Below are positions 1 to 64,000 of a stretch of DNA of 64,000 nucleotides, one piece after another. How positions within the stretch are numbered: the first letter of the stretch is position 1; every line of letters begins with the position of its first letter. The stretch comes from Armatimonadetes bacterium Uphvl-Ar1. Lineage in GTDB: Bacteria > Armatimonadota > Fimbriimonadia > Fimbriimonadales > Fimbriimonadaceae. A model generated the notes under the pieces. That model made no database searches and was not told the DNA's origin. It saw nothing but the letters and a program-made list of their open reading frames with translations. Position numbers and translations under genes: made by a program. The stretch lies in assembly GCA_002162075.1 (NCBI GenBank), contig CP021423.1:992001-1056000 (forward strand), given 5' to 3'.

Positions 1-1372
1 TTTCGGCGAGCGGTCCGGCCTTGCTGGAGTAGTGCCACGAGCCGAGGGCGGAGAGAATTCTCATCGTGCCTCGGAATCCTTGAATTTGGGCGGAAGTGAG
101 GCTTTTTGATGCAAGCCGATCTGCTAGTTCTGGATAGCTGGTGCGCAGGAGTGGCGCGACGGCTGCGAGCGTGCTGAATGCTTCGGAATCGCCACCGGCG
201 GCAACACCAGCCATTCTGGAAACCAGTGGCCCAAGATCTGGCGCTGAAGACGTATCCCCGATGATTGCAGCAGATTCTGTGTTGATTTCTGAATACTTCG
301 CGACGGATTCATCGAGGGCTCCCGGTGTGAAATCGACTAGGGGTGCGCCGAATGCATCCAAGACTGAAGCACTCATCACGGAAGAGTAAGCGCGTCGAAG
401 CATTGGAACGAGACTTGCCCGCCATTTTGCGATTTCCGGCGCATAATCTGAATCGTTGAATACTGTGGGTTCGGGTTGTCCAAAAATTGGTTGAAGAACC
501 ACCAAAGAGTACTGATCTTCGCTGTGGTTTTCTTCGTGGGGAAGCGGTATCGCCGTACTTCGCGACAAAGGATTGAACTTATTCTCGCTCCCGACGATGG
601 CCGGGACGGTGGAATGGTTGACTCCATCTTTGTCCTTGAATCCGATGTTGTAGGCAAAGTAACTGCCTTCAGCTTTTGAAAAGAGATTGTCGATTGCGAC
701 ACCCGGTGTTAGAGCGATTGGTTCGGCTCTTCTTGTTCGCGGGAATTGATCTTTGAAGATAAACGACGGGGGTGGGTCGCCGGGGGCGCGGGTCGCGGTG
801 TTCTGTTCCCCGAGATTGTTTGTGAGAGACGCGGCACTGAGTGCGGTTATGGAGTTGGCAAGTGCCGTTTTGATGTTTGCATTTCCGTTTTCGAGAGCGA
901 ATACATCGGTGGCAATTTCAGCCTCAAGAACAGTTTTGAGAGCATTTGACACTGTACTTTCGGCAATGCGATCCCAAAGGGTTCGGCGCTCCTCGGGGGA
1001 CATCTGTGATCCTCCCAAACTGAGGAAGATGAGGGTGTTTGCGCAATTTGCCGAGTTCAAGATTGTTGTGCTTGAGCGCGGATCGCGCATTCCTATGAGC
1101 ACGGTTTTGCCAGATGTGAGGTCATTTGCAGTAAGAAGGGCAAACGTTGAGGTCTGAACTTTCAGCTTGAAGCCGGTGGTGCCTGCTTGTGCAGATTCTG
1201 TTCCTGAGGCGATGGTCAGGTCCGGAACGGTTGCGTTGGGGATTTGAACGGTTCCGGTGATTTCCGACTGGATTGAGTTTGAGTTGGAGTTTGAACCTCC
1301 ACATGCCACCAGGAATGCCGTGGTGAGCAGAGCGGCGGCAAATAGGGAACGGGCTTGAGTGCGGCTTCTCAT
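1..1372 (-). CDS. Lipoprotein of unknown function, cut by the left edge
   Basis: The frame is open from an ATG at 1372 to the window edge, giving 457 codons without a stop, so the C-terminus is missing. Residues 1-23 form a signal peptide ending in a lipobox (LVAC, Cys 24), followed by a short Gly/Ser/Asn linker typical of exported lipoproteins. The rest shows no transmembrane segment and no motif I recognise. It looks like a soluble envelope protein with helical stretches. A TANNNT box lies 6 bases before the ATG and there is no Shine-Dalgarno. It is divergent from the small gene at 1536. Coding is clear from the continuous frame and lipobox; function is unknown. Confidence 0.8.
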   Translation of the reverse strand, partial: MRSRTQARSLFAAALLTTAFLVACGGSNSNSNSIQSEITGTVQIPNATVPDLTIASGTESAQAGTTGFKLKVQTSTFALLTANDLTSGKTVLIGMRDPRSSTTILNSANCANTLIFLSLGGSQMSPEERRTLWDRIAESTVSNALKTVLEAEIATDVFALENGNANIKTALANSITALSAASLTNNLGEQNTATRAPGDPPPSFIFKDQFPRTRRAEPIALTPGVAIDNLFSKAEGSYFAYNIGFKDKDGVNHSTVPAIVGSENKFNPLSRSTAIPLPHEENHSEDQYSLVVLQPIFGQPEPTVFNDSDYAPEIAKWRASLVPMLRRAYSSVMSASVLDAFGAPLVDFTPGALDESVAKYSEINTESAAIIGDTSSAPDLGPLVSRMAGVAAGGDSEAFSTLAAVAPLLRTSYPELADRLASKSLTSAQIQGFRGTMRILSALGSWHYSSKAGPLAE

Positions 1373-1378
1373 TCTCAG

Positions 1379-1384
1379 AGTGTA
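1379..1384 (-). promoter_or_regulatory. -10-like box (TACACT) placed for a leaderless transcript
   Basis: TACACT ends 6 bases before the lipoprotein ATG. With a normal -10 to start-site distance, transcription would begin at or next to the A of the ATG. No good -35 hexamer is visible at the expected distance. It belongs to a set of similarly placed boxes in this window. Confidence 0.35.
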
Positions 1385-1535
1385 TTTTGGATTCGTGAAA
1401 TGACCGTGAAATCGCTGAATACATCCTGCCGAAGGGTTTTCAGATAGGGGTGATTCAACTGAAAGAACATTGAACTCATCTCTATACAGACACCGTCATT
1501 AGATTACCGGACTGAATTCTGGTGGGAAGAATCAA

Positions 1536-1895
1536 ATGTTTAAGTGGAAGAATTGGAAAACCTCTTTCATTGTATCGGGATTAGGGATTGCTTTCCTCTT
1601 AGTTCTTGTTAACCTCACAGTGCAAGATACGGCTTGTGAGATGAGGGCGCGCCAGTTGGGGATTCTTGGCAAGATCAACAATCTCAAAGCAAAAGGGATC
1701 TTGCATTGTCAGGCGACTTGGGACGATGTAACTGAGCCTGACGATTTACCATTTGCGACTACTGCTACTGATATTTCTACTTCTGACGGTACTGATTACT
1801 GGGGAAATCACTATGGTTCTGGACTCAGCACACTATCGGTTTACTGTTTCGATAGTGATCCTGACAGGCTAATCGTAATTTTCTCTGCTTACTGA
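1536..1895 (+). CDS. Small membrane-anchored protein, unknown
   Basis: 119 residues. An N-terminal hydrophobic segment (about residues 10-30, after a short Lys/Trp-rich start) suggests a single membrane anchor or uncleaved signal. The remaining ~85 residues contain three cysteines and an acidic, Thr/Ser-rich stretch and are likely exported. A purine-rich ribosome site (GGTGGGAAG) sits about 6 bases before the ATG. The N-terminal arrangement, a short basic start plus hydrophobic helix, could be a pseudopilin-like leader, but no prepilin cleavage motif is evident. Unrecognised family. Confidence 0.6.
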   Translation: MFKWKNWKTSFIVSGLGIAFLLVLVNLTVQDTACEMRARQLGILGKINNLKAKGILHCQATWDDVTEPDDLPFATTATDISTSDGTDYWGNHYGSGLSTLSVYCFDSDPDRLIVIFSAY

Positions 1896-2020
1896 TATTT
1901 ACTCACGAATCCCAGATCTAAAAAGAGGTCGCTTTATCCGCTCCTCAGGAGTATTGTGGGTAGAACCTTGATCGCTATCGTGTGAAGGGTACGTGTGAGC
2001 CTCTCACCTCACCCCCTCGA

Positions 2021-2050
2021 TCCCCCTCTCCATTGAAACGGAGAGGGGGA
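2021..2050. terminator. Perfect hairpin with ATTGAAAC loop, 3' of clpB
   Basis: An 11-bp perfect inverted repeat (2021-2031 with 2040-2050) encloses the loop ATTGAAAC. It lies between the convergent ends of the gene at 1536 and clpB. There is no long T run, so termination strength is uncertain. Stem core and loop are nearly identical to the hairpin at 15671-15710, which makes this a repeated element and not only a terminator. Confidence 0.65.
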
Positions 2051-2057
2051 AGTGTGG

Positions 2058-4634
2058 CTATTTTGAAGTGAATGTGAATGAGCCTTCGGAATAGTCCGCG
2101 ACGATGTGGGAGCCGTCGTGGACATCGCCGCTGAGGACGCGCATTGCGAGGGGGTTGAGGATTTCCTTCTGGATGGCGCGCTTGAGCGGGCGAGCCCCGT
2201 AGACCGGGTCGTATCCAGCGGTTGCGATTTGGGTTTTGGCGGCATCGGTGAGTTCAAGGGTTATGCGCCGATCAGCGAGGCGATCCACTAGCCCGGCGAG
2301 TTGGATCTCCACGATTTGCTTGATTTGGGGAACGCCAAGGGCGCGGAACACTACGATGTCATCCAGACGGTTGATGAATTCGGGGCGGAAGTGGAACCGG
2401 AGTTCTTCGATCACCTTGGCTTTGATTTCATCGAACTTTTCGGCATCGAGGAAGCTGTCGCCATAGTGGTGGCTGCCAATGTTGGAAGTGAGGATCACGA
2501 CGGTATTCTTGAAGTCCACAGTTCGGCCTTGACCATCGGTGAGGCGTCCGTCATCCAAAAGCTGGAGGAGGACATTGAAGACGTCGGGGTGGGCTTTCTC
2601 GACTTCATCGAGAAGGATGACGCTGTAGGGTCGTCGGCGGACGATTTCCGTGAGTTGACCGCCTTCTTCGTATCCGACATATCCCGGAGGGGCTCCGATG
2701 AGGCGGGCGACCGAGTGCTTTTCGCCGTATTCGGACATATCAATTCTGACCATGGCGCGGTCGTCGTCGAAGAGGAGTTCGGCAAGGGCTTTCGCGGTTT
2801 CGGTTTTCCCGACTCCGGTGGGGCCGAGGAATAGGAAACTCCCGATCGGTCGGTTGGGGTCGCTGATTCCAGCGCGGTTCCGGCGGATCGCATCGCTCAG
2901 GATGGTGAGAGCTTCGTCTTGGCCGACCACGCGGCGGCGGAGCATTTCTTCCATTTGGACCAGCTTTTGGAGTTCGCCTTCCATGAGCTTGGCGACGGGG
3001 ACGCCAGTCCAACGTGAGACGATGCTGGCGATGTCTTCTTCGGTTACTTCTTCTTTGAGGAGGGCAGATTCGGCGGCTTTGTTGCCTTCGGCGAGTTGGG
3101 CTTCGAGTTTGGGGAGCTGTCCATGCTGAATTTCGGCGGCGCGGCCCCAATCGGCGTCTCGCTCGGCGGTTTGGAGTTCAGCGCGAAGTTGTTCGATTTG
3201 CTCTTTGAGTCCACGGAGGGATTCGATTTTGTCCTTTTCGGATTGCCACCGGGCGCGCATAGAGTCGGCTTGCTCTTTGAGCTCGCTGAGTTTTGATTCG
3301 GCTTCTGAGAGGCGTTGTTTGCTCGCGGAATCAGCCTCTTTTTTAAGGGCTTCACGATCAATTTCGAGTTGGCGCATCTGACGTTCTATGACGTCAAGCT
3401 CGTGGGGTACAGAGTCAATTTCGATTTTGAGTCGGGATGCGGCTTCGTCTACCAGGTCAATTGCTTTGTCCGGGAGTTTGCGATCGGATATGTACCGGTT
3501 GGAGAGGGTTGCGGCGGCGACAATGGCGGAATCTGTGATTCGGACACCGTGGTGGATTTCGTACCGCTCTTTTAGACCTCGGAGGATGCTGATAGCTTCG
3601 CTGACGGTGGGTTCTTCGACGATGACCGTTTGGAATCGGCGTTCGAGGGCTTTGTCTTTTTCGACGTAGAGTCGGTATTCGTTGAGGGTGGTGGCTCCTA
3701 CGCACCGAAGTTCGCCGCGGGCGAGCATGGGTTTGAGCATGTTGGCGGCATCGAGCGAGCCTTCGGCTTTGCCCGCACCAACGAGCGTGTGCATTTCATC
3801 AATAAAGAGGATGATCTGACCAGCGGCTTGCTTGATTTCGTCGAGAACAGCTTTGAGCCGTTCTTCGAATTCGCCCCGGAACTTTGCGCCGGCGACGAGG
3901 GCGCCCATATCGAGAGCGACTACGGACTTTCCGCGAAGCCCTTCGGGGACATCTCCGGCGATGATGCGTTGGGCGAGGCCCTCGGCGACAGCGGTCTTTC
4001 CGACTCCTGGCTCGCCGATGAGGACAGGGTTGTTCTTAGTTCGGCGCGAGAGGACTTGGATGACGCGGCGGATTTCTTCGTTGCGACCGATGACGGGATC
4101 GAGTTTGCCTTGGCGGGCGCGCTCGGTCAGATCGATACCGTATTTTTCAAGGGCTTGGAGGTTGGATTCGGCGTTGGCGTCGGTGATGCGGCGACCCTGG
4201 CGGATTTCTTCGAGGGCTTTGCTGAGGCGATCTTTGGTTGCACCGTTGGAGTTGAGAATCTTTCCGGCGGAGCCTTTGTCATCGGCGAGGGCGAGGAGAA
4301 GGTGGTCGGATGAAACGTATTCATCACCCAGTTTTGAAGCGGCATCGAAGGCGGAGTTGAATACGGATTGGGTTCGGGAACCAAGAGTTGCGCCGTAGTT
4401 GGCTGATCCGGAGACTTTGGCGGCTTGATTGAGCGCGTTGTAGAGGTCGGCTTTGATTGTTTTGGGGTCTGATCCCGCCTTCTGGATGAGAGAAATGGCG
4501 ATGCCTTCTGAATCTGCAAGCAGTCCGTAAAGGAGGTGTTCGGGTTCGATGGACTGCTGTTGGAATTCGGTGGCGGCTTGCTGGGCGGCTTGGAATGCCT
4601 CTTGTGCTTTTATGGTGAGTCGGTCAAATCGCAT
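2058..4634 (-). CDS. clpB: ATP-dependent disaggregase ClpB (Hsp100)
   Basis: 858 residues, the usual ClpB length. It shows the N-terminal double Clp repeat starting [14 protein letters not shown], a first AAA+ domain with Walker A GEPGVGKT near residue 205, a long charged coiled-coil middle domain (about 400-530), and a second AAA+ domain with Walker A GPTGVGKT near 605 plus the C-terminal small domain. ClpB extracts polypeptides from aggregates together with DnaK/DnaJ/GrpE in the cytoplasm. I place the start at the ATG at 4634 and not an in-frame TTG at 4655, because the family begins at this methionine. It is a single gene, divergent from the DUF1385 gene. No CIRCE element was seen upstream. 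Confidence 0.97.
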
Positions 4635-4659
4635 ACTTGAGTCTCTTGTTATCAAGTGA

Positions 4660-4686
4660 CGTATAGGCCATAGTGATACGTTTCAA
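4660..4686 (-). promoter_or_regulatory. Candidate clpB promoter
   Basis: On the minus strand TTGAAA (4686-4681) is followed after 15 bases by TATACG (4665-4660), about 25 bases before the clpB ATG. The CTTGAAA element also resembles the -35 of heat-shock sigma factors, but the -10 lacks the C-rich part of that consensus. The short spacer lowers confidence. Confidence 0.3.
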
Positions 4687-4802
4687 GTTTGGGACTAAAT
4701 TTTGGGGGAATTTTGGCATGGGTACAGGAATTGGCGGTTGATCTGCCGACGTTAAATGATGAGTACCGGGCTCGAAGAGTGCGGCGGTACACTGGGACTC
4801 AG

Positions 4803-6068
4803 ATGGCGGACGAGAAGCAACCGGAGTATTTGCAATTTGGGGGAATGGCGGTGCCGGAAGGGGTGATGATGCGCTCGCCGAAATATTACGCGGTGGCGTG
4901 CCGGGCACCGAACGGAGAAATTATTGTCAAGACCGAGCCGTTGGAGAAGACTTGGCTAGGGAAATTGGACTTTTTGAAGAAGCCGTTTTTGCGGGGATCG
5001 TTAGCTTTGCTTGACACGATGGCCTTGGGGATGCGGGCGATGAACTTTGCGAGTTCGGTTGCGCTTGATCCGAAGTATGTGGCGGAAGAAGAGCGCGAGA
5101 AAGTTGAAAAGGAGAATGCCGAGCAGGCGAAAGCGACCCCGAAGGAATTTCGGAATTTGGCGATTGCAACTCTGATTTCGGGATTGATTGCGGCATTTTT
5201 GTTTGGCAAATGGTCACCGATTTTGAGTGGTGCTTCGTTTGACCCGAATACAATGCTGGCGCCACTTTTGGCGAGCGTTTTGACGGTATTGCTGTTGATT
5301 TTCACCGTGTTCTGGGGTCCGATCAAGATGGCTTTGAGTACGAACGAAAAGCTGGCGATCGGGGTGGCGATTGTGTTTTCGATTGGGTTTGGCTTTGTGG
5401 TCTTCAAGGCCTTACCTGAAAGCGCGGCGGAATTTGTGACGGGGCACCGGCCGGGTGACTTGGCAAAGGCAACGTACTTGGAGGGGGTTCTGACAAACTT
5501 TGTGGCGGAGTCTCTCAAGGTCATTATGTTCATTGGTTATCTGGCGTTGATCAGGCGTATTCCGGCGATTCTGGATACGTTCCGTTATCACGGGGCCGAG
5601 CACAAGGCGATCAATACGATTGAAGCGGAGGAAGAGTTGACGTCAGGGAACTGCATGGCGCAGACCCGGCTGCATCCTCGCTGCGGAACTAACTTTGCGA
5701 TTATCGTTGTGATCATTGGATTCTTGAGTTCGGTTTGGGTGCCGAGGTATCCGGTCCTGTTTGGTTATGAAGTGACGGGCGCTTTTGCGGTCATTTTGCG
5801 GTTGGTTTTGGAACTCCTGATTTTTATGCCGATCATTGCGGGCGTGAGTTATGAGGTGATTCGGGCGGCTGGGAAGATGAAGGACGCTAAGTGGGTCAAT
5901 ATCTTGCTTAAGCCGGGTTTGGCAACTCAGTTGATCACCACGGAAGAGCCGGAAGAGAAGCATGTTGAGGTTGCGATTCGGAGTTTGCAAGCGGTGTTGA
6001 CGGCGGAAGAGACAGGTGAGTGCGAGAATACGGAAGTTGCGGCGGTTGTGAGCCCTCAGCCGGGATAG
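4803..6068 (+). CDS. DUF1385 family membrane protein (YqhQ-like)
   Basis: 421 residues from the ATG at 4803. The N-terminus contains GGMAVPEGVMMRSP, matching the family signature (G-G-x-A-V-x-E-G-V-M-M-R). Further conserved elements are HGAEHKAINTIEAE and a cysteine/histidine-containing stretch (TRLHPRCGTNF) in the second half, usually annotated as a predicted metal-dependent enzyme. There are about five hydrophobic segments, in the middle and near the C-terminus, so it is an integral membrane protein. The frame is open further upstream to a TTG at 4689, but the signature starts just after 4803. The biochemical role of the family is not established. Confidence 0.85.
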   Translation: MADEKQPEYLQFGGMAVPEGVMMRSPKYYAVACRAPNGEIIVKTEPLEKTWLGKLDFLKKPFLRGSLALLDTMALGMRAMNFASSVALDPKYVAEEEREKVEKENAEQAKATPKEFRNLAIATLISGLIAAFLFGKWSPILSGASFDPNTMLAPLLASVLTVLLLIFTVFWGPIKMALSTNEKLAIGVAIVFSIGFGFVVFKALPESAAEFVTGHRPGDLAKATYLEGVLTNFVAESLKVIMFIGYLALIRRIPAILDTFRYHGAEHKAINTIEAEEELTSGNCMAQTRLHPRCGTNFAIIVVIIGFLSSVWVPRYPVLFGYEVTGAFAVILRLVLELLIFMPIIAGVSYEVIRAAGKMKDAKWVNILLKPGLATQLITTEEPEEKHVEVAIRSLQAVLTAEETGECENTEVAAVVSPQPG

Positions 6069-6077
6069 CTAATTACG

Positions 6078-6797
6078 TCATTTGCTCAGTGCGACGATCC
6101 TAGATTGAATCAAAGCTTTTGGCTCTTCCTTGATCGATTCTAGGAACCTGAGTGTTTCAATCGCAGCATCGGGATTCTTCGTTTTCTGAACTGCAACTTC
6201 GTCTGCGATGAGATTGATTTTAAGCACATTCTTATCTCGGACAAATATGTAACCAGATATGGTGATGAGAGCGACAATTGCGGGGATTGCTTGGTACTGG
6301 GTGCCAAGGAATATTGATAGCAGTATGACAGGAATAAAAATAAAGAAAAATTTGAAGTAGATTTTCCCCTCTATCTTTGAGTGAAATTTCCCATGAAGCA
6401 GGACAAATTTCAGTTGCTCGTCGTCAAGATCAGTTAGTGTGCGGACTGTTGTTGTACACCAGATTTCAGAAAATGTAAAGAACACTCGATTGCCCTTTCT
6501 TATAACGAGCAGCTTTACCTCGGGAAGAATAGATTGGATCCTCGCAAGTGCTTTGGTATATTCTTCTCCTTTCAAAGCACTTGCTCGACGAGCTTCCAAT
6601 CGGCGAAGTTTTGGAACACACAGTGCCAAACATAACAAAGCAAAAGCGAACCCGAAGAAAGCCAGCGGTATCACGTTTGTATGATACCAATTGAAGTGAC
6701 ATTGAAGTGAAAGTGACGCTCCAGATGAGGCGATCACATTGAGCGTCAAATCTAAATATAGTCGAGTTCTTTGAGCCAGCGGGGGGATTGTCGCCAA
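6078..6797 (-). CDS. M48-like membrane protein with degenerate zinc motif
   Basis: 239 residues with hydrophobic segments near 42-62 and 150-190. The arrangement resembles M48/BlaR1-type peptidases: a helix with the HExxH region, two membrane helices, then an ADEVAV motif of the kind that carries the third ligand. Here the HExxH equivalent reads HGKFH (in LLHGKFHSKIEG), so the catalytic glutamate is replaced by glycine and peptidase activity is unlikely. The ATG at 6797 overlaps the era C-terminus by 46 bases; a GTG at 6737 is an alternative start after the era stop and keeps the first membrane helix. It probably shares an operon with era. Assignment to M48 is inference from pattern only. Confidence 0.6.
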   Translation of the reverse strand: MATIPPLAQRTRLYLDLTLNVIASSGASLSLQCHFNWYHTNVIPLAFFGFAFALLCLALCVPKLRRLEARRASALKGEEYTKALARIQSILPEVKLLVIRKGNRVFFTFSEIWCTTTVRTLTDLDDEQLKFVLLHGKFHSKIEGKIYFKFFFIFIPVILLSIFLGTQYQAIPAIVALITISGYIFVRDKNVLKINLIADEVAVQKTKNPDAAIETLRFLESIKEEPKALIQSRIVALSK

Positions 6798-7648
6798 TCG
6801 GCGCGGACTTTGACAAAGAGTTCGAGGAAGACTTGTTCGCCGACCATTTCTTCAATTTCCCGGCGGGCTTGGATGCCGATTTCTTTGATCATGGCTCCTT
6901 TGTGACCCAGAATGATGGCTTTTTGTCCATCGCGTTCGGTGAGGATGACGACGCGGATGAGGAGGCGGTTGTCGGTTTCGTCGCGTGTCCATTCTTCGCA
7001 GTATGTCGCGATCGAGTGGGGGATTTCTTCACGGGTGAGGTGCAGGGCTTTTTCGCGGACGGCTTCGGCGGCGAGAAAGGCCATCGGTTGATCGGTGTAG
7101 ATGTCGTCGGGATAGAAAGTGGGGTTTTCGGGGAGAAGTTTGACGATAAGTCCCTGGAGGATATCGAGATTTTGCTCTCGGGTTAAAGAAGTCATGACGA
7201 TGTTCTCGGTTGGGAAGAGTTCCTTGTAGGCTTCGTAAACTCGCTCGACGTCCTCGGCTTTGAGCTTATCCATCTTGTTGAGGCAGAGGATGAGCTTTTC
7301 GGGTTGATTGAGGGCACCTGATTCTTTGAGGATGCGGGAGACATTTTTATCTTCGTCCGCGGGCATCCGGGAGCAATCGGTCATGACGAGGACGAGGTCA
7401 ACATCGTGAACGGATTGCTGAGCAGTTTCATTAAGAGCGGCACCGAGTTTATGTTTGGCTTTGTGGATGCCGGGGGTGTCCACGAAGATGATCTGGAAAT
7501 CATCGGTAGTTGCGATGCCCAGAACACGTTTGCGCGTGGTCTGGACTTTGTCGCTGACGATACTGACTTTGTGACCAACGATTGCGTTGATCAGAGTTGA
7601 TTTCCCGACATTTGGTTTACCGACAACGGCGACAAGTCCAGCTTTCAT
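6752..7648 (-). CDS. era: GTPase Era, ribosome assembly factor
   Basis: 298 residues. The GTPase domain shows G1 GKPNVGKST near residue 10, G3 DTPGIH near 58, and G4 NKMD near 125. The C-terminal KH domain contains GHKGAMIKEIG, with the end at LKELDYI. Era binds the 3' end of 16S rRNA and assists 30S maturation at the membrane or cytoplasm. It starts only 3 bases after the stop of the large GH42-like gene, suggesting one transcript, and its 3' end overlaps the M48-like gene. Confidence 0.97.
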   Translation of the reverse strand: MKAGLVAVVGKPNVGKSTLINAIVGHKVSIVSDKVQTTRKRVLGIATTDDFQIIFVDTPGIHKAKHKLGAALNETAQQSVHDVDLVLVMTDCSRMPADEDKNVSRILKESGALNQPEKLILCLNKMDKLKAEDVERVYEAYKELFPTENIVMTSLTREQNLDILQGLIVKLLPENPTFYPDDIYTDQPMAFLAAEAVREKALHLTREEIPHSIATYCEEWTRDETDNRLLIRVVILTERDGQKAIILGHKGAMIKEIGIQARREIEEMVGEQVFLELFVKVRADWRQSPRWLKELDYI

Positions 7649-7651
7649 GGA

Positions 7652-10600
7652 TTAGTCTCGCTTCCGGAAGAGGACGCTGACTCCGGTTTGTCCGAATGAC
7701 TCGTTCCCCTTTTGCTTTTCGGGGGAGCGACGTCGGCGTTGGCGTCGGCGACCCGATGTGCGGTCGTCGTCGGAAGTGCGTTCAGATCGTCGGCGAGGGG
7801 CCAGGGACTCGTCATCCTCGGATTCATCCATATCGGTGACCATGGACGGCTTGATGAGGAGGTCATCGGCCATTTCTTCGGACCAGGCTTCCTCGACCCA
7901 TTCGTCGAGTTTCATAATGGCGACATCAAATGCAACGCTATTCCACTCGACTGTGTTGTCGGGTCGGATGATCGGTTCGGTTACTTTGAGAAGGTCATCA
8001 GGATTTGCGTTCAGGATGGCTTGAACATCGCCCATTGTTCCGACGAGGAAGGTGTGGGTGCTTCCATCAACGGCTTTGAATTTGACCGTAGCATTCTCGA
8101 CGGGCATATATTCTTGGTGATCCAGGTGATATGCCACCCAGTGGTCGGGAAGCATGAGGGATCGGGGTCCAGTTCCGTTGCAGTGAACCGTGACGAAAGG
8201 AACGTTGGCGTGAACCAGGTCGTTGTCAAAGCTCCAAACGTGGGCTCCATTCTTTTGCGCCATGGCTCGGAATAGCCCGGGGGTGACCATGGGTTCGCCG
8301 AGGAATACGGAATTCCACCGTTCTGCGGGGGTGCCTTCGTTGTACGTGTTAATGACGAAGCTCGGAAGACCTGTTTCGGTATATTCGCCGAGGATTGTGG
8401 TCAACTGCTCGGGGATGGCAAAGAAGCTTGGCTCGAGTTGTCCGCCGAGGGCGAGTTCGGACTGTTCTAAGTGCTGGCTAAACTCGTCTCGGGTGTTGAT
8501 CAAGGTTGTGCCGGGTTTGTAGTTGAACGGCTGAGGTCGGAGGGCAATCCCGGTGACTTCGCGTACTCGTTCGAGGCTGTCTCGTCCGGCTTCAAAGAGG
8601 CCAGCGGTGTATAGCCAGAAGAGAGTTTTTCCGTCACGTTGAAGGCGTTGCTTGATGGCGGAACGGACTTCAGGTCGGATATCCCAGGCATTGACAAAGA
8701 GGTAGAGAGAGCATTCGGGGAAGTTTTCGCGGTGGGCGAGATCGCTGAGCAGGTAGAACCCGACGTTCAAACCGGAACGCAAAAGGGCTTCGCGGGTTTG
8801 TTGGACGAGAATTTCGAATGCTCGAGGATCTGTGAGGTAGGCCAGGGATCGCTCGTCAATGAAGAGAGCAACATCGGGCTTGGGGGTTCCGGCAGATAGC
8901 CGCCGGGCGAGCAGATTGGTGATATCTTTGCCGCGCTCCCAGATTCCGGGGCTGTTGAGCCAGCCGCCACCGTGGGAATCCATCCAGATCACCCCGCCTT
9001 CGTGCGCGAGAGCTCCGCCCACGCCGCGCCAGTGAGCGCTTTCGAGGGCTTGGGGGGTTTTCATAATCGGGTTGCGCGATTCGTTGGGGTTTTCGCGTCC
9101 CGAGATGGGGGTTCGGAAGTCTTCTTCGCTCATGTAGAGCTTGCCGTTGAGGGCAAAGCTGTCCACGGGGAAGGGGAATGCGGCGGTTCCACCCGGTTCT
9201 CGATCTCGGTAGCTGGAGGGGCCAGCGGCGTAATCAAGTTCGTTGCATCGGAGCAGTTTTCCGAGGCTGAGGTGACCGCTGAATGGGTGAGACCATTCAA
9301 ATGTAAAGCCGTAGCTCACACCGACGAGATAATCGCCAGCTGAGGCTTTTTTGACGGTGTAGCACATCTTGGCGATTCGGTCTACGATTTCATCGCTGAT
9401 GAACAGGTGATAGTCAACCCATCGACGCGCTTTCCGGTCGGTGCGGAGGAAGTCCTCACCTCCCAGTCCTTCTTTGAAGTCAGGAATGTCGATTCTGTCG
9501 AATTCGGCGGAGCCGTCGTACCAGGATGCGCGGAGGGAAACGATGTCGTTTCGGTAACGCATTCGGAGCCAGCGGCGGAATTTTTCGACACTTGCGGTTG
9601 AGATGTCGTAGCCGTCTTCTTCATCAAGGAACCACTCGTTTTGGTCGAGATGAACGCCCATGATGTTGTCGGCATGTTTGGAGGCTCGGAGTCCTGCGAT
9701 GAATGCGGTGAGCGTGGTTTCGGCTTCGCTCCAGTAAGCGTCATCACTGACGCTGGGGTCGGCAGTCTCGCCATTGACATACTTGTAATGGGCGTCGGGG
9801 AATTTCTCTTTCCACCCTTGCGGGGTTTGGAAGGAAATGCGCGGGATGATTTGGAGGTCGCTCTTGATTGCAACAGCGGCAGAGATCACCATATCTGCGA
9901 ATTCGAGAACGAGGGGGATGGTTTCGGGATCAACGGTGATGATGAGTCGGAACGAGAAGATTTTGAGGCCCTGATCGGTGGCTTCTTTGAGCTCTTCCAT
10001 GACGGTGGCGCGTTGATCTTTCGTCGTTGCGTCGGCGTGGAAAATGATCGGGGAGTAGGCGATTTTGTTCCTGATGATCGTCGGGTGATTTTTGTGAAAG
10101 GCGACTTGTGCGGCCTCTTCACGCCGTTCGATCGGAAGTCTTGGGGTCTCCTTTGCAACGGGCTCGGGTACTTCGACAATCACGGGAGGCGGCTCGACTA
10201 CTTTTTTGGCTCGTGATCGGAAGTTGGCCTCGGGGAATTCCTCACCGTATGCATCGGCGGCAGTGACCTTAGGTGCATCGGCATCGCGGGATCGCCGGTT
10301 ACGCGTTCTGGCTTCGCGTTCGGGGGCTTTTGGTTCGGTGGAACGCCAAGCAGCGATCGTTACCCGCTCTTCACTATCATTAAAGTCTGTTTCTTTGGGG
10401 AGAAGTCGCTTGGCGGTTTCTTTTGAGGGTGCGGCAGAATCTGCGGATCGCCATGAGAGGGTGAACAGGCCATCGGTGTCGATGACTTCGTCGGTTTCTT
10501 TCCGCTTGGGTTTTGGCGTTGTTCCCTCTCGCTTACGCGTTCTAAAAGACACGGGGAGATCATCACTGAACTGGGCGGGTTTTGGGGCATCTGATTTCTT

Positions 10601-11149
10601 AGCTACTGCTGGTTTTGAAACTGTCGGCTTTGGATCGCGAGCGCGGAACGAGACAGGGAGATCAATTTCTTGGTTTGAGCGTCGCGGCGTTCGCTCTCGG
10701 CGCGGTCGATCCACTCGGACGGTTGGTTCTTGGACTGGTGCTTGTTGTGGTTCAGCGGCGGTTTCGGCAGGTTTCCGTGATGACCGTACTCGGGGCATAC
10801 GCCGTGGCCGATCAGTTTCGCTTTCTGCTTCTGGTTCGGGAGTAACTTTGACCAGAGTCTCAGCTTGCTCAGCAGCGAGTTTTTCTTTTTCTGCTTTGGT
10901 CAAGCGTGGGGCGCGCACCTTCGGTTTGGCCTGTTCTTCAGCGAGTTCTTCGGCAAGAGTTTTTGGTCGCTTAGAGGGTGCCTTCACCTTGGGTTCTTCG
11001 AGAGTGGAGGGAGCCGCAGCGAGGATATCCTCGGCGGTTCTGCGTCGTCTTCGGCTGGAGGTGTTTTCCTCGCTTTCAGTCGTCGTATTTAAGTTTTTGC
11101 TCTGTCCAGTTTTGGACAGGTTTTCGGATTCAGTTTTCTTATTGGGCAT
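7652..11149 (-). CDS. GH42-like (beta-galactosidase fold) protein with long disordered arms
   Basis: 1165 residues and no signal peptide. Residues 1-360 are low-complexity, rich in Lys, Arg, Glu, Pro and Ala, with recurring short motifs such as LPVSFR(A/T)R and TIAAWRST-like segments. Residues ~360-1100 form one folded region: a TIM-barrel-like part with HLDQNEWF near 503 (candidate Asn-Glu acid/base of clan GH-A) and LYMSEEDFRTP near 675 (candidate nucleophile Glu), followed by a Rossmann-like part resembling the GH42 trimerisation domain. Residues ~1105-1165 are again disordered with an RRRQRRRR stretch. GH42 enzymes normally hydrolyse beta-galactosides and are far shorter. It lies 3 bases upstream of era. 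GH42-like fold is inferred; substrate and role unknown. Confidence 0.75.
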   Translation of the reverse strand: MPNKKTESENLSKTGQSKNLNTTTESEENTSSRRRRRTAEDILAAAPSTLEEPKVKAPSKRPKTLAEELAEEQAKPKVRAPRLTKAEKEKLAAEQAETLVKVTPEPEAESETDRPRRMPRVRSSRKPAETAAEPQQAPVQEPTVRVDRPRRERTPRRSNQEIDLPVSFRARDPKPTVSKPAVAKKSDAPKPAQFSDDLPVSFRTRKREGTTPKPKRKETDEVIDTDGLFTLSWRSADSAAPSKETAKRLLPKETDFNDSEERVTIAAWRSTEPKAPEREARTRNRRSRDADAPKVTAADAYGEEFPEANFRSRAKKVVEPPPVIVEVPEPVAKETPRLPIERREEAAQVAFHKNHPTIIRNKIAYSPIIFHADATTKDQRATVMEELKEATDQGLKIFSFRLIITVDPETIPLVLEFADMVISAAVAIKSDLQIIPRISFQTPQGWKEKFPDAHYKYVNGETADPSVSDDAYWSEAETTLTAFIAGLRASKHADNIMGVHLDQNEWFLDEEDGYDISTASVEKFRRWLRMRYRNDIVSLRASWYDGSAEFDRIDIPDFKEGLGGEDFLRTDRKARRWVDYHLFISDEIVDRIAKMCYTVKKASAGDYLVGVSYGFTFEWSHPFSGHLSLGKLLRCNELDYAAGPSSYRDREPGGTAAFPFPVDSFALNGKLYMSEEDFRTPISGRENPNESRNPIMKTPQALESAHWRGVGGALAHEGGVIWMDSHGGGWLNSPGIWERGKDITNLLARRLSAGTPKPDVALFIDERSLAYLTDPRAFEILVQQTREALLRSGLNVGFYLLSDLAHRENFPECSLYLFVNAWDIRPEVRSAIKQRLQRDGKTLFWLYTAGLFEAGRDSLERVREVTGIALRPQPFNYKPGTTLINTRDEFSQHLEQSELALGGQLEPSFFAIPEQLTTILGEYTETGLPSFVINTYNEGTPAERWNSVFLGEPMVTPGLFRAMAQKNGAHVWSFDNDLVHANVPFVTVHCNGTGPRSLMLPDHWVAYHLDHQEYMPVENATVKFKAVDGSTHTFLVGTMGDVQAILNANPDDLLKVTEPIIRPDNTVEWNSVAFDVAIMKLDEWVEEAWSEEMADDLLIKPSMVTDMDESEDDESLAPRRRSERTSDDDRTSGRRRQRRRRSPEKQKGNESFGQTGVSVLFRKRD

Positions 11150-11357
11150 TGATCGAACGCCAGCTCGTTTTGTAAAATCGTTTTCGGGTTGATTTAGGGA
11201 GGTTTAAGTGGGGAAATAGTTTCCGTTTGCAATTGTGGTCAACCCTGTGTTTTGACCCCCGCTCCCATTTTTGGAACTTCCCCATTATGACAGGTGATTT
11301 GACGTTCTGGGAGAGTTGAGAGATGGGATGGGGCTGATGGTTTTGAAATTTGGCCTG

Positions 11358-11383
11358 TAAAGATTGCGTGGTTGTGCCGAATA
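11358..11383 (+). promoter_or_regulatory. FliA (sigma-28)-like promoter motif at the fliK start
   Basis: TAAAGATT (11358-11365) is followed after 10 bases by GCCGAATA (11376-11383), close to the flagellar consensus TAAAGTTT-N11-GCCGATAA. The -10 part runs into the ATG of fliK, so transcription would begin inside the annotated coding region, or the true start codon is further downstream (the next in-frame ATG is about 93 bases on). The same GCCGAATATG occurs at the start of the GGDEF gene at 18889. Confidence 0.35.
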
Positions 11384-13395
11384 TGGAACGTAAGCCACAA
11401 AACGAGGCGCGAAATGGAAATGATTCAGTTGATGGGAACCCATCGGTGAATCGGCAAGCGTTCGGAACAGTGGGCATGATGACCGACCAGGCGGCGGTGA
11501 GTGAGAAATCACTTGCAGAGTTTGGGGATGTGTTGAATGCTGCGCTATCCGGTGGTCAGGAAAAGGAAGTTAACCTCGATGAGCTGATTGCTCAGTTGGT
11601 TGGACTGGACCTCCTTCCTGGCATGAAGCCGAATCACGGAATGGAAGGCGGAACTCCGCAGTTTGATTTGTCTTGGGGACGGATCGACGCGGTAGCGCGT
11701 GGGGCGTTGAGCGAGGCGGCTTCTGGTTTGACCGCAAAGCTAGGTGTTACTGAACTTTCAGTCGGTAATCTTGAGTCTGAACAAGTCATTTCTGGGCTTG
11801 CCAATTGGCTTTCTAGTCGCATTAAACCGGCTTCAATTGATGTGGCCGCTCAAGATGTGACACCGGTAATTTCTGATGCGGAGCCAGGTCAAAGCAGTGG
11901 GCCGAGCGGGGATGTCGCAGGATTTTTGACCGGAAACTCAAACGCTACAAATGGGGATCGAAACGGCAATGGCACGAATGGTGACCGCAGTGGTCAATAT
12001 CGTTTGGAACCGGGATTGCGTTATGAACCGAATGCAGACATAACGCCGGAGGCAAACCCGGCAACTGACGCGGTTGGCGGGCCGAAAATTGGATACCAGG
12101 GCACGGGTCAGGGCCGCAGAGAAGACGGACTTGGAACCGGGCTAATCTCTCTGGCTGAACTTAAAAAGATCGCGCAAGCTACTGGCCCAATGATCCGATT
12201 GGAAGAAGTCAAGGAAAAGCTTGTGTCTCTTCTGGAGTCAGGGCGCGTTGTTGACCCGGCGATGGTTCAGCGGTTGCAAGCAGCGATCAATCTGATTGAC
12301 CAGGATCTGAGTAAACCGGAAAATGCGCAGGAGATAGCACCACTCACACTGGCTAAATCTGGATCACAGAGCAGCGAACGAATTCGATCAACGGATGGGC
12401 TTGTTCCACTTGAACTCACCGAAGGAAAGGTTCTCGACGCTGATTCGACAGGTTTGAGCAAAGGGGAACCTGCGAAATCTAATCCAACACAACGAGCTGA
12501 GGCCGAACCCATCGTTCTGGCACAGGACATTATCGAAGGATCAACAGGACGACTGACTCGAGAAAGCGTTGCCACTCAGCCAACGGCAGTGCAAGCGGTT
12601 GTTGGCTTTACTGGGGCCAAGGAAAGCAAGAAGATCGGTGAAAAACCTGTCGCTATGAGTATGGATTCTATGGAATCTGGTGGCGAAGCTGCGAACGAAT
12701 TGAAGGTGGATGGTCAACAAAAGAACCTGACCAAAACTCAGGAGCCTGCGGAAAAGCTGATTCCAACAGTGGCGATGTCGGCATTAGCCAAGGGTGTATC
12801 CGAGCCAATTCTGATCACTTATGATGATGTGACCGGGGAAGAATCAGTGAGTCAGCTTGATGGAAGCGGTGAAGTTTCCAGAGAAGATTTCGGAATGAAG
12901 GTTGATTCTGGAGTCGCTGATGAAATCGCGGTAAAGCCCGAAACCAAAGCGGATACGGCTGTAAACCAGGCGCGGCAAAAGCTGATCGAGACAACTCTTG
13001 ATTTGATTGCGGCGCGGCGACCTCAGTCCGTGAGTATTCAGCTCACTCCCCAAGATATGGGGACGATTGAGGTGAACGTTCGGTCCTTGATGGGCCGGGT
13101 CGATGTTGACCTTCTGGCATCAGATGACGGAGTGCGACAGAGTTTGGCGACACAGCGGTACGACTTGATTCAGTCTATTGAAACTCGCGGTGCAACAGTG
13201 ACTTCGATGAATGTTGGAGCTCAGCTGGGACAAGCTACTGATCAATCTGGGAATCAGGGTCAGGGACAAGCAACTCAACAGGAGTTTCGCCAAGCGGCGA
13301 ATTTGGGACAGTTTTCAAATGGAGCTGAGGCTCCGGTGACGACCACTTCGTCTTATGCGAAGGTTGGGTCGGGCCGGGTGGACTTGGCGGCGTGA
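11383..13395 (+). CDS. fliK: Flagellar hook-length control protein FliK
   Basis: 670 residues. It is a long, poorly conserved, Gly/Asn/Glu-rich N-terminal and central region followed by a C-terminal Flg_hook domain at about 535-610 containing SVSIQLTPQDMGTIEV, the usual FliK signature (x-L-x-P-x-x-L-G-x-V/I-E-V), then a Gln/Gly-rich tail. FliK measures hook length and switches the export apparatus from hook to filament substrates. It is followed after 16 bases by flgD, as in many flagellar operons. The N-terminus is uncertain: the ATG at 11383 lacks a Shine-Dalgarno and overlaps a sigma-28-like motif. Confidence 0.88.
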   Translation: MERKPQNEARNGNDSVDGNPSVNRQAFGTVGMMTDQAAVSEKSLAEFGDVLNAALSGGQEKEVNLDELIAQLVGLDLLPGMKPNHGMEGGTPQFDLSWGRIDAVARGALSEAASGLTAKLGVTELSVGNLESEQVISGLANWLSSRIKPASIDVAAQDVTPVISDAEPGQSSGPSGDVAGFLTGNSNATNGDRNGNGTNGDRSGQYRLEPGLRYEPNADITPEANPATDAVGGPKIGYQGTGQGRREDGLGTGLISLAELKKIAQATGPMIRLEEVKEKLVSLLESGRVVDPAMVQRLQAAINLIDQDLSKPENAQEIAPLTLAKSGSQSSERIRSTDGLVPLELTEGKVLDADSTGLSKGEPAKSNPTQRAEAEPIVLAQDIIEGSTGRLTRESVATQPTAVQAVVGFTGAKESKKIGEKPVAMSMDSMESGGEAANELKVDGQQKNLTKTQEPAEKLIPTVAMSALAKGVSEPILITYDDVTGEESVSQLDGSGEVSREDFGMKVDSGVADEIAVKPETKADTAVNQARQKLIETTLDLIAARRPQSVSIQLTPQDMGTIEVNVRSLMGRVDVDLLASDDGVRQSLATQRYDLIQSIETRGATVTSMNVGAQLGQATDQSGNQGQGQATQQEFRQAANLGQFSNGAEAPVTTTSSYAKVGSGRVDLAA

Positions 13396-13411
13396 TGAAC
13401 GGAGATAAACG

Positions 13412-13837
13412 ATGAACACGATTGATCCAACAGGAGCCAAGACTTACACCAACTTTGGTGGGCAGTCCACGGCAAAAAGTGAACTGGATATGGAGGCATT
13501 TTTGCGGCTACTGGCTGTTCAAATGGCTAACCAGAATCCATTGGAGCCGATGAACGACCGAGACTTTTTTGCGCAGATGGCGCAGTTGGGTCAGGTTGAG
13601 GGAATGGACAAGCTGAACAGTGGGATGGACACTTTGAACGGGTCTTCCATGATTGGCAAGACCGTTACGGCGGTTCGTCCGATGACGGATGCGAACTCGG
13701 GTGGTGTGAACAGTTTGGTTGATGGCCAAGTTGTTCGAATCACGATGCGAGACGGCAAACAGATTTTGGGTGTTCGCGAATCGAACGGGGGCATTGTTGA
13801 AGTAGAGATTGGCAATGTTCGCGAAATTCGTGGATAA
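13412..13837 (+). CDS. flgD: Flagellar hook assembly (cap) protein FlgD
   Basis: 141 residues. The N-terminal part matches FlgD: MEAFLRLLAVQMANQNPLEP followed by a DFFAQMAQLGQVEGMDKL helix. The C-terminal ~60 residues are a short beta-rich domain, and the large FlgD Ig/TUDOR extension is largely missing, as in many minimal FlgD proteins. FlgD caps the growing hook and directs FlgE polymerisation. The ribosome site GGAGATAA lies just before the ATG. It sits between fliK and the TIGR02530-type gene. Confidence 0.93.
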   Translation: MNTIDPTGAKTYTNFGGQSTAKSELDMEAFLRLLAVQMANQNPLEPMNDRDFFAQMAQLGQVEGMDKLNSGMDTLNGSSMIGKTVTAVRPMTDANSGGVNSLVDGQVVRITMRDGKQILGVRESNGGIVEVEIGNVREIRG

Positions 13838-13848
13838 GGAAATGCGAA

Positions 13849-14223
13849 ATGAGTAGTCCGATTCAGAACAATAAGGTTGCAGAACTCTTACAGAATCGTG
13901 GAGTTGTTGCACCCAAGCCAGCGAACAGTTCGCCGACGACGGGGACAGACTTCTCGGCGATTTTGTCGGATCGGTTGAAGGTGAGTAATCATGCCAAAAC
14001 GAGGCTCGAAAGTCGGGACATTCAGTTGGATGAAGCGAAGTGGGAGCGGGTTTTGGGTGGAATTGAGAAGGCAGCTCAGAAGGGTGCGAAAGAGAGCCTA
14101 GTGATGATTGATGATGTTGCGCTGGTGGTCAGCGTGCGAAATCGAACGGTTATCACGGCAGTTGATCAGCAGCATTTGAAAGAGAATGTCTTTACGAACA
14201 TTGATTCGGCGGTAATTGTCTAA
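13849..14223 (+). CDS. TIGR02530-type flagellar operon protein
   Basis: 124 residues. The C-terminal ~85 residues (FSAILSDRLKVSNHAKTRLE onward, with a VVSVRNRTVITAVD strand near the end) match the small conserved protein found between flgD and flgE in Firmicutes, Spirochaetes and related phyla. The exact role is not settled; position implies hook assembly. A strong ribosome site (AAGGAAAT) precedes the ATG, 11 bases after flgD. Confidence 0.88.
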   Translation: MSSPIQNNKVAELLQNRGVVAPKPANSSPTTGTDFSAILSDRLKVSNHAKTRLESRDIQLDEAKWERVLGGIEKAAQKGAKESLVMIDDVALVVSVRNRTVITAVDQQHLKENVFTNIDSAVIV

Positions 14224-14265
14224 CTTCTCACTGAGGAGTAAGCAATTATTAACCGATTATTAGGA

Positions 14266-14354
14266 TAGTCACTTGGGCGATGAAAGGTGGTCGCAACTTG
14301 GAAGAGTTGTGAGCTTTGACGAAGCAAGAAATGCAGAGTCTTCCCCAGTGATTA
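14266..14354 (+). promoter_or_regulatory. Potential multibranched RNA structure in the flgE leader
   Basis: Positions 14266-14277 can pair with 14343-14354 (11 of 12 positions, one G-U). Inside lie a 7-bp hairpin (14292-14298 with 14305-14311, loop TGGAAG) and a 4-bp hairpin (GCTT 14313-14316 with AAGC 14322-14325). Together they form a multibranch fold ending about 30 bases before the flgE ATG. I could not match it to c-di-GMP or other riboswitch consensus sequences. The stretch is also an open frame continuous with flgE, so chance pairing in coding-like sequence is possible. Confidence 0.35.
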
Positions 14355-14383
14355 CGGCAAAAGAAACACACAAGGAAGAAACT

Positions 14384-15637
14384 ATGCTACAAGCCATGCT
14401 TGCTGGAGTCGCCAGCATCAAAGCGCAACAAACGCGCATGAACGTCATTGGAAACAACTTGGCGAACGTTAACACGACTGCTTACAAGGGAAGTCGGGTG
14501 ACTTTCCAAGACATGTTGGCGCAGACAGTTCGAGGAGCGAGTCGCCCGACGGACAACTTGGGGGGTACGAACGCGATCCAATTTGGTCTTGGGGTTCTGG
14601 TTGCCGGTACGGACATCAACCAGGAGCAAGGATCATTAAACGCAACGAACCGCCCAACTGACTTTGCGATTCAGGGGAATGGCTTTTTCATGGTCAGCAA
14701 CGGTGAGCGGGTTGCTTATACCCGAGATGGTTCCTTTGATCTTGATGCGGCGGGTGACTTGGTTCACCGGGCAACGGGTGAGCGATTAACGGGTTGGCTT
14801 GCCGATCCAGCGACGGGTGATATCAACACCAACGCGCCGATTGGCCCGACATCTCGATTGACGATTCCCATTGGTGCACGAACCGCTGTCCAAGAGACTA
14901 CCGACATTAACTGGGCGGGGAACTTGGATAGCCGAGTGTTTTCCGCAACTGGTTTGGCAACAACTCAAAGCATCGTGCGAGTCTATGATTCCTTGGGCGG
15001 GTCGCATGACTTGACTTTGACTCTCACGGAGACGGCAACGCCAAATGAGTGGGCATGGTCGGCAGCGGGTCCGGCAGGTTCGACAGTGACCGGTACTGGT
15101 GTTTTGACATTTGATCCGGCAAATGGTCAGATTTTGACGGGGACTCCCGGTGCGATTGTCTTGACCCCGCCTGCGGCGAGCGGAGTTGGACCTTTGAATA
15201 TCAACTTGAATTTCAATGGCGTGAGTCAACTTGCGACAGAAATGCAGGTTCAAGCGAGCAGCCAGAACGGTTTTGCTCCGGGTTCTTTGAGCTCGTTCAG
15301 TGTGAACACAGACGGGATTATCATTGGCCTTTACACGAACGGTTTGACCCGGCCGCTCGGTCAAGTTGCTTCGGCGATCTTCCCGAACGCGAACGGTTTG
15401 GAGCGACAGGGTAGCAACCTTTGGCGAGCCACGGACAACTCCGGGATTCCGGTTGTGGGTACTCCTCGGACAGGTGGTCGTGGTCAGATTAACTCGGGCT
15501 TTTTGGAGCAATCGAACGTTGACATCGGGAACGAGTTTACGGACTTGATTATTACTCAGCGTGGCTTCCAGGCGAATACCCGGGTTGTGACGACGGTTGA
15601 TGAGATGTTGCAAGACTTGATCAATATGAAGCGGTAA
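14384..15637 (+). CDS. flgE: Flagellar hook protein FlgE
   Basis: 417 residues. It begins MLQAMLAGVASIKAQQTRMN and continues VIGNNLANVNTTAYKGSRVTF, the N-terminal rod/hook signature, and ends with the D0 helix pattern (NVDIGNEFTDLIITQRGFQA...). The middle contains FlgE-type D1/D2 beta domains (VYDSLGGSHDLTLTLTE). FlgE polymerises into the hook joining basal body and filament. I place the start at the ATG at 14384, preceded by AAGGAAGAA; the upstream in-frame TTG at 14273 would add 37 residues that hook proteins do not have. It is the last gene of the flagellar group and is followed by a terminator-like hairpin. Confidence 0.95.
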   Translation: MLQAMLAGVASIKAQQTRMNVIGNNLANVNTTAYKGSRVTFQDMLAQTVRGASRPTDNLGGTNAIQFGLGVLVAGTDINQEQGSLNATNRPTDFAIQGNGFFMVSNGERVAYTRDGSFDLDAAGDLVHRATGERLTGWLADPATGDINTNAPIGPTSRLTIPIGARTAVQETTDINWAGNLDSRVFSATGLATTQSIVRVYDSLGGSHDLTLTLTETATPNEWAWSAAGPAGSTVTGTGVLTFDPANGQILTGTPGAIVLTPPAASGVGPLNINLNFNGVSQLATEMQVQASSQNGFAPGSLSSFSVNTDGIIIGLYTNGLTRPLGQVASAIFPNANGLERQGSNLWRATDNSGIPVVGTPRTGGRGQINSGFLEQSNVDIGNEFTDLIITQRGFQANTRVVTTVDEMLQDLINMKR

Positions 15638-15670
15638 AGATAGGTTGAGGTCATCTTGACCTCGATAAAT

Positions 15671-15710
15671 AAATGACCCCCTCTCCATTGAAACTGAGAG
15701 GGGGTCATTT
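15671..15710. terminator. Bidirectional terminator hairpin with ATTGAAA loop
   Basis: A perfect 15-bp inverted repeat (15671-15685 with 15696-15710) has the loop CATTGAAACT. A-rich and T-rich ends suit termination on both strands, between the convergent flgE and lysS genes. Its core is a near copy of the hairpin at 2021-2050. Confidence 0.85.
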
Positions 15711-15714
15711 AGTT

Positions 15715-17247
15715 TTAGTCTTCGGGGTGGTCGTGGTGAATTTCTGGCCTCATCATAGGGAAGAGGAGGATTTCGCGGAGGTGTTCGGCACCTGTGAGGA
15801 GCATGACGAGGCGGTCGATTCCGATTCCGCAGCCGCCGGTGGGGGGCATCCCGCTTTCGAGGGCATAGAGGAACTGCTCGTCCATGGGATGGGCTTCGTC
15901 GTCGCCTTTGCTTCGTTCGCCGAGTTGCTGCTCGAACCGCTCTCGTTGGTCGATGGGGTCGTTGATTTCGCTGAAGGCGTTGCAGATTTCTCGCCCCAGG
16001 ACATAGCCTTCGAACCGACGGGTGAATCCGGGTCGGTCGGGGTCTTTTTTGGCGAGGGGGGATGTTTCGATCGGGTAGCCAACGACGAAGGTGGGTTCTT
16101 GGAGGTGGGGTTCAACGAAGTGTTCGAGGAGTTTTTCGATGATTCCGCCGAGGTTGCTTTCTTTCTCGGTGGGGAGACCGACTCGCTTCATGGCGGCTTT
16201 GGCGTCTTCGATATTGGTGAGTTCTTCGGGGGTGATTCCGGATCGTTCGTGGATCGCAGTCATGAGGTCAACACGGTGCCAGGGCTTACCGAAATCTATG
16301 TTTTGGATGTGAGGATCGCCAAATATTTTCTCAGCAACGTGGCGGAAGAGGTCTTCGACGCACGTCATCATGTCTTCGAGGTTGGCGTAGGCTTCGTACC
16401 ATTCGAGGAGGGTGAATTCCGGGTTGTGGCGGTTGGAGACGCCTTCATTGCGGAAGACGCGGCCAATTTCGTACACTTTGGGGACGTCGCCGCAGATGAT
16501 TCGCTTGAGATAAAGCTCCAAGGAGATCCGGAGCTTGACTTCCAGGTCGTAGGCGTTGTAGTGGGTGAGGAAGGGGCGGGCGGCGGCACCACCGGCTTCG
16601 AGTTGGAGGAGAGGTGTTTCGACTTCGAGGTACCCGCGAGCGTCGAAAAATCTGCGCACTTCGCTGACGATGCGTGAGCGGTTGAGCAGCATCTCCCGGG
16701 CTTCTTTGTTGGTAATGAGGTCAAGGTGGCGGTGGCGGTACCGTTGATCGACGTCGGTGAGGCCGTACCATTGCTCGCCATCTTTTTCTTTGCCGAGGGG
16801 GAGATTGTGGAGGGCTTTGCTGAGAGGGGTCAGGCTGTAAGCATGGAGGGAGGGTTCGCCCGTTCGGGTTTTGAAGAGGGGGCCGGTGAAACCGACATGG
16901 TCGCCGATATCGAGGAGTTTGAAAGCTTCCCAGGCGTTCGGGTTGAATTCTTCGAGTTCGTTTTTGCGGAAATAGACTTGGATTCGCTCTTCGCCATCGG
17001 AAAGGTGGGCGAAGGCGGCTTTACCCATGAGGCGCATGCTGACGAGGCGTCCGGCAAAGCTGATGCGGGGCTTTTCTTCGGTTGGTTTGTCTTCGCTGAG
17101 GTCGGCGAGGGTATCGAAATTTTCGAGCAGGTGTTTGGCGGAATGATCAATTTGAAATTTTTCGGTGGCGTAGGGGTCTAGGCCGAGGTCTCGAAGCTGT
17201 TGGAGCTTTTCGAGACGAATCTCGTGGATTGATCGATCTTCGCTCAT
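15715..17247 (-). CDS. lysS: Lysyl-tRNA synthetase, class II
   Basis: 510 residues, normal for class II LysRS. An N-terminal OB-fold anticodon-binding domain ([20 protein letters not shown]) precedes the class II catalytic core with motif 2 ([20 protein letters not shown]) and motif 3 ([15 protein letters not shown]). It charges tRNA-Lys. The start is the ATG at 17247 ([15 protein letters not shown]); the frame stays open upstream but would run over the sucD terminator. It lies downstream of sucD in the same direction, separated by an intrinsic terminator. Confidence 0.96.
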
Positions 17248-17308
17248 TTGAATCTGCGAGTTTACAGTTTGGTGGGGTGGGGGCTTGGGGACGGCGGGTT
17301 GGTACGAC

Positions 17309-17340
17309 AAAACGCCCTGGCTTTGGGAGCCTGGGCGTTT
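17309..17340 (-). terminator. Intrinsic terminator after sucD
   Basis: AAACGCCC/GGGCGTTT with an inner GGCT/AGCC stem forms a 12-bp stem with one mismatch and a 5-base loop. On the minus strand it ends in a short T run (GTTTTG). It separates sucD from lysS. Confidence 0.8.
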
Positions 17341-17362
17341 GATGTTGGGATGGTCGATTTCG

Positions 17363-18247
17363 TCAGACGCCAGCGGCGACGAGAGAATCTTTGACCATTT
17401 GCGCGACTTGGGAGGTGGTATCGGCGACTTTTGCTCCGGCATCGAGAAGGGCATCCACTTTGGACTGGGGGGTACCGAGTTTGCCGCTGATGATGGCTCC
17501 AGCGTGGCCCATTCGCTTGCCCGGAGGTGCGGTTCGACCGGAGATGAAGCTGACGACGGGCTTGGTCATGTGCTCTTTGATGAAGGCGGCTCCGACTTCT
17601 TCATCAGTTCCACCGATCTCTCCGATCATGACAACGGCTTTGGTCTCGGGGTCTTCCTCAAACATGCGGAGGGCGTCGATGAATCGTGTGCCGATGATCG
17701 GGTCTCCGCCGATGCCGACACAGGTGGTTTGTCCGAGGTCGTTTTGGGTGAGTTCCCAGGCGACTTCGTATGTGAGGGTGCCAGAGCGGGAGACCATTCC
17801 GATCGGTCCTTTCTTGAAAATGTGACCGGGCATGATGCCCATCTTGCATTCATCGGGGGTGATGATTCCGGCGCAGTTTCCGCCGAGGAGGATAGATTTG
17901 CCGTTGGTTTTAATTTTGTTGACGGCGCGCATCATGTCGTTGACGGGAACGCCTTCGGTGATCAGGGTGATGAAGGGGATTCCGGCGTCTTCGGCTTCGA
18001 GAACGGAATCGGCGGCGAATGGCGCGGGGACGAAGATGAGGGCAGCGTCGGCACCAGTGGCGGCGACGGCTTCGTGCATTGTGTTAAAGATCGGTCGGTC
18101 GAGGTGAGTGGTGCCGCCTTTTCCGGGGGTGACTCCGGCAACGACTTGAGTTCCGTACTGGATCATTTGTCCAGCGTGGAAGCTTCCTTCTTTACCGGTC
18201 ATTCCGGCGACGACGACTTTTGTATTTTTGTTGACCAAAACCGACAT
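17363..18247 (-). CDS. sucD: Succinyl-CoA synthetase alpha subunit
   Basis: 294 residues, full length. An N-terminal CoA-binding Rossmann domain ([17 protein letters not shown]) precedes the ligase domain with the phospho-histidine region [18 protein letters not shown] near residue 245. It forms succinyl-CoA synthetase with the beta subunit (TCA cycle, substrate-level phosphorylation). The sucC gene normally found beside it is absent here. It lies about 50 bases downstream of the cyclophilin gene on the same strand. Confidence 0.97.
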
Positions 18248-18296
18248 GGTGTTTTCCGCTTAGGTTGAGGATACCGGAGGCGGGTGGTGGTCCGGG

Positions 18297-18833
18297 TTAC
18301 TTCATTTTTGCGGAGAGGATGAGGTCACCGCGTTGGCATTTTTCGATGACGTCCCATCCTTCGGTGACTTTGGCGAATGCGACATATTTTCCGTCGAGCC
18401 GCTTGTTATCGGCGAGGTTGATGAAAAAGTGACTGCTACCGCTGTTGTCGCCTGGGGATTCGAGTGCAATTCCGAGGGTGCCTTTGAGATGGCTCATCGG
18501 AGATTTTTCGAACGGAATGGGTTTGCCGAATGTGTTTTCTCCGAGCCCGGAAGTGCCGCCATTTTCTCCCGGGAGTCGGCGAGCTTCTTCGGGGAGCATG
18601 GATTTGGAATCTGGGTCACCCGTTTGGAGGACAAAGTTGTTCACTTTGCGGTGCCAGAGCATTCCGTTGTAGACCTTTTGTTCGACAAGGGATTGGAAGT
18701 GGGCACATGTGTTGGGAGCAGCAGTTCGGTCGAGAGTGAAGACGAACGAGCCCCGGTTTTGAACCTGAAATTCGACTTGATTCATTTGGGGTTGGATCAG
18801 GAGGGTGGTTACAAAAGCGAACGTGCCAATCAT
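18297..18833 (-). CDS. Cyclophilin-type peptidyl-prolyl isomerase
   Basis: 178 residues with a short hydrophobic N-terminus (residues 1-14), possibly a weak export signal. The cyclophilin fold is shown by MLWHRKVNNFVLQTGDP (catalytic Arg in the HRK motif, Gln in VLQTGDP) and SGSSHFFINL. It catalyses cis-trans isomerisation of prolyl bonds; cytoplasm or periplasm is not certain. A TAGAAT box lies 6 bases before the ATG and no ribosome-binding site is visible. Confidence 0.9.
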   Translation of the reverse strand: MIGTFAFVTTLLIQPQMNQVEFQVQNRGSFVFTLDRTAAPNTCAHFQSLVEQKVYNGMLWHRKVNNFVLQTGDPDSKSMLPEEARRLPGENGGTSGLGENTFGKPIPFEKSPMSHLKGTLGIALESPGDNSGSSHFFINLADNKRLDGKYVAFAKVTEGWDVIEKCQRGDLILSAKMK

Positions 18834-18839
18834 AGTTCG

Positions 18840-18845
18840 ATTCTA
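18840..18845 (-). promoter_or_regulatory. -10-like box (TAGAAT) 6 bases before the cyclophilin ATG
   Basis: TAGAAT is separated from the ATG by exactly 6 bases (CGAACT). Transcription would start at the ATG, giving a leaderless message. No convincing -35 was found. Confidence 0.4.
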
Positions 18846-18888
18846 CTTGATGGATTGGATTATAGGTCTTGTGTAAGTTCTGCCGAAT

Positions 18889-19926
18889 ATGTTGGATACG
18901 GCTATGGGATTCCTTTCACTTTGGGCAGATGGAAAGCGCGAATCGCTTGGAAATGACGGTGATGCACGGCAATCGACGCACGATCATTCACTCAGCGTCG
19001 TAAATTTGTGCGACGTACTGATTGAAAGTTTGCGCGATGGGATTATGATTCGGAATGCGAAGGAAGCCGAAGTCTTTGAAGCGGCCTTAGTTGACTTAAG
19101 GGGCGCGATCAGGAGTGATTCTCCCTCGCCAAAGCAGGTTGCGGAGTTAAGGGAAAAAGTCGCCTATTTGTCGCGAGAGTATGGACTTTGGCAGAAATCT
19201 GCGGTTTCCGATATGTTTCGGGAGTTGTCGCTCGGTTGTTCGGAGCTGATTCAGGCTGCGCAGGAGGATGCACAGAGACTTCAATCTGTTCGGAGTGAAT
19301 TGGAGAAATTAGTTGATCGGTCAAGTTACGCACCAATTGGCGGTGATGAGTTACGGGCATTATTGGCTCAATTGCCCACACAGAGTGAGCGGTGGGATGC
19401 GTCCAAGGACTTTGTCAAACGTAGGGTCAAGCTGTCGGAGAAGCTAACGGGGCGGTTTTTGGGGGTTGCTCTTGGCACCCACGAAGAGTGGTGTGATGAG
19501 GTCGTGAAATGTATTGGATTGGTGGGGCGGGGGGCAGGTCAATATGCTGCGGCTCTGGTTGACATTGACCAGTTCTTGGAGTTCATTGACCGAGAGGGGT
19601 CTGTTCGTGCCGATGAAGTACTGGAACGAGTCGGTTCGGTCTTGAAAGATTGTGTTGGAGCTAGCGGTTTTGTGGCACGAGCGAATGGAGATGAGTTCTA
19701 CATTTGTGCGGCGATGCGGGCAGACGAATTTGTAACTCGTTTGACGAGCGGTGTCGCTCAGATAAGCGAATCGGGTGTCACGGTGAGCGTGGGGTGCGTG
19801 CCGATTTCACCCAGATTAACAAGGGATGAGGTTTCTGGCTACTTGGCAATTGGCGTTCAGCGGGCCAAGTCGACGGGGGGCAATCAGATTTTTGTTTTGA
19901 ACACAGAGCGGGAAGCAGCAGCTTAG
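18889..19926 (+). CDS. GGDEF-domain protein with variant NGDEF motif
   Basis: 345 residues. Residues ~1-185 are helical, with heptad-like stretches, and show no recognised sensor domain or membrane segment. The C-terminal ~150 residues follow the GGDEF pattern: AALVDIDQFLEF (metal-binding Asp), FVARANGDEFYI (NGDEF in place of GGDEF, near residues 266-270) and GVTVSVGCVPIS. GGDEF domains make c-di-GMP; a changed first glycine leaves activity uncertain. No RxxD inhibitory site precedes the motif. The sequence GCCGAATATG at the start codon is shared with fliK. It is probably tied to motility or pilus control by analogy. Confidence 0.82.
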   Translation: MLDTAMGFLSLWADGKRESLGNDGDARQSTHDHSLSVVNLCDVLIESLRDGIMIRNAKEAEVFEAALVDLRGAIRSDSPSPKQVAELREKVAYLSREYGLWQKSAVSDMFRELSLGCSELIQAAQEDAQRLQSVRSELEKLVDRSSYAPIGGDELRALLAQLPTQSERWDASKDFVKRRVKLSEKLTGRFLGVALGTHEEWCDEVVKCIGLVGRGAGQYAAALVDIDQFLEFIDREGSVRADEVLERVGSVLKDCVGASGFVARANGDEFYICAAMRADEFVTRLTSGVAQISESGVTVSVGCVPISPRLTRDEVSGYLAIGVQRAKSTGGNQIFVLNTEREAAA

Positions 19927-20075
19927 GCGTGGAGTCCTTCGAGGAGTTCAAGTTGAGTTTCAATGCTTTCGGCGAGGGCATTCGGGTCTTGCTCCTGCTC
20001 GCGTGACTTTTGTACGAGATTTGCCAAGACAAATCCCACGGCGACGCCGACGGCAAGGAAAGCCAAGTTTTTCAT
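19923..20075 (-). CDS. 50-residue single-span membrane protein
   Basis: 50 codons from an ATG at 20075 with AGGA 5 bases upstream. The product starts MKNLAFLAVGVAVGFVLANL, a glycine-patterned transmembrane helix, followed by a charged acidic/Gln-rich tail ending GLHA. Its 3' end overlaps the stop of the convergent GGDEF gene by 4 bases. The shape resembles YtxH-like small anchors. No function can be assigned. Confidence 0.65.
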   Translation of the reverse strand: MKNLAFLAVGVAVGFVLANLVQKSREQEQDPNALAESIETQLELLEGLHA

Positions 20076-20118
20076 GTATGTCCTATATTACTTGGGTTCA
20101 GGGGTGAATGTTGCGGGG

Positions 20119-20415
20119 TCAGAAGGGCTTCAGCGGCTCTTGGCTGAGAAAATATGAGTTATCGTAGAACGGGAGCTGGATCAGCCTTGCCCAAGTGTTG
20201 CCCTTTTGGGCCAAGTTTCCGGAGTGAGAATTCACGGGTTGACCGCCGAGTAGGCTTGCGGTTTGCGAATCCATGATGAGAAGCGGTTGGCGGTTACTTT
20301 TCCAATACAAGACGAGGCGGTAAGTGATTTGTTGACCGATGATTGCGGTTGCGCGATAGTCATGTTCGGCAAGTAGAACGATGGCATCAAGTTCGGCAAG
20401 TTGCCCGCGTATTAT
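20119..20415 (-). CDS. Hypothetical protein lacking a standard start codon
   Basis: The frame from about 20415 to the stop at 20119 encodes a protein-like sequence: an acidic amphipathic start, then AIVLLAEHDYRATAIIGQQI, RLVLYWKSNRQPLLIMD and a C-terminus ending EPLKPF. No ATG, GTG or TTG occurs before a TTG at 20310, which would cut the protein in half. An ATA at 20415 overlaps the stop of the upstream membrane-protein gene, so coupled initiation on ATA is possible; an undetected indel is the other option. Function unknown. Confidence 0.5.
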   Translation of the reverse strand: MIRGQLAELDAIVLLAEHDYRATAIIGQQITYRLVLYWKSNRQPLLIMDSQTASLLGGQPVNSHSGNLAQKGNTWARLIQLPFYDNSYFLSQEPLKPF

Positions 20416-20762
20416 TCGCTTGAAGAGTCCTTGACCTCGCGTCGGGCGTATATGCGAGTTTTAAGATCGAGAGTCATTCGTTCGGATGACAATTGTCCCC
20501 AGACTCCGGCAAAAGCGACCAAAGGGCCAGCCCAGATCAGCACATAGCTGGGAAAGAAGAGGAAACCGTTGCCCGTGAGAGCGAGCAAAAAGAGCAGACC
20601 GCCAAAGATGATGCTGGCCCAAGTTAAGAAATCGTACCAACGGGGTGGTGCGACGACGATGCGGGTTTCTCGAACTAGTCGGCTGGAAAGGGGAGTTTCG
20701 AGCCCGAGTTTTGCGCGGCTCTGAACGATTTGGGGGGACTCGGGAGTGGGCCGTTGTTGCAT
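20412..20762 (-). CDS. Two-helix membrane protein, unknown
   Basis: 116 residues. The polar N-terminus (1-40) is followed by two adjacent hydrophobic helices (about 43-65 and 68-88) and a charged C-terminal tail. No known motif. Its stop overlaps the possible ATA start of the next gene. It is divergent from the four-helix membrane protein at 20794. Confidence 0.65.
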   Translation of the reverse strand: MQQRPTPESPQIVQSRAKLGLETPLSSRLVRETRIVVAPPRWYDFLTWASIIFGGLLFLLALTGNGFLFFPSYVLIWAGPLVAFAGVWGQLSSERMTLDLKTRIYARREVKDSSSE

Positions 20763-20793
20763 TCTTTATCAGCGGATATCGTAGAGGACGGTG

Positions 20794-21195
20794 ATGGACG
20801 TGAAAAGGGTACCGCGTTGGGTTCGGGGTTGGTTTTGGGGTGCGGCGATTTACAATGTTTTGTGGGGCGCATGGGTGATTTTATTTCCGGGGATGATTTT
20901 TGAACTGTGCGGAATGGATCCGATCAACTATCCGGGGGTTTGGCAAGGAGTGGGCATGATTGTTCTGGTTTATGCGGTGGGTTATTACTATATTGGGAAG
21001 GATCCGGAGCGGTACGGAAACTTTGTTTGGGTAGGTTTGCTGGGTAAGACGTTTGGGCCGGTGGGAGGAGTCATGGCGTTTGCACGAGGGGAATTTCCAC
21101 TGGCGTTTGCTTGGGTCTTTGTGTTTAATGATTTGATTTGGTGGCCCGCGTTTTGGAAGTTTGCCCTGACTTATGCCCGCAAGCCGCTGGAATAG
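20794..21195 (+). CDS. Small polytopic membrane protein, unknown
   Basis: 133 residues with about four hydrophobic segments rich in Trp, Phe and Gly (WFWGAAIYNVLWGAWVILFP near the start; LAFAWVFVFNDLIWWPAFW near the end). A GAGGA ribosome site precedes GTG 20791 / ATG 20794; I chose the ATG. I recognise no family with confidence. It lies upstream of dnaE, separated by about 107 bases containing a 6-bp inverted repeat (TACGAG 21225-21230, CTCGTA 21245-21250). Confidence 0.7.
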   Translation: MDVKRVPRWVRGWFWGAAIYNVLWGAWVILFPGMIFELCGMDPINYPGVWQGVGMIVLVYAVGYYYIGKDPERYGNFVWVGLLGKTFGPVGGVMAFARGEFPLAFAWVFVFNDLIWWPAFWKFALTYARKPLE

Positions 21196-21302
21196 GGGAA
21201 TGAGGGTGGAAAAGCCGGAGTATTTACGAGCATCGGGAGGGATACTCGTACCGTCCTGAATTTGCTGGCCCGGTTGGGTTTCAGCTTCTCTTGTTGAACC
21301 CT

Positions 21303-24300
21303 ATGTGCAAGCAGCCGTTCGTCCATTTGCATAACCACACCGAATACTCGTTGCTCGACGGGGCAACGCGAATCAAGGACATGGTTCAGCGGGCAAAGGA
21401 GAACGATATGCCGGCGATGGCGATCACCGATCACGGGGTGATGTTTGGGTGTATGGAGTTTTATTTTGAGTGTAAGAAACAGGGGGTCAAGCCGATTTTG
21501 GGGATGGAGGCATACGTAGCGCCGGGCGGGTTGCAGAACAAAAGCCGAGGGGAAGAGAAGGATAGTTTTCACCTTTTGCTTTTGGCCAAGAATATTGAGG
21601 GGTATCGCAATCTGTGTAAATTGCACACGGTGGCAGCATTGGAGGGGTTCTATTACCGTCCGAGGGTTGACCATGAACTTTTAGAGAAGCATGCCAAGGG
21701 GTTGATTACGAGCACGACCTGCTTGGGGAGTGAGGTGAACCAGGCGCTCCTTGCAAATGACTACAAACGGGCACTTGAAATCGCAGGTTGGTACCGAGAC
21801 TTATTCGATGAGGGGAGCTATTTTGTTGAGCTACAAGATCATGGATTGCCAGAACAGCGACTGTGCAATGAAGGGCTGATCAAAATCGCGAAAGATCTCA
21901 AACTGCCCCTGGTCTGCACGAATGACGCACACTATTTGTGCCGGGAAGATGCAGACCCGCATGATGTTCTGCTTTGTATTGGTACGGGAAGTTTACGGGA
22001 AGATAATAAGCGGTTTAAGTTCACGGGCGAAGAGTTTTATGTGAAGACACCGGAGGAGATGGCGAGACTGTTCCCACAGAATCCAGAAGCGATGGAGAAT
22101 TCGTTGCACTTTGCTGAGATGTGCAATTTGGAATTGGAATCTAGCCGGGCTTTGATGCCGAATCCGGAGCTTGAACCTGGTCACAATCCATCAAGTTACT
22201 TGCGTCATTTGGCGGAGCAAGGCTTGAAAAACCGGGTGAAGAATCCGGACGATTCTTACTTTGAACGATTGAACTACGAGCTCAGCGTGATTGAGCAGAC
22301 TGGTTATGACACATACTTTTTGCTGGTGAAGGAGTTCGCCCAATTTACACGGAGCCAGGACATTATGTTTGGCGTTCGGGGTTCGGCGGCGGGGAGTTTG
22401 GTGAGTTATACGATTGGGATTACGGATGTTGATCCAGTCTTTTATGATTTGACGTTTGAGCGGTTTTTGAATCCCGAACGGGTGAGTATGCCGGACGTTG
22501 ATATGGACTTTGAGGATGCCCGCCGGGATGAGGTGATCAAGTGGGTCACGGAAAAGTACGGTCAAGAGCGGGTGGCGCAGATTATCACTTTTGGAACTCT
22601 TGGGCCGAAAGCGGCGATTCGAGACGCGGCGAGGGTGATGGGTTTTCAGCCGATGGAAGCGGATCGGGTTGCGAAAACGATTCCGACGGGACCGGGCTGG
22701 AGCATTGACAAGGCGATGAAAGAGGTCGCAGAGTTCAAGGCGATTTACACAAATGAACCCAAGATTAAAGGGCTGGTTGACACAGCCAAGCGGATTGAAG
22801 GGTTGTCTCGCCATGCGGGAGTCCACGCGGCGGGGGTTGTGATTGCTGAGGAGCCGCTGAGCGACTATGTGCCGCTTTATCGCGGGAGTGATGGTCAGGC
22901 GGTTACCGCTTATGAAATGGGAATTCTTGAGAAGATTGGGATGCTCAAGATGGACTTTTTGGGCCTGAGTAACTTGACGGTTCTTGCCCGGACGATTGAC
23001 CACATTCGGGCGACGAGGGGGCACTTGGACGAGAAAGAGATTAGGGAAAAGCATCCGGTCTTGATGCCAGGTGGTCACTTGAACATCCCATTTGATGATC
23101 AACCGACATACGACATGTTGAGTCGGGGTGAGACGGTAGGGGTTTTCCAATTGGAATCCGGGGGGATGAGGCGGAATATCGTTGAACTCAAACCTCAAAG
23201 TGTACAGGAGCTAGCGGCTATGGTTGCGCTCTATCGGCCCGGGCCGATGGAGCACATTCCGAGATTCGTTTCGAATAAGTTTGGCCGGACGGAAATTGAG
23301 CTTGCGACTCCGGAAATGGAGCCCTTATTACGGGAGACTTACGGGATTATCGTTTATCAAGATCAGGTTTTGAAGCTGGTTCAGGCTCTTGCGGGCTTTA
23401 CGCTGGGGAAAGCAGACATTCTTCGCCGGGCGATGGGGAAGAAGGAAAAGGCGATCATGGACGCGATGCAGAGCGAGTTCATGGAGGGGTCAAAAGCGAA
23501 CGGAATCGCAGAATCAGCCGCGGCCCAGGTGTGGGATTTGCTGCTCCCATTTGCGGGCTACGCTTTCAACAAAGCCCATGCGGTCTGCTATGCGATTTTG
23601 GCTTACCAGACGGCTTATTTGAAGGCAAATTATCCGGTTGAGTATTTGGCGGGGCTGCTTGCGGTGTTCCGCGAGAAAGAGGACAAGGTGACGACATTTA
23701 TTGAGGAATGTCGTCGGAGCAAGATTCCAGTTTTGCCGCCAGATGTTAATTTGTCTCAGCTGGATTTTACGATTGAAAAGCAATCGGTCGGGAAGGGCAA
23801 AAAGGTGAAGGAGGTCGAGGCGATCCGATTTGGACTCGGAGCGATCAAAGGGGTGGGCGAGGGGCTGGTGCGTAAGATTGTTGAAGAGCGGAGGAATGCT
23901 CCGTATGAGCATTTGTTCGATTTTTGTGATCGCCTTCGGCAAGCGGGGCTGAACAAGGGATCGCTGGAGGCTCTGATTCGGGCGGGGGCTTTGGAATCAA
24001 TAGACAAGAACCGCTTCAAGCTGTTGAATGCGGCAGAGGGTGCCTTGATCTTTGCGGACAATGCGAATCGGTCCCGAATTGTCGGTCAAGACTCGCTGTT
24101 TGGTGAAGCGACTGAGCTAGCCCTTGAATTGCCGGTTTTGCCCGAAACTCCCGTTCCTGATCGTTCAGACATTTTGAAGATGGAGAAAGAGACGATGGGG
24201 ATTTACATCAGTGATCACCCCTTGCGGGGTTATGAGTTCACATTGCGTTCGGCAGGAACACATAACTGCGCGAATGTACTGGAGATGGAAAATCCTCAGC

Positions 24301-24881
24301 GCGTGAGCGTGGCAGGTTTGCTGAGCCAGGTTCAAGTACGACCAAGCCAGCGAACGGGTGCGCTGGTGGCTCGGATAACGATTGAAGACTTTACGGGGCA
24401 AGTCGGGGGGTTCGCTTTTGGGGATACGGTTTCAAAACTCCAGGGGGTTTTGGAGAAAGACAAAGTCGTTTTGGTCGAGGGCCGAGTGAAGTTTGATGAG
24501 CGCAGCCAAGCTGCTGAGCGAATACCCGAGATTCAGATTTTTGATGTGAAGGAGCTCCCTGCGCCAGTTTATGTAGAGTCAAATGATGATTCAGTTGAGG
24601 GCCGGATCATGGTGAATATCAAATTGGCAAAGGTGAGTCAATTGGAGCGACTCCGGCAGTTAGTGGAATCGAATCCAGGAGATTACGAAGTTGTTTTGAA
24701 TTTTGTGGGAGCGAATGGCTTTTCGCCGATTATTCTCCTGAATCGGGTGAATCCTTCGGATGAAGTGCTCCGGATGATGCGGCGATTTTTGGATGACGCG
24801 GAGATTGATGTGATGAGCTCGGCTGGGACATTTGGGGAAGAAAGCATGGTTGAGGGACGAGAAGCCGCATCTGTGCGTTAA
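21303..24881 (+). CDS. dnaE: DNA polymerase III alpha subunit
   Basis: 1192 residues. The N-terminal PHP domain (FVHLHNHTEYSLLDG, AITDHGVMFG, GMEAYV, FHLLLL, TTCLGSE, TNDAHYL) appears to keep all nine metal ligands known from bacterial PHP exonucleases. The C-family catalytic core has PDVDMDFEDARRDEV near residue 396 and KMDFLGLSNL near 550, followed by the beta-binding/HhH region and an OB-fold (VSVAGLLSQVQVR...). It is the replicative polymerase. The start is placed at ATG 21303; TTG 21291 is an alternative. It is followed after 18 bases by a small secreted-protein gene. Confidence 0.97.
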   Translation: MCKQPFVHLHNHTEYSLLDGATRIKDMVQRAKENDMPAMAITDHGVMFGCMEFYFECKKQGVKPILGMEAYVAPGGLQNKSRGEEKDSFHLLLLAKNIEGYRNLCKLHTVAALEGFYYRPRVDHELLEKHAKGLITSTTCLGSEVNQALLANDYKRALEIAGWYRDLFDEGSYFVELQDHGLPEQRLCNEGLIKIAKDLKLPLVCTNDAHYLCREDADPHDVLLCIGTGSLREDNKRFKFTGEEFYVKTPEEMARLFPQNPEAMENSLHFAEMCNLELESSRALMPNPELEPGHNPSSYLRHLAEQGLKNRVKNPDDSYFERLNYELSVIEQTGYDTYFLLVKEFAQFTRSQDIMFGVRGSAAGSLVSYTIGITDVDPVFYDLTFERFLNPERVSMPDVDMDFEDARRDEVIKWVTEKYGQERVAQIITFGTLGPKAAIRDAARVMGFQPMEADRVAKTIPTGPGWSIDKAMKEVAEFKAIYTNEPKIKGLVDTAKRIEGLSRHAGVHAAGVVIAEEPLSDYVPLYRGSDGQAVTAYEMGILEKIGMLKMDFLGLSNLTVLARTIDHIRATRGHLDEKEIREKHPVLMPGGHLNIPFDDQPTYDMLSRGETVGVFQLESGGMRRNIVELKPQSVQELAAMVALYRPGPMEHIPRFVSNKFGRTEIELATPEMEPLLRETYGIIVYQDQVLKLVQALAGFTLGKADILRRAMGKKEKAIMDAMQSEFMEGSKANGIAESAAAQVWDLLLPFAGYAFNKAHAVCYAILAYQTAYLKANYPVEYLAGLLAVFREKEDKVTTFIEECRRSKIPVLPPDVNLSQLDFTIEKQSVGKGKKVKEVEAIRFGLGAIKGVGEGLVRKIVEERRNAPYEHLFDFCDRLRQAGLNKGSLEALIRAGALESIDKNRFKLLNAAEGALIFADNANRSRIVGQDSLFGEATELALELPVLPETPVPDRSDILKMEKETMGIYISDHPLRGYEFTLRSAGTHNCANVLEMENPQRVSVAGLLSQVQVRPSQRTGALVARITIEDFTGQVGGFAFGDTVSKLQGVLEKDKVVLVEGRVKFDERSQAAERIPEIQIFDVKELPAPVYVESNDDSVEGRIMVNIKLAKVSQLERLRQLVESNPGDYEVVLNFVGANGFSPIILLNRVNPSDEVLRMMRRFLDDAEIDVMSSAGTFGEESMVEGREAASVR

Positions 24882-24887
24882 GATGGG

Positions 24888-24893
24888 TAGGAT
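24888..24893 (+). promoter_or_regulatory. -10-like box (TAGGAT) 6 bases before the next ATG
   Basis: TAGGAT ends 6 bases before the ATG at 24900. The same bases include AGGA at a spacing usable as a ribosome site, so this case is ambiguous between a -10 box and a Shine-Dalgarno. Confidence 0.25.
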
Positions 24894-24899
24894 TTAATC

Positions 24900-25613
24900 A
24901 TGAAGCGGATTTTGACAATTGGAGTGATGGTTGCGAGCATGGGGATCGCGGTGGCTCAGTCGTTCGAGTCGCAGATTTCAGATTTGAGCTTGTTGCAGAA
25001 CAAAGAGGTTCAGAACGAGTTGGGGATCAGTGAAGCCACTCGGGACAAGATGAATAAATTCGCCGAGGATTTTAATCGCCGTGCGAATGGTGCGCAAGAG
25101 GAATTTCGAAAGAAGAATCCTTCGGCGCAGCAGCCATCCCAAGGATTGATTGATCAACTTGCCAAGTTTGAATCGGATTTGAAGAAGAATATTTTTGGGT
25201 TATTGAACCAAAAGCAGATGAAGCGGCTTTCGGAATTGACCCTGCAGGCTGCAGGATATCCGGCGATGATGAATGACATTGTCGCGAAGAAGATTGGACT
25301 GAATGCGGCTCAGCTCAAAAAGCTACGAGACGAATTCCAGAAAATGGGAACGGAAGTCCAGCGATTGCAACAGGGTGCGATGAAGCCGATTTACGACAAG
25401 TACGGTAACGAAAAGCCAGAAAACGAAGAGGCAGCCAAGGCTCTCCAAGCCAAGGTTGAGGGAGAAGCTCAGGCGGCGATGGCTAAGATTCAGCCTCAGC
25501 TTGATAAAATGCGGGATGGTTGGTTGGCGGTAGTGAAGAAAACGGTCAAAGCAATTCAAATGAATCGCTTTGAAGCGTTGCAAGGCAAGCCGTTCAAACC
25601 TTCTGGTCAGTAA
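24900..25613 (+). CDS. Secreted helical protein, Spy/LTxxQ-like
   Basis: 237 residues. A signal peptide (1-19, cleavage after VAQS-like AQ) is followed by an almost entirely helical, Lys/Gln/Glu-rich chain. Repeated LLNQKQMKRLSELTLQ and LNAAQLKKLRDEF segments resemble the LTxxQ pattern of Spy/CpxP periplasmic chaperones. By analogy it may bind unfolded proteins or metal in the periplasm, but this is inference. It lies just after dnaE and overlaps the 3' end of the convergent GH130 gene by 7 bases. Confidence 0.75.
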   Translation: MKRILTIGVMVASMGIAVAQSFESQISDLSLLQNKEVQNELGISEATRDKMNKFAEDFNRRANGAQEEFRKKNPSAQQPSQGLIDQLAKFESDLKKNIFGLLNQKQMKRLSELTLQAAGYPAMMNDIVAKKIGLNAAQLKKLRDEFQKMGTEVQRLQQGAMKPIYDKYGNEKPENEEAAKALQAKVEGEAQAAMAKIQPQLDKMRDGWLAVVKKTVKAIQMNRFEALQGKPFKPSGQ

Positions 25614-26611
25614 GGTGGTTCGTCAGTTCCTTGTTCTGCGATTTGACCTGCAACGCCAGTGAGTTGATTGCCTTCTTGGTTTAACCAATTCAGCATTTGT
25701 CTAATACTGGCGGTTGCCAGGCAGATGCTCGAGTCAGCTGCTCCATAGTAAAAGTTGATTCCATCTTGGTCGTCGTCGACGGTATAGCCACAGGGGAAAA
25801 CAGCAGATCCGACGTCTCCGACGAGTTCATAAGGCTCTTCTGGTCCAAACATCCATGCGTTTCCGCGCTTGAGGCATAGTTCGGGATGTTTGAGGTCGAA
25901 GAGTGCGAGTCCCAATCGGTAGATTGAACCAGAAGCGTGGCGTCTCACTCCGTGGTACATGACCAGCCACCCTTCCTCTGTTTCAATGGGTGGAGGTGAA
26001 AGTCCGATTTTTCTTGCGTCCCACCATGCGCCTCTTCGGGCGGGGAGGAAGAGCATTGTTCGACCCCAGTTGTGGAGATCGGGCGAGAACGAAATCCACA
26101 TGTGCGCCGATGTTTCGGTTGAAGGGCGGTGGATGAGCGCATATTCGCCATTAAAGCGTCGTGGGAAAATTGCGGCATCTTTATCATCAGCATGCATCAC
26201 AAGTCCGTAGCGTTGGAAATGGATGAAATCCGTTGTTGATGCAATTGCCACCCCTGGCCCAGATTTGCCGAATGCCGTGTATGCGACGAGATATTCCTGG
26301 ATATCTGGCATATAAGTTATGCGCGGGTCTTCGATACCCCAGACTTCTTCAGGGTAGTTGATTGGGTCTGGTGCAAAAGTTGGTTCAGAGTCGATGATCC
26401 AGTTGTCAATCCCATTCTTTGATCGGGCGGCGCAAAGGTGAGAAATGCCACGGCGGTCTTCTGCTCGGCAAAGGAGGAGGGTTGTTCCGTCCTTGAGTCG
26501 GGTCGCACCCGGATTGAATACAGTGTGGATTGGGTACGGCCAATCTTTGGCAGTGAGGATGGGATTGTTCGGGTGTCTATGAAGCAGTACTTCATATTCG
26601 CTTGCTCTCAT
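25607..26611 (-). CDS. GH130 family glycoside phosphorylase-like protein
   Basis: 334 residues, a five-bladed beta-propeller of the GH130 type. Key elements are FNPGATRLKDGTTLLLCRAE, WGIEDPRITY (catalytic Asp of the family), KDAAIFPRR (phosphate region) and MYHGVR. GH130 enzymes phosphorolyse beta-mannosides such as Man-Glc or Man-GlcNAc linkages. It has no signal peptide, so it is cytoplasmic. Its start overlaps the stop of the upstream GT4 gene by 4 bases, so the two are coupled and probably work on the same mannose-containing glycan. Confidence 0.9.
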   Translation of the reverse strand: MRASEYEVLLHRHPNNPILTAKDWPYPIHTVFNPGATRLKDGTTLLLCRAEDRRGISHLCAARSKNGIDNWIIDSEPTFAPDPINYPEEVWGIEDPRITYMPDIQEYLVAYTAFGKSGPGVAIASTTDFIHFQRYGLVMHADDKDAAIFPRRFNGEYALIHRPSTETSAHMWISFSPDLHNWGRTMLFLPARRGAWWDARKIGLSPPPIETEEGWLVMYHGVRRHASGSIYRLGLALFDLKHPELCLKRGNAWMFGPEEPYELVGDVGSAVFPCGYTVDDDQDGINFYYGAADSSICLATASIRQMLNWLNQEGNQLTGVAGQIAEQGTDEPPY

Positions 26612-28905
26612 TTGCTCACCAAAGCAAGGATTTTTCGTGTAACGGGGAATACTGCAGAACGCATTTCGGTGAGGGCGGTTAGGAATGACAAGGTTGATTC
26701 AGCTCCTTGATTTTCGTTTGCACGGTTAGGATGGAGTCCATCCCGGCAGCCGCCGTTTGCTGGTTGATAGAGTGGAGTTTCTAGAATATTTCCTCCAAGG
26801 AACCAGCGGAACGCCCGATGGGCTTCTGAGAGCCAGACCGAGTTCTCAGTCACTTCCCACGCGTACAGGTAGGCGGAAACTGATGCCGCGGCTTCAATTG
26901 GCTGTTGGTCAAAAAGTTGTAATTCTTTGCTGTGGAGAGCGTAGCTTGATGTTCCTACGGGAGAAAAGTTGCCGGACTTATCCGTCTGGATCAATCTGAG
27001 CCAATCAAGTGATTCTATTCCGGCATTGAGTAGTTCTTCATCCATATTAATGTGGCCCGAGACAATCATTGCTTGTGAGAGTCGAGCATTTGCGTAACTG
27101 AGTGAGTCTTCAAACCAATGCCAATCGCTTGTCTTTGTGACTTTATATAGATTCAACAGTCTTGTTGACATTCTGGAAACGAATTGGCGAACATTGAGGT
27201 CGTGCGGATATGTCCGCAGATATTTTTCTCCACCTAGAATTCCGTAGGCCCAGGCTCTTGGGCTTGAAAACGAATCGAAGGCAGGGAGTGCATCTTTGAA
27301 GAGTGTTTGGGCCACTTCTCGGCGGGCAAGGCACCGGCCGTGGTGAAAGAGGGTGCCTAGAGCCCAAACTGTTCGAGCATGGGAGTCTTCGGAGCCTTCT
27401 TGTTCTAGCCAATTCCGATCGTAGCTCATGAAATTTCTGAACCTATTTCCATCAGAGTTAAATGCATGAAGGATGAAGGCTAAGTATCGGCTTTGGAGGT
27501 GGTTTAGCTTTTCGGGTAGTTCTGATTCCGCTTCCAGGATAGCCGTGAGTATCAGGGCCCGAGCATTGTCATCAACACAGTAGCCTTCTGCACGAAGTGG
27601 AGTTGAATGGTGAGCATGTTGAATCATTCCGCAGTCATCGGTCATTTCTTCCAGGTGAAACAAATTCAGTTCGGGTAATTGATGAATGTCTATTGGGCGA
27701 GCATTCTCAGACTGGGTGAGTAGGGAATCTTGAAAGAGGTCGACGGCAAGGTGGAGCGATTCTCGATATTGCCTGCCAATCGAGGGCCAAGACATCGTTT
27801 TGCCGAAGTCAGCGGCGCGCTGTTCCATTCTCAGTTTGTCAGAGGGATTGGATTGAATTTTCACGATTGCTTCAGCGATGCTCAGAGCATCTCGGAAAGG
27901 TACGAGTACGCCTCGTCCTTCGTCGAGGAGTTCTTCGGCATACCAGTAGGGGGTGGAGACAATCGCTTTTCCAGCCCCAACCGCGTAGGCCAAGGTTCCG
28001 GAGGTGATTTGATTTGCTTTGAGATAGGGTGTTACGTAGATATCAGCCGCTTTCAGGTAGCCGACGATTGAATCAAGCGGTACAAATTCATCTATAAAAA
28101 TAATGTTGTCTTGAATTCCTAACTTGACGGATTGTGAAATGAGGCTCTGCCTGTATTCTTCGCCATGGTTATTGAGAATGTCAGGGTGGGTTGCGCCGAC
28201 GATGGCATATTTGGCACCAGGGAATACTTCGAGAATAGCCGGGAACGCTTCTATGACGTATTCAATGCCCTTGTCGGGTGACAACAGTCCAAATGTAAGA
28301 ACTAATGGAGCCTCGGGGGGAGTATTCAGGCGATAGTCTGCACCCGAATGCGGGGGAAGGCTCGGCGTTCCGTGGGGAATGAGGTCAATTTTGGAGCGAT
28401 CAATTCCATGGACGGTTTCAAGAATGTCAATTGCTCGCTCGCTCATGACAATGATTCGTTGGGATCGATCAAGGATGGCTTCTAGAACGAGTTTTTGGGT
28501 GAGTGATGGATCGTCTAAGACAGTGTGGAGGGTTGTGACAACCGGGGTTGTGATGTTCCAGATGAGGTCAAGGAGGAAAGAACCGGCAATTCCGCCAAAG
28601 ATTCCATATTCATGTTGAATGAGAACCGTGCCGTAATCTTGGGAGTTAATGAGTGAAGCGGCTTCCAGATAGTCTGCCTGGCAGTTTTTTTGGATGATAC
28701 AGCGAACTGATTCTGGGTAATTGGATTCGGATTGTGTACTCAGAGCGTAGATATCAACTTCGGCTTCCTGACCTGTTGATCGAATCGCACTTGCGATATC
28801 CGATGTAAATGTTGCGATGCCGCACTTAGTTGGAGGGAAGGTGCCTATAACCGCAACTTTTAGGGATTCATTTGATGAATGTAGCTTTGTTTTGAAAATA
28901 TCCAT
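26608..28905 (-). CDS. GT4 glycosyltransferase fused to a helical (alpha/alpha)-like domain
   Basis: 765 residues. The first ~400 form a GT-B glycosyltransferase of family 4: VAVIGTFPPTKCGIATFTSD at the start, HEYGIFGG, LTFGLLSPDKGIEYVIEAFP, and the C-terminal nucleotide-sugar site with VPFRDALSIAEAI. Residues ~430-765 are helical with motifs typical of alpha-toroid carbohydrate proteins (AEGYCVDDNARALILTAILE, SYANARLSQAMI, CRDGLHPNRANENQGAESTL). It likely transfers mannose or another hexose from a nucleotide sugar. It is overlapped by the GH130 gene. A TATAAT box lies 5 bases before the ATG. Confidence 0.88.
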   Translation of the reverse strand: MDIFKTKLHSSNESLKVAVIGTFPPTKCGIATFTSDIASAIRSTGQEAEVDIYALSTQSESNYPESVRCIIQKNCQADYLEAASLINSQDYGTVLIQHEYGIFGGIAGSFLLDLIWNITTPVVTTLHTVLDDPSLTQKLVLEAILDRSQRIIVMSERAIDILETVHGIDRSKIDLIPHGTPSLPPHSGADYRLNTPPEAPLVLTFGLLSPDKGIEYVIEAFPAILEVFPGAKYAIVGATHPDILNNHGEEYRQSLISQSVKLGIQDNIIFIDEFVPLDSIVGYLKAADIYVTPYLKANQITSGTLAYAVGAGKAIVSTPYWYAEELLDEGRGVLVPFRDALSIAEAIVKIQSNPSDKLRMEQRAADFGKTMSWPSIGRQYRESLHLAVDLFQDSLLTQSENARPIDIHQLPELNLFHLEEMTDDCGMIQHAHHSTPLRAEGYCVDDNARALILTAILEAESELPEKLNHLQSRYLAFILHAFNSDGNRFRNFMSYDRNWLEQEGSEDSHARTVWALGTLFHHGRCLARREVAQTLFKDALPAFDSFSSPRAWAYGILGGEKYLRTYPHDLNVRQFVSRMSTRLLNLYKVTKTSDWHWFEDSLSYANARLSQAMIVSGHINMDEELLNAGIESLDWLRLIQTDKSGNFSPVGTSSYALHSKELQLFDQQPIEAAASVSAYLYAWEVTENSVWLSEAHRAFRWFLGGNILETPLYQPANGGCRDGLHPNRANENQGAESTLSFLTALTEMRSAVFPVTRKILALVSK

Positions 28906-28910
28906 AAGTC

Positions 28911-28940
28911 ATTATACTGCCGGACTACACCCCCTTTCAG
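28911..28940 (-). promoter_or_regulatory. Promoter of the GT4-GH130 operon, leaderless geometry
   Basis: On the minus strand CTGAAA (28940-28935) is followed after 18 bases by a consensus TATAAT (28916-28911), then 5 bases and the ATG. It is the best promoter match in the window and would start transcription at the start codon. Confidence 0.6.
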
Positions 28941-28978
28941 ATTTTGGCGAAAAAACTCCGCTAAGGGAGGATTGAATA

Positions 28979-29110
28979 TCATTTTTCTTTGCGGTTGGTT
29001 GGTTTGTCGGTGGGTTTGATAACAGGACGGTTTTTCAGGTCGGTTGCAAGCTTAGCTTTGTGCTTGTCACTACTTCCGGACGAGTTCTTTTTGGGTTTAC
29101 GGTCTCCCAC
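28979..29110 (-). CDS. 43-residue basic protein
   Basis: Starts with a GTG that overlaps the TAG stop of the preceding gene by one base (TAGTG) and ends at 28979. The product begins MGDRKPKKNSSGSSDKHKAK and stays strongly basic (Lys/Arg) with a Pro-containing C-terminus (VIKPTDKPTNRKEK). No hydrophobic segment. The translational overlap with an equally basic neighbour supports it being real. Function unknown; nucleic-acid or ribosome binding would fit the charge, but nothing proves it. Confidence 0.5.
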   Translation of the reverse strand: MGDRKPKKNSSGSSDKHKAKLATDLKNRPVIKPTDKPTNRKEK

Positions 29111-29298
29111 TAATTAGTTCCCTGCTTTCGAATTCGTTTACTCGTTTGCTTAGGTGCGAGTTTGGTATTTTTCGGCTTTGCCGGGATAAGAGGTTTATCA
29201 TTTTTGGCCTTCATCTCTTCCAATTCGGCCCTAATCTCTTTGCGTGAAAGTCTGCGCATTCCATAAGATACTGCCTTTTTGGATGGATGAAGTGCCAT
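29110..29298 (-). CDS. 62-residue basic protein
   Basis: Starts with an ATG overlapping the sdpI stop by one base (TGATG) and ends at 29110. It has a helical basic segment (MRRLSRKEIRAELEEMKAKN) followed by a Lys/Pro-rich tail (PLIPAKPKNTKLAPKQTSK). No membrane helix. It is the third gene of a tightly coupled sdpR-sdpI-small-small series. Unrecognised. Confidence 0.55.
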   Translation of the reverse strand: MALHPSKKAVSYGMRRLSRKEIRAELEEMKAKNDKPLIPAKPKNTKLAPKQTSKRIRKQGTN

Positions 29299-29954
29299 CA
29301 AGCGGCGGAATCGGGAGAGTGTTCAAGCTTTCGATGAAGGAAGTAGCTATATGGGACGGCGGCTAGAAGGGCCAGGGAAGCGCCAAGGATGCCAACAACT
29401 GCATTCCCGGTGGTGAGGATAATGAGAGTTCCCGCGACAGCGGAGGCGACGCTGATCTTGGCGGCAAAGCGGTGGGTGCGTTCCCAAACGACCGGAGATT
29501 CCAGAGTCCAAGGAGTTCTAATTCCGACATAGTAGTTGGGGGTGACTTTCCCCATGAAGTTGCCGAGGAACCCAAACAATATGCAGATGAGGATTCCAAA
29601 TACGGTTGGATTAAGTTCATTGCCTCGGGCTGAGTTAAGAACGACAACATGAATTGCGGCGGTAAAAAGAATCGTTCCGATGGCAATGATGTCGTAGGTT
29701 TTCCGGAAATCTTCTATGGATTTAGATTTTGGACTGAGTAATGGAAGAACGGCAAACATTACACCCATGCCGAGAATGATCCAGAGGGTGATGAGTGCGC
29801 CGCTCTCTTTGGGTTCAAAACGATCTGGCTGTCCGGCGGCATTGAAATGAACAGGAACTTGGGCAGGCAGAGATGGATACACGGTTGCGGTATATGCTCC
29901 GGCAATAGCGGTTGAAGCGACGGCAACGAGGAAGAGGCGCAGGTTGGGGTTCAT
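29298..29954 (-). CDS. sdpI: SdpI/DUF1648 family membrane protein
   Basis: 218 residues with six hydrophobic segments. The N-terminal DUF1648 signature LPAQVPVHFNAAGQPDRF is followed by SdpI-type PNYYVGIRTPWTLESPVVWERTHRFAA. In Bacillus SdpI gives immunity to the SdpC toxin and relays signal to SdpR; outside Bacillus the family is common without SdpC and its role is open. It is preceded by an ArsR-type regulator overlapping by 4 bases, the classic sdpRI arrangement. No SdpC-like toxin gene is recognisable nearby. Confidence 0.9.
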   Translation of the reverse strand: MNPNLRLFLVAVASTAIAGAYTATVYPSLPAQVPVHFNAAGQPDRFEPKESGALITLWIILGMGVMFAVLPLLSPKSKSIEDFRKTYDIIAIGTILFTAAIHVVVLNSARGNELNPTVFGILICILFGFLGNFMGKVTPNYYVGIRTPWTLESPVVWERTHRFAAKISVASAVAGTLIILTTGNAVVGILGASLALLAAVPYSYFLHRKLEHSPDSAA

Positions 29955-30238
29955 GGATTCTCCGTGGTGAGGTCAGTGGTTTGAGCCGGAATGAGATCAA
30001 AGACGGCGGCGGCGAGATCTTGCATGACGGTTGTGTTCAAACTGTAGATAAGTTGGGTGCCCTCGCGTCGCTGACGGATGAGGTCAGCGGCTTTGAGAAT
30101 GGACAAGTGATGGCTGAGGGTTGGTGGAGTGAGTTCAAACGACTGTCCAATTTCTCCCGCGTTTAACTCTCCGTCGTTGAGGAGCTTGAGAATTTTTCGC
30201 CGGTTAGAATCGGCAATCGCTTTGAACACTTCATTCAC
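29951..30238 (-). CDS. sdpR: ArsR/SdpR-type winged-helix repressor
   Basis: 95 residues: VFKAIADSNRRKILKLLNDG (first helices) and LTPPTLSHHLSILKAADLI (recognition helix), the ArsR fold. No cysteine pair for metal sensing is present, as expected for SdpR-type autorepressors that are sequestered by SdpI at the membrane. It is the first gene of the operon; a Shine-Dalgarno is not evident before the ATG. Confidence 0.92.
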   Translation of the reverse strand: MNEVFKAIADSNRRKILKLLNDGELNAGEIGQSFELTPPTLSHHLSILKAADLIRQRREGTQLIYSLNTTVMQDLAAAVFDLIPAQTTDLTTENP

Positions 30239-30296
30239 AGATAATTAGACGAATGTCGAAATAACTTGGTTGCATTTGTTGCGTCTTTAGGTTGTG

Positions 30297-30977
30297 ATGC
30301 TTGGGACTTTGTTGTTTTCGCTGGCGTTGGCTTTTGATGAGCCAACGAAGATTGACATGGAAGAGAGTTATGGTCGGACTCCGGAGCAGATCGTGGGGAT
30401 GGGCTGGGAGAAGTGGTACGACTTTTATATTGGAAAGACCGGGAGCGAGACGACGATGTCGATGAATTTTGCATCCATGCTGTACGGCGACTCGCTCTAC
30501 ATTATCAATTCGGGGCTACTGAGAAAGGTTGACTCGGGGCGTCGGCAAGTGATTTCAGCTTTGCGCCGTCCAATGTTTGATTACAAGCAGGCCTGTGTTC
30601 AAGTGGGCTATACGCGGACTGGCGGGGGGACAATGTGGAGCCTGTTTAGCTCGGGGGTTCGGATGTCGGCCGAAGAAGTCATTGGGAAGTTGATCGACCG
30701 GAAACCGGATGGGAGATCGGCCACTCAGAGTGAGGTGCGCGCAGTATGGGATGAGATTCAACTCAAAGTTGAAAGTGAACATGCGATGATTTCGCAATCG
30801 AGTTCGATGACGGGGGTGAGTTACGATGAGCTTTTGCAGACAGTGAGGAGTGGTCGCAGAATGTTTGAGAATGATGTGAAACTGATTGGTCGGATTGAAT
30901 CCGCGAAGGAAAGGGCGATGATTTTTGGCTACTATTTGGATGGCGCGGAGACGGCCCGGTCAACTGAAATGGAGTAG
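30297..30977 (+). CDS. Exported hypothetical protein
   Basis: 226 residues from ATG 30297 (GTG 30294 is possible). A short hydrophobic leader (1-13) precedes the mature part starting near DEPTKIDMEESYG. The body is mixed alpha/beta and lacks cysteine clusters; a helical C-terminal half contains VRSGRRMFENDVKLIGRIES. I recognise no family. It is divergent from sdpR, with only about 58 bases between, and is followed by a perfect hairpin. Confidence 0.65.
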   Translation: MLGTLLFSLALAFDEPTKIDMEESYGRTPEQIVGMGWEKWYDFYIGKTGSETTMSMNFASMLYGDSLYIINSGLLRKVDSGRRQVISALRRPMFDYKQACVQVGYTRTGGGTMWSLFSSGVRMSAEEVIGKLIDRKPDGRSATQSEVRAVWDEIQLKVESEHAMISQSSSMTGVSYDELLQTVRSGRRMFENDVKLIGRIESAKERAMIFGYYLDGAETARSTEME

Positions 30978-31002
30978 CCCATCGCGGTTGGTGATGGGCT
31001 AC
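30974..31002. terminator. Hairpin at the end of the 30297 gene
   Basis: GTAGCCCATC (30974-30983) and GATGGGCTAC (30993-31002) form a perfect 10-bp stem with a 9-base loop, overlapping the stop codon. It has no T tract, so it may be a weak terminator or an RNA-stabilising hairpin. Confidence 0.55.
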
Positions 31003-31087
31003 CTGTAGGTATGAGTTACTTCGACGCTTTACGATTTCGTATTGCGGCGAGGAGTCGTATCGACATATAATTCTAAGGAATTTATAA

Positions 31088-32008
31088 TTATTTCAAGTAT
31101 TCCTTTAAAAAGGAAATGATCTTCTCGGATGTACTTGCTTCTTCAATTTTCTGCACTTCAGTTTTTGGGGTTTGCCTTGCCCTTACACCCTCTTCTCGAC
31201 CCCAGTAAAACCCGTGCGGTGAGCTCTGAACAGTGAATAGTTCAACGTTTTGGCCCTGTTCTTTCATTCGGTCAAAAAGGGGCTCAATGAGCACGTGAGG
31301 AACACTTTCATCAGCGCGGCTCGTGAGGAGGAGAAGTGGAACTTGAATCTTTGCAGATTGAATCAAAGCGGATCGCTCTATCAGAAATTCTTGTGCTTTA
31401 TCCTCAGTTCCTTCGCGCCTCAAGATTTGATTGTATAGTGATTTACCTTGTGCGGCAAGCCGGTTCCTAACATCTTCAGTAATGAGTGAAAGCGGTGCCT
31501 TAGTGACATCTCCTCTCATAAATGTTACTGGGTCAACCATCCATGGTGATCCGGCGGAAATACACCTGATTTCCTTACCCATCCTAATGCCTGCTTGGAG
31601 TACCTTGTATCCTCCATGACTCCCTCCGACCAATGCGACTCGATTTTTATCCACTTGTGGGAGGCCCATTCCAAACCGGATACCTTCAATGACGTCGTCA
31701 TCGCCTAGATTCATGAAACCGTTTCGGTAACTCACAGCAAGAATTGCCCACGGTTCTTTATTCATGTCATTGACTATCGATGAGATCGGATTGGGAGCCG
31801 CCATTGTCCTCAAGTATCCGTACGGCTTCTCTGTATTTCCACCGTGTACGGTTACAACCAAAGGGTACGACCCCGACCCTTTTGGTATCGAAAGGACCGC
31901 CTTACATTCCCTACCATCGACCGATTTGTAGACGAGTTCTGAGACGTTCCGCTCTATTGGTTGGGAATTGAAGTTGAGGAGGCAAACGGCTACAACTGAG
32001 CTGATCAT
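31088..32008 (-). CDS. Secreted alpha/beta hydrolase (S9/dienelactone-hydrolase-like)
   Basis: 306 residues from ATG 32008 (TTG 32014 possible). A hydrophobic N-terminus (1-14) is probably a signal peptide. The alpha/beta hydrolase fold is shown by the oxyanion strand LVVTVHGGN, nucleophile elbow ALVGGSHGGYK (Ser near 141), acid LTSRADESVPH and histidine SSPHGFYWG. It resembles prolyl-oligopeptidase-like esterases/peptidases. The substrate cannot be given. The gene stands alone; no ribosome site is clear. Confidence 0.8.
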   Translation of the reverse strand: MISSVVAVCLLNFNSQPIERNVSELVYKSVDGRECKAVLSIPKGSGSYPLVVTVHGGNTEKPYGYLRTMAAPNPISSIVNDMNKEPWAILAVSYRNGFMNLGDDDVIEGIRFGMGLPQVDKNRVALVGGSHGGYKVLQAGIRMGKEIRCISAGSPWMVDPVTFMRGDVTKAPLSLITEDVRNRLAAQGKSLYNQILRREGTEDKAQEFLIERSALIQSAKIQVPLLLLTSRADESVPHVLIEPLFDRMKEQGQNVELFTVQSSPHGFYWGREEGVRARQTPKTEVQKIEEASTSEKIISFLKEYLK

Positions 32009-32476
32009 AGTCAAAAGGACGAAGGATCACCTGAGAAGTTCAGGAGAATCGTGCTTAGTTCGGACGTCGCACGTTTAACCAATTGTCGGTTGCTTTACCA
32101 AAACTTGGCGTTCGGTGATTCCGAGAAAATCGGCTGACGCAAATGTGGAAACTCTGATTAATTTGTCCGTGAAATTGGTAAAGGATAATGCTAAGTACGA
32201 GAATTGAGAGGACTACAGGTGGGTTTGGCACCTGTTCTTGAATAGTCACGACAAAAGTGCACACGGTGTCTTGATCAATTTCGGTAAGACTCGGTGGCAG
32301 TCACCATTGCACAGTTCGAAGAGACTTTGAAGAATAGCAGTGGTGTGATTTGTAGAGGCTGCATCATTCATATTTCCATGAAGTTGGAAAGAACATACAA
32401 TTGTGTTGACTCATTGGAGAAAATTGGCTATCGACTACTCTAGCGGCAGTTTTATGCTTATGCTGAAAAGAAGCTG
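32009..32476. other. Stretch without a supported gene
   Basis: About 470 bases upstream of the alpha/beta hydrolase gene are relatively AT-rich. The only open frames are short (up to 69 codons, minus strand 32055-32264) with no ribosome site, no conserved motif and unlikely composition. No RNA gene or clear repeat was seen. The upstream control region of the hydrolase gene must lie at its left side. Confidence 0.5.
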
Positions 32477-32502
32477 CCCCACCTCCATTTTGGAAAGTGG
32501 GG
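32477..32502 (-). terminator. Hairpin downstream of the PEP-CTERM gene
   Basis: CCCCAC (32477-32482) pairs with GTGGGG (32497-32502), with an inner TCC/GGA stem and a T-rich loop. It lies 25 bases past the PEP-CTERM stop. The following minus-strand sequence has T-rich runs (CTTCTTTTC), so termination is plausible. Confidence 0.55.
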
Positions 32503-32527
32503 TTTGGATTTTGGAACAGACTAAGAA

Positions 32528-33247
32528 TTAGCCCTTTGATGAAACTCCTTTGCGTTTCCGGAGGGCTGCCAGTACACCAAGGCTCAAAATAGACATGGTT
32601 GCTGGTTCTGGTACTGCATCCATATCGTAGCCAAAGTCAGCATTGATAACATTGAGCTCTTGTGACGTGTTCCAAGCAGTTGGGCCACTCAGATTAATCA
32701 ATCCACTTAGAGTGAAGCCATTTTTGAAGTCATAGCCTTGCACTTGGAAAGTCGCTTCTGAGTTGAAACCACTAACAATAGTGCCATTTGTTGTTAAAGA
32801 ATTTCCGTTGAATAAGACGTCGCTCATCGAAATGCTGTGATCATCAGATTGCCTATTGAACAGTTTGATCGACATTGCGTTCCAGTCTTGTGCAACTGCG
32901 GGAGCACCCTTGAATGTTGTAACATTCGCGACGAAATTGGTATAGGTGAGGCTTGTTGTGCCTAGAGTGCTTGTCAGCTTATTGTTAGCTTGATCGTAGT
33001 TGAAGCTAAATGCAACTGAGCTATTGTTAACCCATGTATGGGCGCTCGTGGCGACTCGTTGCCCTACATTCCCAAGGCTCGGTACTCCAAGGAACATATC
33101 GTCACCACCTGAATTGCCGAAGTTTCGATACCGAACCGCCCCGACAGAACTGTCTAGCGGCCCCGAATTGACGACGAAGGTTTGGGCGTTGGCGGAAACG
33201 GTCATTCCGACGAACAGCGATGCAATGATCAATTGTTGTGTTTTCAT
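32528..33247 (-). CDS. PEP-CTERM sorted surface/extracellular protein
   Basis: 239 residues. Signal peptide (1-21, cleavage after ANA). The beta-rich, Ser/Thr/Asn-rich body has no enzyme motif. The C-terminus has the full PEP-CTERM signal: VPEPATMSILSLGVLAALRK, that is the PEP motif, a hydrophobic helix and a basic tail. Such proteins are processed by an exosortase (EpsH/XrtA type) and are often linked to exopolysaccharide. No exosortase lies in this window. The ATG at 33247 has a strong GAGGAG ribosome site, unlike many neighbours. Confidence 0.88.
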   Translation of the reverse strand: MKTQQLIIASLFVGMTVSANAQTFVVNSGPLDSSVGAVRYRNFGNSGGDDMFLGVPSLGNVGQRVATSAHTWVNNSSVAFSFNYDQANNKLTSTLGTTSLTYTNFVANVTTFKGAPAVAQDWNAMSIKLFNRQSDDHSISMSDVLFNGNSLTTNGTIVSGFNSEATFQVQGYDFKNGFTLSGLINLSGPTAWNTSQELNVINADFGYDMDAVPEPATMSILSLGVLAALRKRKGVSSKG

Positions 33248-33349
33248 ATTTGACTCCTCTCGACTTGATTGGACAGGATCCAATCGTTATGCACAGAGCG
33301 CAACTGGATCAGTATGCCTGAATACAATTACAAATGGATGGGACAAGTG

Positions 33350-33365
33350 CCCGTAAATATACGGG
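33350..33365. promoter_or_regulatory. Palindrome CCCGTA-AATA-TACGGG, possible operator
   Basis: A perfect 6-bp inverted repeat around AATA lies between the divergent PEP-CTERM gene and trpA, about 45 bases before the trpA start. It could be a repressor site or a short hairpin. No second copy was noticed. Confidence 0.3.
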
Positions 33366-33399
33366 ATTCATTGGCCCGGTCAATTTTTGAGCGTTGCGG

Positions 33400-33405
33400 T
33401 AAGTT
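33400..33405 (+). promoter_or_regulatory. -10-like box (TAAGTT) 6 bases before trpA
   Basis: TAAGTT is followed by 6 bases (GAACGA) and the GTG start of trpA. No Shine-Dalgarno is present in between. This gives the same leaderless geometry as several other genes here; no -35 is recognisable. Confidence 0.35.
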
Positions 33406-33411
33406 GAACGA

Positions 33412-34200
33412 GTGAAGATTCAGGATCAATTTGCGGCTTTGCGAACCAAAGGAGAGAAGGGACTGGTGCTCTTTATCACTGCGGGTGATCCAAGCCTTGA
33501 GGCTTTGCCAGATATTGCGGAAGCTTTACAGGAGGCGGGAGCCGATATCTTAGAAATTGGGGTGCCATTCACAGATCCTATAGCGGATGGGCCAGTCATC
33601 CAGGCAAGTAGTCAGCGTGCTCTTGATCGCGGCGTGACACCCAGCCAAGTGATGGACACCGTTGGTGAACTTTCACTGGATATTCCTGTGGTTTTGATGG
33701 GCTACTTCAATCCGGCCCATCGAGTTGGATTATCTGAATATGCGCGGCTGATGGCGGCGGCAGGTGTGTCGGGTTCGATCATGTGCGATTTGATTCCGGA
33801 GGAAGCGGGGGAGTGGATTGAAGCATCGACAGCGGCGGAAGTGGATACTGTATTTTTGGCGGCTCCGACTTCGACGCTTGAGCGACAACGAGTCGTTTGC
33901 GAAGTCAGTACAGGTTTTGTTTATGCAGTTTCGCGGACTGGGGTGACGGGAGTCGGAGCCGAAGTTGCTCAATCAACAGAGGGATTGGTCACGTCATTGC
34001 GGGGCTTTACGGATGTCCCCATATGCGTTGGATTTGGGATTTCTCAGCCGGATCATGTTCGGTCGGTTTGTGAGTATGCAGATGGAGCGATTATTGGATC
34101 TTGGCTCGTCGACAGGTTGGCGAGGGATTGGGAAGATGCTGCTTCGCGGTCAGCATTGCTGAGGGAAGTCAAAGCGCTCAAGGAAGCAACAAAAGGCTGA
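33412..34200 (+). CDS. trpA: Tryptophan synthase alpha chain
   Basis: 262 residues, TIM barrel. It contains LFITAGDPS, the catalytic region EIGVPFTDPIADGPVIQ (Glu and Asp of the active site), LMGYFNP and VSRTGVTG, and the phosphate-binding VGFGIS. It splits indole-glycerol phosphate into indole and glyceraldehyde 3-phosphate, and normally pairs with TrpB, whose gene is not adjacent. GTG start. The stop overlaps the hisC ATG by one base (TGATG), linking tryptophan and histidine pathway genes. Confidence 0.96.
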   Translation: MKIQDQFAALRTKGEKGLVLFITAGDPSLEALPDIAEALQEAGADILEIGVPFTDPIADGPVIQASSQRALDRGVTPSQVMDTVGELSLDIPVVLMGYFNPAHRVGLSEYARLMAAAGVSGSIMCDLIPEEAGEWIEASTAAEVDTVFLAAPTSTLERQRVVCEVSTGFVYAVSRTGVTGVGAEVAQSTEGLVTSLRGFTDVPICVGFGISQPDHVRSVCEYADGAIIGSWLVDRLARDWEDAASRSALLREVKALKEATKG

Positions 34201-35288
34201 TGGATAAACCGAAGAAAGCTTTTCACGGAGGGGCGTTCTTTGGGGCGATTGGGGAAAGTTTGCGTTCGCTCGACCGAGCGGATGAGGTGATTTCAGCCGA
34301 TGTTTTGGACGCTTGGTACGACCCTTCGCCGAGGGTTATTTCTGCCCTGGCGGATCATTTACCATGGTTGATCAAGACAAGTCCACCAACGCACGGAGAA
34401 GGCTTGCGGGAGGTGATTGCTGAGCAAAGGGGGATCAATGCTGAGAATGTGCTCTTGGGAGCGGGAACGTCGAGCTTGATGTTCCTGGTGTTTCCTCGGT
34501 TGATTGAAGCGGGAGACCCAGTGTTGGTGTTTGATCCCAGTTATGGGGAATATGCGCACTTGGTCGAGAATGTGGTCGGTGGGGAACTCGTGCGTTTTGA
34601 ATTGCCACTCGATTCATTTGATCCGGATATTGAGCGCTTGATTGAATCAGCAAAAAAAGCGAAAATGGTGGTGATTGTGAATCCCAACTCACCAACTGGG
34701 CGGGTAGTGACACGGGGAGAAATGGAACGAGTTGTGAAGGCATGTCCAGAAACAATTTTCTGGGTGGATGAGACTTACATAGACTTCGTTGATCATCAAA
34801 GTCTGGAGGGGGTAGTAGGTGAATCTGACAATTTGATCATTAGCAAGTCGATGTCAAAATTCTATGGTCTGAGCGGCTTGCGTGTGGGCTACTTGGTTGC
34901 TTCAACGAACAGGGTGAGCGAGTGGGAGCGGCTTTCTCCGCCGTGGTCGGTGGGATTGTTGGCCCAGTTAGGGGCGATTGAGGCTTTGCTCGATGGTGAG
35001 TATTACCGGGCTCAGGTTACCGAGACAATGGTACTTCGAGAAGAATTGGTCTTGGGCTTGGGTCAAATTGGGATTGAGCCTCTGCCGAGTGTGACGAACT
35101 ATGTATTTGGGAGATTGCCCGGAGGCGGTGTCGCTCAGTTGGTAGCTGGTCTTGCCGCTCGGGATATCTTCATTCGCGATGCGAATAATTTGTCGCCTCG
35201 TTTTGCAGATGACTGGCTTCGGATTGCCGTGAAGGATCGGAATTCGCAGGCTCGATTGCTCGGAGCAATGCAAGAGTTACGGGCATAA
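34200..35288 (+). CDS. hisC: Histidinol-phosphate aminotransferase-like (class II PLP enzyme)
   Basis: 362 residues from the ATG overlapping the trpA stop. It is a fold-type I PLP enzyme: GAGTSSLMFLVFPRLI, NPNSPTGRVV, FWVDETYIDF (Asp for the PLP nitrogen) and the lysine region ISKSMSKFYGLSGLRVGYL. It is most like HisC (histidinol phosphate to imidazole acetol phosphate with glutamate); an aromatic or alanine-type aminotransferase role is possible given its coupling to trpA. A strong bidirectional terminator follows. Confidence 0.87.
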   Translation: MDKPKKAFHGGAFFGAIGESLRSLDRADEVISADVLDAWYDPSPRVISALADHLPWLIKTSPPTHGEGLREVIAEQRGINAENVLLGAGTSSLMFLVFPRLIEAGDPVLVFDPSYGEYAHLVENVVGGELVRFELPLDSFDPDIERLIESAKKAKMVVIVNPNSPTGRVVTRGEMERVVKACPETIFWVDETYIDFVDHQSLEGVVGESDNLIISKSMSKFYGLSGLRVGYLVASTNRVSEWERLSPPWSVGLLAQLGAIEALLDGEYYRAQVTETMVLREELVLGLGQIGIEPLPSVTNYVFGRLPGGGVAQLVAGLAARDIFIRDANNLSPRFADDWLRIAVKDRNSQARLLGAMQELRA

Positions 35289-35289
35289 A

Positions 35290-35325
35290 AAAACTGGACG
35301 TACCATTGAAAGTTCGTCCAGTTTT
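35290..35325. terminator. Bidirectional terminator between hisC and rpsD, CATTGAAA loop
   Basis: AAAACTGGACG (35290-35300) pairs with CGTCCAGTTTT (35315-35325). After a T-T mismatch the stem continues two pairs and closes on the loop CATTGAAA. A and T tracts flank both sides, fitting convergent hisC and rpsD. The loop sequence matches that of the hairpins at 2021 and 15671. Confidence 0.9.
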
Positions 35326-35345
35326 GGAATGTCGAGAAGCTTAGA

Positions 35346-35954
35346 TTATCGAGCGTAGAATTCGACGACTTGCTGTTCTTTGAAGAATTCGGGGAAATCT
35401 TCTCGCTCAGGCAATGCGATGATTTTGCCGGAGAAGTTCACGACATCGGGTTCGATGTAAACGGGAACTGCGGCGCCTTCAAAGTGATTGTTCTTGGCAA
35501 TGTTGCGGCTTTGCTCACGATCGCGAACGGTGATGACATCGCCGACTTTGCAGGTGTAGCTGGGCACGTCAACGAGTTTGCCGTTGACGAAAATGTGTTG
35601 GTGGGTGACCATCTGCCGAGCTTGGAAAATGGTGCGCGCATAGCCGAGTCGATAGACTTGGGTTTGGAGTCGCATTTCCAGAAGTCTCAAGAAGTTGAGT
35701 CCGGTGTTGCCTTGCATTCGGCTTGCCCGCTCGAATGTTTTGCGGAATTGCTTTTCAAGCATTCCGTAGAATCGTCGGATGACCTGCTTGGCAAGAAGCT
35801 GCTCGCCGTACTCGGACATTCTTCCGTCGCGAAGGTTGGGGCCGTGTTGTCCCGGCGGGTAGGGTCGTTTGGTGGACGGGCACTTGGCCTGTCCCCAGAT
35901 ATTGAAGCCGACTTTGCGGCAGATGTCTTTCTTTCTTCCTCGATATGTCGCCAT
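35346..35954 (-). CDS. rpsD: 30S ribosomal protein S4
   Basis: 202 residues. It starts [16 protein letters not shown], then [17 protein letters not shown] and the S4 RNA-binding domain [21 protein letters not shown]4 nucleates 30S assembly. The gene stands alone and not in the rpsM-rpsK-rpsD-rpoA cluster usual in many bacteria. Only one of the zinc-type cysteine clusters is partly present (two Cys in the first 30 residues), so a zinc site is doubtful. Confidence 0.97.
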
Positions 35955-36136
35955 GCTAATGGTTTCCTAGCCTTTTCCAGTTGGTTTCACCGCTATGATC
36001 GTGACCCTGCGGTGGGCGTGAAGCGATATGATGGCGCATTTGCTCTGATTTAGATTGGGACTGCCTGACGAGGGGTTGAATTTTGCTGTGGAGTGAGCAT
36101 TATTCATGATGTTTGTCACAAGAATTTAATCCAAAG

Positions 36137-36742
36137 ATGATTTCATTGGGTGATCCAATGATAGCAAACCTAAAGAATCTTATACTGCGTTTTAGGGAGT
36201 CCTCTGAACATGACGTCCGTACTCTCAGGGTTGTGGACTTCAGGAATGAGGAGTTGCTGGTGGAAGTTGAGGGTAGTCCTCTGTTCATTGAAGCCGAAAC
36301 GAGAACGCTTCTTACTGAACTTGAAGGAAGCCTTCAGCGGGTGGTTGTTCAGCCCAATTCTGAAGAGACCGATGGTCTAGTCTGGCTCAAAGTGCTGTCA
36401 ATTGAACCCGGTATCACCAGGGCACCACGGGCGGCAGCTCCGGGGACGACAGTTTCAATGGTATTGGGTGACATCCGCAATGTGGGATCGGTTTGTGATC
36501 TCTCATCGACTGGACTCAGGATTCGGTCTCTTTCAACCTTTGAGATAGGCGACGAGATTCAATGCGCAATGGAACTTCCGATGGGGTTGGTCGAATTTAC
36601 GGCCCGGGTTGCGAGATCGGTCGAATATCCGATGTCAGAGTCGGATATAGGGGTTGAAATTATCCAGATGAATGGGATTAACCGAGCTCGGTATGACCAT
36701 TACCTGGAGAGTTTGCTGAGGCGAGTCCGCTCCGCTGCATAG
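36137..36742 (+). CDS. PilZ-domain protein
   Basis: About 201 residues. The N-terminal ~90 residues are a YcgR-N-like beta domain; the C-terminal ~110 are PilZ-like with the second motif intact (VCDLSSTGLRIRS, that is D-x-S-x-x-G) and a closing IGVEIIQMN strand. The first c-di-GMP motif RxxxR is not clear: the region before it reads TRAPRAAAPG, giving RxxR. Binding of c-di-GMP is therefore uncertain. The start could be TTG 36113, ATG 36137 or ATG 36158. It may link the GGDEF protein to flagellum or pilus function, by inference. Confidence 0.78.
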   Translation: MISLGDPMIANLKNLILRFRESSEHDVRTLRVVDFRNEELLVEVEGSPLFIEAETRTLLTELEGSLQRVVVQPNSEETDGLVWLKVLSIEPGITRAPRAAAPGTTVSMVLGDIRNVGSVCDLSSTGLRIRSLSTFEIGDEIQCAMELPMGLVEFTARVARSVEYPMSESDIGVEIIQMNGINRARYDHYLESLLRRVRSAA

Positions 36743-36818
36743 ATTTGCACTTTCGTTCCACATCTGACTTCCGGGGGAGGGGGCTCTGCAATGGCGCGGG
36801 GCCTTTTCTCTGCTCGAA

Positions 36819-37091
36819 TCAGGCTCGGAAAATGATGATCATGAGGATGGCCATGATGGCAATGAAGCCCAGCCTGATGAATCGGAGTTGATTGAAGACT
36901 TTGTTTCGGTCTTTTCCTTTGGTAAGAAAAAAAGCGAGAAAAGCACCGGGGAAATAGATTGCTGAACCTACAAAAATCGGCCATGGGAAGTCGCCCGGGG
37001 GCACAATTCCGGGGAGAAGGCTGAGCATAGCCACGCCCAATCCGAGGACACAGAAGAAGTATCCGATCCGGGGGAGTTTTGACTCGGCCAT
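36819..37091 (-). CDS. Small three-helix membrane protein
   Basis: 90 residues from ATG 37091 (MAESKLPRIGYFF). Three hydrophobic segments, about 10-30, 38-56 and 70-88, are separated by short basic loops (TKGKDRNK). No motif. It is divergent from rsmG, 38 bases apart. Function unknown. Confidence 0.6.
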   Translation of the reverse strand: MAESKLPRIGYFFCVLGLGVAMLSLLPGIVPPGDFPWPIFVGSAIYFPGAFLAFFLTKGKDRNKVFNQLRFIRLGFIAIMAILMIIIFRA

Positions 37092-37129
37092 TTGAACATT
37101 TTGATGCACAGGTAGGATTTGCGTTGGGA

Positions 37130-37822
37130 ATGGTAGACCTCACAGCGGTTTGGGCGGAATGTGATCGGCAGGGTCTTGATGTTGAAAACCGCCAAGATGA
37201 GCTTTCGGTTTTTATGGAATCGCTGTATGAAGTAAACAAGGTTCGTAATTTGACGCGGGTTTCGCCCGAAGATGCGGCTCTGCGGCACGTTGTGGACTCG
37301 TTGTTGGTTGTGCCATTTATCCCGGAAGGGGCGCATGTATTGGACATTGGGTGTGGCCCAGGATTTCCGGCTTGGGTCATCGCATGGGCGAGGCCAGACA
37401 CTTCGGTTCTGGCTTTGGACTCTAATTCCAAAATGCAAGGGTTTTTGTCCGAACACTCCCGAGTTAATCTGGGACAACGGATTCAGAGAGCAGAAGAGGA
37501 AATTTTGCGAGATCAGTTTGACGTGGTGACGGGCCGGGCATTGGCTCCATTCGGAATCCAGGCGGAGGTTTCAGCGGCATGGCTCAGAGTTGGCGGAGTG
37601 TTTGTCCCATTCCGAACGGCGGCGGAACGAGCGGAGATTGAATCAGCTAATTTGGGGATGCTGGGCTTGAAGTTACATGAGATGAACGAGGTGGTGCTAC
37701 CTGGTGGAGCGGGTACGAGGCTATTTCCGGTCTGGGATAAGGTCAAGCCGACGCCAATTGAGTACCCGAGGAGTTGGGCGAAAATTAAGGCGAAGCCACT
37801 TGGGGTACGTTCAGTTCGGTAA
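37130..37822 (+). CDS. rsmG: 16S rRNA m7G527 methyltransferase RsmG (GidB)
   Basis: 230 residues. The helical N-terminus with YEVNKVRNLTRV is followed by the SAM-binding Rossmann fold (VLDIGCGPGFPAWVIAWARP) and FDVVTGRALAPF. It methylates G527 of 16S rRNA. The start is uncertain (ATG 37130 preferred; TTG 37079 would overlap the divergent gene). The 3' end overlaps the convergent TPR lipoprotein gene by 38 bases. Confidence 0.93.
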   Translation: MVDLTAVWAECDRQGLDVENRQDELSVFMESLYEVNKVRNLTRVSPEDAALRHVVDSLLVVPFIPEGAHVLDIGCGPGFPAWVIAWARPDTSVLALDSNSKMQGFLSEHSRVNLGQRIQRAEEEILRDQFDVVTGRALAPFGIQAEVSAAWLRVGGVFVPFRTAAERAEIESANLGMLGLKLHEMNEVVLPGGAGTRLFPVWDKVKPTPIEYPRSWAKIKAKPLGVRSVR

Positions 37823-38400
37823 AGAGGACTCGGGCCGGCTCGTACTCCGCGTTGAGGAGAAGGGCTTTGAGAATATGGTCGTTTGCGAGTTGTTTTTTAT
37901 TATTTCGGATGTAAAGACGAGCTTGGAGGACGTGAGCAGCGGGGGATTCGTCGTCGATTTTGAGTGATGTTTCGAGGGCAGCTTGTGCGGCAGAGAAGTT
38001 CTCTTCTTCGTAGTTGATTTGGGCAAGTTCTAAGTAAAGATCGCTTCGGATGAGGGTGTCATCGGGGTTGTTGAGCGGAGCGGAGCGCGCGATTCCGTCG
38101 TAAAACGCTTCTTTGGCCGGAAGAATCTGACCCAAGGCGCGGTGGATTTTGCCTTTGAGACTGTAGGAGTTGATTGTGATGGGATCGAACTGTATGATTT
38201 GGTCAATCAGAGGCAGGGCTTTTTCAAGACTGGTGCGGTCGGCGGGAGAGAGTTCAACTCCGGCGAGATATTTCTGGATCGGCTTGGTTGTCAGGTCGGC
38301 AATTTGGTTATTGACTTGAGTGGCTTGTGCATTCGTGTAAAGAAAGTCGGGCTCGACACCCGAGCAACCGACCAGTACGAGGGCCAATATGGGAAGGAGG

Positions 38401-38411
<11 letters not shown>
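37785..38411 (-). CDS. TPR-containing lipoprotein
   Basis: 208 residues. The signal peptide ends in a lipobox (VLVGC, Cys 16). The mature part has at least three TPR-like helical pairs (SYSLKGKIHRALGQILPAKE, LYLELAQINYEEENFSAAQA, HVLQARLYIRNNKKQLANDH). It is likely a periplasmic scaffold anchored in a membrane. A TTG start at 38411 overlaps the end of leuS by 11 bases, so it is translationally coupled to leuS. Confidence 0.82.
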
Positions 38412-41097
<2,686 letters not shown>

Positions 41098-41103
41098 GGG
41101 GTT

Positions 41104-41109
41104 ATTTTA
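41104..41109 (-). promoter_or_regulatory. -10-like box (TAAAAT) 6 bases before leuS
   Basis: TAAAAT is followed by AACCCC and the ATG of leuS. No Shine-Dalgarno lies between them. It implies a leaderless leuS transcript starting inside the 3' end of the upstream gene. Confidence 0.4.
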
Positions 41110-43144
41110 GCCAAGGCGTGATCGGTGGTTTTGGGTTTGTTAGGATGTTGGCGGGGGATTCGATTTCCGCGTCTTTGCTCGTTGCCTCCGCGCCCTTGAT
41201 TGGGGTTGGATGCTCGCTGGACGTATTCGTTGGCGCGTTGATTTGTTTCTTGTTGGAGCTGCTCAGGGAGTTGGGCATAGGTGCCAAAGTTCTGAGCTGG
41301 TTCAGTTGCGCCAACCCTGCGGGTGAGTCGGGTGCCGTCAGGATATTGAATTTGAATCGTGACGCTGATAGTCTTGCTCATTCCGAATTGATTGAGCGTT
41401 CCGGCGATATCTGAGTAGCGGCTTCGGACTCCTCCGGAGAGTTGGGATGCACGAAGTGAGGCGAGGTCTCGCTCGGACATTGCGACTTGGGTTTTTCCAT
41501 CCTGAGTCCGGGCGATAATGGCGTCACGGGTCTGAGTTGTGACGGTAATCGTGCCTCCGTTTGGTGGTGTGTTGGCAAGCCATTCCGTGCGTTCTCCGCC
41601 GAATCCACGACCTCCACGCTCCATTTCTTGACCGCGTCGTTCGGTTGTTTCTGCAGCTTGAGCTTGGGCTTGGGCTTGCGGATTGACCTTTGACGGTGCC
41701 CCGGGAGAGTTAAACAGGAGCGGATTGACTACGGCTGGGCTCAGGGAGCTTGAAGGCAGTTGCACCACGGTTTGAGCGGTCGCGCGATTTCCGAGAGCGG
41801 CAAGGATTTGAAGGCCTTCGAGGCTGAGTCCGCTGAAGGTGGAGAGTTGCGAGGATGGGCTACCTCCGAGGATTTGGCGGGCGAGCGTGTTTTCCCATCC
41901 CGAAGTGCTAAACACTTCGTTGACCGAGTTGGCGTAGGCGAGTTGAGTCGCAAGACTGAGTACTCCGGTCTGTGCGATTTCGGAAGTGACCCGCCCAAGT
42001 GCAGCCCGGTTGCGCTGAGTAATCCAGGCGTGAGTGAGGAGTTGGGGCTTGATGACGACCCAACCGCCTTTCGATTCGGTGACAAGCCTCGCTTCGGGCA
42101 ATCCCTTTAACCCGGACGAAATCATGGCGTTGGCGAGCGGAATCATGGATTCATCGGGGACAAAAGCGACAAAGTTGGTTGATTTTGGCAAGCTCGCTTT
42201 CAGTGCTGGTGCAATGGCGAAGGCTACCGGTTCATTTTGTGCGGGATTCAAAAGAATCTGGCGCAAAGCTGAAGTGTAGGGATTTGCGGCAGGTGTAACT
42301 TGGCTGAATGCTTTCAACTTTGCGATGGCCTCTTCATCAAGAGGAACGGTGGCTGAAAGTTCGGATGCAGGAGTTGACCCGGTGATTCGGTATTGCTGAG
42401 CAGCGTTGAAACGCGGATTGCCTTCGGAGTCAATTCCTTGAGCGGAGACGGAGTACGAATTGAGTCCAGATCGATAGATTGAGACGATTCGTTTATTGAC
42501 AGGGGTTGCGATTTGATCTCGAAAGGCTTGGAATCGCGCTTTCCGCTCGGCGTTTTGCTCTTGATTGAGGCGTTGATCAATGCCAGCGAGCATGGCGGAT
42601 TGTTGGGCACTGACAATTGTGTTGACTGCGGTTGCGGCGGCATTAGGGAGCTGGAGTTGATTCGCATTCCGGCGATCTGCATAAACGACTCGTCCGCCGA
42701 TCACGATCCGACCGAGCTCAGCGGCAGGGAAAGCGAGAATGATTTGGTCAACAGAATTTGAGGAGTTTACGGGCGGATTCTCTTGCCAGGATTTCCAGAG
42801 ATTGGTCGAATATTCTAAATATGTTTGAAATGCTTTTTGTTCGATTTCGGGGGAGCGATCCAATCGGTATCCACCTTCGGCTTGGAACCAGGTGAGTCCC
42901 GTGGCGTTACCAATCTGGGTGAGTAGGTCGGTGGGCTGAACACCTTTGGCTTGGATAATGACCGAGAGGTTCTCGAACTGAGAATTGACGGTAAGTTTTA
43001 GTCCGGTCGCTTCGGAAAGGTCGGGAATGAGGTTTTTGAGACTTTTGCCGGGTGTCTCAAAGTCGAGGGGAAGGGCGAGCGCGGAGACGCCCAAAGTGAG
43101 AGTTCCGATGATCAGCCGGAATTGATTCATATGTGTATTAACGA

Positions 43145-44095
43145 ATGATGCGGGCCAATGTTCAGCGGGATTGGTATGATGTTTGGGTGGAGTGGATAGC
43201 AGAGAGTAAGGAAAGGCTTGATAAGTTTTTATGTCGCCAGTTTCCAGAAGTGAGTCGGGCAAAAGTTGCGGGGCACATTCAATCGGGCGGCGTGACGGTT
43301 GATGGGGTTGTGGAAGCGAAGGCGGGATTCCAGATTCGGGAAGGGTCAGTCATTGTTTCGGAACCGATTTCAGAAACCGCTCCGCACCCAATCGAACCTG
43401 TCGAAATGGACTTGGATGTTGTGTGGGAAGATTCTGATCTTCTTGTGGTCAATAAACCGAGGGGGCTTGCGGTGCATCCAGCAAATTCGATGACGGGAGC
43501 AACGTTGGTGAATGGTCTGCTGGCGCGGGGACACGGTTTGAGCGAATTGGGCGGTGGGTTCCGACCAGGGATTGTTCACCGCCTGGACAAAGAAACAACT
43601 GGACTGATTATTGTTGCAAAGAATGATCGGGCGCACGCGGGGTTGGGTGAGCAGATTCAACGTCGAGCGATCCAACGAAGGTATGTGGCGGTTATTCATG
43701 GTGATCTGCCAAATCCGCGATTTACGATTGATGCTCCGCTTGGGCGGAATCCTCGAAACCCACTGATGAGGGCGGTTGTGGCAGATGGAAAAGTGGCTCG
43801 GACGCATATCCAAGAACTGCGCCGGATGCCCGAAGGACTCCTCGTTTCGTGCCGATTGGAGTCGGGGAGAACCCACCAGATTCGGGTTCATATGGCGCAC
43901 TTTGGGTGGCCGGTGATTGGTGATGATCTTTATGCTCCGATCAAGCTCCGACCAGGGCCAATGCAACTCCATGCGGCGAGTTTGCAGTTTTCACATCCCA
44001 TCAAAGAAGAGTGGATTGAGCTGTTTGTGCAACCACCTACGGACTTTTTTGGGTGGGAGTCGGTGACCCAAGCGGAGGTTGATGGTTGGGAGTAG
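43145..44095 (+). CDS. rluD: RluA/RluD-family 23S rRNA pseudouridine synthase
   Basis: 316 residues. An N-terminal S4 domain (ERLDKFLCRQFPEVSRAKVA) precedes the RluA catalytic domain with GIVHRLDKETTGLIIVAKND (catalytic Asp), RRYVAVIHG and SGRTHQIRVHMA. It isomerises uridines in large-subunit rRNA; the exact target is by analogy to RluD. The N-terminal ~14 residues before the S4 domain are atypical, so a GTG near 43187 may be the true start. It overlaps radC by 10 bases and is divergent from the STN-domain gene. Confidence 0.92.
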   Translation: MMRANVQRDWYDVWVEWIAESKERLDKFLCRQFPEVSRAKVAGHIQSGGVTVDGVVEAKAGFQIREGSVIVSEPISETAPHPIEPVEMDLDVVWEDSDLLVVNKPRGLAVHPANSMTGATLVNGLLARGHGLSELGGGFRPGIVHRLDKETTGLIIVAKNDRAHAGLGEQIQRRAIQRRYVAVIHGDLPNPRFTIDAPLGRNPRNPLMRAVVADGKVARTHIQELRRMPEGLLVSCRLESGRTHQIRVHMAHFGWPVIGDDLYAPIKLRPGPMQLHAASLQFSHPIKEEWIELFVQPPTDFFGWESVTQAEVDGWE

Positions 44096-44745
44096 ACGAG
44101 GAAGGGGTTCTGGCCAGGATTCAGCAATTGGGGTTACAGTCGGCGACATTGCATGATTTGGTGGCACTGATTTTGAGCAGGGAAGAGGGGGACGTCGGGC
44201 ATTATGAAACGGCGGCGGCGGATTTGGTGCGTCGCTATCCGGGGAAGCGTTTGGTGGATTTGGGCCAGAGCGAGTTACATTCAATTGCCGGATTGGAGCA
44301 GTTCGAGGGGTTGCGCATTCTGGCCGCGATTGAAATTGGTCGGCGGGCGGGGCAAAGCCGCGCTCAACTCGTCAATGAGATTAGCTCGGTTGAGGAAGCG
44401 TTCAGGTTATTCGAGTGGCTGGCGGAAGAGAAGCAAGAACACTTCTGTGCGGCTTTTTTGAACACCAAAGGGGCAGTGATTAGCACGAAGGTGATTCATA
44501 TTGGGACACTCAATATGTCGCTGGTGGGAGCCCGCGAGGTTTTTCGCGAAGCGGTGCGGGAGAATGCAGCCTCGGTCGTAGTTGCGCACAATCATCCCAG
44601 TGGCGACCCAACGCCATCGGCTGAGGATTTGGCTTTGACGGAAAGGCTGACGGAGGCGGGAGCGATCCTTGACGTGAAGCTACTGGACCATGTGATTATT
44701 GGGAGTAAGGGGAACGTCAGTTTGATGCGTGAGGGATTGATTTAA
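44086..44745 (+). CDS. radC: RadC/JAB-domain protein
   Basis: 219 residues. The N-terminal helix-hairpin-helix-like region (SELHSIAGLEQFEGLRILAA) is followed by the JAB/MPN metalloprotease-like domain with EHFCAAFLNTKGAVIST and the zinc motif HNHPSGDPTPSAED. The family is widely conserved but its role in repair is doubtful. It starts with a TTG inside the last codons of the RluD gene, so the two are coupled. Confidence 0.92.
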   Translation: MGVDEEGVLARIQQLGLQSATLHDLVALILSREEGDVGHYETAAADLVRRYPGKRLVDLGQSELHSIAGLEQFEGLRILAAIEIGRRAGQSRAQLVNEISSVEEAFRLFEWLAEEKQEHFCAAFLNTKGAVISTKVIHIGTLNMSLVGAREVFREAVRENAASVVVAHNHPSGDPTPSAEDLALTERLTEAGAILDVKLLDHVIIGSKGNVSLMREGLI

Positions 44746-44783
44746 ATTCTCTTTGGGAACGGATTTAACCCTCAAGCGTTTGG

Positions 44784-45632
44784 ATGTTTATGAAGGCGAG
44801 TTGGATATGGGTAGCAGGGTTAGCATTGGTTGGGTGTGGATCAACTTCGGAGCCTCTGGTTAAGGCGGAACCATTGGTGGGTCAGAAACCCGAAATCGCC
44901 ATGACTTACGATTTTGCCGTCCCAGTTTTGATGTACCACCGGGTTTCTGAACTCACGGAGCGTGAGGAGAGGAGTCCGTTAATGCGGGATTTGACGGTAT
45001 CTCCGGCGGATTTTGAAGCCCAATTGCAATTTTTGCGCGATGAGGGATTTACGTTTTTACATGTCACAGAAGTTGCGGAGGCTCTTAAGCTTGGCAAACC
45101 GCTTCCGGAACGTGCAGTTGCTTTGACGTTTGACGACGGCTACAAAGATAATTTTGATGTTGCGTTCCCACTTCTCAAGAAGTACGGAGCAAAGGGGACG
45201 GTTTTTATGGTGACCAATAATCTGGGGCGGGCCGAGCGATTGAGTTGGCCAAATTTGATTGAGATGTCGGTGAAAGCAGTTGAGATTCAGTCGCACACGG
45301 TCAGTCATCCCGATTTACGGGTGATTGATGATCGTCGGCTTTTGAGCGAACTCGTTGATTCTCGGCAGATTTTGGAGCGGGGATTGGGGAAACCCGTGAC
45401 TTCTTTGGCTTATCCAGCGGGGGCATTTGATGATCGGGTTGTGGTGGCAGTTGCGGAGGCCGGCTACTTATCGGCTTGGAAGAAAGGCGGCGGTCCGGTT
45501 CGACCCGGCGATTCGGCGAACCCTCTCCTGTTACCGAGAATTCGTGTGCATGGGCGAACAGATGCGGACAAGTTCCGTGAGCGAGTGATGAGTGGGGTTT
45601 ATCTTAGGCAGATGGACAAGCGGGACAGCTAG
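44784..45632 (+). CDS. Polysaccharide deacetylase (CE4) lipoprotein
   Basis: 282 residues. The signal peptide ends in a lipobox (LVGC, Cys ~20). The NodB fold has VPVLMYHRV, ALTFDDGYKDNF (catalytic and metal Asp), IQSHTVSHPDL (metal His pair), LAYPAGAFD and a late IRVHGR. It removes acetyl groups from envelope polysaccharide or peptidoglycan. Start ATG 44784 or 44790. The 3' end overlaps the convergent gene by 4 bases. Confidence 0.92.
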   Translation: MFMKASWIWVAGLALVGCGSTSEPLVKAEPLVGQKPEIAMTYDFAVPVLMYHRVSELTEREERSPLMRDLTVSPADFEAQLQFLRDEGFTFLHVTEVAEALKLGKPLPERAVALTFDDGYKDNFDVAFPLLKKYGAKGTVFMVTNNLGRAERLSWPNLIEMSVKAVEIQSHTVSHPDLRVIDDRRLLSELVDSRQILERGLGKPVTSLAYPAGAFDDRVVVAVAEAGYLSAWKKGGGPVRPGDSANPLLLPRIRVHGRTDADKFRERVMSGVYLRQMDKRDS

Positions 45633-46204
45633 AAATCCATATCTTTGGGGACGAGGGTTGGGGTTACCCACTTTGTCGTAAGCTTTGAATCTTTGGTGAG
45701 TTCTGGACTGAGTTTGAGGATGTCGGGATGGATTGTTGTAGTGAGGGGTTTGGAATAAGTGGGCTTTTCATTCGAAGCATAGAGTGCGAATCGAAGTTCG
45801 GTTTTGTGAGAGCCGGCGGGGATTTTTGGTTCGTAGGTGAATTGCTGACCGATGGGAAGATTGATGCGGTGATAGGAGTTTCCGCAGGTGATCCAGTAGT
45901 GGTATTGGATCGGTTTCCAGGTGTCGCCAATTTTTGCTTCGAGCCAAGCAATGAGGTTGCCATCGGCGGCGCGGAGCCACAGGTTTGGGGTGTTATTGTT
46001 GGTGATCTGGATCGTGAGTTTTGAATCTTTGCGGACGATGGAGAGGAGTTCTTTGGGGGAGTTCTTGGTGATCGGTTTTGGGAGATTGGTTGATGTTCCG
46101 TGTCCGCCGAGGGCTTCGGAGTCTTTAACCGCCGAAGCAGCGGGGTAGATGGCGCGCTCCATGAAGATCGGGGTGGAAAGGGCGAGGAGGGCGGTGATCA
46201 TCAT
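45629..46204 (-). CDS. Exported hypothetical protein
   Basis: 191 residues with a short hydrophobic N-terminus (1-14). The remainder is a beta-rich domain with alternating strands (KLTIQITNNNTPNLWLRAAD, YHYWITCGNSYHRINLPIGQ), similar in appearance to Ig-like exported modules. One cysteine is present in the mature part. No family recognised. It lies downstream of, and on the same strand as, the secreted GH13 gene. Confidence 0.65.
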   Translation of the reverse strand: MMITALLALSTPIFMERAIYPAASAVKDSEALGGHGTSTNLPKPITKNSPKELLSIVRKDSKLTIQITNNNTPNLWLRAADGNLIAWLEAKIGDTWKPIQYHYWITCGNSYHRINLPIGQQFTYEPKIPAGSHKTELRFALYASNEKPTYSKPLTTTIHPDILKLSPELTKDSKLTTKWVTPTLVPKDMDF

Positions 46205-46269
46205 GGATTTAGACGCTCGGGTGAATTGTGAGTGTCACCCGAGCGGCTAATCGTTCAAATTAGAAGAGA

Positions 46270-48513
46270 TCAATTCTTGGATGGTCGGTCATGTCGGTCT
46301 GACTTTCCACCCGAAACAAGCGATCCGCTGGCGGGATTGAGAGTCAAGATGACCGCGCTGTATGGGCCGAGGGCGAAGGTGCCACGGTAGCCCAGCCCGT
46401 GGAGGGGGTTTGCTTGGGCGGTGACACCAGCAGTAAACGTGTTGGAGTAATCGCTTCCGTAGCCGTTCCAGTCGCTGTTGAAGACGACCGACCAGTTACC
46501 AGCCCGGGGAAGACCGATCGTGTAGTTCGCAAAGCTTGTGTTGCTGAAATTGACAAGCACAACGACGTCGTCACCGGCACCGCCCTGATCCCAGCGATGA
46601 TATGCGGCGACCTTAGCTCCACTGTTCACATGGAAGAGGTTAAGGTTCGGTCCGGAAAGTCCTTTGGTTGTTCCGCTTCGGTTGAGGCGAAGATTGATGA
46701 GGTCTTTGTAAAGCTGGCGGACTCCGGCAAAGGTGACTTCCTTTGACCAGTCAATTGGGTCCGTATCTTGGAAAAAGCCGTCTTCAAGGATTTCTTGGCC
46801 TTGGAAGATCATCGGGATTCCGGGGGTCGTCATCGTGACAACTGCGCCAAGGGTGGAGCGTTTGCGGGCCCAATATGAGCCTGGATTGCCGGGATCAATT
46901 TCTTGGGGCACACGGGAGCGTCCGTTTGCGACTTCGTCGTGAGACTCGGTGTAGATCACCCGTTGGAGCCATTGACCGTTATAGTTCTGGGTCAGGGCGG
47001 TGACAAGATCGTTCATGTTTCGATTGTTGTCGCTCGGGGTGGTCATGAGCGGGCGCATCGGGTGGACGAAGTTGGGTGACCATTGGGAATCAAACCCTGC
47101 TCCGCCGGCTCCGGTGGTTCTTGTGATCCACTCGTTAGATTGCAAGTCCTCAGCGATATTGAGTTTCCAGGGTTGTCGTGCATCAATTTCGTTGTTGACC
47201 CATTGCATCAGCGACCAACCGTCGGGATTGTCGCCCCAGTTGGTTCGTCGGATGTTGAGGGTGCTATCCCATCGGAATCCATCGAGGCGGAATTCTTCGA
47301 GAAACATGAGGGCGTTGTCGCGGATGTATTGGCGGACAAATCCTCGACCGAAATCGGGTCGGGTATCTCCCCACGGGGTGATGGCGCGGTCGTCGTTGTA
47401 GAAGAAGATTCCGCCGCGATTGTTCTCGCTCCAACCGTCGTAACGCCAGATATCAAGATCGCTGGGGCCGTAGTGGTTGTGGACAATGTCCAGCAAGACG
47501 GCGATGCCTCGGCTATGCGCTTCATTGACGAATCTTTTCAGTCCATCGGGCCCGCCGTAAGCAGATTCGACGGCGAATGGGTGGGATGGATTGTAACCCC
47601 AACTGAAATCACCAGCAAATTCGTTGACAGGTAGGAGTTTGATGGCGGTCACGCCGAGGTCTTGAAGATAGTCGAGGCGTTGGATTGCTGAATTGAAGTT
47701 GCCGGGAGCACCGCCGGGCGTGTCGTTGAACGTCCCGATATGCATTTGGTAGATGACGGTGTTGTTCCAGGAGGGAGTCGAGAAATTGTTTGATGTCCAG
47801 TTGAACGCTTTTTGATCGTAGATGACGCTATCGCCGACTGAGTTGGTGACACGAGGGCCGTACGGGTCGGTGCGCCACAGGGTTTGGGTTCCGTTCCGGA
47901 TGACATATTTGTATCTTTGTCCGGTGAGGGCACCGCGGATGAAGACGGAACGGTATCCGTTGCCTTCGGATTGCATGGGGGCGGCGAGTCCGTTCCAGCT
48001 GTTGAAATCCCCGGCGGCATGGACAGAGTTGGCAAACGGGGCATAGGTGCGGAAGCTCGTGCCGTCTTGGGCGGGGATGCTTCCCATTCCTTGGACGTGG
48101 CTGGCGACGACGTTGCGGGAAATTGTGAATGTATAGAGGCACGCAGTTCGGGTGTAGATTCCGAAATAGACACGTCCATTGATTAGCTTGACGGTAGTGG
48201 TGTTTGAAAGCGATCTGGAACCACCGGTTCCGTTTGTGTTGAAGAAGGCTGAGATATCGAAATTAGTTTGCGAGGGCAGTGATCCTTGTTTGATGAACAG
48301 GTCAATAAGCCCTCTGCGCTGTTGAAAGTCTATTTTGAGTTCACCATGTTGGCCAAGGACGTCAACAGAATAGTATTTCCAACCACGAGTGAGGATGCTA
48401 TCTTGGATTCTCCATGGCCCTTCGCCGGTGAGATGATTGACCGATTGGGCGAGCGCGTTTGTGCAGAACAGTGTGGCAACGGCAAAGAGAATGGCGGAAC
48501 GAATCGCTTTCAT
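46270..48513 (-). CDS. Secreted GH13 alpha-glucan-active enzyme with CBM48-like domain
   Basis: 747 residues. Signal peptide (1-22, NALA-Q). Residues ~25-125 form a pre-peptidase-C-like beta domain, ~140-225 a CBM48/E-set domain (FANSVHAAGDFNSWNGLAAP), ~240-620 the GH13 barrel and the rest a C-terminal beta domain. GH13 motifs: DIVHNHYGP, GFRWDSTLNI (nucleophile Asp near 412), NIAEDL (acid Glu near 453) and ESHDEV (near 523). Motifs favour the branching-enzyme/trehalohydrolase group, which is usually cytoplasmic. The substrate is alpha-1,4-glucan by family. ATG 48513 has a GAGGACAC ribosome site. Confidence 0.9.
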   Translation of the reverse strand: MKAIRSAILFAVATLFCTNALAQSVNHLTGEGPWRIQDSILTRGWKYYSVDVLGQHGELKIDFQQRRGLIDLFIKQGSLPSQTNFDISAFFNTNGTGGSRSLSNTTTVKLINGRVYFGIYTRTACLYTFTISRNVVASHVQGMGSIPAQDGTSFRTYAPFANSVHAAGDFNSWNGLAAPMQSEGNGYRSVFIRGALTGQRYKYVIRNGTQTLWRTDPYGPRVTNSVGDSVIYDQKAFNWTSNNFSTPSWNNTVIYQMHIGTFNDTPGGAPGNFNSAIQRLDYLQDLGVTAIKLLPVNEFAGDFSWGYNPSHPFAVESAYGGPDGLKRFVNEAHSRGIAVLLDIVHNHYGPSDLDIWRYDGWSENNRGGIFFYNDDRAITPWGDTRPDFGRGFVRQYIRDNALMFLEEFRLDGFRWDSTLNIRRTNWGDNPDGWSLMQWVNNEIDARQPWKLNIAEDLQSNEWITRTTGAGGAGFDSQWSPNFVHPMRPLMTTPSDNNRNMNDLVTALTQNYNGQWLQRVIYTESHDEVANGRSRVPQEIDPGNPGSYWARKRSTLGAVVTMTTPGIPMIFQGQEILEDGFFQDTDPIDWSKEVTFAGVRQLYKDLINLRLNRSGTTKGLSGPNLNLFHVNSGAKVAAYHRWDQGGAGDDVVVLVNFSNTSFANYTIGLPRAGNWSVVFNSDWNGYGSDYSNTFTAGVTAQANPLHGLGYRGTFALGPYSAVILTLNPASGSLVSGGKSDRHDRPSKN

Positions 48514-48637
48514 GTGTCCTCTCAAGATTCTTCAGTGAGCTGGGTGCTTGTTGAAGAATACGTATTCTTGACGGGATTATCTCACAAATTGTTCTTGATT
48601 TGTGCTGGTAATGATATGGGGAGAGCAGAGCGGATAG

Positions 48638-49120
48638 CTAGTCGCCGATGATCTGCTTGAATTCTGGCCGGTTGATGTACTCGCGGAGGTCTTCGTCGTT
48701 CTGCGCGAATGCTTCGACGGGGAAGCCGAGATCTTTTGAGATTTGGATTTGTTCAAAGACGCCCTTGTCGTAGCCTTGGAGGGCATACCCGCAGGCAAGA
48801 TTGTAGTGGATGATGCTGGGTTCGTGGCCAAAGTTTTTTGAATTCAGGAAGCTTCGGCGGGCGGCGTCGAATTCACCAAGGTAGTGTTGTGAGAGGCCGA
48901 GGTAGAACCATCCGTCCGGGTCTTCGGGGTCTTCGCTGAGGATTTCGAGATTCTTCTCTTTGGAAAGCTCCCATTCTTTGTTGCTGAAGGCGTCTTGGGC
49001 GATGACACGAACTTCTTCGGATTGGTTTTGGATGACCTTGGTATGGGTGGCCCAGGCCACGGCGCATCCGGCGGCGAGGATTGAGATCAATGAGACAAAC
49101 CATCCGAGTTTGAGAATCAT
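48638..49120 (-). CDS. Membrane-anchored TPR protein
   Basis: 160 residues. An N-terminal hydrophobic segment (residues 4-24; a Cys at 19 could be a lipobox in AAGC) is followed by TPR-like helices (PDGWFYLGLSQHYLGEFDAA, IHYNLACGYALQGYDKGVFE). TPR repeats mediate protein contacts; the partner is unknown. A TAAAGT box lies 8 bases before the ATG; AAGGAG lies too far upstream to act as the ribosome site. Confidence 0.75.
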   Translation of the reverse strand: MILKLGWFVSLISILAAGCAVAWATHTKVIQNQSEEVRVIAQDAFSNKEWELSKEKNLEILSEDPEDPDGWFYLGLSQHYLGEFDAARRSFLNSKNFGHEPSIIHYNLACGYALQGYDKGVFEQIQISKDLGFPVEAFAQNDEDLREYINRPEFKQIIGD

Positions 49121-49151
49121 CTTTGGTTACTTTACTCCTTGATAGAACGTT

Positions 49152-49331
49152 ATGGTTCCCAGGGATTATGGTCTTTTGTTGAAGTTTCTTCTTAAAGGTG
49201 AGAGACAGTTGAGGGGTTTGGTTCGTTTGAAGGAGTGCATCAGGTCCGGTCAGCGTAGAGTTGGCAGGGTGACTGGTAGAATGAGGGAGCGCGTCTCAAT
49301 GGAGCGGCGGGCGATCAACACACGAGGTTAA
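49152..49331 (+). CDS. Possible 59-residue Arg-rich protein ahead of pdhA
   Basis: An ATG-initiated frame (MVPRDYGLLLKFLLKGERQL...) of 59 codons ends 4 bases before the pdhA GTG. It is unusually rich in arginine and has no membrane helix. It could be a small upstream gene coupled to pdhA or only chance open frame in the pdhA leader. No ribosome site is clear. Confidence 0.3.
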   Translation: MVPRDYGLLLKFLLKGERQLRGLVRLKECIRSGQRRVGRVTGRMRERVSMERRAINTRG

Positions 49332-49335
49332 TTGA

Positions 49336-50349
49336 GTGGCGAAGGCCAAATTGGAAGAAATTGAAAGCCCGGCAATGCTCGAAGAGTTTTATCGTCAGAT
49401 GCTCTTCATCCGGCGATTTGAAGAGAAGTGCAATGTGGCTTACCGGCTTGGAAAGATCGGTGGATACATGCACACTTATGTTGGGATGGAAGCGACGGCG
49501 GTAGGAATCCACCACGCGATCAAGCCAACGTATGACTACATGATTACGGCATATCGTGATCACCCGCAACCTTTGTTGCTCGGTACGGATCCCGTCAAGG
49601 TTATGGCTGAGATCATGGGCCGGTCTGATGGGATGAGCCGTGGTAAGGGTGGTTCGATGCACGTCTATGATATCGAGCGCGGTTTTTACGGCGGTTGGGG
49701 GATTGTTGGCGGTCATATTCCGATTGGTGGCGGTTTGGCATTTGCGAGCAAGTATCGCAATGAAGATCGAGTCACCATTTGTTTGCTAGGCGATGGAGCG
49801 GCTAACCAAGGCGTTGTTTTTGAAACAATGAACATGGCTGCACTGTGGGATTTGCCGATCATTTTCTGCATTGAAAACAACGAGTTTGCGATGGGCACCC
49901 GATTGGAATATCACGCAGCGGATACTGAGCTATACAAGCGCGGTGAGCCGTTCGGGATCAAGAGTGAGCGGATTGACGGGATGGACGTCTTGAGTTTCCA
50001 TAAGGACATGCAACGGATTGTTGACTGGACTCGGGAAAATCAGAAGCCGTACTGGGTTGAGATCATGAACTATCGGTTTAATGGTCATGGTGCGGCAGAC
50101 AATGACCGCGAGCTATACCGAACGAAAGCCGAAGAGTCGGAAGCGATGAAGCGCGACCCAATCGCTCGGTTGGAAGAGATCATGCTCAAGCGGAACGTGA
50201 TGACTCGCGAGAAGATGGAGGCGATTGACGAAGAGTTGACCGATCAAGTCGAAGCGATTTATGAGCAGGCTGATGCTTCGCCGTTCCCCGATGCGAGTGA
50301 GGTTTACGACAACGTTTATACCGATATGGAACCGGAGAAAGGACACTAA
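49336..50349 (+). CDS. pdhA: Pyruvate dehydrogenase E1 component alpha subunit
   Basis: 337 residues. GTG start. The TPP-binding motif GDGAANQGVVFETMNMAALW runs into FCIENN, and the conserved YRDHPQPLLLGTDP and SRGKGGSMHVYD segments are present. It decarboxylates pyruvate as an alpha2-beta2 enzyme with PdhB. Its stop is one base before the pdhB ATG. No E2 (lipoyl acyltransferase) or E3 gene follows within the window, where it is often next. Confidence 0.96.
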   Translation: MAKAKLEEIESPAMLEEFYRQMLFIRRFEEKCNVAYRLGKIGGYMHTYVGMEATAVGIHHAIKPTYDYMITAYRDHPQPLLLGTDPVKVMAEIMGRSDGMSRGKGGSMHVYDIERGFYGGWGIVGGHIPIGGGLAFASKYRNEDRVTICLLGDGAANQGVVFETMNMAALWDLPIIFCIENNEFAMGTRLEYHAADTELYKRGEPFGIKSERIDGMDVLSFHKDMQRIVDWTRENQKPYWVEIMNYRFNGHGAADNDRELYRTKAEESEAMKRDPIARLEEIMLKRNVMTREKMEAIDEELTDQVEAIYEQADASPFPDASEVYDNVYTDMEPEKGH

Positions 50350-50350
50350 G

Positions 50351-51346
50351 ATGGCGGCAGTAGAAGTAGCAACTCAAACGATGAGTTACCGAGACGCCAT
50401 TAGTAAGGTGCTCTCCGAAGAAATTGAAGCGAATCCGGATGTCTTCATCATGGGTGAAGACATTGGTCGCTACCAAGGCACGTTCCGAGTAACCCAAGGC
50501 ATGTTTGATAAGTACGGCGAGAAGCGAATCATTGATACGCCGATCACGGAAGCCGGCTTTACTGGTATCGCGATTGGTGCCGCAATGGCGGGACTCCGTC
50601 CAGTTGTCGAGATGATGACCATGTCCTTCTCCATTTTGGCGATGGATCAGATCATCAACCATGCGGCGAAGATCCACTACATGACTGGTGGACAAGCTAA
50701 GTGCCCGCTCGTTATTCGTGGACCCGGCGGTGCGGCCAAGCAGTTATCGGCTCAGCACACGCACTGTTTGGAAGGGTGGTATGCCCACGCTCCGGGATTG
50801 AAGGTCGTTGCACCGGCAACGGCGATTGATGCCTACGGAATGCTTCGGCAGGCGATTCGCGATGATAATCCGGTGATCTTCACGGAAAATCCAGGACTCT
50901 ACACCGTTATGGGTGAAGTTCCCGATAACCGAGAGTTTGTCGTTCCGTTTGGTAAAGCAAATATCTTGCGCGAAGGAACAGATGTGAGTTTGGTCGGATA
51001 TAGCCGGATGACTCAGATCAACTTGGCGGCGGCAGAAAAGCTATCCGAACAGGGAATCAGTGCGGAAGTTGTAGACGTTCGCTCGCTCAGTCCGCTAGAC
51101 ATGACAACAATCAACGCGAGTGTGGCGAAGACTCACCGCGCGGTTGTGGTTTATGAAGACTGGAAGTTCGGTGGTTTTGGCGGCGAAATTGCTTCCCGAA
51201 TCGCAGAAGAGAGCTTCGATGATCTCGATGCTCCGGTTGTTCGTTGTGGCGGATTAAATGTTCCGACACCTTATGCGCGCAACCTGGAACTTGAATGCAT
51301 TCCGGATGTAGACGACGTAATTGCGGCTGTCCAAAAACTGGGCTGA
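50351..51346 (+). CDS. pdhB: Pyruvate dehydrogenase E1 component beta subunit
   Basis: 331 residues from ATG 50351. Typical transketolase-like pyrimidine domain (VFIMGEDIGRYQGTFRVTQG, DTPITEAGFTGIAIGAAMAG) and C-terminal domain (DVRSLSPLDMTTINASVAKT, YEDWKFGGFGGEIASRIAEE). It forms the E1 heterotetramer with PdhA. Ends the operon at a strong intrinsic terminator. Confidence 0.96.
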   Translation: MAAVEVATQTMSYRDAISKVLSEEIEANPDVFIMGEDIGRYQGTFRVTQGMFDKYGEKRIIDTPITEAGFTGIAIGAAMAGLRPVVEMMTMSFSILAMDQIINHAAKIHYMTGGQAKCPLVIRGPGGAAKQLSAQHTHCLEGWYAHAPGLKVVAPATAIDAYGMLRQAIRDDNPVIFTENPGLYTVMGEVPDNREFVVPFGKANILREGTDVSLVGYSRMTQINLAAAEKLSEQGISAEVVDVRSLSPLDMTTINASVAKTHRAVVVYEDWKFGGFGGEIASRIAEESFDDLDAPVVRCGGLNVPTPYARNLELECIPDVDDVIAAVQKLG

Positions 51347-51367
51347 GTTCGTAATCCTTTGAAACTG

Positions 51368-51402
51368 ATCCCTTAGAACGATAAGTTCTGAGGGATTTTT
51401 TT
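51368..51402 (+). terminator. Intrinsic terminator after pdhB
   Basis: A 12-bp stem (ATCCCTTAGAAC with GTTCTGAGGGAT, one T-G pair) has a GATAA loop and is followed by a run of seven T. A clear rho-independent terminator. Confidence 0.93.
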
Positions 51403-51808
51403 ATTTGGGGCGACCACTTTGATGGCTACGGTTTCGAATCGACATGGCGGTCAGGGCACTCATTCCTTGTGAAACATAGAACGGCCGAAGTGCCGAGTCA
51501 CAAGTGAGGTCAATCATATAGTAGTCGCTGAGTTTGAGGAGCATAAGTCGGATAAGCTCTTTGCCAATCCCTTGGCTCCGATATGAGGGTCTGACTTCAA
51601 GCAGCGGAATATAGGCACAAAGCACATCGTCCGTGATGGCGGTTATGAATCCGACAATTTCTTCGCCTTCTCGGGCGACGATCACTTCTGAACTTCCCAC
51701 CAGGATGCGGAGGTGGGTTTCGGGTGTTGGCGGCATGGGCCATCCCTCAAAGAATCCTGTGAGTTGATCGGCAGTGATGCCAGCTATGCGATCGGAATAA
51801 GTGACCAC
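51401..51808 (-). CDS. GNAT family N-acetyltransferase
   Basis: 135 residues from a GTG at 51808. GNAT core: VIVAREGEEIVGFITAI, then the acetyl-CoA loop VRPSYRSQGIGKELIRLMLL (motif A R-x-x-G-x-G/A) and the late YVSQGMSAL strand. The substrate is not predictable. The frame stays open upstream but would overlap mqnD. It is divergent from mqnD; its stop lies inside the pdhB terminator T run. Confidence 0.87.
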   Translation of the reverse strand: MVTYSDRIAGITADQLTGFFEGWPMPPTPETHLRILVGSSEVIVAREGEEIVGFITAITDDVLCAYIPLLEVRPSYRSQGIGKELIRLMLLKLSDYYMIDLTCDSALRPFYVSQGMSALTAMSIRNRSHQSGRPK

Positions 51809-51889
51809 ATGACTATTGTGCCGGAGAGCCGGGTGGGAATTCCGGTTTATCCCCAGGACATCTGAATTTTCAAGATAAAATGAAAATTG

Positions 51890-52735
51890 ATGAAAATTCG
51901 CCTTGGACACTCGCCTGACTCTGATGATGCGTTTATGTTTTGGGGGCTTGCCAGTGGGGCCGTTCAAAGTGAATTTGAATTTGAGCACATTCTGCGTGAT
52001 ATTCAGACATTGAACGATTGGGCTAAAGAAGGCAAGTTGGAGAGCTCGGCGGTGAGCGTCCATGCATTCGCCTATGTTGCCGATAAATATGCGTTGCTGC
52101 GGCACGGTGGTTCGTTTGGTGATAACTACGGCCCGATGATCGTAGCCGAGTCTGAGATTTCCCTAGATGATCTCAAAGAGATGGTTATCGCGGTGCCTGG
52201 GATTTTGACTTCGGCGTTTTTGCAGCTCAATCTCTGGTTTGAAGACCAGTTTGGTAGCGAAGTGAAGCCCATGTATGAAGTCGTTCCGTTTGATGAGATC
52301 ATTCCGGCAATCAAATCCGGCAAGTACAAGGCAGGTTTGATCATTCATGAAGGTCAGCTGACTTATGCCGAAGAGGGTCTTGTGGAACTCGCCAACATGG
52401 GCAAATGGTGGGGTGAGAAGACGGGCGGATTGCCTTTGCCGCTTGGGGTCAACGTTGTCCGCAAGGATTTGGGTGAAGATGCTTGTATTGAAGTGAGTCG
52501 GTGTATGCGCGAGTCAATTCAGGCGAGTCTTGATAACCGATCTACAGCGCTGGACTATGCTTTGCAATTTGCAAGGGGCATGGATGTCAAGACCAGCGAT
52601 ACATTTGTGGGAATGTATGTGAACGAAAGAACGCGGGATATGGGTGAAGAAGGCATTAAAGCGATTCGGTTGCTTTTGAGTGAAGGAGCGCGAATTGGTT
52701 TGGTTCCTGCGGTTGATGTCGCGGTAATAGACTGA
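51890..52735 (+). CDS. mqnD: 1,4-dihydroxy-6-naphthoate synthase MqnD (futalosine pathway)
   Basis: 281 residues. Periplasmic-binding-protein-like fold with the MqnA/MqnD start IRLGHSPDSDDAFMFWGLA, SSAVSVHAFAYVADKYALL and GLIIHEGQLTYAEEGL, matching MqnD more than MqnA. It converts cyclic dehypoxanthine futalosine to dihydroxynaphthoate in menaquinone synthesis. ATG 51890 with a TAAAAT box 8 bases upstream and no Shine-Dalgarno. A terminator follows at once. Confidence 0.88.
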   Translation: MKIRLGHSPDSDDAFMFWGLASGAVQSEFEFEHILRDIQTLNDWAKEGKLESSAVSVHAFAYVADKYALLRHGGSFGDNYGPMIVAESEISLDDLKEMVIAVPGILTSAFLQLNLWFEDQFGSEVKPMYEVVPFDEIIPAIKSGKYKAGLIIHEGQLTYAEEGLVELANMGKWWGEKTGGLPLPLGVNVVRKDLGEDACIEVSRCMRESIQASLDNRSTALDYALQFARGMDVKTSDTFVGMYVNERTRDMGEEGIKAIRLLLSEGARIGLVPAVDVAVID

Positions 52736-52748
52736 TCTCTCGATACGG

Positions 52749-52786
52749 TGCCTGGAGGAAGTCGAGGTATTTCTCCAGGCATTTTT
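52749..52786 (+). terminator. Intrinsic terminator after mqnD
   Basis: TGCCTGGAG (52749-52757) pairs with CTCCAGGCA (52773-52781) and is followed by TTTTT. Confidence 0.92.
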
Positions 52787-52830
52787 GTAGAAACTTTTCA
52801 GTAACTGTTGAGCGTTGTAATGATACGCAT

Positions 52831-55029
52831 ATGGGATTCACGGCATTTGCTCTGGCGTTGGCGGTTGCGGGACAAGATCAATCGGGCTTGGATGTTCGAC
52901 TTGATCAATTTTCGGCACGAGGTGATCGAGTGAGTTCGGTCGTCAAGCGACTTGCGGAGAAAAGTGGAGAGAATCTGTTGGTTCAGCGAGAGTTGATGAA
53001 CGAACCAATCTTTGCCGAAGTGCGAGGCAAAACTGTGCGCGAAGTCATGAATGCGTTAGCAACCGCGACGTACGGGCAATGGACATCACAAAACGGGGCG
53101 ATTACTTTGTCGCTTTCTGGGGAAGCTCGGGAAAAGAGCAATCGAATGCTCGCCGAACGCAACCAGAAACTCATTGCGAATTTGCAAAAGTCCATTGATG
53201 ATCTCAAAAAAGGGGGCTGGGGGTCAGATTCAGCGCGGGAGTACGTTGATCGAATAACGGATTTGAGGAAGCAGTACCGTGAGAGCGCGCAAACGGGTGA
53301 AGGCGATCGACCGACGATTGAAGTTGCTGGACCTTCTCCTAAGGGAGTGGAGCGGCTAGTTTTGGGGACAATCATGGAGCAGCTGACTCCTTCGCTCCTG
53401 GTGAATATGAAAGTTGGCGAAAAAGTTGTTTATAGTTCTGCTCCGAATCGGCTCCAAAAGAGGTACCCATCGGACATACGCTCGGTAGTGAATCTTTATG
53501 CCAAGGCGCATCAAGAGATTTTTGATGAATCAACTCGGAATGTTCGAGATGATTTTGGGGCAGATTGGAGGGGTTCGTTGGGGTTACCAACTTTTCGGAA
53601 TTTGAACATCACAAAACTCATTGCAACGGTGATGAGGGAGGATCGCGGGTGGATAGTTGGCTTCCAATTGGTTGATCCGGACGGTGCGGAATTGGCTTAT
53701 CATTCGCTCAGGGTTACTCCAAGTGGGTTAGAAGCTGAGCTGCCAAATGAGAACGATTCACAAGAAGAGCAGGGAGATCCGATACCACTCTCAGCACTCT
53801 CGCAAGAATTCTTGACTAAGAATGGGGTGGGTTCCAATTCTAATCAAATGTCGATGGGAATGGATGTTGGTGGTTCATTTGTGTTACTCAACGTGGGCAA
53901 TCCGGTTCGCCCCCCTGTTTATTCGCCGGAGTTGTGGAATCTCCTCGCAAACCCTGGTCAAGTTGATTTCTTGAGCGTTCTGGTTCCGGAGCTATTGAGA
54001 CATAAGTTTGGTGAACGGAGTTTTATCGCCGACGTGCCGGACGAGGTTTGGCAGAGGTTGGTCACAGGTGCCAGCGGAGCCGAAATGCGGGAGGAGTTTG
54101 CGATGCAAGCCCTGAGGGATTTCACTGAGGAAGTTGAGGTCGACGGCTTTGCGATTGTTCGGGCACAGGATACGATGGTCGTTTTGCAAAGTCGGGTTAA
54201 TCGAGATGATATGCAACGATTGACGAGTGCCGTCCATGGCCGGGGATTCGCCAGAGTAGCGGAAGTTGCAGAATATGCTTCAAAGCGCGGTGTCCGTCTT
54301 TTTGAACAATTACCAGACATGATGGTTTTTGCCCTTTCTATTCCATTCACGGTTGAGGATTTGATCTCGACATTTCGTTTGAATCTCGATTTGGCGGATT
54401 TCATTGTTGCGACCCCCGAGTTCAAGGCAAATACTGAGATGGGTTCAAAAACGTGGCTTTATGGCCAGATGAATCTGGGTCAACGGGCAGCCTATGAGCG
54501 AATGCTCTTTGCGAGCACACCAACGATTACGCAAGATTCTGGATCGTTTTCGATTGGGGTTTCGATGGGAGAGAGGCCACCCGAGAAACGGATGGCGGCT
54601 GATCGCGAACCTACGGAGCAGTTCGGAGCGGGGATACCCAACGAGACTGAGTTTCCTATGGAAGTCAAGCCATTTCCGGGTGTTTTAGGGAAGGTTAATA
54701 ATCATCCGAATGGGAGTTTGATGACGGCAGCCCAGCTAGGCGGGATGATCGGATTTGGAGAGGGAAGCACCGGGGAATTTCAGGTGACCCAGTTTGATGA
54801 GTATTATCAGGCGAAAGTTTCCAGCATCCAGTTTGTTGATCCGGTGACTCGTTATTCGATTCAAATGGCGGACGGTGTACTGGTGCCTCAAGCCCGGGCT
54901 TTGAAGTTCAATGATCTCGGGAGCGATATTTTGAGCAAAGCCGAGGAAGCGCGAAAGATGATGAGGGAGGCGGCTAAGAATATGGGCCGCCCAAGGCAGA
55001 ATGTTCCTCCAAACGACATGCGACGATAG
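52831..55029 (+). CDS. Large secreted STN-domain protein (family B member)
   Basis: 732 residues. A hydrophobic leader (1-14) is followed by an STN-like domain (residues ~20-95: SSVVKRLAEKSGENLLVQRE, GKTVREVMNALATATYGQWT), a charged helical linker (~100-155), then a long region of mixed structure and an acidic-to-basic C-terminus. Blocks such as YSPELWNLLANPGQVDFLSV and RDDMQRLTSAVHGRGFARVA correspond in order and spacing to blocks in the protein at 40911. There is no secretin pore domain, so it is not a channel. Likely periplasmic or surface; function unknown. Confidence 0.82.
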   Translation: MGFTAFALALAVAGQDQSGLDVRLDQFSARGDRVSSVVKRLAEKSGENLLVQRELMNEPIFAEVRGKTVREVMNALATATYGQWTSQNGAITLSLSGEAREKSNRMLAERNQKLIANLQKSIDDLKKGGWGSDSAREYVDRITDLRKQYRESAQTGEGDRPTIEVAGPSPKGVERLVLGTIMEQLTPSLLVNMKVGEKVVYSSAPNRLQKRYPSDIRSVVNLYAKAHQEIFDESTRNVRDDFGADWRGSLGLPTFRNLNITKLIATVMREDRGWIVGFQLVDPDGAELAYHSLRVTPSGLEAELPNENDSQEEQGDPIPLSALSQEFLTKNGVGSNSNQMSMGMDVGGSFVLLNVGNPVRPPVYSPELWNLLANPGQVDFLSVLVPELLRHKFGERSFIADVPDEVWQRLVTGASGAEMREEFAMQALRDFTEEVEVDGFAIVRAQDTMVVLQSRVNRDDMQRLTSAVHGRGFARVAEVAEYASKRGVRLFEQLPDMMVFALSIPFTVEDLISTFRLNLDLADFIVATPEFKANTEMGSKTWLYGQMNLGQRAAYERMLFASTPTITQDSGSFSIGVSMGERPPEKRMAADREPTEQFGAGIPNETEFPMEVKPFPGVLGKVNNHPNGSLMTAAQLGGMIGFGEGSTGEFQVTQFDEYYQAKVSSIQFVDPVTRYSIQMADGVLVPQARALKFNDLGSDILSKAEEARKMMREAAKNMGRPRQNVPPNDMRR

Positions 55030-55168
55030 TCACGTGAATTTAATTCGCTCAATGGCTCAGGAGAGTTAATATTTGGGCGAGAGCCGTACCCTTCACTTCG
55101 GGCCGGTTGGCTCCATAGAATTCCCTTCTTGCCTTGAGTTAAGGGTCCGAATTATGTAAAAGTGAAAC

Positions 55169-58100
55169 ATGGTTCGACGTTCGTCCCCGTTTGTGCTTGG
55201 TTTGGTCTTGATTGCAGCGGTTGGAATACCTCATTCGGCTTCCGCGCAGATTAAATCAGCTGACGACCCAGTTCTCTCGAAGCTCGAATGGCGGTCAATT
55301 GGCCCTTACAGGGGTGGGCGATCAGTTGCGGTGAGTGGGGTTGCCGACGACCCGAAGACGTTCTTTATGGGGACGACGGGAGGCGGCGTTTGGCGAACTC
55401 GCGACGAAGGGGTGACTTGGGCATGTGTATCGGATGGATTTTTCAAGCTCGGATCAGTTGGTTCCATCGCGGTTGCTCAGAGCAATCCCAAGGTGGTTTA
55501 TGTTGGAATGGGTGAGCACGCGATCCGGGGAAATGTAACATCCGGGGATGGGGTTTATCGGAGCGATGACGGTGGGGATACTTGGAGGCATTTGGGGCTA
55601 GCCGAGACTCAATTTATTGGTCGCGTAATCGTTCACCCCAAAGATCCGAATACCGTTTGGGTTGCCGCATTGGGGCCAGTGTTCGGTAAGAGCAAAGATC
55701 GGGGAATCTATAAGTCCAAAGATGGGGGAAGAGTTGGAAGAAGACACTGTTCGTCAATGATCAAGCGGGAGCGATTGAGCTTGCAATTGACTCGGCGAAT
55801 CCTGATGTAATGTTTGCGGGGACATGGGAAATGTGGCGACGGCCCTGGGAGTTGGTTTCCGGAGGGCCGGGTAGTGGACTTTGGACAAGCCGCGATGGAG
55901 GTGAAAAGTGGGAGAACATTTCGGGACGACCAGGATTGCCAACTGGGCTCTGGGGGAAGGTTGGAGTCAGTGTAAGTGGTGCCGATCCGAACCGGATTTA
56001 CGCGATGATCGAGGCGGAAAAGGGTGGGCTTTATTTAAGCAACGATGGGGGGAAGACCTGGGAGCTATCTAATGGATCGAGCGGGCCCCGACAACGGCCC
56101 TGGTATTACACAAGAGTGTTTGCTGACCCAAAGGAAAAGGATACGGTTTACATATTGAACGTTCAGTACTACAAGTCCACTGATGCCGGTAAAACTTTGC
56201 GTCCGGGCGTGGCTCAGCATAGTGATCATCACGATTTGTGGATTGACTCGAATGACAACAAGCGCATGGTGATCGGGACAGACGGTGGGGCAAGTGTGAG
56301 CGTGAACGGTGGCGGAGCTTGGTCGGCCCAGGATTATCCGACCGGCCAGTTTTATCACGTTTCGGTTGACAATTCGTTTCCGTACAACGTACTAGGAGCG
56401 CAACAAGACAACTCGACGGTGCGGATTCCTAGCCGGACGCGAGGAGCAGGAATCACCGGCGAAGATTGGACTTCGACTGCGGGGGGAGAAAGCGGATACG
56501 TCGTCGCAAAGCCGGATCGTCCGGAGATTGTTTTTGGGGGAAGCTACGGAGGGGACTTAAGCTGGCGCAATCACTTGCTTGAAACCAGCCGAGCAGTTGA
56601 TCCATGGCCAGATAATCCGCTTGGAAGGGGGGCAGTAGAGGCTGTGGAGCGGTTCCAGTGGACGTTTCCGATTGTTTTCTCGCCGCACGATCCAAACACA
56701 CTTTATGTTGGCTCGCAGCATGTTTTGCGGAGTCGGGACATGGGCGGAAGTTGGCAAAGAATCTCGCCAGATCTGACGACCAACGATTCGAAGAAAATGC
56801 AGCCAAGCGGTGGTCCGATCAGCAAAGATAATACAGCTGTGGAAGTCCACTGCACGGTTTTCACGATTGCTGAATGCCAAGCAGAGAAAGGAGTTATTTG
56901 GGCGGGAAGCGATGACGGTTTGATTCACTTGACGATTGATAACGGGGCGACTTGGAAGAATGTCACCCCGAAGGGAATGCCAAGTGGGGCGACAGTGAGT
57001 TTGATTGAGGCCTCACCGCACTCAGCCGGGCGAGCAATTGCGGCGGTGAACAACTATCGTCAGAATGATTTCCGCCCTTATGTCTTTGTGACGGATGATT
57101 ACGGAAAGACTTGGACTGCGCTGACGGCGGGGATTCCCGATGATGTTTGGGTGCGGGCAGTTCGGGAGGACTTGTCGCTGAAAGGGCTTCTTTACGCAGG
57201 AACCGAAGCGGGCGTTTATGTTTCGGCGTTCGGTGCTCCGTGGAAGAAGTTGGGCGGATTGCCCGAGACTCCGGTTCATGATCTCGTCTTGAAAAATCAT
57301 GACTTGATCGTGGCGACCCATGGTCGAGGATTCTATATCTTGGACAGTGTGAATCCGATTCGGGGCACGGCTCAATCGGCTGACTTGGCGGATGTTGTTC
57401 TTTATCCGGCATTTGGAAATCCAGCTCGATTTGGTCCGGTGGGAAGTGGGGAAGTCGGTAAGAACCCACCGGGATCAGGATTACGAGTGGAGTTTTTTGC
57501 GCGCAATGAAATGAAAGATGTCATGGTGACGATGAGAGATCAGTCTGGATTTGGAGTTGCACAAGCAAAAATCGCTTCGGCAAAACCGGGTCTGAATGTG
57601 GCGTATTTGATGCCGACCTATCCGGGAATGCAAACATTTGCGGGACTGCTCATGTGGAGCGGCTATACAGGAACTCTCAAGGCACCTCCCGGTGAATATG
57701 TTCTTCAACTCGAATCTGGGTCAACGAAACTGGAAACTGTTGCGGTGTGGTCGAACAATCCAGGTTCAACAGCTTCTGACGCTGACATGGTGGCCAAATA
57801 CGAGCTATCACGCAAAGTCGCCGATGCGGCGACCGAGTGCAACGCGATGGTTATGAAAACCCGAGGGTACAGAGCGGCGATCGCAGAGGCGATGAAGGGA
57901 TCGAAGGAACTGGAAGACAAGGGTGCCTATGCGATTAGGATTCTTCAATCAATTGAAGACTCGCTGCACCAGGGTAAAGCGGGAGCCGGTCAGGACTTCC
58001 TGAATTTCCCGATGCAATTAAATAACCGATTTGCGGCATTGCTTGGCAATATCCAAAGCGGTGACTATGGGGCGACAAAGCAGAGTTTTGCTGTTTATGA

Positions 58101-58275
58101 CAGTCTGATGCCGCTCTTGCAGGCCGAGCGAGACCGAATGAAGGAGTTTGAGACCAAGATGTTGCCGGATCTCAACAAGGCCCTTGTCGCAGCCGGAAAG
58201 CCTGAACTTGCGCTCAAGTTTGAGGAGCTTCGACCCGCGAGAGGGGGCATTGGTACCGGAGCAACTGGCGAGTGA
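55169..58275 (+). pseudogene. Sortilin/BNR-repeat propeller protein interrupted by a frameshift
   Basis: Two frames encode one protein. 55169-~55728 gives the signal peptide (1-27) and the N-terminal propeller blades (LEWRSIGPYRGGRSVAVSGV, YVGMGEHAIRGNVTSGDGVY), then the frame breaks after KSKDGG and closes at 55810. The continuation starts in the other frame at AAG 55729 (KSWKKTLFVND, AIELAIDSANPDVMFAGTWE) and runs to 58275 with further blades (GLWTSRDGGEKWENISG, DDGLIHLTIDNGATWKNV) and a C-terminal extension. One extra base in the G tract 55724-55728 would restore ~1035 residues. The family is annotated as VPS10/sortilin-type or glycosyl hydrolase with unknown substrate. Either a sequence error or a real frameshift. 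Confidence 0.85.
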
Positions 58276-58895
58276 TCATTGCACCTGGCTCAAGTTTGAT
58301 TTTTGCAGGCGATAGCATCACTGAATGCGGTCGCCAAGGATCGAATTTGGGCCAGGGATTTGTGATGATGGTTGACGCCTACCTTAAAGCAAAGCGGGGA
58401 GGAAGCCGTATCCGAGTGGAGAACGTTGGAGTCGGAGGCAACACAGCGCGTGACCTTTCGTCTCGGTGGGATGATGATGTTCTGGAAAAGGAACCGGACT
58501 GGGTGTCCTTGATGATCGGGGTGAACGATGTCTGGCGACAATTTGACCGGTATTTGGAGGTTGAGAATCATGTTCGATTGCCTGAATATCGAAGTGCGGT
58601 GAATCACATGGTAGGAACAGCGCGAGATAGTGGTGCGCAGGTCGTTGTCATGAGTCCGTTTTTTGTCGAGCCAAATTTGGATGACCCAATGCGCTCGTTA
58701 GTTGAAGAATATGCCTTATCCGCGATGGAAGTCGCGAAGAAACATGAAGCGATTTTTGTGGACATTCAGAGTGAACTGGATGAGATGGTTTCTCATGTTC
58801 CCGTTATGTCTGTTACCAATGACCGGGTTCATTTGGGGTCAGCGGGACATATGCGGATTGCCCTCGCCTTTTTGGAATCTGTCCGAGCGTTGTAA
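58272..58895 (+). CDS. SGNH/GDSL-family hydrolase
   Basis: 207 residues. GTG start overlaps the TGA of the propeller gene (GTGA). SGNH blocks: IFAGDSITECG (Ser), GVGGNTARDL (Gly), MIGVNDVWRQ (Asn), and NDRVHLGSAGHMRIA (Asp-His). It is an esterase, lipase or carbohydrate deacetylase without a signal peptide. The overlap suggests it was co-expressed with the propeller protein. A strong terminator follows. Confidence 0.92.
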   Translation: MIIAPGSSLIFAGDSITECGRQGSNLGQGFVMMVDAYLKAKRGGSRIRVENVGVGGNTARDLSSRWDDDVLEKEPDWVSLMIGVNDVWRQFDRYLEVENHVRLPEYRSAVNHMVGTARDSGAQVVVMSPFFVEPNLDDPMRSLVEEYALSAMEVAKKHEAIFVDIQSELDEMVSHVPVMSVTNDRVHLGSAGHMRIALAFLESVRAL

Positions 58896-58899
58896 TGTA

Positions 58900-58936
58900 A
58901 AAATCCCCCGGTTCGCTTAACGCCCCGGGGGATTTT
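58900..58936. terminator. Bidirectional intrinsic terminator
   Basis: AAAATCCCCCGG (58900-58911) pairs perfectly with CCGGGGGATTTT (58925-58936), with A and T ends on both strands, between convergent genes. Confidence 0.93.
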
Positions 58937-58956
58937 GAAATTTGGGGAAGTTTTGT

Positions 58957-59715
58957 TTAGTTTCCGCCGCCACGTCCGCCGCGACCCATCATATTGCGCA
59001 TTTCTTCGTCAACCTTGGGGTCTCGCTCGAATTTGGGCCCTTTCATGGATTCAAACTTTGTCTTTTGCTCTCCGGTGAGAACTTTGACGAGTTCGCCATC
59101 AAGGATGCGATTGTTTTCTTCCATCAGCGGTCGGATTTCAGTTCGATCGATTTCTCCATTTTGTGCTCGGGCAAAGATGGCTTGGTTGGCATCATTCATG
59201 GATTTTTCCAAGTCTTCAACTTGCCGTCGCTGCGCGGTAGAGAATCCAAGCTCTTTCTGGGTTTTCTCTTCCATGATGGCGCGGTTGCCTTTCATTTGGA
59301 GTTCGATCTGACCGAGGCGGGCTTTTTGTGCATCGTCGATAAGAGCGAGTGATTTCTCGTTCAAATCGGTTGACATTTTCTCCATATCCTTTTGGATGGT
59401 GGTGAAGTCTGGTCGTTCGCCACCTTGGCCTCCCTGACCACCTTGTCCGCGCATGCCTTCAAACATGGCCATGAGTTTGTCGCGATACTCTTTTTGGAGA
59501 GCTTCGAGTTTGGTCGTTTGGTCGGTGGAGAGCTTGAGGTCTTTGTGGACGTCTTTGCGGGCCAGGAGCATGCCTGGGCCTTGCATCATGTTTCCGCCGC
59601 CCATCATGCCGCCACGGCCCTGTCCACCTCCTCGGCCTTGTGCTTCTGCCGCGAGTGGAAGAGCCACAACGCAAAGAGCGAGCGCGGCGCATGCGATTGA
59701 TTTGAGGTTAGTCAT
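58957..59715 (-). CDS. Glycine-rich Spy/LTxxQ-like periplasmic protein
   Basis: 252 residues. Signal peptide (1-25, ending AEAQ). A Gly/Met/Arg-rich stretch (26-48) and another at GMRGQGGQGGQGG break a mainly helical chain with LTxxQ-like motifs (LSTDQTTKLEALQKEYRDKL, LGFSTAQRRQVEDLEKSM, LTGEQKTKFESMKG). It ends in RGGRGGGN. Its ATG overlaps the secretin stop by 8 bases, placing it as the last gene of the pilus operon. It may assist secretin folding or bind its Gly-rich loops, which is inference. Confidence 0.82.
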   Translation of the reverse strand: MTNLKSIACAALALCVVALPLAAEAQGRGGGQGRGGMMGGGNMMQGPGMLLARKDVHKDLKLSTDQTTKLEALQKEYRDKLMAMFEGMRGQGGQGGQGGERPDFTTIQKDMEKMSTDLNEKSLALIDDAQKARLGQIELQMKGNRAIMEEKTQKELGFSTAQRRQVEDLEKSMNDANQAIFARAQNGEIDRTEIRPLMEENNRILDGELVKVLTGEQKTKFESMKGPKFERDPKVDEEMRNMMGRGGRGGGN

Positions 59716-62131
59716 TTCCGATTTCCTTTTTGGGTCCGGATTTGATTCCGGAGTTGTTTTTTGCCGTTGGAGGAAGGCTTTGCTGCACTCCCTTCTGGCT
59801 TTGGGGACTCAGTCGTTGCACTTCGTCGGCTTTCAGCTTTCCAGCTTCTTCCGGACTGCGCACAATTCGGGGGGTGAGGAAGACCAGAAGTTCAGTCTTC
59901 ACTTCACTCTTTTCTCGCGACTTAAAGAGCTCGCCGAGGATGGGAATGTCACCAAGAAGCGGCACTTTGCGAACGTTGCTTGTGACGGTATTGCGCATGA
60001 TTCCACCTAGAACAATGGTCTCGCCATCTTGGGCAGAAACTGTGGTGAAGGCTTGCCTTTGGTTTACGATGGGGGCATTAAAGTCGGTGAACCCTTGAAG
60101 ATCGTTTGCAGTCTGCGTGACATCGAGCGTGACCGTTCCATTGGAAGTAATCCGGGGAACGACGTTGAGAACGATTCCGACATCCTGGAAAGCATAGTTG
60201 AATGTGAGGTTGCCGTTCGCATCCTCTCGGGTGGAGAGGATGTAGGGAACACTTTGCGAGATGTTAATCTCGGCTTCAACGTTGTTGCTCGTAAATATTC
60301 GTGGGGTGCTGAGAACCTGGAATTTATCGTCAGTGCTGAGCGCATTGAGGAACGCGCTGAAGTTCTGCCCGGTGATGGTGTAGCGAAGACCGTCGAGCGG
60401 GGGATTGGAGCCGCCGAGATTAAAATCGGTTGCTCCGGTACCAGTGCCGCTGTTTCCGAACGGTCGGTCTTGAGTGAAATTCCACTCGACGCCGAGCTTC
60501 ATTGAGCTATCTAGGGTTGCCTCGACAATCAAGGTTTCGATCATAACCTGCTCGGGGATTTTGTCGAGTTGACCAAGGATTTGGCGAACCAATTCCATGT
60601 TGTCAGGAGCAGTTACGATGATCAGGCTGTTGGTGTTCGGGTCCGGAATGATGCTGACTTGTCCGGAGAGATCGCGGACATTCACCAGTCGCCCATCAGC
60701 ATTTCGGGCAACGTTGTTTGTTCCGCCTTGCTGAGTGTTTTGGCGTCCGCCGAGTTGACCAAAGAAGCCGCCTTGTTGGGTTCGGACTTGGGTGTAGAGT
60801 TCGTCTGACCCTTCTTCAAATTCAAGAAGCAATTCGTTTTCGCCTTTTGAATTCGGCTCGAATCGTGCGGCACTTTCTTCGATACCTCGACCGGTTCCGA
60901 GTCCTCCTCCTCCACCACCGCCTGTATTGCGGTTGCGGTTTTGATTGGTGTTATTTCGATTTGTATTGTTTCCGCCAAACTGGTTGCCGCGTCCGGTGTT
61001 TCGTGAACCGAATGCGCTGTTCAACAGATCAGCGACGGTATCGGCCCGTGCGTTACTCAAAGGGATGACGAACGTTGTGTTTTCGACTTCGACTTCTTTA
61101 TCGAGTTCGACCATCAGGGTGTCGAGAATTTTGTGGGCTTCGGCAGTTGCGGAGACGATCAAAGAGTTCGAACGGGGATCTGCGCTGACATTGGCTTCGC
61201 CTTGGCCCGGCCCGGCAACTCGCCGGAGGAATCCGCCAAATCCGCCTTGGTTCGCTTGTCCGGTGTTGCCTCGTCCTTGTGGAGCGTTGGCGGTGAGGAC
61301 AGTCTGAACCGTCGTTACCAGATCAGGGGCCGAAGCGAATTCTAGGGTGTAAACCCGAGTTTGTAGCGGAGCATCGGTCAGCTTATCGATTTCGGCGATA
61401 AGGTCTTCGACATCCCGTTGTTTTTCACGCGGTGCGTTAACGATTACGGAATTGCTGAAATCATCAGCCGATGCTCGAACCGTGGGGCCTTGTTGTTGAC
61501 CGAAGTTGAAGTTGCCAAACGAGAAGCCTCCTCCGCCGCCGCGTCCACCACGACCACCTTGTCCACCACCGCCAAAAGCAGCAAAGGGATTGTTAGCTTG
61601 TTGTTGTTGCTGGAAGACTTCGTTGATTACGCGGGCGACTTCGGACGCGCTGGCGTACTGGACTCGGTAGACCTTGAGTTCAACATTTTGGGTGCCCCCC
61701 ATCATTGCCGCCATAGCGGCGGGATCAAACCCGGTACTCCCTCGATCTTCGCGTCGGGGTTTGATGAGGAGCACGTTGCCTTGCTTTTCAAATTGATAAT
61801 TTCGGACACTGAGAGCGGCGTTGAGGACTTCAAATGCTTCTTTGATCGGCACCGCTTTGGGGGTGCTGAGTGTCATGGCGTCCTTCAGGTTGGGGTCTTT
61901 AACGATGGTGATGCCTGAAACCTTCATGAAGAGGTCGAGAACAAGATCAACGTTCGCGTTCCGGAAGTTGAGTTTGACGGTCTTGTTGGGTAAGTCGAAC
62001 TGCTCCCAGGCGTTCCGACTCGAAGAGCTTTGGGAACCGCCTCCCGTTGAGAATTGGGCGTGTACCGTTGCGGGTGCAACCATGCCAAGGGCGATGGCGA
62101 GGGTACTAACGAGTAGCGTTCGATGCTTCAT
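59708..62131 (-). CDS. pilQ: Type IV pilus/type II secretion secretin (PilQ/GspD family)
   Basis: 807 residues from ATG 62131. Signal peptide (1-25). The N0/STN-like domain (VKLNFRNANVDLVLDLFMKV) is followed by several NolW/KH-like ring domains (VYRVQYASASEVARVINEVF, VYTLEFASAPDLVTTVQTVL, TFVIPLSNARADTVADLLNS) with long Gly/Asn/Arg-rich inserts near 200 and 410-440. The secretin pore (QVMIETLIVEATLDSSMKLG, QDVGIVLNVVPRITSNGTVT, QDGETIVLGGIMRN) fills the last ~250 residues. It forms the outer-membrane channel for pili. Its start overlaps the PilP-like gene by 26 bases. Confidence 0.93.
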   Translation of the reverse strand: MKHRTLLVSTLAIALGMVAPATVHAQFSTGGGSQSSSSRNAWEQFDLPNKTVKLNFRNANVDLVLDLFMKVSGITIVKDPNLKDAMTLSTPKAVPIKEAFEVLNAALSVRNYQFEKQGNVLLIKPRREDRGSTGFDPAAMAAMMGGTQNVELKVYRVQYASASEVARVINEVFQQQQQANNPFAAFGGGGQGGRGGRGGGGGFSFGNFNFGQQQGPTVRASADDFSNSVIVNAPREKQRDVEDLIAEIDKLTDAPLQTRVYTLEFASAPDLVTTVQTVLTANAPQGRGNTGQANQGGFGGFLRRVAGPGQGEANVSADPRSNSLIVSATAEAHKILDTLMVELDKEVEVENTTFVIPLSNARADTVADLLNSAFGSRNTGRGNQFGGNNTNRNNTNQNRNRNTGGGGGGGLGTGRGIEESAARFEPNSKGENELLLEFEEGSDELYTQVRTQQGGFFGQLGGRQNTQQGGTNNVARNADGRLVNVRDLSGQVSIIPDPNTNSLIIVTAPDNMELVRQILGQLDKIPEQVMIETLIVEATLDSSMKLGVEWNFTQDRPFGNSGTGTGATDFNLGGSNPPLDGLRYTITGQNFSAFLNALSTDDKFQVLSTPRIFTSNNVEAEINISQSVPYILSTREDANGNLTFNYAFQDVGIVLNVVPRITSNGTVTLDVTQTANDLQGFTDFNAPIVNQRQAFTTVSAQDGETIVLGGIMRNTVTSNVRKVPLLGDIPILGELFKSREKSEVKTELLVFLTPRIVRSPEEAGKLKADEVQRLSPQSQKGVQQSLPPTAKNNSGIKSGPKKEIGND

Positions 62132-62768
62132 TGTTTGTTGTCCTATTTGATTCAGTTGAATTGTTTTGGGCGTTGGCTTGTGAAATTCCGATTTGACCCG
62201 AAAGGGGGTTGAGAGGAGCGTTTTGGGCATTGAGTTCGACGATTGGTCGGTTTTCGAGGAGTGTGAAAAGTTTGGATTCACCCGAGGGTCCGGTCAGAAC
62301 GATTGTGTTCGTACTGATATCGGTGAGCGTGGCACTTTTTAAGGTCTGACCAAGCGTGAGGTACTCCCCCTGATTATCGGTTGCGTTTTCCAGGAGGGCC
62401 ATCCGTTGACCATCCGCGGTGACGATACCGGTGAGGAACCAGCCATTTTCTCCATTCATGAAATTGGCGGGAATTTGATTCGGGAGTTCGGCGCCTCGAT
62501 TAGATTTTTTACCGTCGTCAACAACTGCTGGTTTGAATGCGTTGTTAATGGGTTCATCAAGCCGAGCAAACCGTGCATTTTCATCGTCTTCGGTAAATTT
62601 AGACTGCTTTGCCGCTCGGGATGAAGACCGGGTAGAGGAAGCTGATGTTTTTGTCGCTCCTTCGAGCGAGCTTTTGGCATCTGGCTCTGGTTCGGTCATG
62701 ATGAAGCCGACAACGCCGATCACGGCGACACCGAGGTACAGGAAAAGGCGCTTATTCGTTGGCTTCAC
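62106..62768 (-). CDS. PilP-like inner-membrane pilus protein
   Basis: 220 residues. One N-terminal transmembrane helix (8-26), a Ser/Lys-rich linker, then a small beta domain (WFLTGIVTADGQRMALLENA, GEYLTLGQTLKSATLTDIST, NTIVLTGPSGESKLFTLLEN) with the HR-type fold of PilP/GspC that contacts the secretin N0 domain. Order after pilO and before the secretin supports the assignment. Unlike PilP it lacks a lipobox. Asn/Thr-rich tail. Confidence 0.72.
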   Translation of the reverse strand: MKPTNKRLFLYLGVAVIGVVGFIMTEPEPDAKSSLEGATKTSASSTRSSSRAAKQSKFTEDDENARFARLDEPINNAFKPAVVDDGKKSNRGAELPNQIPANFMNGENGWFLTGIVTADGQRMALLENATDNQGEYLTLGQTLKSATLTDISTNTIVLTGPSGESKLFTLLENRPIVELNAQNAPLNPLSGQIGISQANAQNNSTESNRTTNNEASNATR

Positions 62769-63402
62769 GTTTTGCTTCTCCTGGTGCAGACGAACTGGCG
62801 GAGGAATCGTTCGGCGATTTTTCGTCCTTTTGGGACGTTTCTTTGGATTTTTCGCTGGATTCTCGAGTTTTTTCGACGACTGGTTGTTTCACGTAGGCAA
62901 TTACAGCGACGGTGGCGTTCACTTTGTCAGATTCTTGATCGCTTGAGGAAATCTGCACTTGGCTGACTCCCAAGCGATTTGCCGCGGAATCTAGTGCCCG
63001 TACGAAGTTCGCAACTTGGGGAAATGTCCCGTCTATGAGGAGGACGTAGTTACCTCGGGAGAGGTCTCCATCGGCAACGGGAGTTTGCGGTCGGAAGCTC
63101 TTGAGGTTGACCCCTTGGGCTTTGGCAATCACGCTAATGCTTTGCAAGATTTGCGGGGTGATTGTCTCAGTCTGTCCTTCCCACAGAGCCGGATTCTGTT
63201 TTTTGAGTGACTCTTGTTTGGATAGGTTGAGGTTGAGTTCCTTTTGTGCCTTTTCGAGCCGGAGTTTGCCGGCTCTTTCGGCGATTTCTGGATCAGGCTT
63301 AGGAACGATGAAGAAAAACGTCGCGATCCCGGCAAGGCAGAGGAGCAAAAGAACGGTGAGGATGTTGTAAGTTCGGAGATTGTTGCCTAGTTCGAAGTTC
63401 AT
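62752..63402 (-). CDS. pilO: Type IV pilus assembly protein PilO
   Basis: 216 residues. One transmembrane helix (13-34), a coiled-coil (40-75), a ferredoxin-like domain with GNYVLLIDGTFPQVANFVRA (conserved PilO core), and a Ser/Lys/Glu-rich C-terminal tail (~180-216) that is longer than usual. It pairs with PilN to link the cytoplasmic ring to the secretin. It overlaps its neighbours on both sides (4 and 17 bases). Confidence 0.85.
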   Translation of the reverse strand: MNFELGNNLRTYNILTVLLLLCLAGIATFFFIVPKPDPEIAERAGKLRLEKAQKELNLNLSKQESLKKQNPALWEGQTETITPQILQSISVIAKAQGVNLKSFRPQTPVADGDLSRGNYVLLIDGTFPQVANFVRALDSAANRLGVSQVQISSSDQESDKVNATVAVIAYVKQPVVEKTRESSEKSKETSQKDEKSPNDSSASSSAPGEAKREANE

Positions 63403-64000
63403 CGTGCGCGTCCTCCTCTCGTTTCTTTACGAGGTTCGGCGAGGGGTATGTTTCCGACAACATGAGCAGTAACTGAGAATTGGACAACGGGCGTTTCTCC
63501 GATGTTGTTGTTGTTTGAGAAAGCCAATTTGACTTCACGGAGACGGGGCGTTGCGCTGAGAGTGTCAACGAATGCTGCTACCTGCGCATTACTGAGTGCG
63601 GTTCCTCGTACGGCAAGGTCTTTGCCTCGTTCAATGCTGGCTCCGGTGAGCCAGAGCCCATCTGGCGTGGCATTGGCGGCGATCGTAAGAATGTCACCAA
63701 TTGCTTGTCGGGGTTGAAGTCCATCGCTGACGAGTTGCAATTGCTCTTCGATTTTGGTGGTTTCCGTTCGAATGCGACCGATTTGGGCGTTGATTCGGTC
63801 AACCTTGCCGTTGTAGTCAGTTTGGACTTTGGCGAAAGCGGCGGAATCTTCGTCGTGGGCCATCCAGGTGAAGACTCCAGCGATGAACAGAGAGCCAGCA
63901 AGAAGTCCGACAAGTCGCTTGCGAGCGCCTAGTTTTGCCCCAGCAGCTTTGGCCAAGTCTTCGGGCAGGCGAAGGTTGATGGACGTGGGATGATGGGCAA
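63399..64000 (-). CDS. pilN: Type IV pilus assembly protein PilN, cut by the right edge
   Basis: The frame is open to the window edge; the visible part begins HHPTSINLRLPEDLAKAAGA, which contains the PilN SINL start motif, so only a few N-terminal residues are missing. One transmembrane helix (RKRLVGLLAGSLFIAGVFTW), a coiled coil, then the PilN domain (LQPRQAIGDILTIAANATPD, AQVAAFVDTLSATPRLREVK). It ends 4 bases inside pilO. pilM would be expected just beyond the edge. Confidence 0.88.
   Translation of the reverse strand, partial: AHHPTSINLRLPEDLAKAAGAKLGARKRLVGLLAGSLFIAGVFTWMAHDEDSAAFAKVQTDYNGKVDRINAQIGRIRTETTKIEEQLQLVSDGLQPRQAIGDILTIAANATPDGLWLTGASIERGKDLAVRGTALSNAQVAAFVDTLSATPRLREVKLAFSNNNNIGETPVVQFSVTAHVVGNIPLAEPRKETRGGRAR

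Follow-up and report, generated by a model that had tools for sequence, protein, structure and literature searches.

Putative -10 boxes abut predicted start codons in the window

The window analysed here is a stretch of 64,000 nucleotides (bases 992001-1056000) from the complete 2,985,450-base genome of Armatimonadetes bacterium Uphvl-Ar1, which has a GC content of 52%. It carries a set of genes whose predicted start codons closely follow a TANNNT hexamer, among them genes for a GT4 glycosyltransferase, a cyclophilin, the tryptophan synthase alpha chain and leucyl-tRNA synthetase (Table 1). A preliminary description of this DNA had listed eight such boxes with their offsets, all of which proved exact on re-reading the sequence. 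Its treatment of the listed starts as first genes may not hold throughout, as the previous gene ends only 18 bases before 24900, whose first-gene status is not clear. It had also overlooked a confounder: four of the five boxes it named at gap 6 begin with TAA or TAG, an in-frame stop in that register.

Table 1. Putative -10 boxes near predicted start codons in the window; the gap is the number of bases between the last T of TANNNT and the start codon.
Box	Position	Strand	Gap	Start	Gene or remark
-10 box TACACT	1379..1384	-	6	ATG 1372	Lipoprotein gene
Box TACGTT	4677..4682	+	6	TTG 4689	Beyond the preliminary list; PWM score low
Further candidate TAAACT	17259..17264	-	11	ATG 17247	PWM score 5.7
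-10 box TAGAAT	18840..18845	-	6	ATG 18833	Cyclophilin-type peptidyl-prolyl isomerase
Further candidate TAAGTT	18874..18879	+	9	ATG 18889	Predicted leader of 2-3 bases
-10 box TAGGAT	24888..24893	+	6	ATG 24900	
-10 box TATAAT	28911..28916	-	5	ATG 28905	GT4 glycosyltransferase gene, 26608-28905
-10 box TAAGTT	33400..33405	+	6	GTG 33412	Tryptophan synthase alpha chain (trpA)
-10 box TAAAAT	41104..41109	-	6	ATG 41097	Leucyl-tRNA synthetase (leuS)
-10-like box TAAAGT	49129..49134	-	8	ATG 49120	Weaker case
-10 box TAAAAT	51876..51881	+	8	ATG 51890	Menaquinone biosynthesis family

Several of these loci could be compared with the relative G006 (MAG BC.035, about 90% DNA identity). The box and gap of the GT4 gene are unchanged there while the spacer reads gattt instead of gactt, and the boxes are likewise preserved beside altered spacers at the cyclophilin gene, at 24900 (ttaatc to ttgatc), at trpA (gaacga to ggatga) and at 4689, where the TTG start is preserved as well. 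A blastn search with the 1372 locus against the sampled G006 stretches gave no match. The lipoprotein gene starting at 1372 continues past the left edge of the window and no listed ORF supports its start; translation from this position reads MRSRTQARSLFAAALLTTAFLVACGGS, a lipobox signal peptide.

Two loci have further features. The trpA gene (33412-34200) appears to open its transcription unit, starting at GTG behind a promoter of the putative leaderless type, and the gene before it lies on the other strand, leaving no trpB directly upstream. The interval from leuS to the gene at 43145 holds about 2 kb (41098-43144) in which the coding model finds no gene, although a 783-aa TTG ORF is open at 40911-43262 on the minus strand; the stretch is either a missed gene of unusual composition or non-coding.

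TANNNT peaks 6 and 7 bases before the starts of first genes

To count the motif by offset, we sampled forty 20-kb stretches across the genome together with the window (864 kb of 2.99 Mb) and called genes with a home-made caller based on a dicodon model. Starts were picked by coding score and start-codon type alone; as this choice ignores upstream sequence, it does not bias an upstream motif count, and start codons in all counts are predicted ones. Genes counted as first (n = 429) if their neighbour was divergent or the previous gene lay 60 bases or more away, and as operon-internal (n = 199) if it lay less than 20 bases away.

Among the 429 first genes, TANNNT stood at gap 6 in 40 cases and at gap 7 in 26, against a chance level of about 3-5 per offset and counts of 3-8 at most offsets from 13 to 25. 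Over gaps 6-9 the total was 85 versus 21 expected (P = 2e-21). Control ATGs, scaled to the same number, gave 2-4 (internal in-frame) and 3-4 (intergenic) at gaps 6 and 7. The preliminary description had reported five boxes at offset 6 among roughly 35 first genes; at p = 1/64 this gives P = 2e-4, but the offset had been picked post hoc, and it is the independent sample (40/429 and 26/429) that confirms the excess. An unseeded de novo EM motif search recovered GTAnAAT at offsets 6 and 7 with a likelihood of 166.8, compared with at most 124.5 in shuffles.

The arrangement could in principle be chance, or in-frame stops (TAA or TAG 12 bases before the start) caught by ORF calling, as the predominance of TAA and TAG among the gap-6 boxes first noticed might suggest. 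However, TA[CT]NNT, in which no in-frame stop is possible, also peaks at gap 6 (14 versus about 2 per offset), gap 7 peaks as well despite being out of frame, and the in-frame gaps 3 and 12 have no comparable peak. The peak also holds under the longest-ORF and ATG-only start rules. E. coli and genomes of other families in the phylum yield nothing in the same pipeline, and the conservation pattern in G006 described below again speaks against this explanation, which we regard as refuted here.

The signal is concentrated in first genes: TANNNT stands at gap 6 in 9.3% of first genes versus 3% of internal ones, and the 14 TA[CT]NNT cases in first genes compare with none in internal genes (0/199 at gaps 6-7). 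Operon-internal genes do carry some excess over gaps 6-9 (15 versus 3.6), only 5 of which are upstream stop codons; the remainder may be first genes close to a neighbour, as at 24900. First genes also show a smaller cluster of boxes at offsets 9-12, and in most gap-9 and gap-10 cases the seventh base after the box is a purine, which suggests leaders of only 2-5 bases.

Box-bearing genes largely lack a Shine-Dalgarno site

The preliminary description had stated that nearly all of its boxes lack a Shine-Dalgarno site. This holds in the sample, where an SD of at least 5 was found in 3 of the 40 gap-6 genes and 0 of the 26 gap-7 genes. At 49120 there is an AAGGAG, but 14 bases upstream of the start. 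Splitting the offset count by Shine-Dalgarno presence, a check proposed in the same description, gave a sharp peak at 6 and 7 that was weaker among genes with a good Shine-Dalgarno: TANNNT stood at gaps 5-11 in 10% of these versus 27% of genes without one, and the gap-6 box was present in 3 of 51 genes with an SD of at least 5. Shine-Dalgarno sites were commoner in operon-internal than in first genes (29% versus 12%), and the 16S rRNA retains a normal anti-Shine-Dalgarno, ACCTCCTTA. Loss of bS21 or IF3 was considered as a cause of the trait and rejected, as both are present in every relative searched.

The boxes resemble -10 elements with no -35 partner

Base preferences outside those used for selection were consistent with a -10 hexamer. 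A occupied base 4 in 63% of boxes versus 32%, A or C was preferred at base 5, and G directly preceded the box in 56% versus 24% (P = 3e-9). These preferences replicate in independent genomes of the order. Across the order, G directly precedes the hexamer in 56-59% of boxes, with a weaker preference for G at the next base upstream; this may form an extended -10 making up for the lack of a -35.

Searches for a -35 element were negative. TTGAC occurred upstream of at most 1 of 135 boxes at any spacer from 15 to 19, TTGA-TANNNT pairs in intergenic DNA stayed at the shuffled level without excess, EM upstream of the boxes found nothing but the adjoining G, and conservation in the -35 zone (0.885-0.90) was not higher than in its surroundings. 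The best reading of these sequence features is that the boxes are -10 promoter elements working without a TTGACA-type -35.

The hexamer is conserved beside a drifting spacer

In G006, the hexamers of 24 boxes at gaps 6-7 were identical at 142 of 144 positions (99%), whereas the spacers to the start matched at only 117 of 152 (77%; P = 2e-9 for motif versus spacer). Identity was 260/288 over the 12 bases upstream of these boxes and 91% in the coding start. Boxes at gaps 6-7 were retained in 23 of 24 cases, versus 43 of 56 for TANNNT elsewhere upstream, and first genes without a box had no hexamer/spacer contrast. A frozen hexamer next to a drifting spacer indicates selection on the box but not on the Shine-Dalgarno zone, which is the pattern expected of a leaderless gene.

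The signal extends across the order

We then ran one pipeline on all genomes in a range test, counting TANNNT at gaps 6-9 of first genes; EM on the small per-genome samples was unstable in several genomes, so pooled counts were used instead. The motif was in excess within the genus (30 versus 11.4 expected), in other genera of the family (28 versus 5.2) and in other families of the order (19 versus 6.6), as it was in the positive control of Deinococcus and Thermus plasmids (18 versus 4.1). In contrast, there was no excess in four genomes from other families of the phylum (4 versus 9.4) or in the E. coli negative control (3 versus 7.9). Within the genus, the more distant member G003 had a weak peak. 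Shine-Dalgarno use in first genes followed the opposite trend, at 12-24% in the order versus 35% in the other phylum members. The signal thus spans genus, family and order and is absent from the four sampled other-family genomes of the phylum, and its restriction to the class is provisional. A published table of anti-Shine-Dalgarno types gives a low figure for Fimbriimonadia (25, versus 70 for Chthonomonadetes; PMC10783764), which fits if the present genome belongs to Fimbriimonadia, as its 16S sequence and the family structure of the order suggest.

Interpretation and alternatives

Taken together, the offset peak, the -10 fine structure, the conservation pattern and the Deinococcota and E. 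coli controls give computational support to the earlier proposal that this lineage uses leaderless initiation widely, and we put the probability that leaderless mRNAs arise here from -35-less promoters at about 0.9. The housekeeping sigma factor would recognize a -10 box with a consensus of about G-TA-n-A-A/C-T, no TTGACA-type -35 being needed. Where the last T of the box is 6 or 7 bases from the start, transcription would begin on the first base of the ATG or GTG, making the mRNA leaderless and a Shine-Dalgarno unusable, and ribosomes would presumably recognize the start codon at the 5' end, as they do in Deinococcus and Mycobacterium; boxes at offsets 9-12 would yield leaders of 2-5 bases. 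Such box-adjacent promoters would serve roughly 20-35% of first genes (between one in five and one in three), both in this genome and in the order as a whole. The raw excess at gaps 6-12 corresponds to about 18% of first genes, and a mixture model gives a share of up to 37% (29-47%), an inflated value since shuffled data give 15%.

Two other accounts accept the motif as real. The boxes might be genuine promoters of genes that in many cases also have leadered upstream promoters or miscalled starts, the leaderless form being a minor or alternative transcript. That the start codons are predicted, that some boxes lie at 8-12 and that a few genes (3 of the 51 with an SD of at least 5, at gap 6) combine a box with a Shine-Dalgarno would all suit this account, but a peak at exactly 6 and 7 under three start rules would not, and the Shine-Dalgarno zone drifts faster than its surroundings, arguing against a leadered transcript that needs it; we consider it unlikely. 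Still less probable is that TANNNT acts in translation, like the AT-rich, non-Shine-Dalgarno ribosome-binding elements of Bacteroidetes. In other phyla, AT-rich stretches near -10 to -20 have been assigned to either role (PMC5397173), yet here the signal is concentrated in first genes with none of the 199 operon-internal genes carrying TA[CT]NNT at gaps 6-7, its base preferences fit a -10 box, and Deinococcus has the same geometry with a motif that was tested there as a promoter (PMC12340547).

The preferred reading, leaderless mRNAs from -35-less promoters, has well-established parallels. Both Deinococcus-Thermus and Actinobacteria are known to initiate many genes without a leader (PMC3160421; PMC12340547). 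In Deinococcus-Thermus, TANNNT likewise lies about 6-7 bases before the start, in about one-third of genes there, and a normal Shine-Dalgarno is retained (PMC12340547; PMC3160421); that group differs in belonging to another phylum, in its GC content above 60% (versus 52% here) and in the G before the box, present in 3 of 17 cases in a small Deinococcota sample versus 56-59% here. About a quarter of Mycobacterium tuberculosis genes are leaderless, and this species shares a dominant -10 TANNNT, the lack of a conserved -35 and the use of GTG as well as ATG starts (PMC3898074), but its leaderless genes were identified by transcription start mapping (PMC3898074) and those described here are predicted from sequence. 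GeneMarkS-2 predictions, cited in PMC9581028, put leaderless transcription in 21.6% of representative bacterial species, and its leaderless class similarly combines a promoter-like signal near first-gene starts with Shine-Dalgarno sites in other genes (PMC9581028). Our literature search found no description of leaderless genes for Armatimonadota, Fimbriimonadales, Fimbriimonas or Chthonomonas, and the GeneMarkS-2 species list, which lay outside this search, may already include members of this lineage. The system itself would be of a familiar kind, in a lineage where it is probably uncharacterized.

We tentatively propose, at slightly less than even odds, that a whole order (class) of an otherwise Shine-Dalgarno-reliant phylum went over to promoters lacking a -35 and to leaderless mRNAs on a wide scale, and did so independently of the Deinococcota and the Actinomycetota; if so, its sister classes would be available for studying how such a switch happens. 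In practical terms, tools that require a Shine-Dalgarno site would misplace gene starts in this lineage, and expression constructs intended for it should use a box-adjacent promoter and no leader. A probably uncharacterized lineage would join those in which leaderless initiation is widespread, and relatives in its own phylum that use Shine-Dalgarno sites would be at hand to compare it with.
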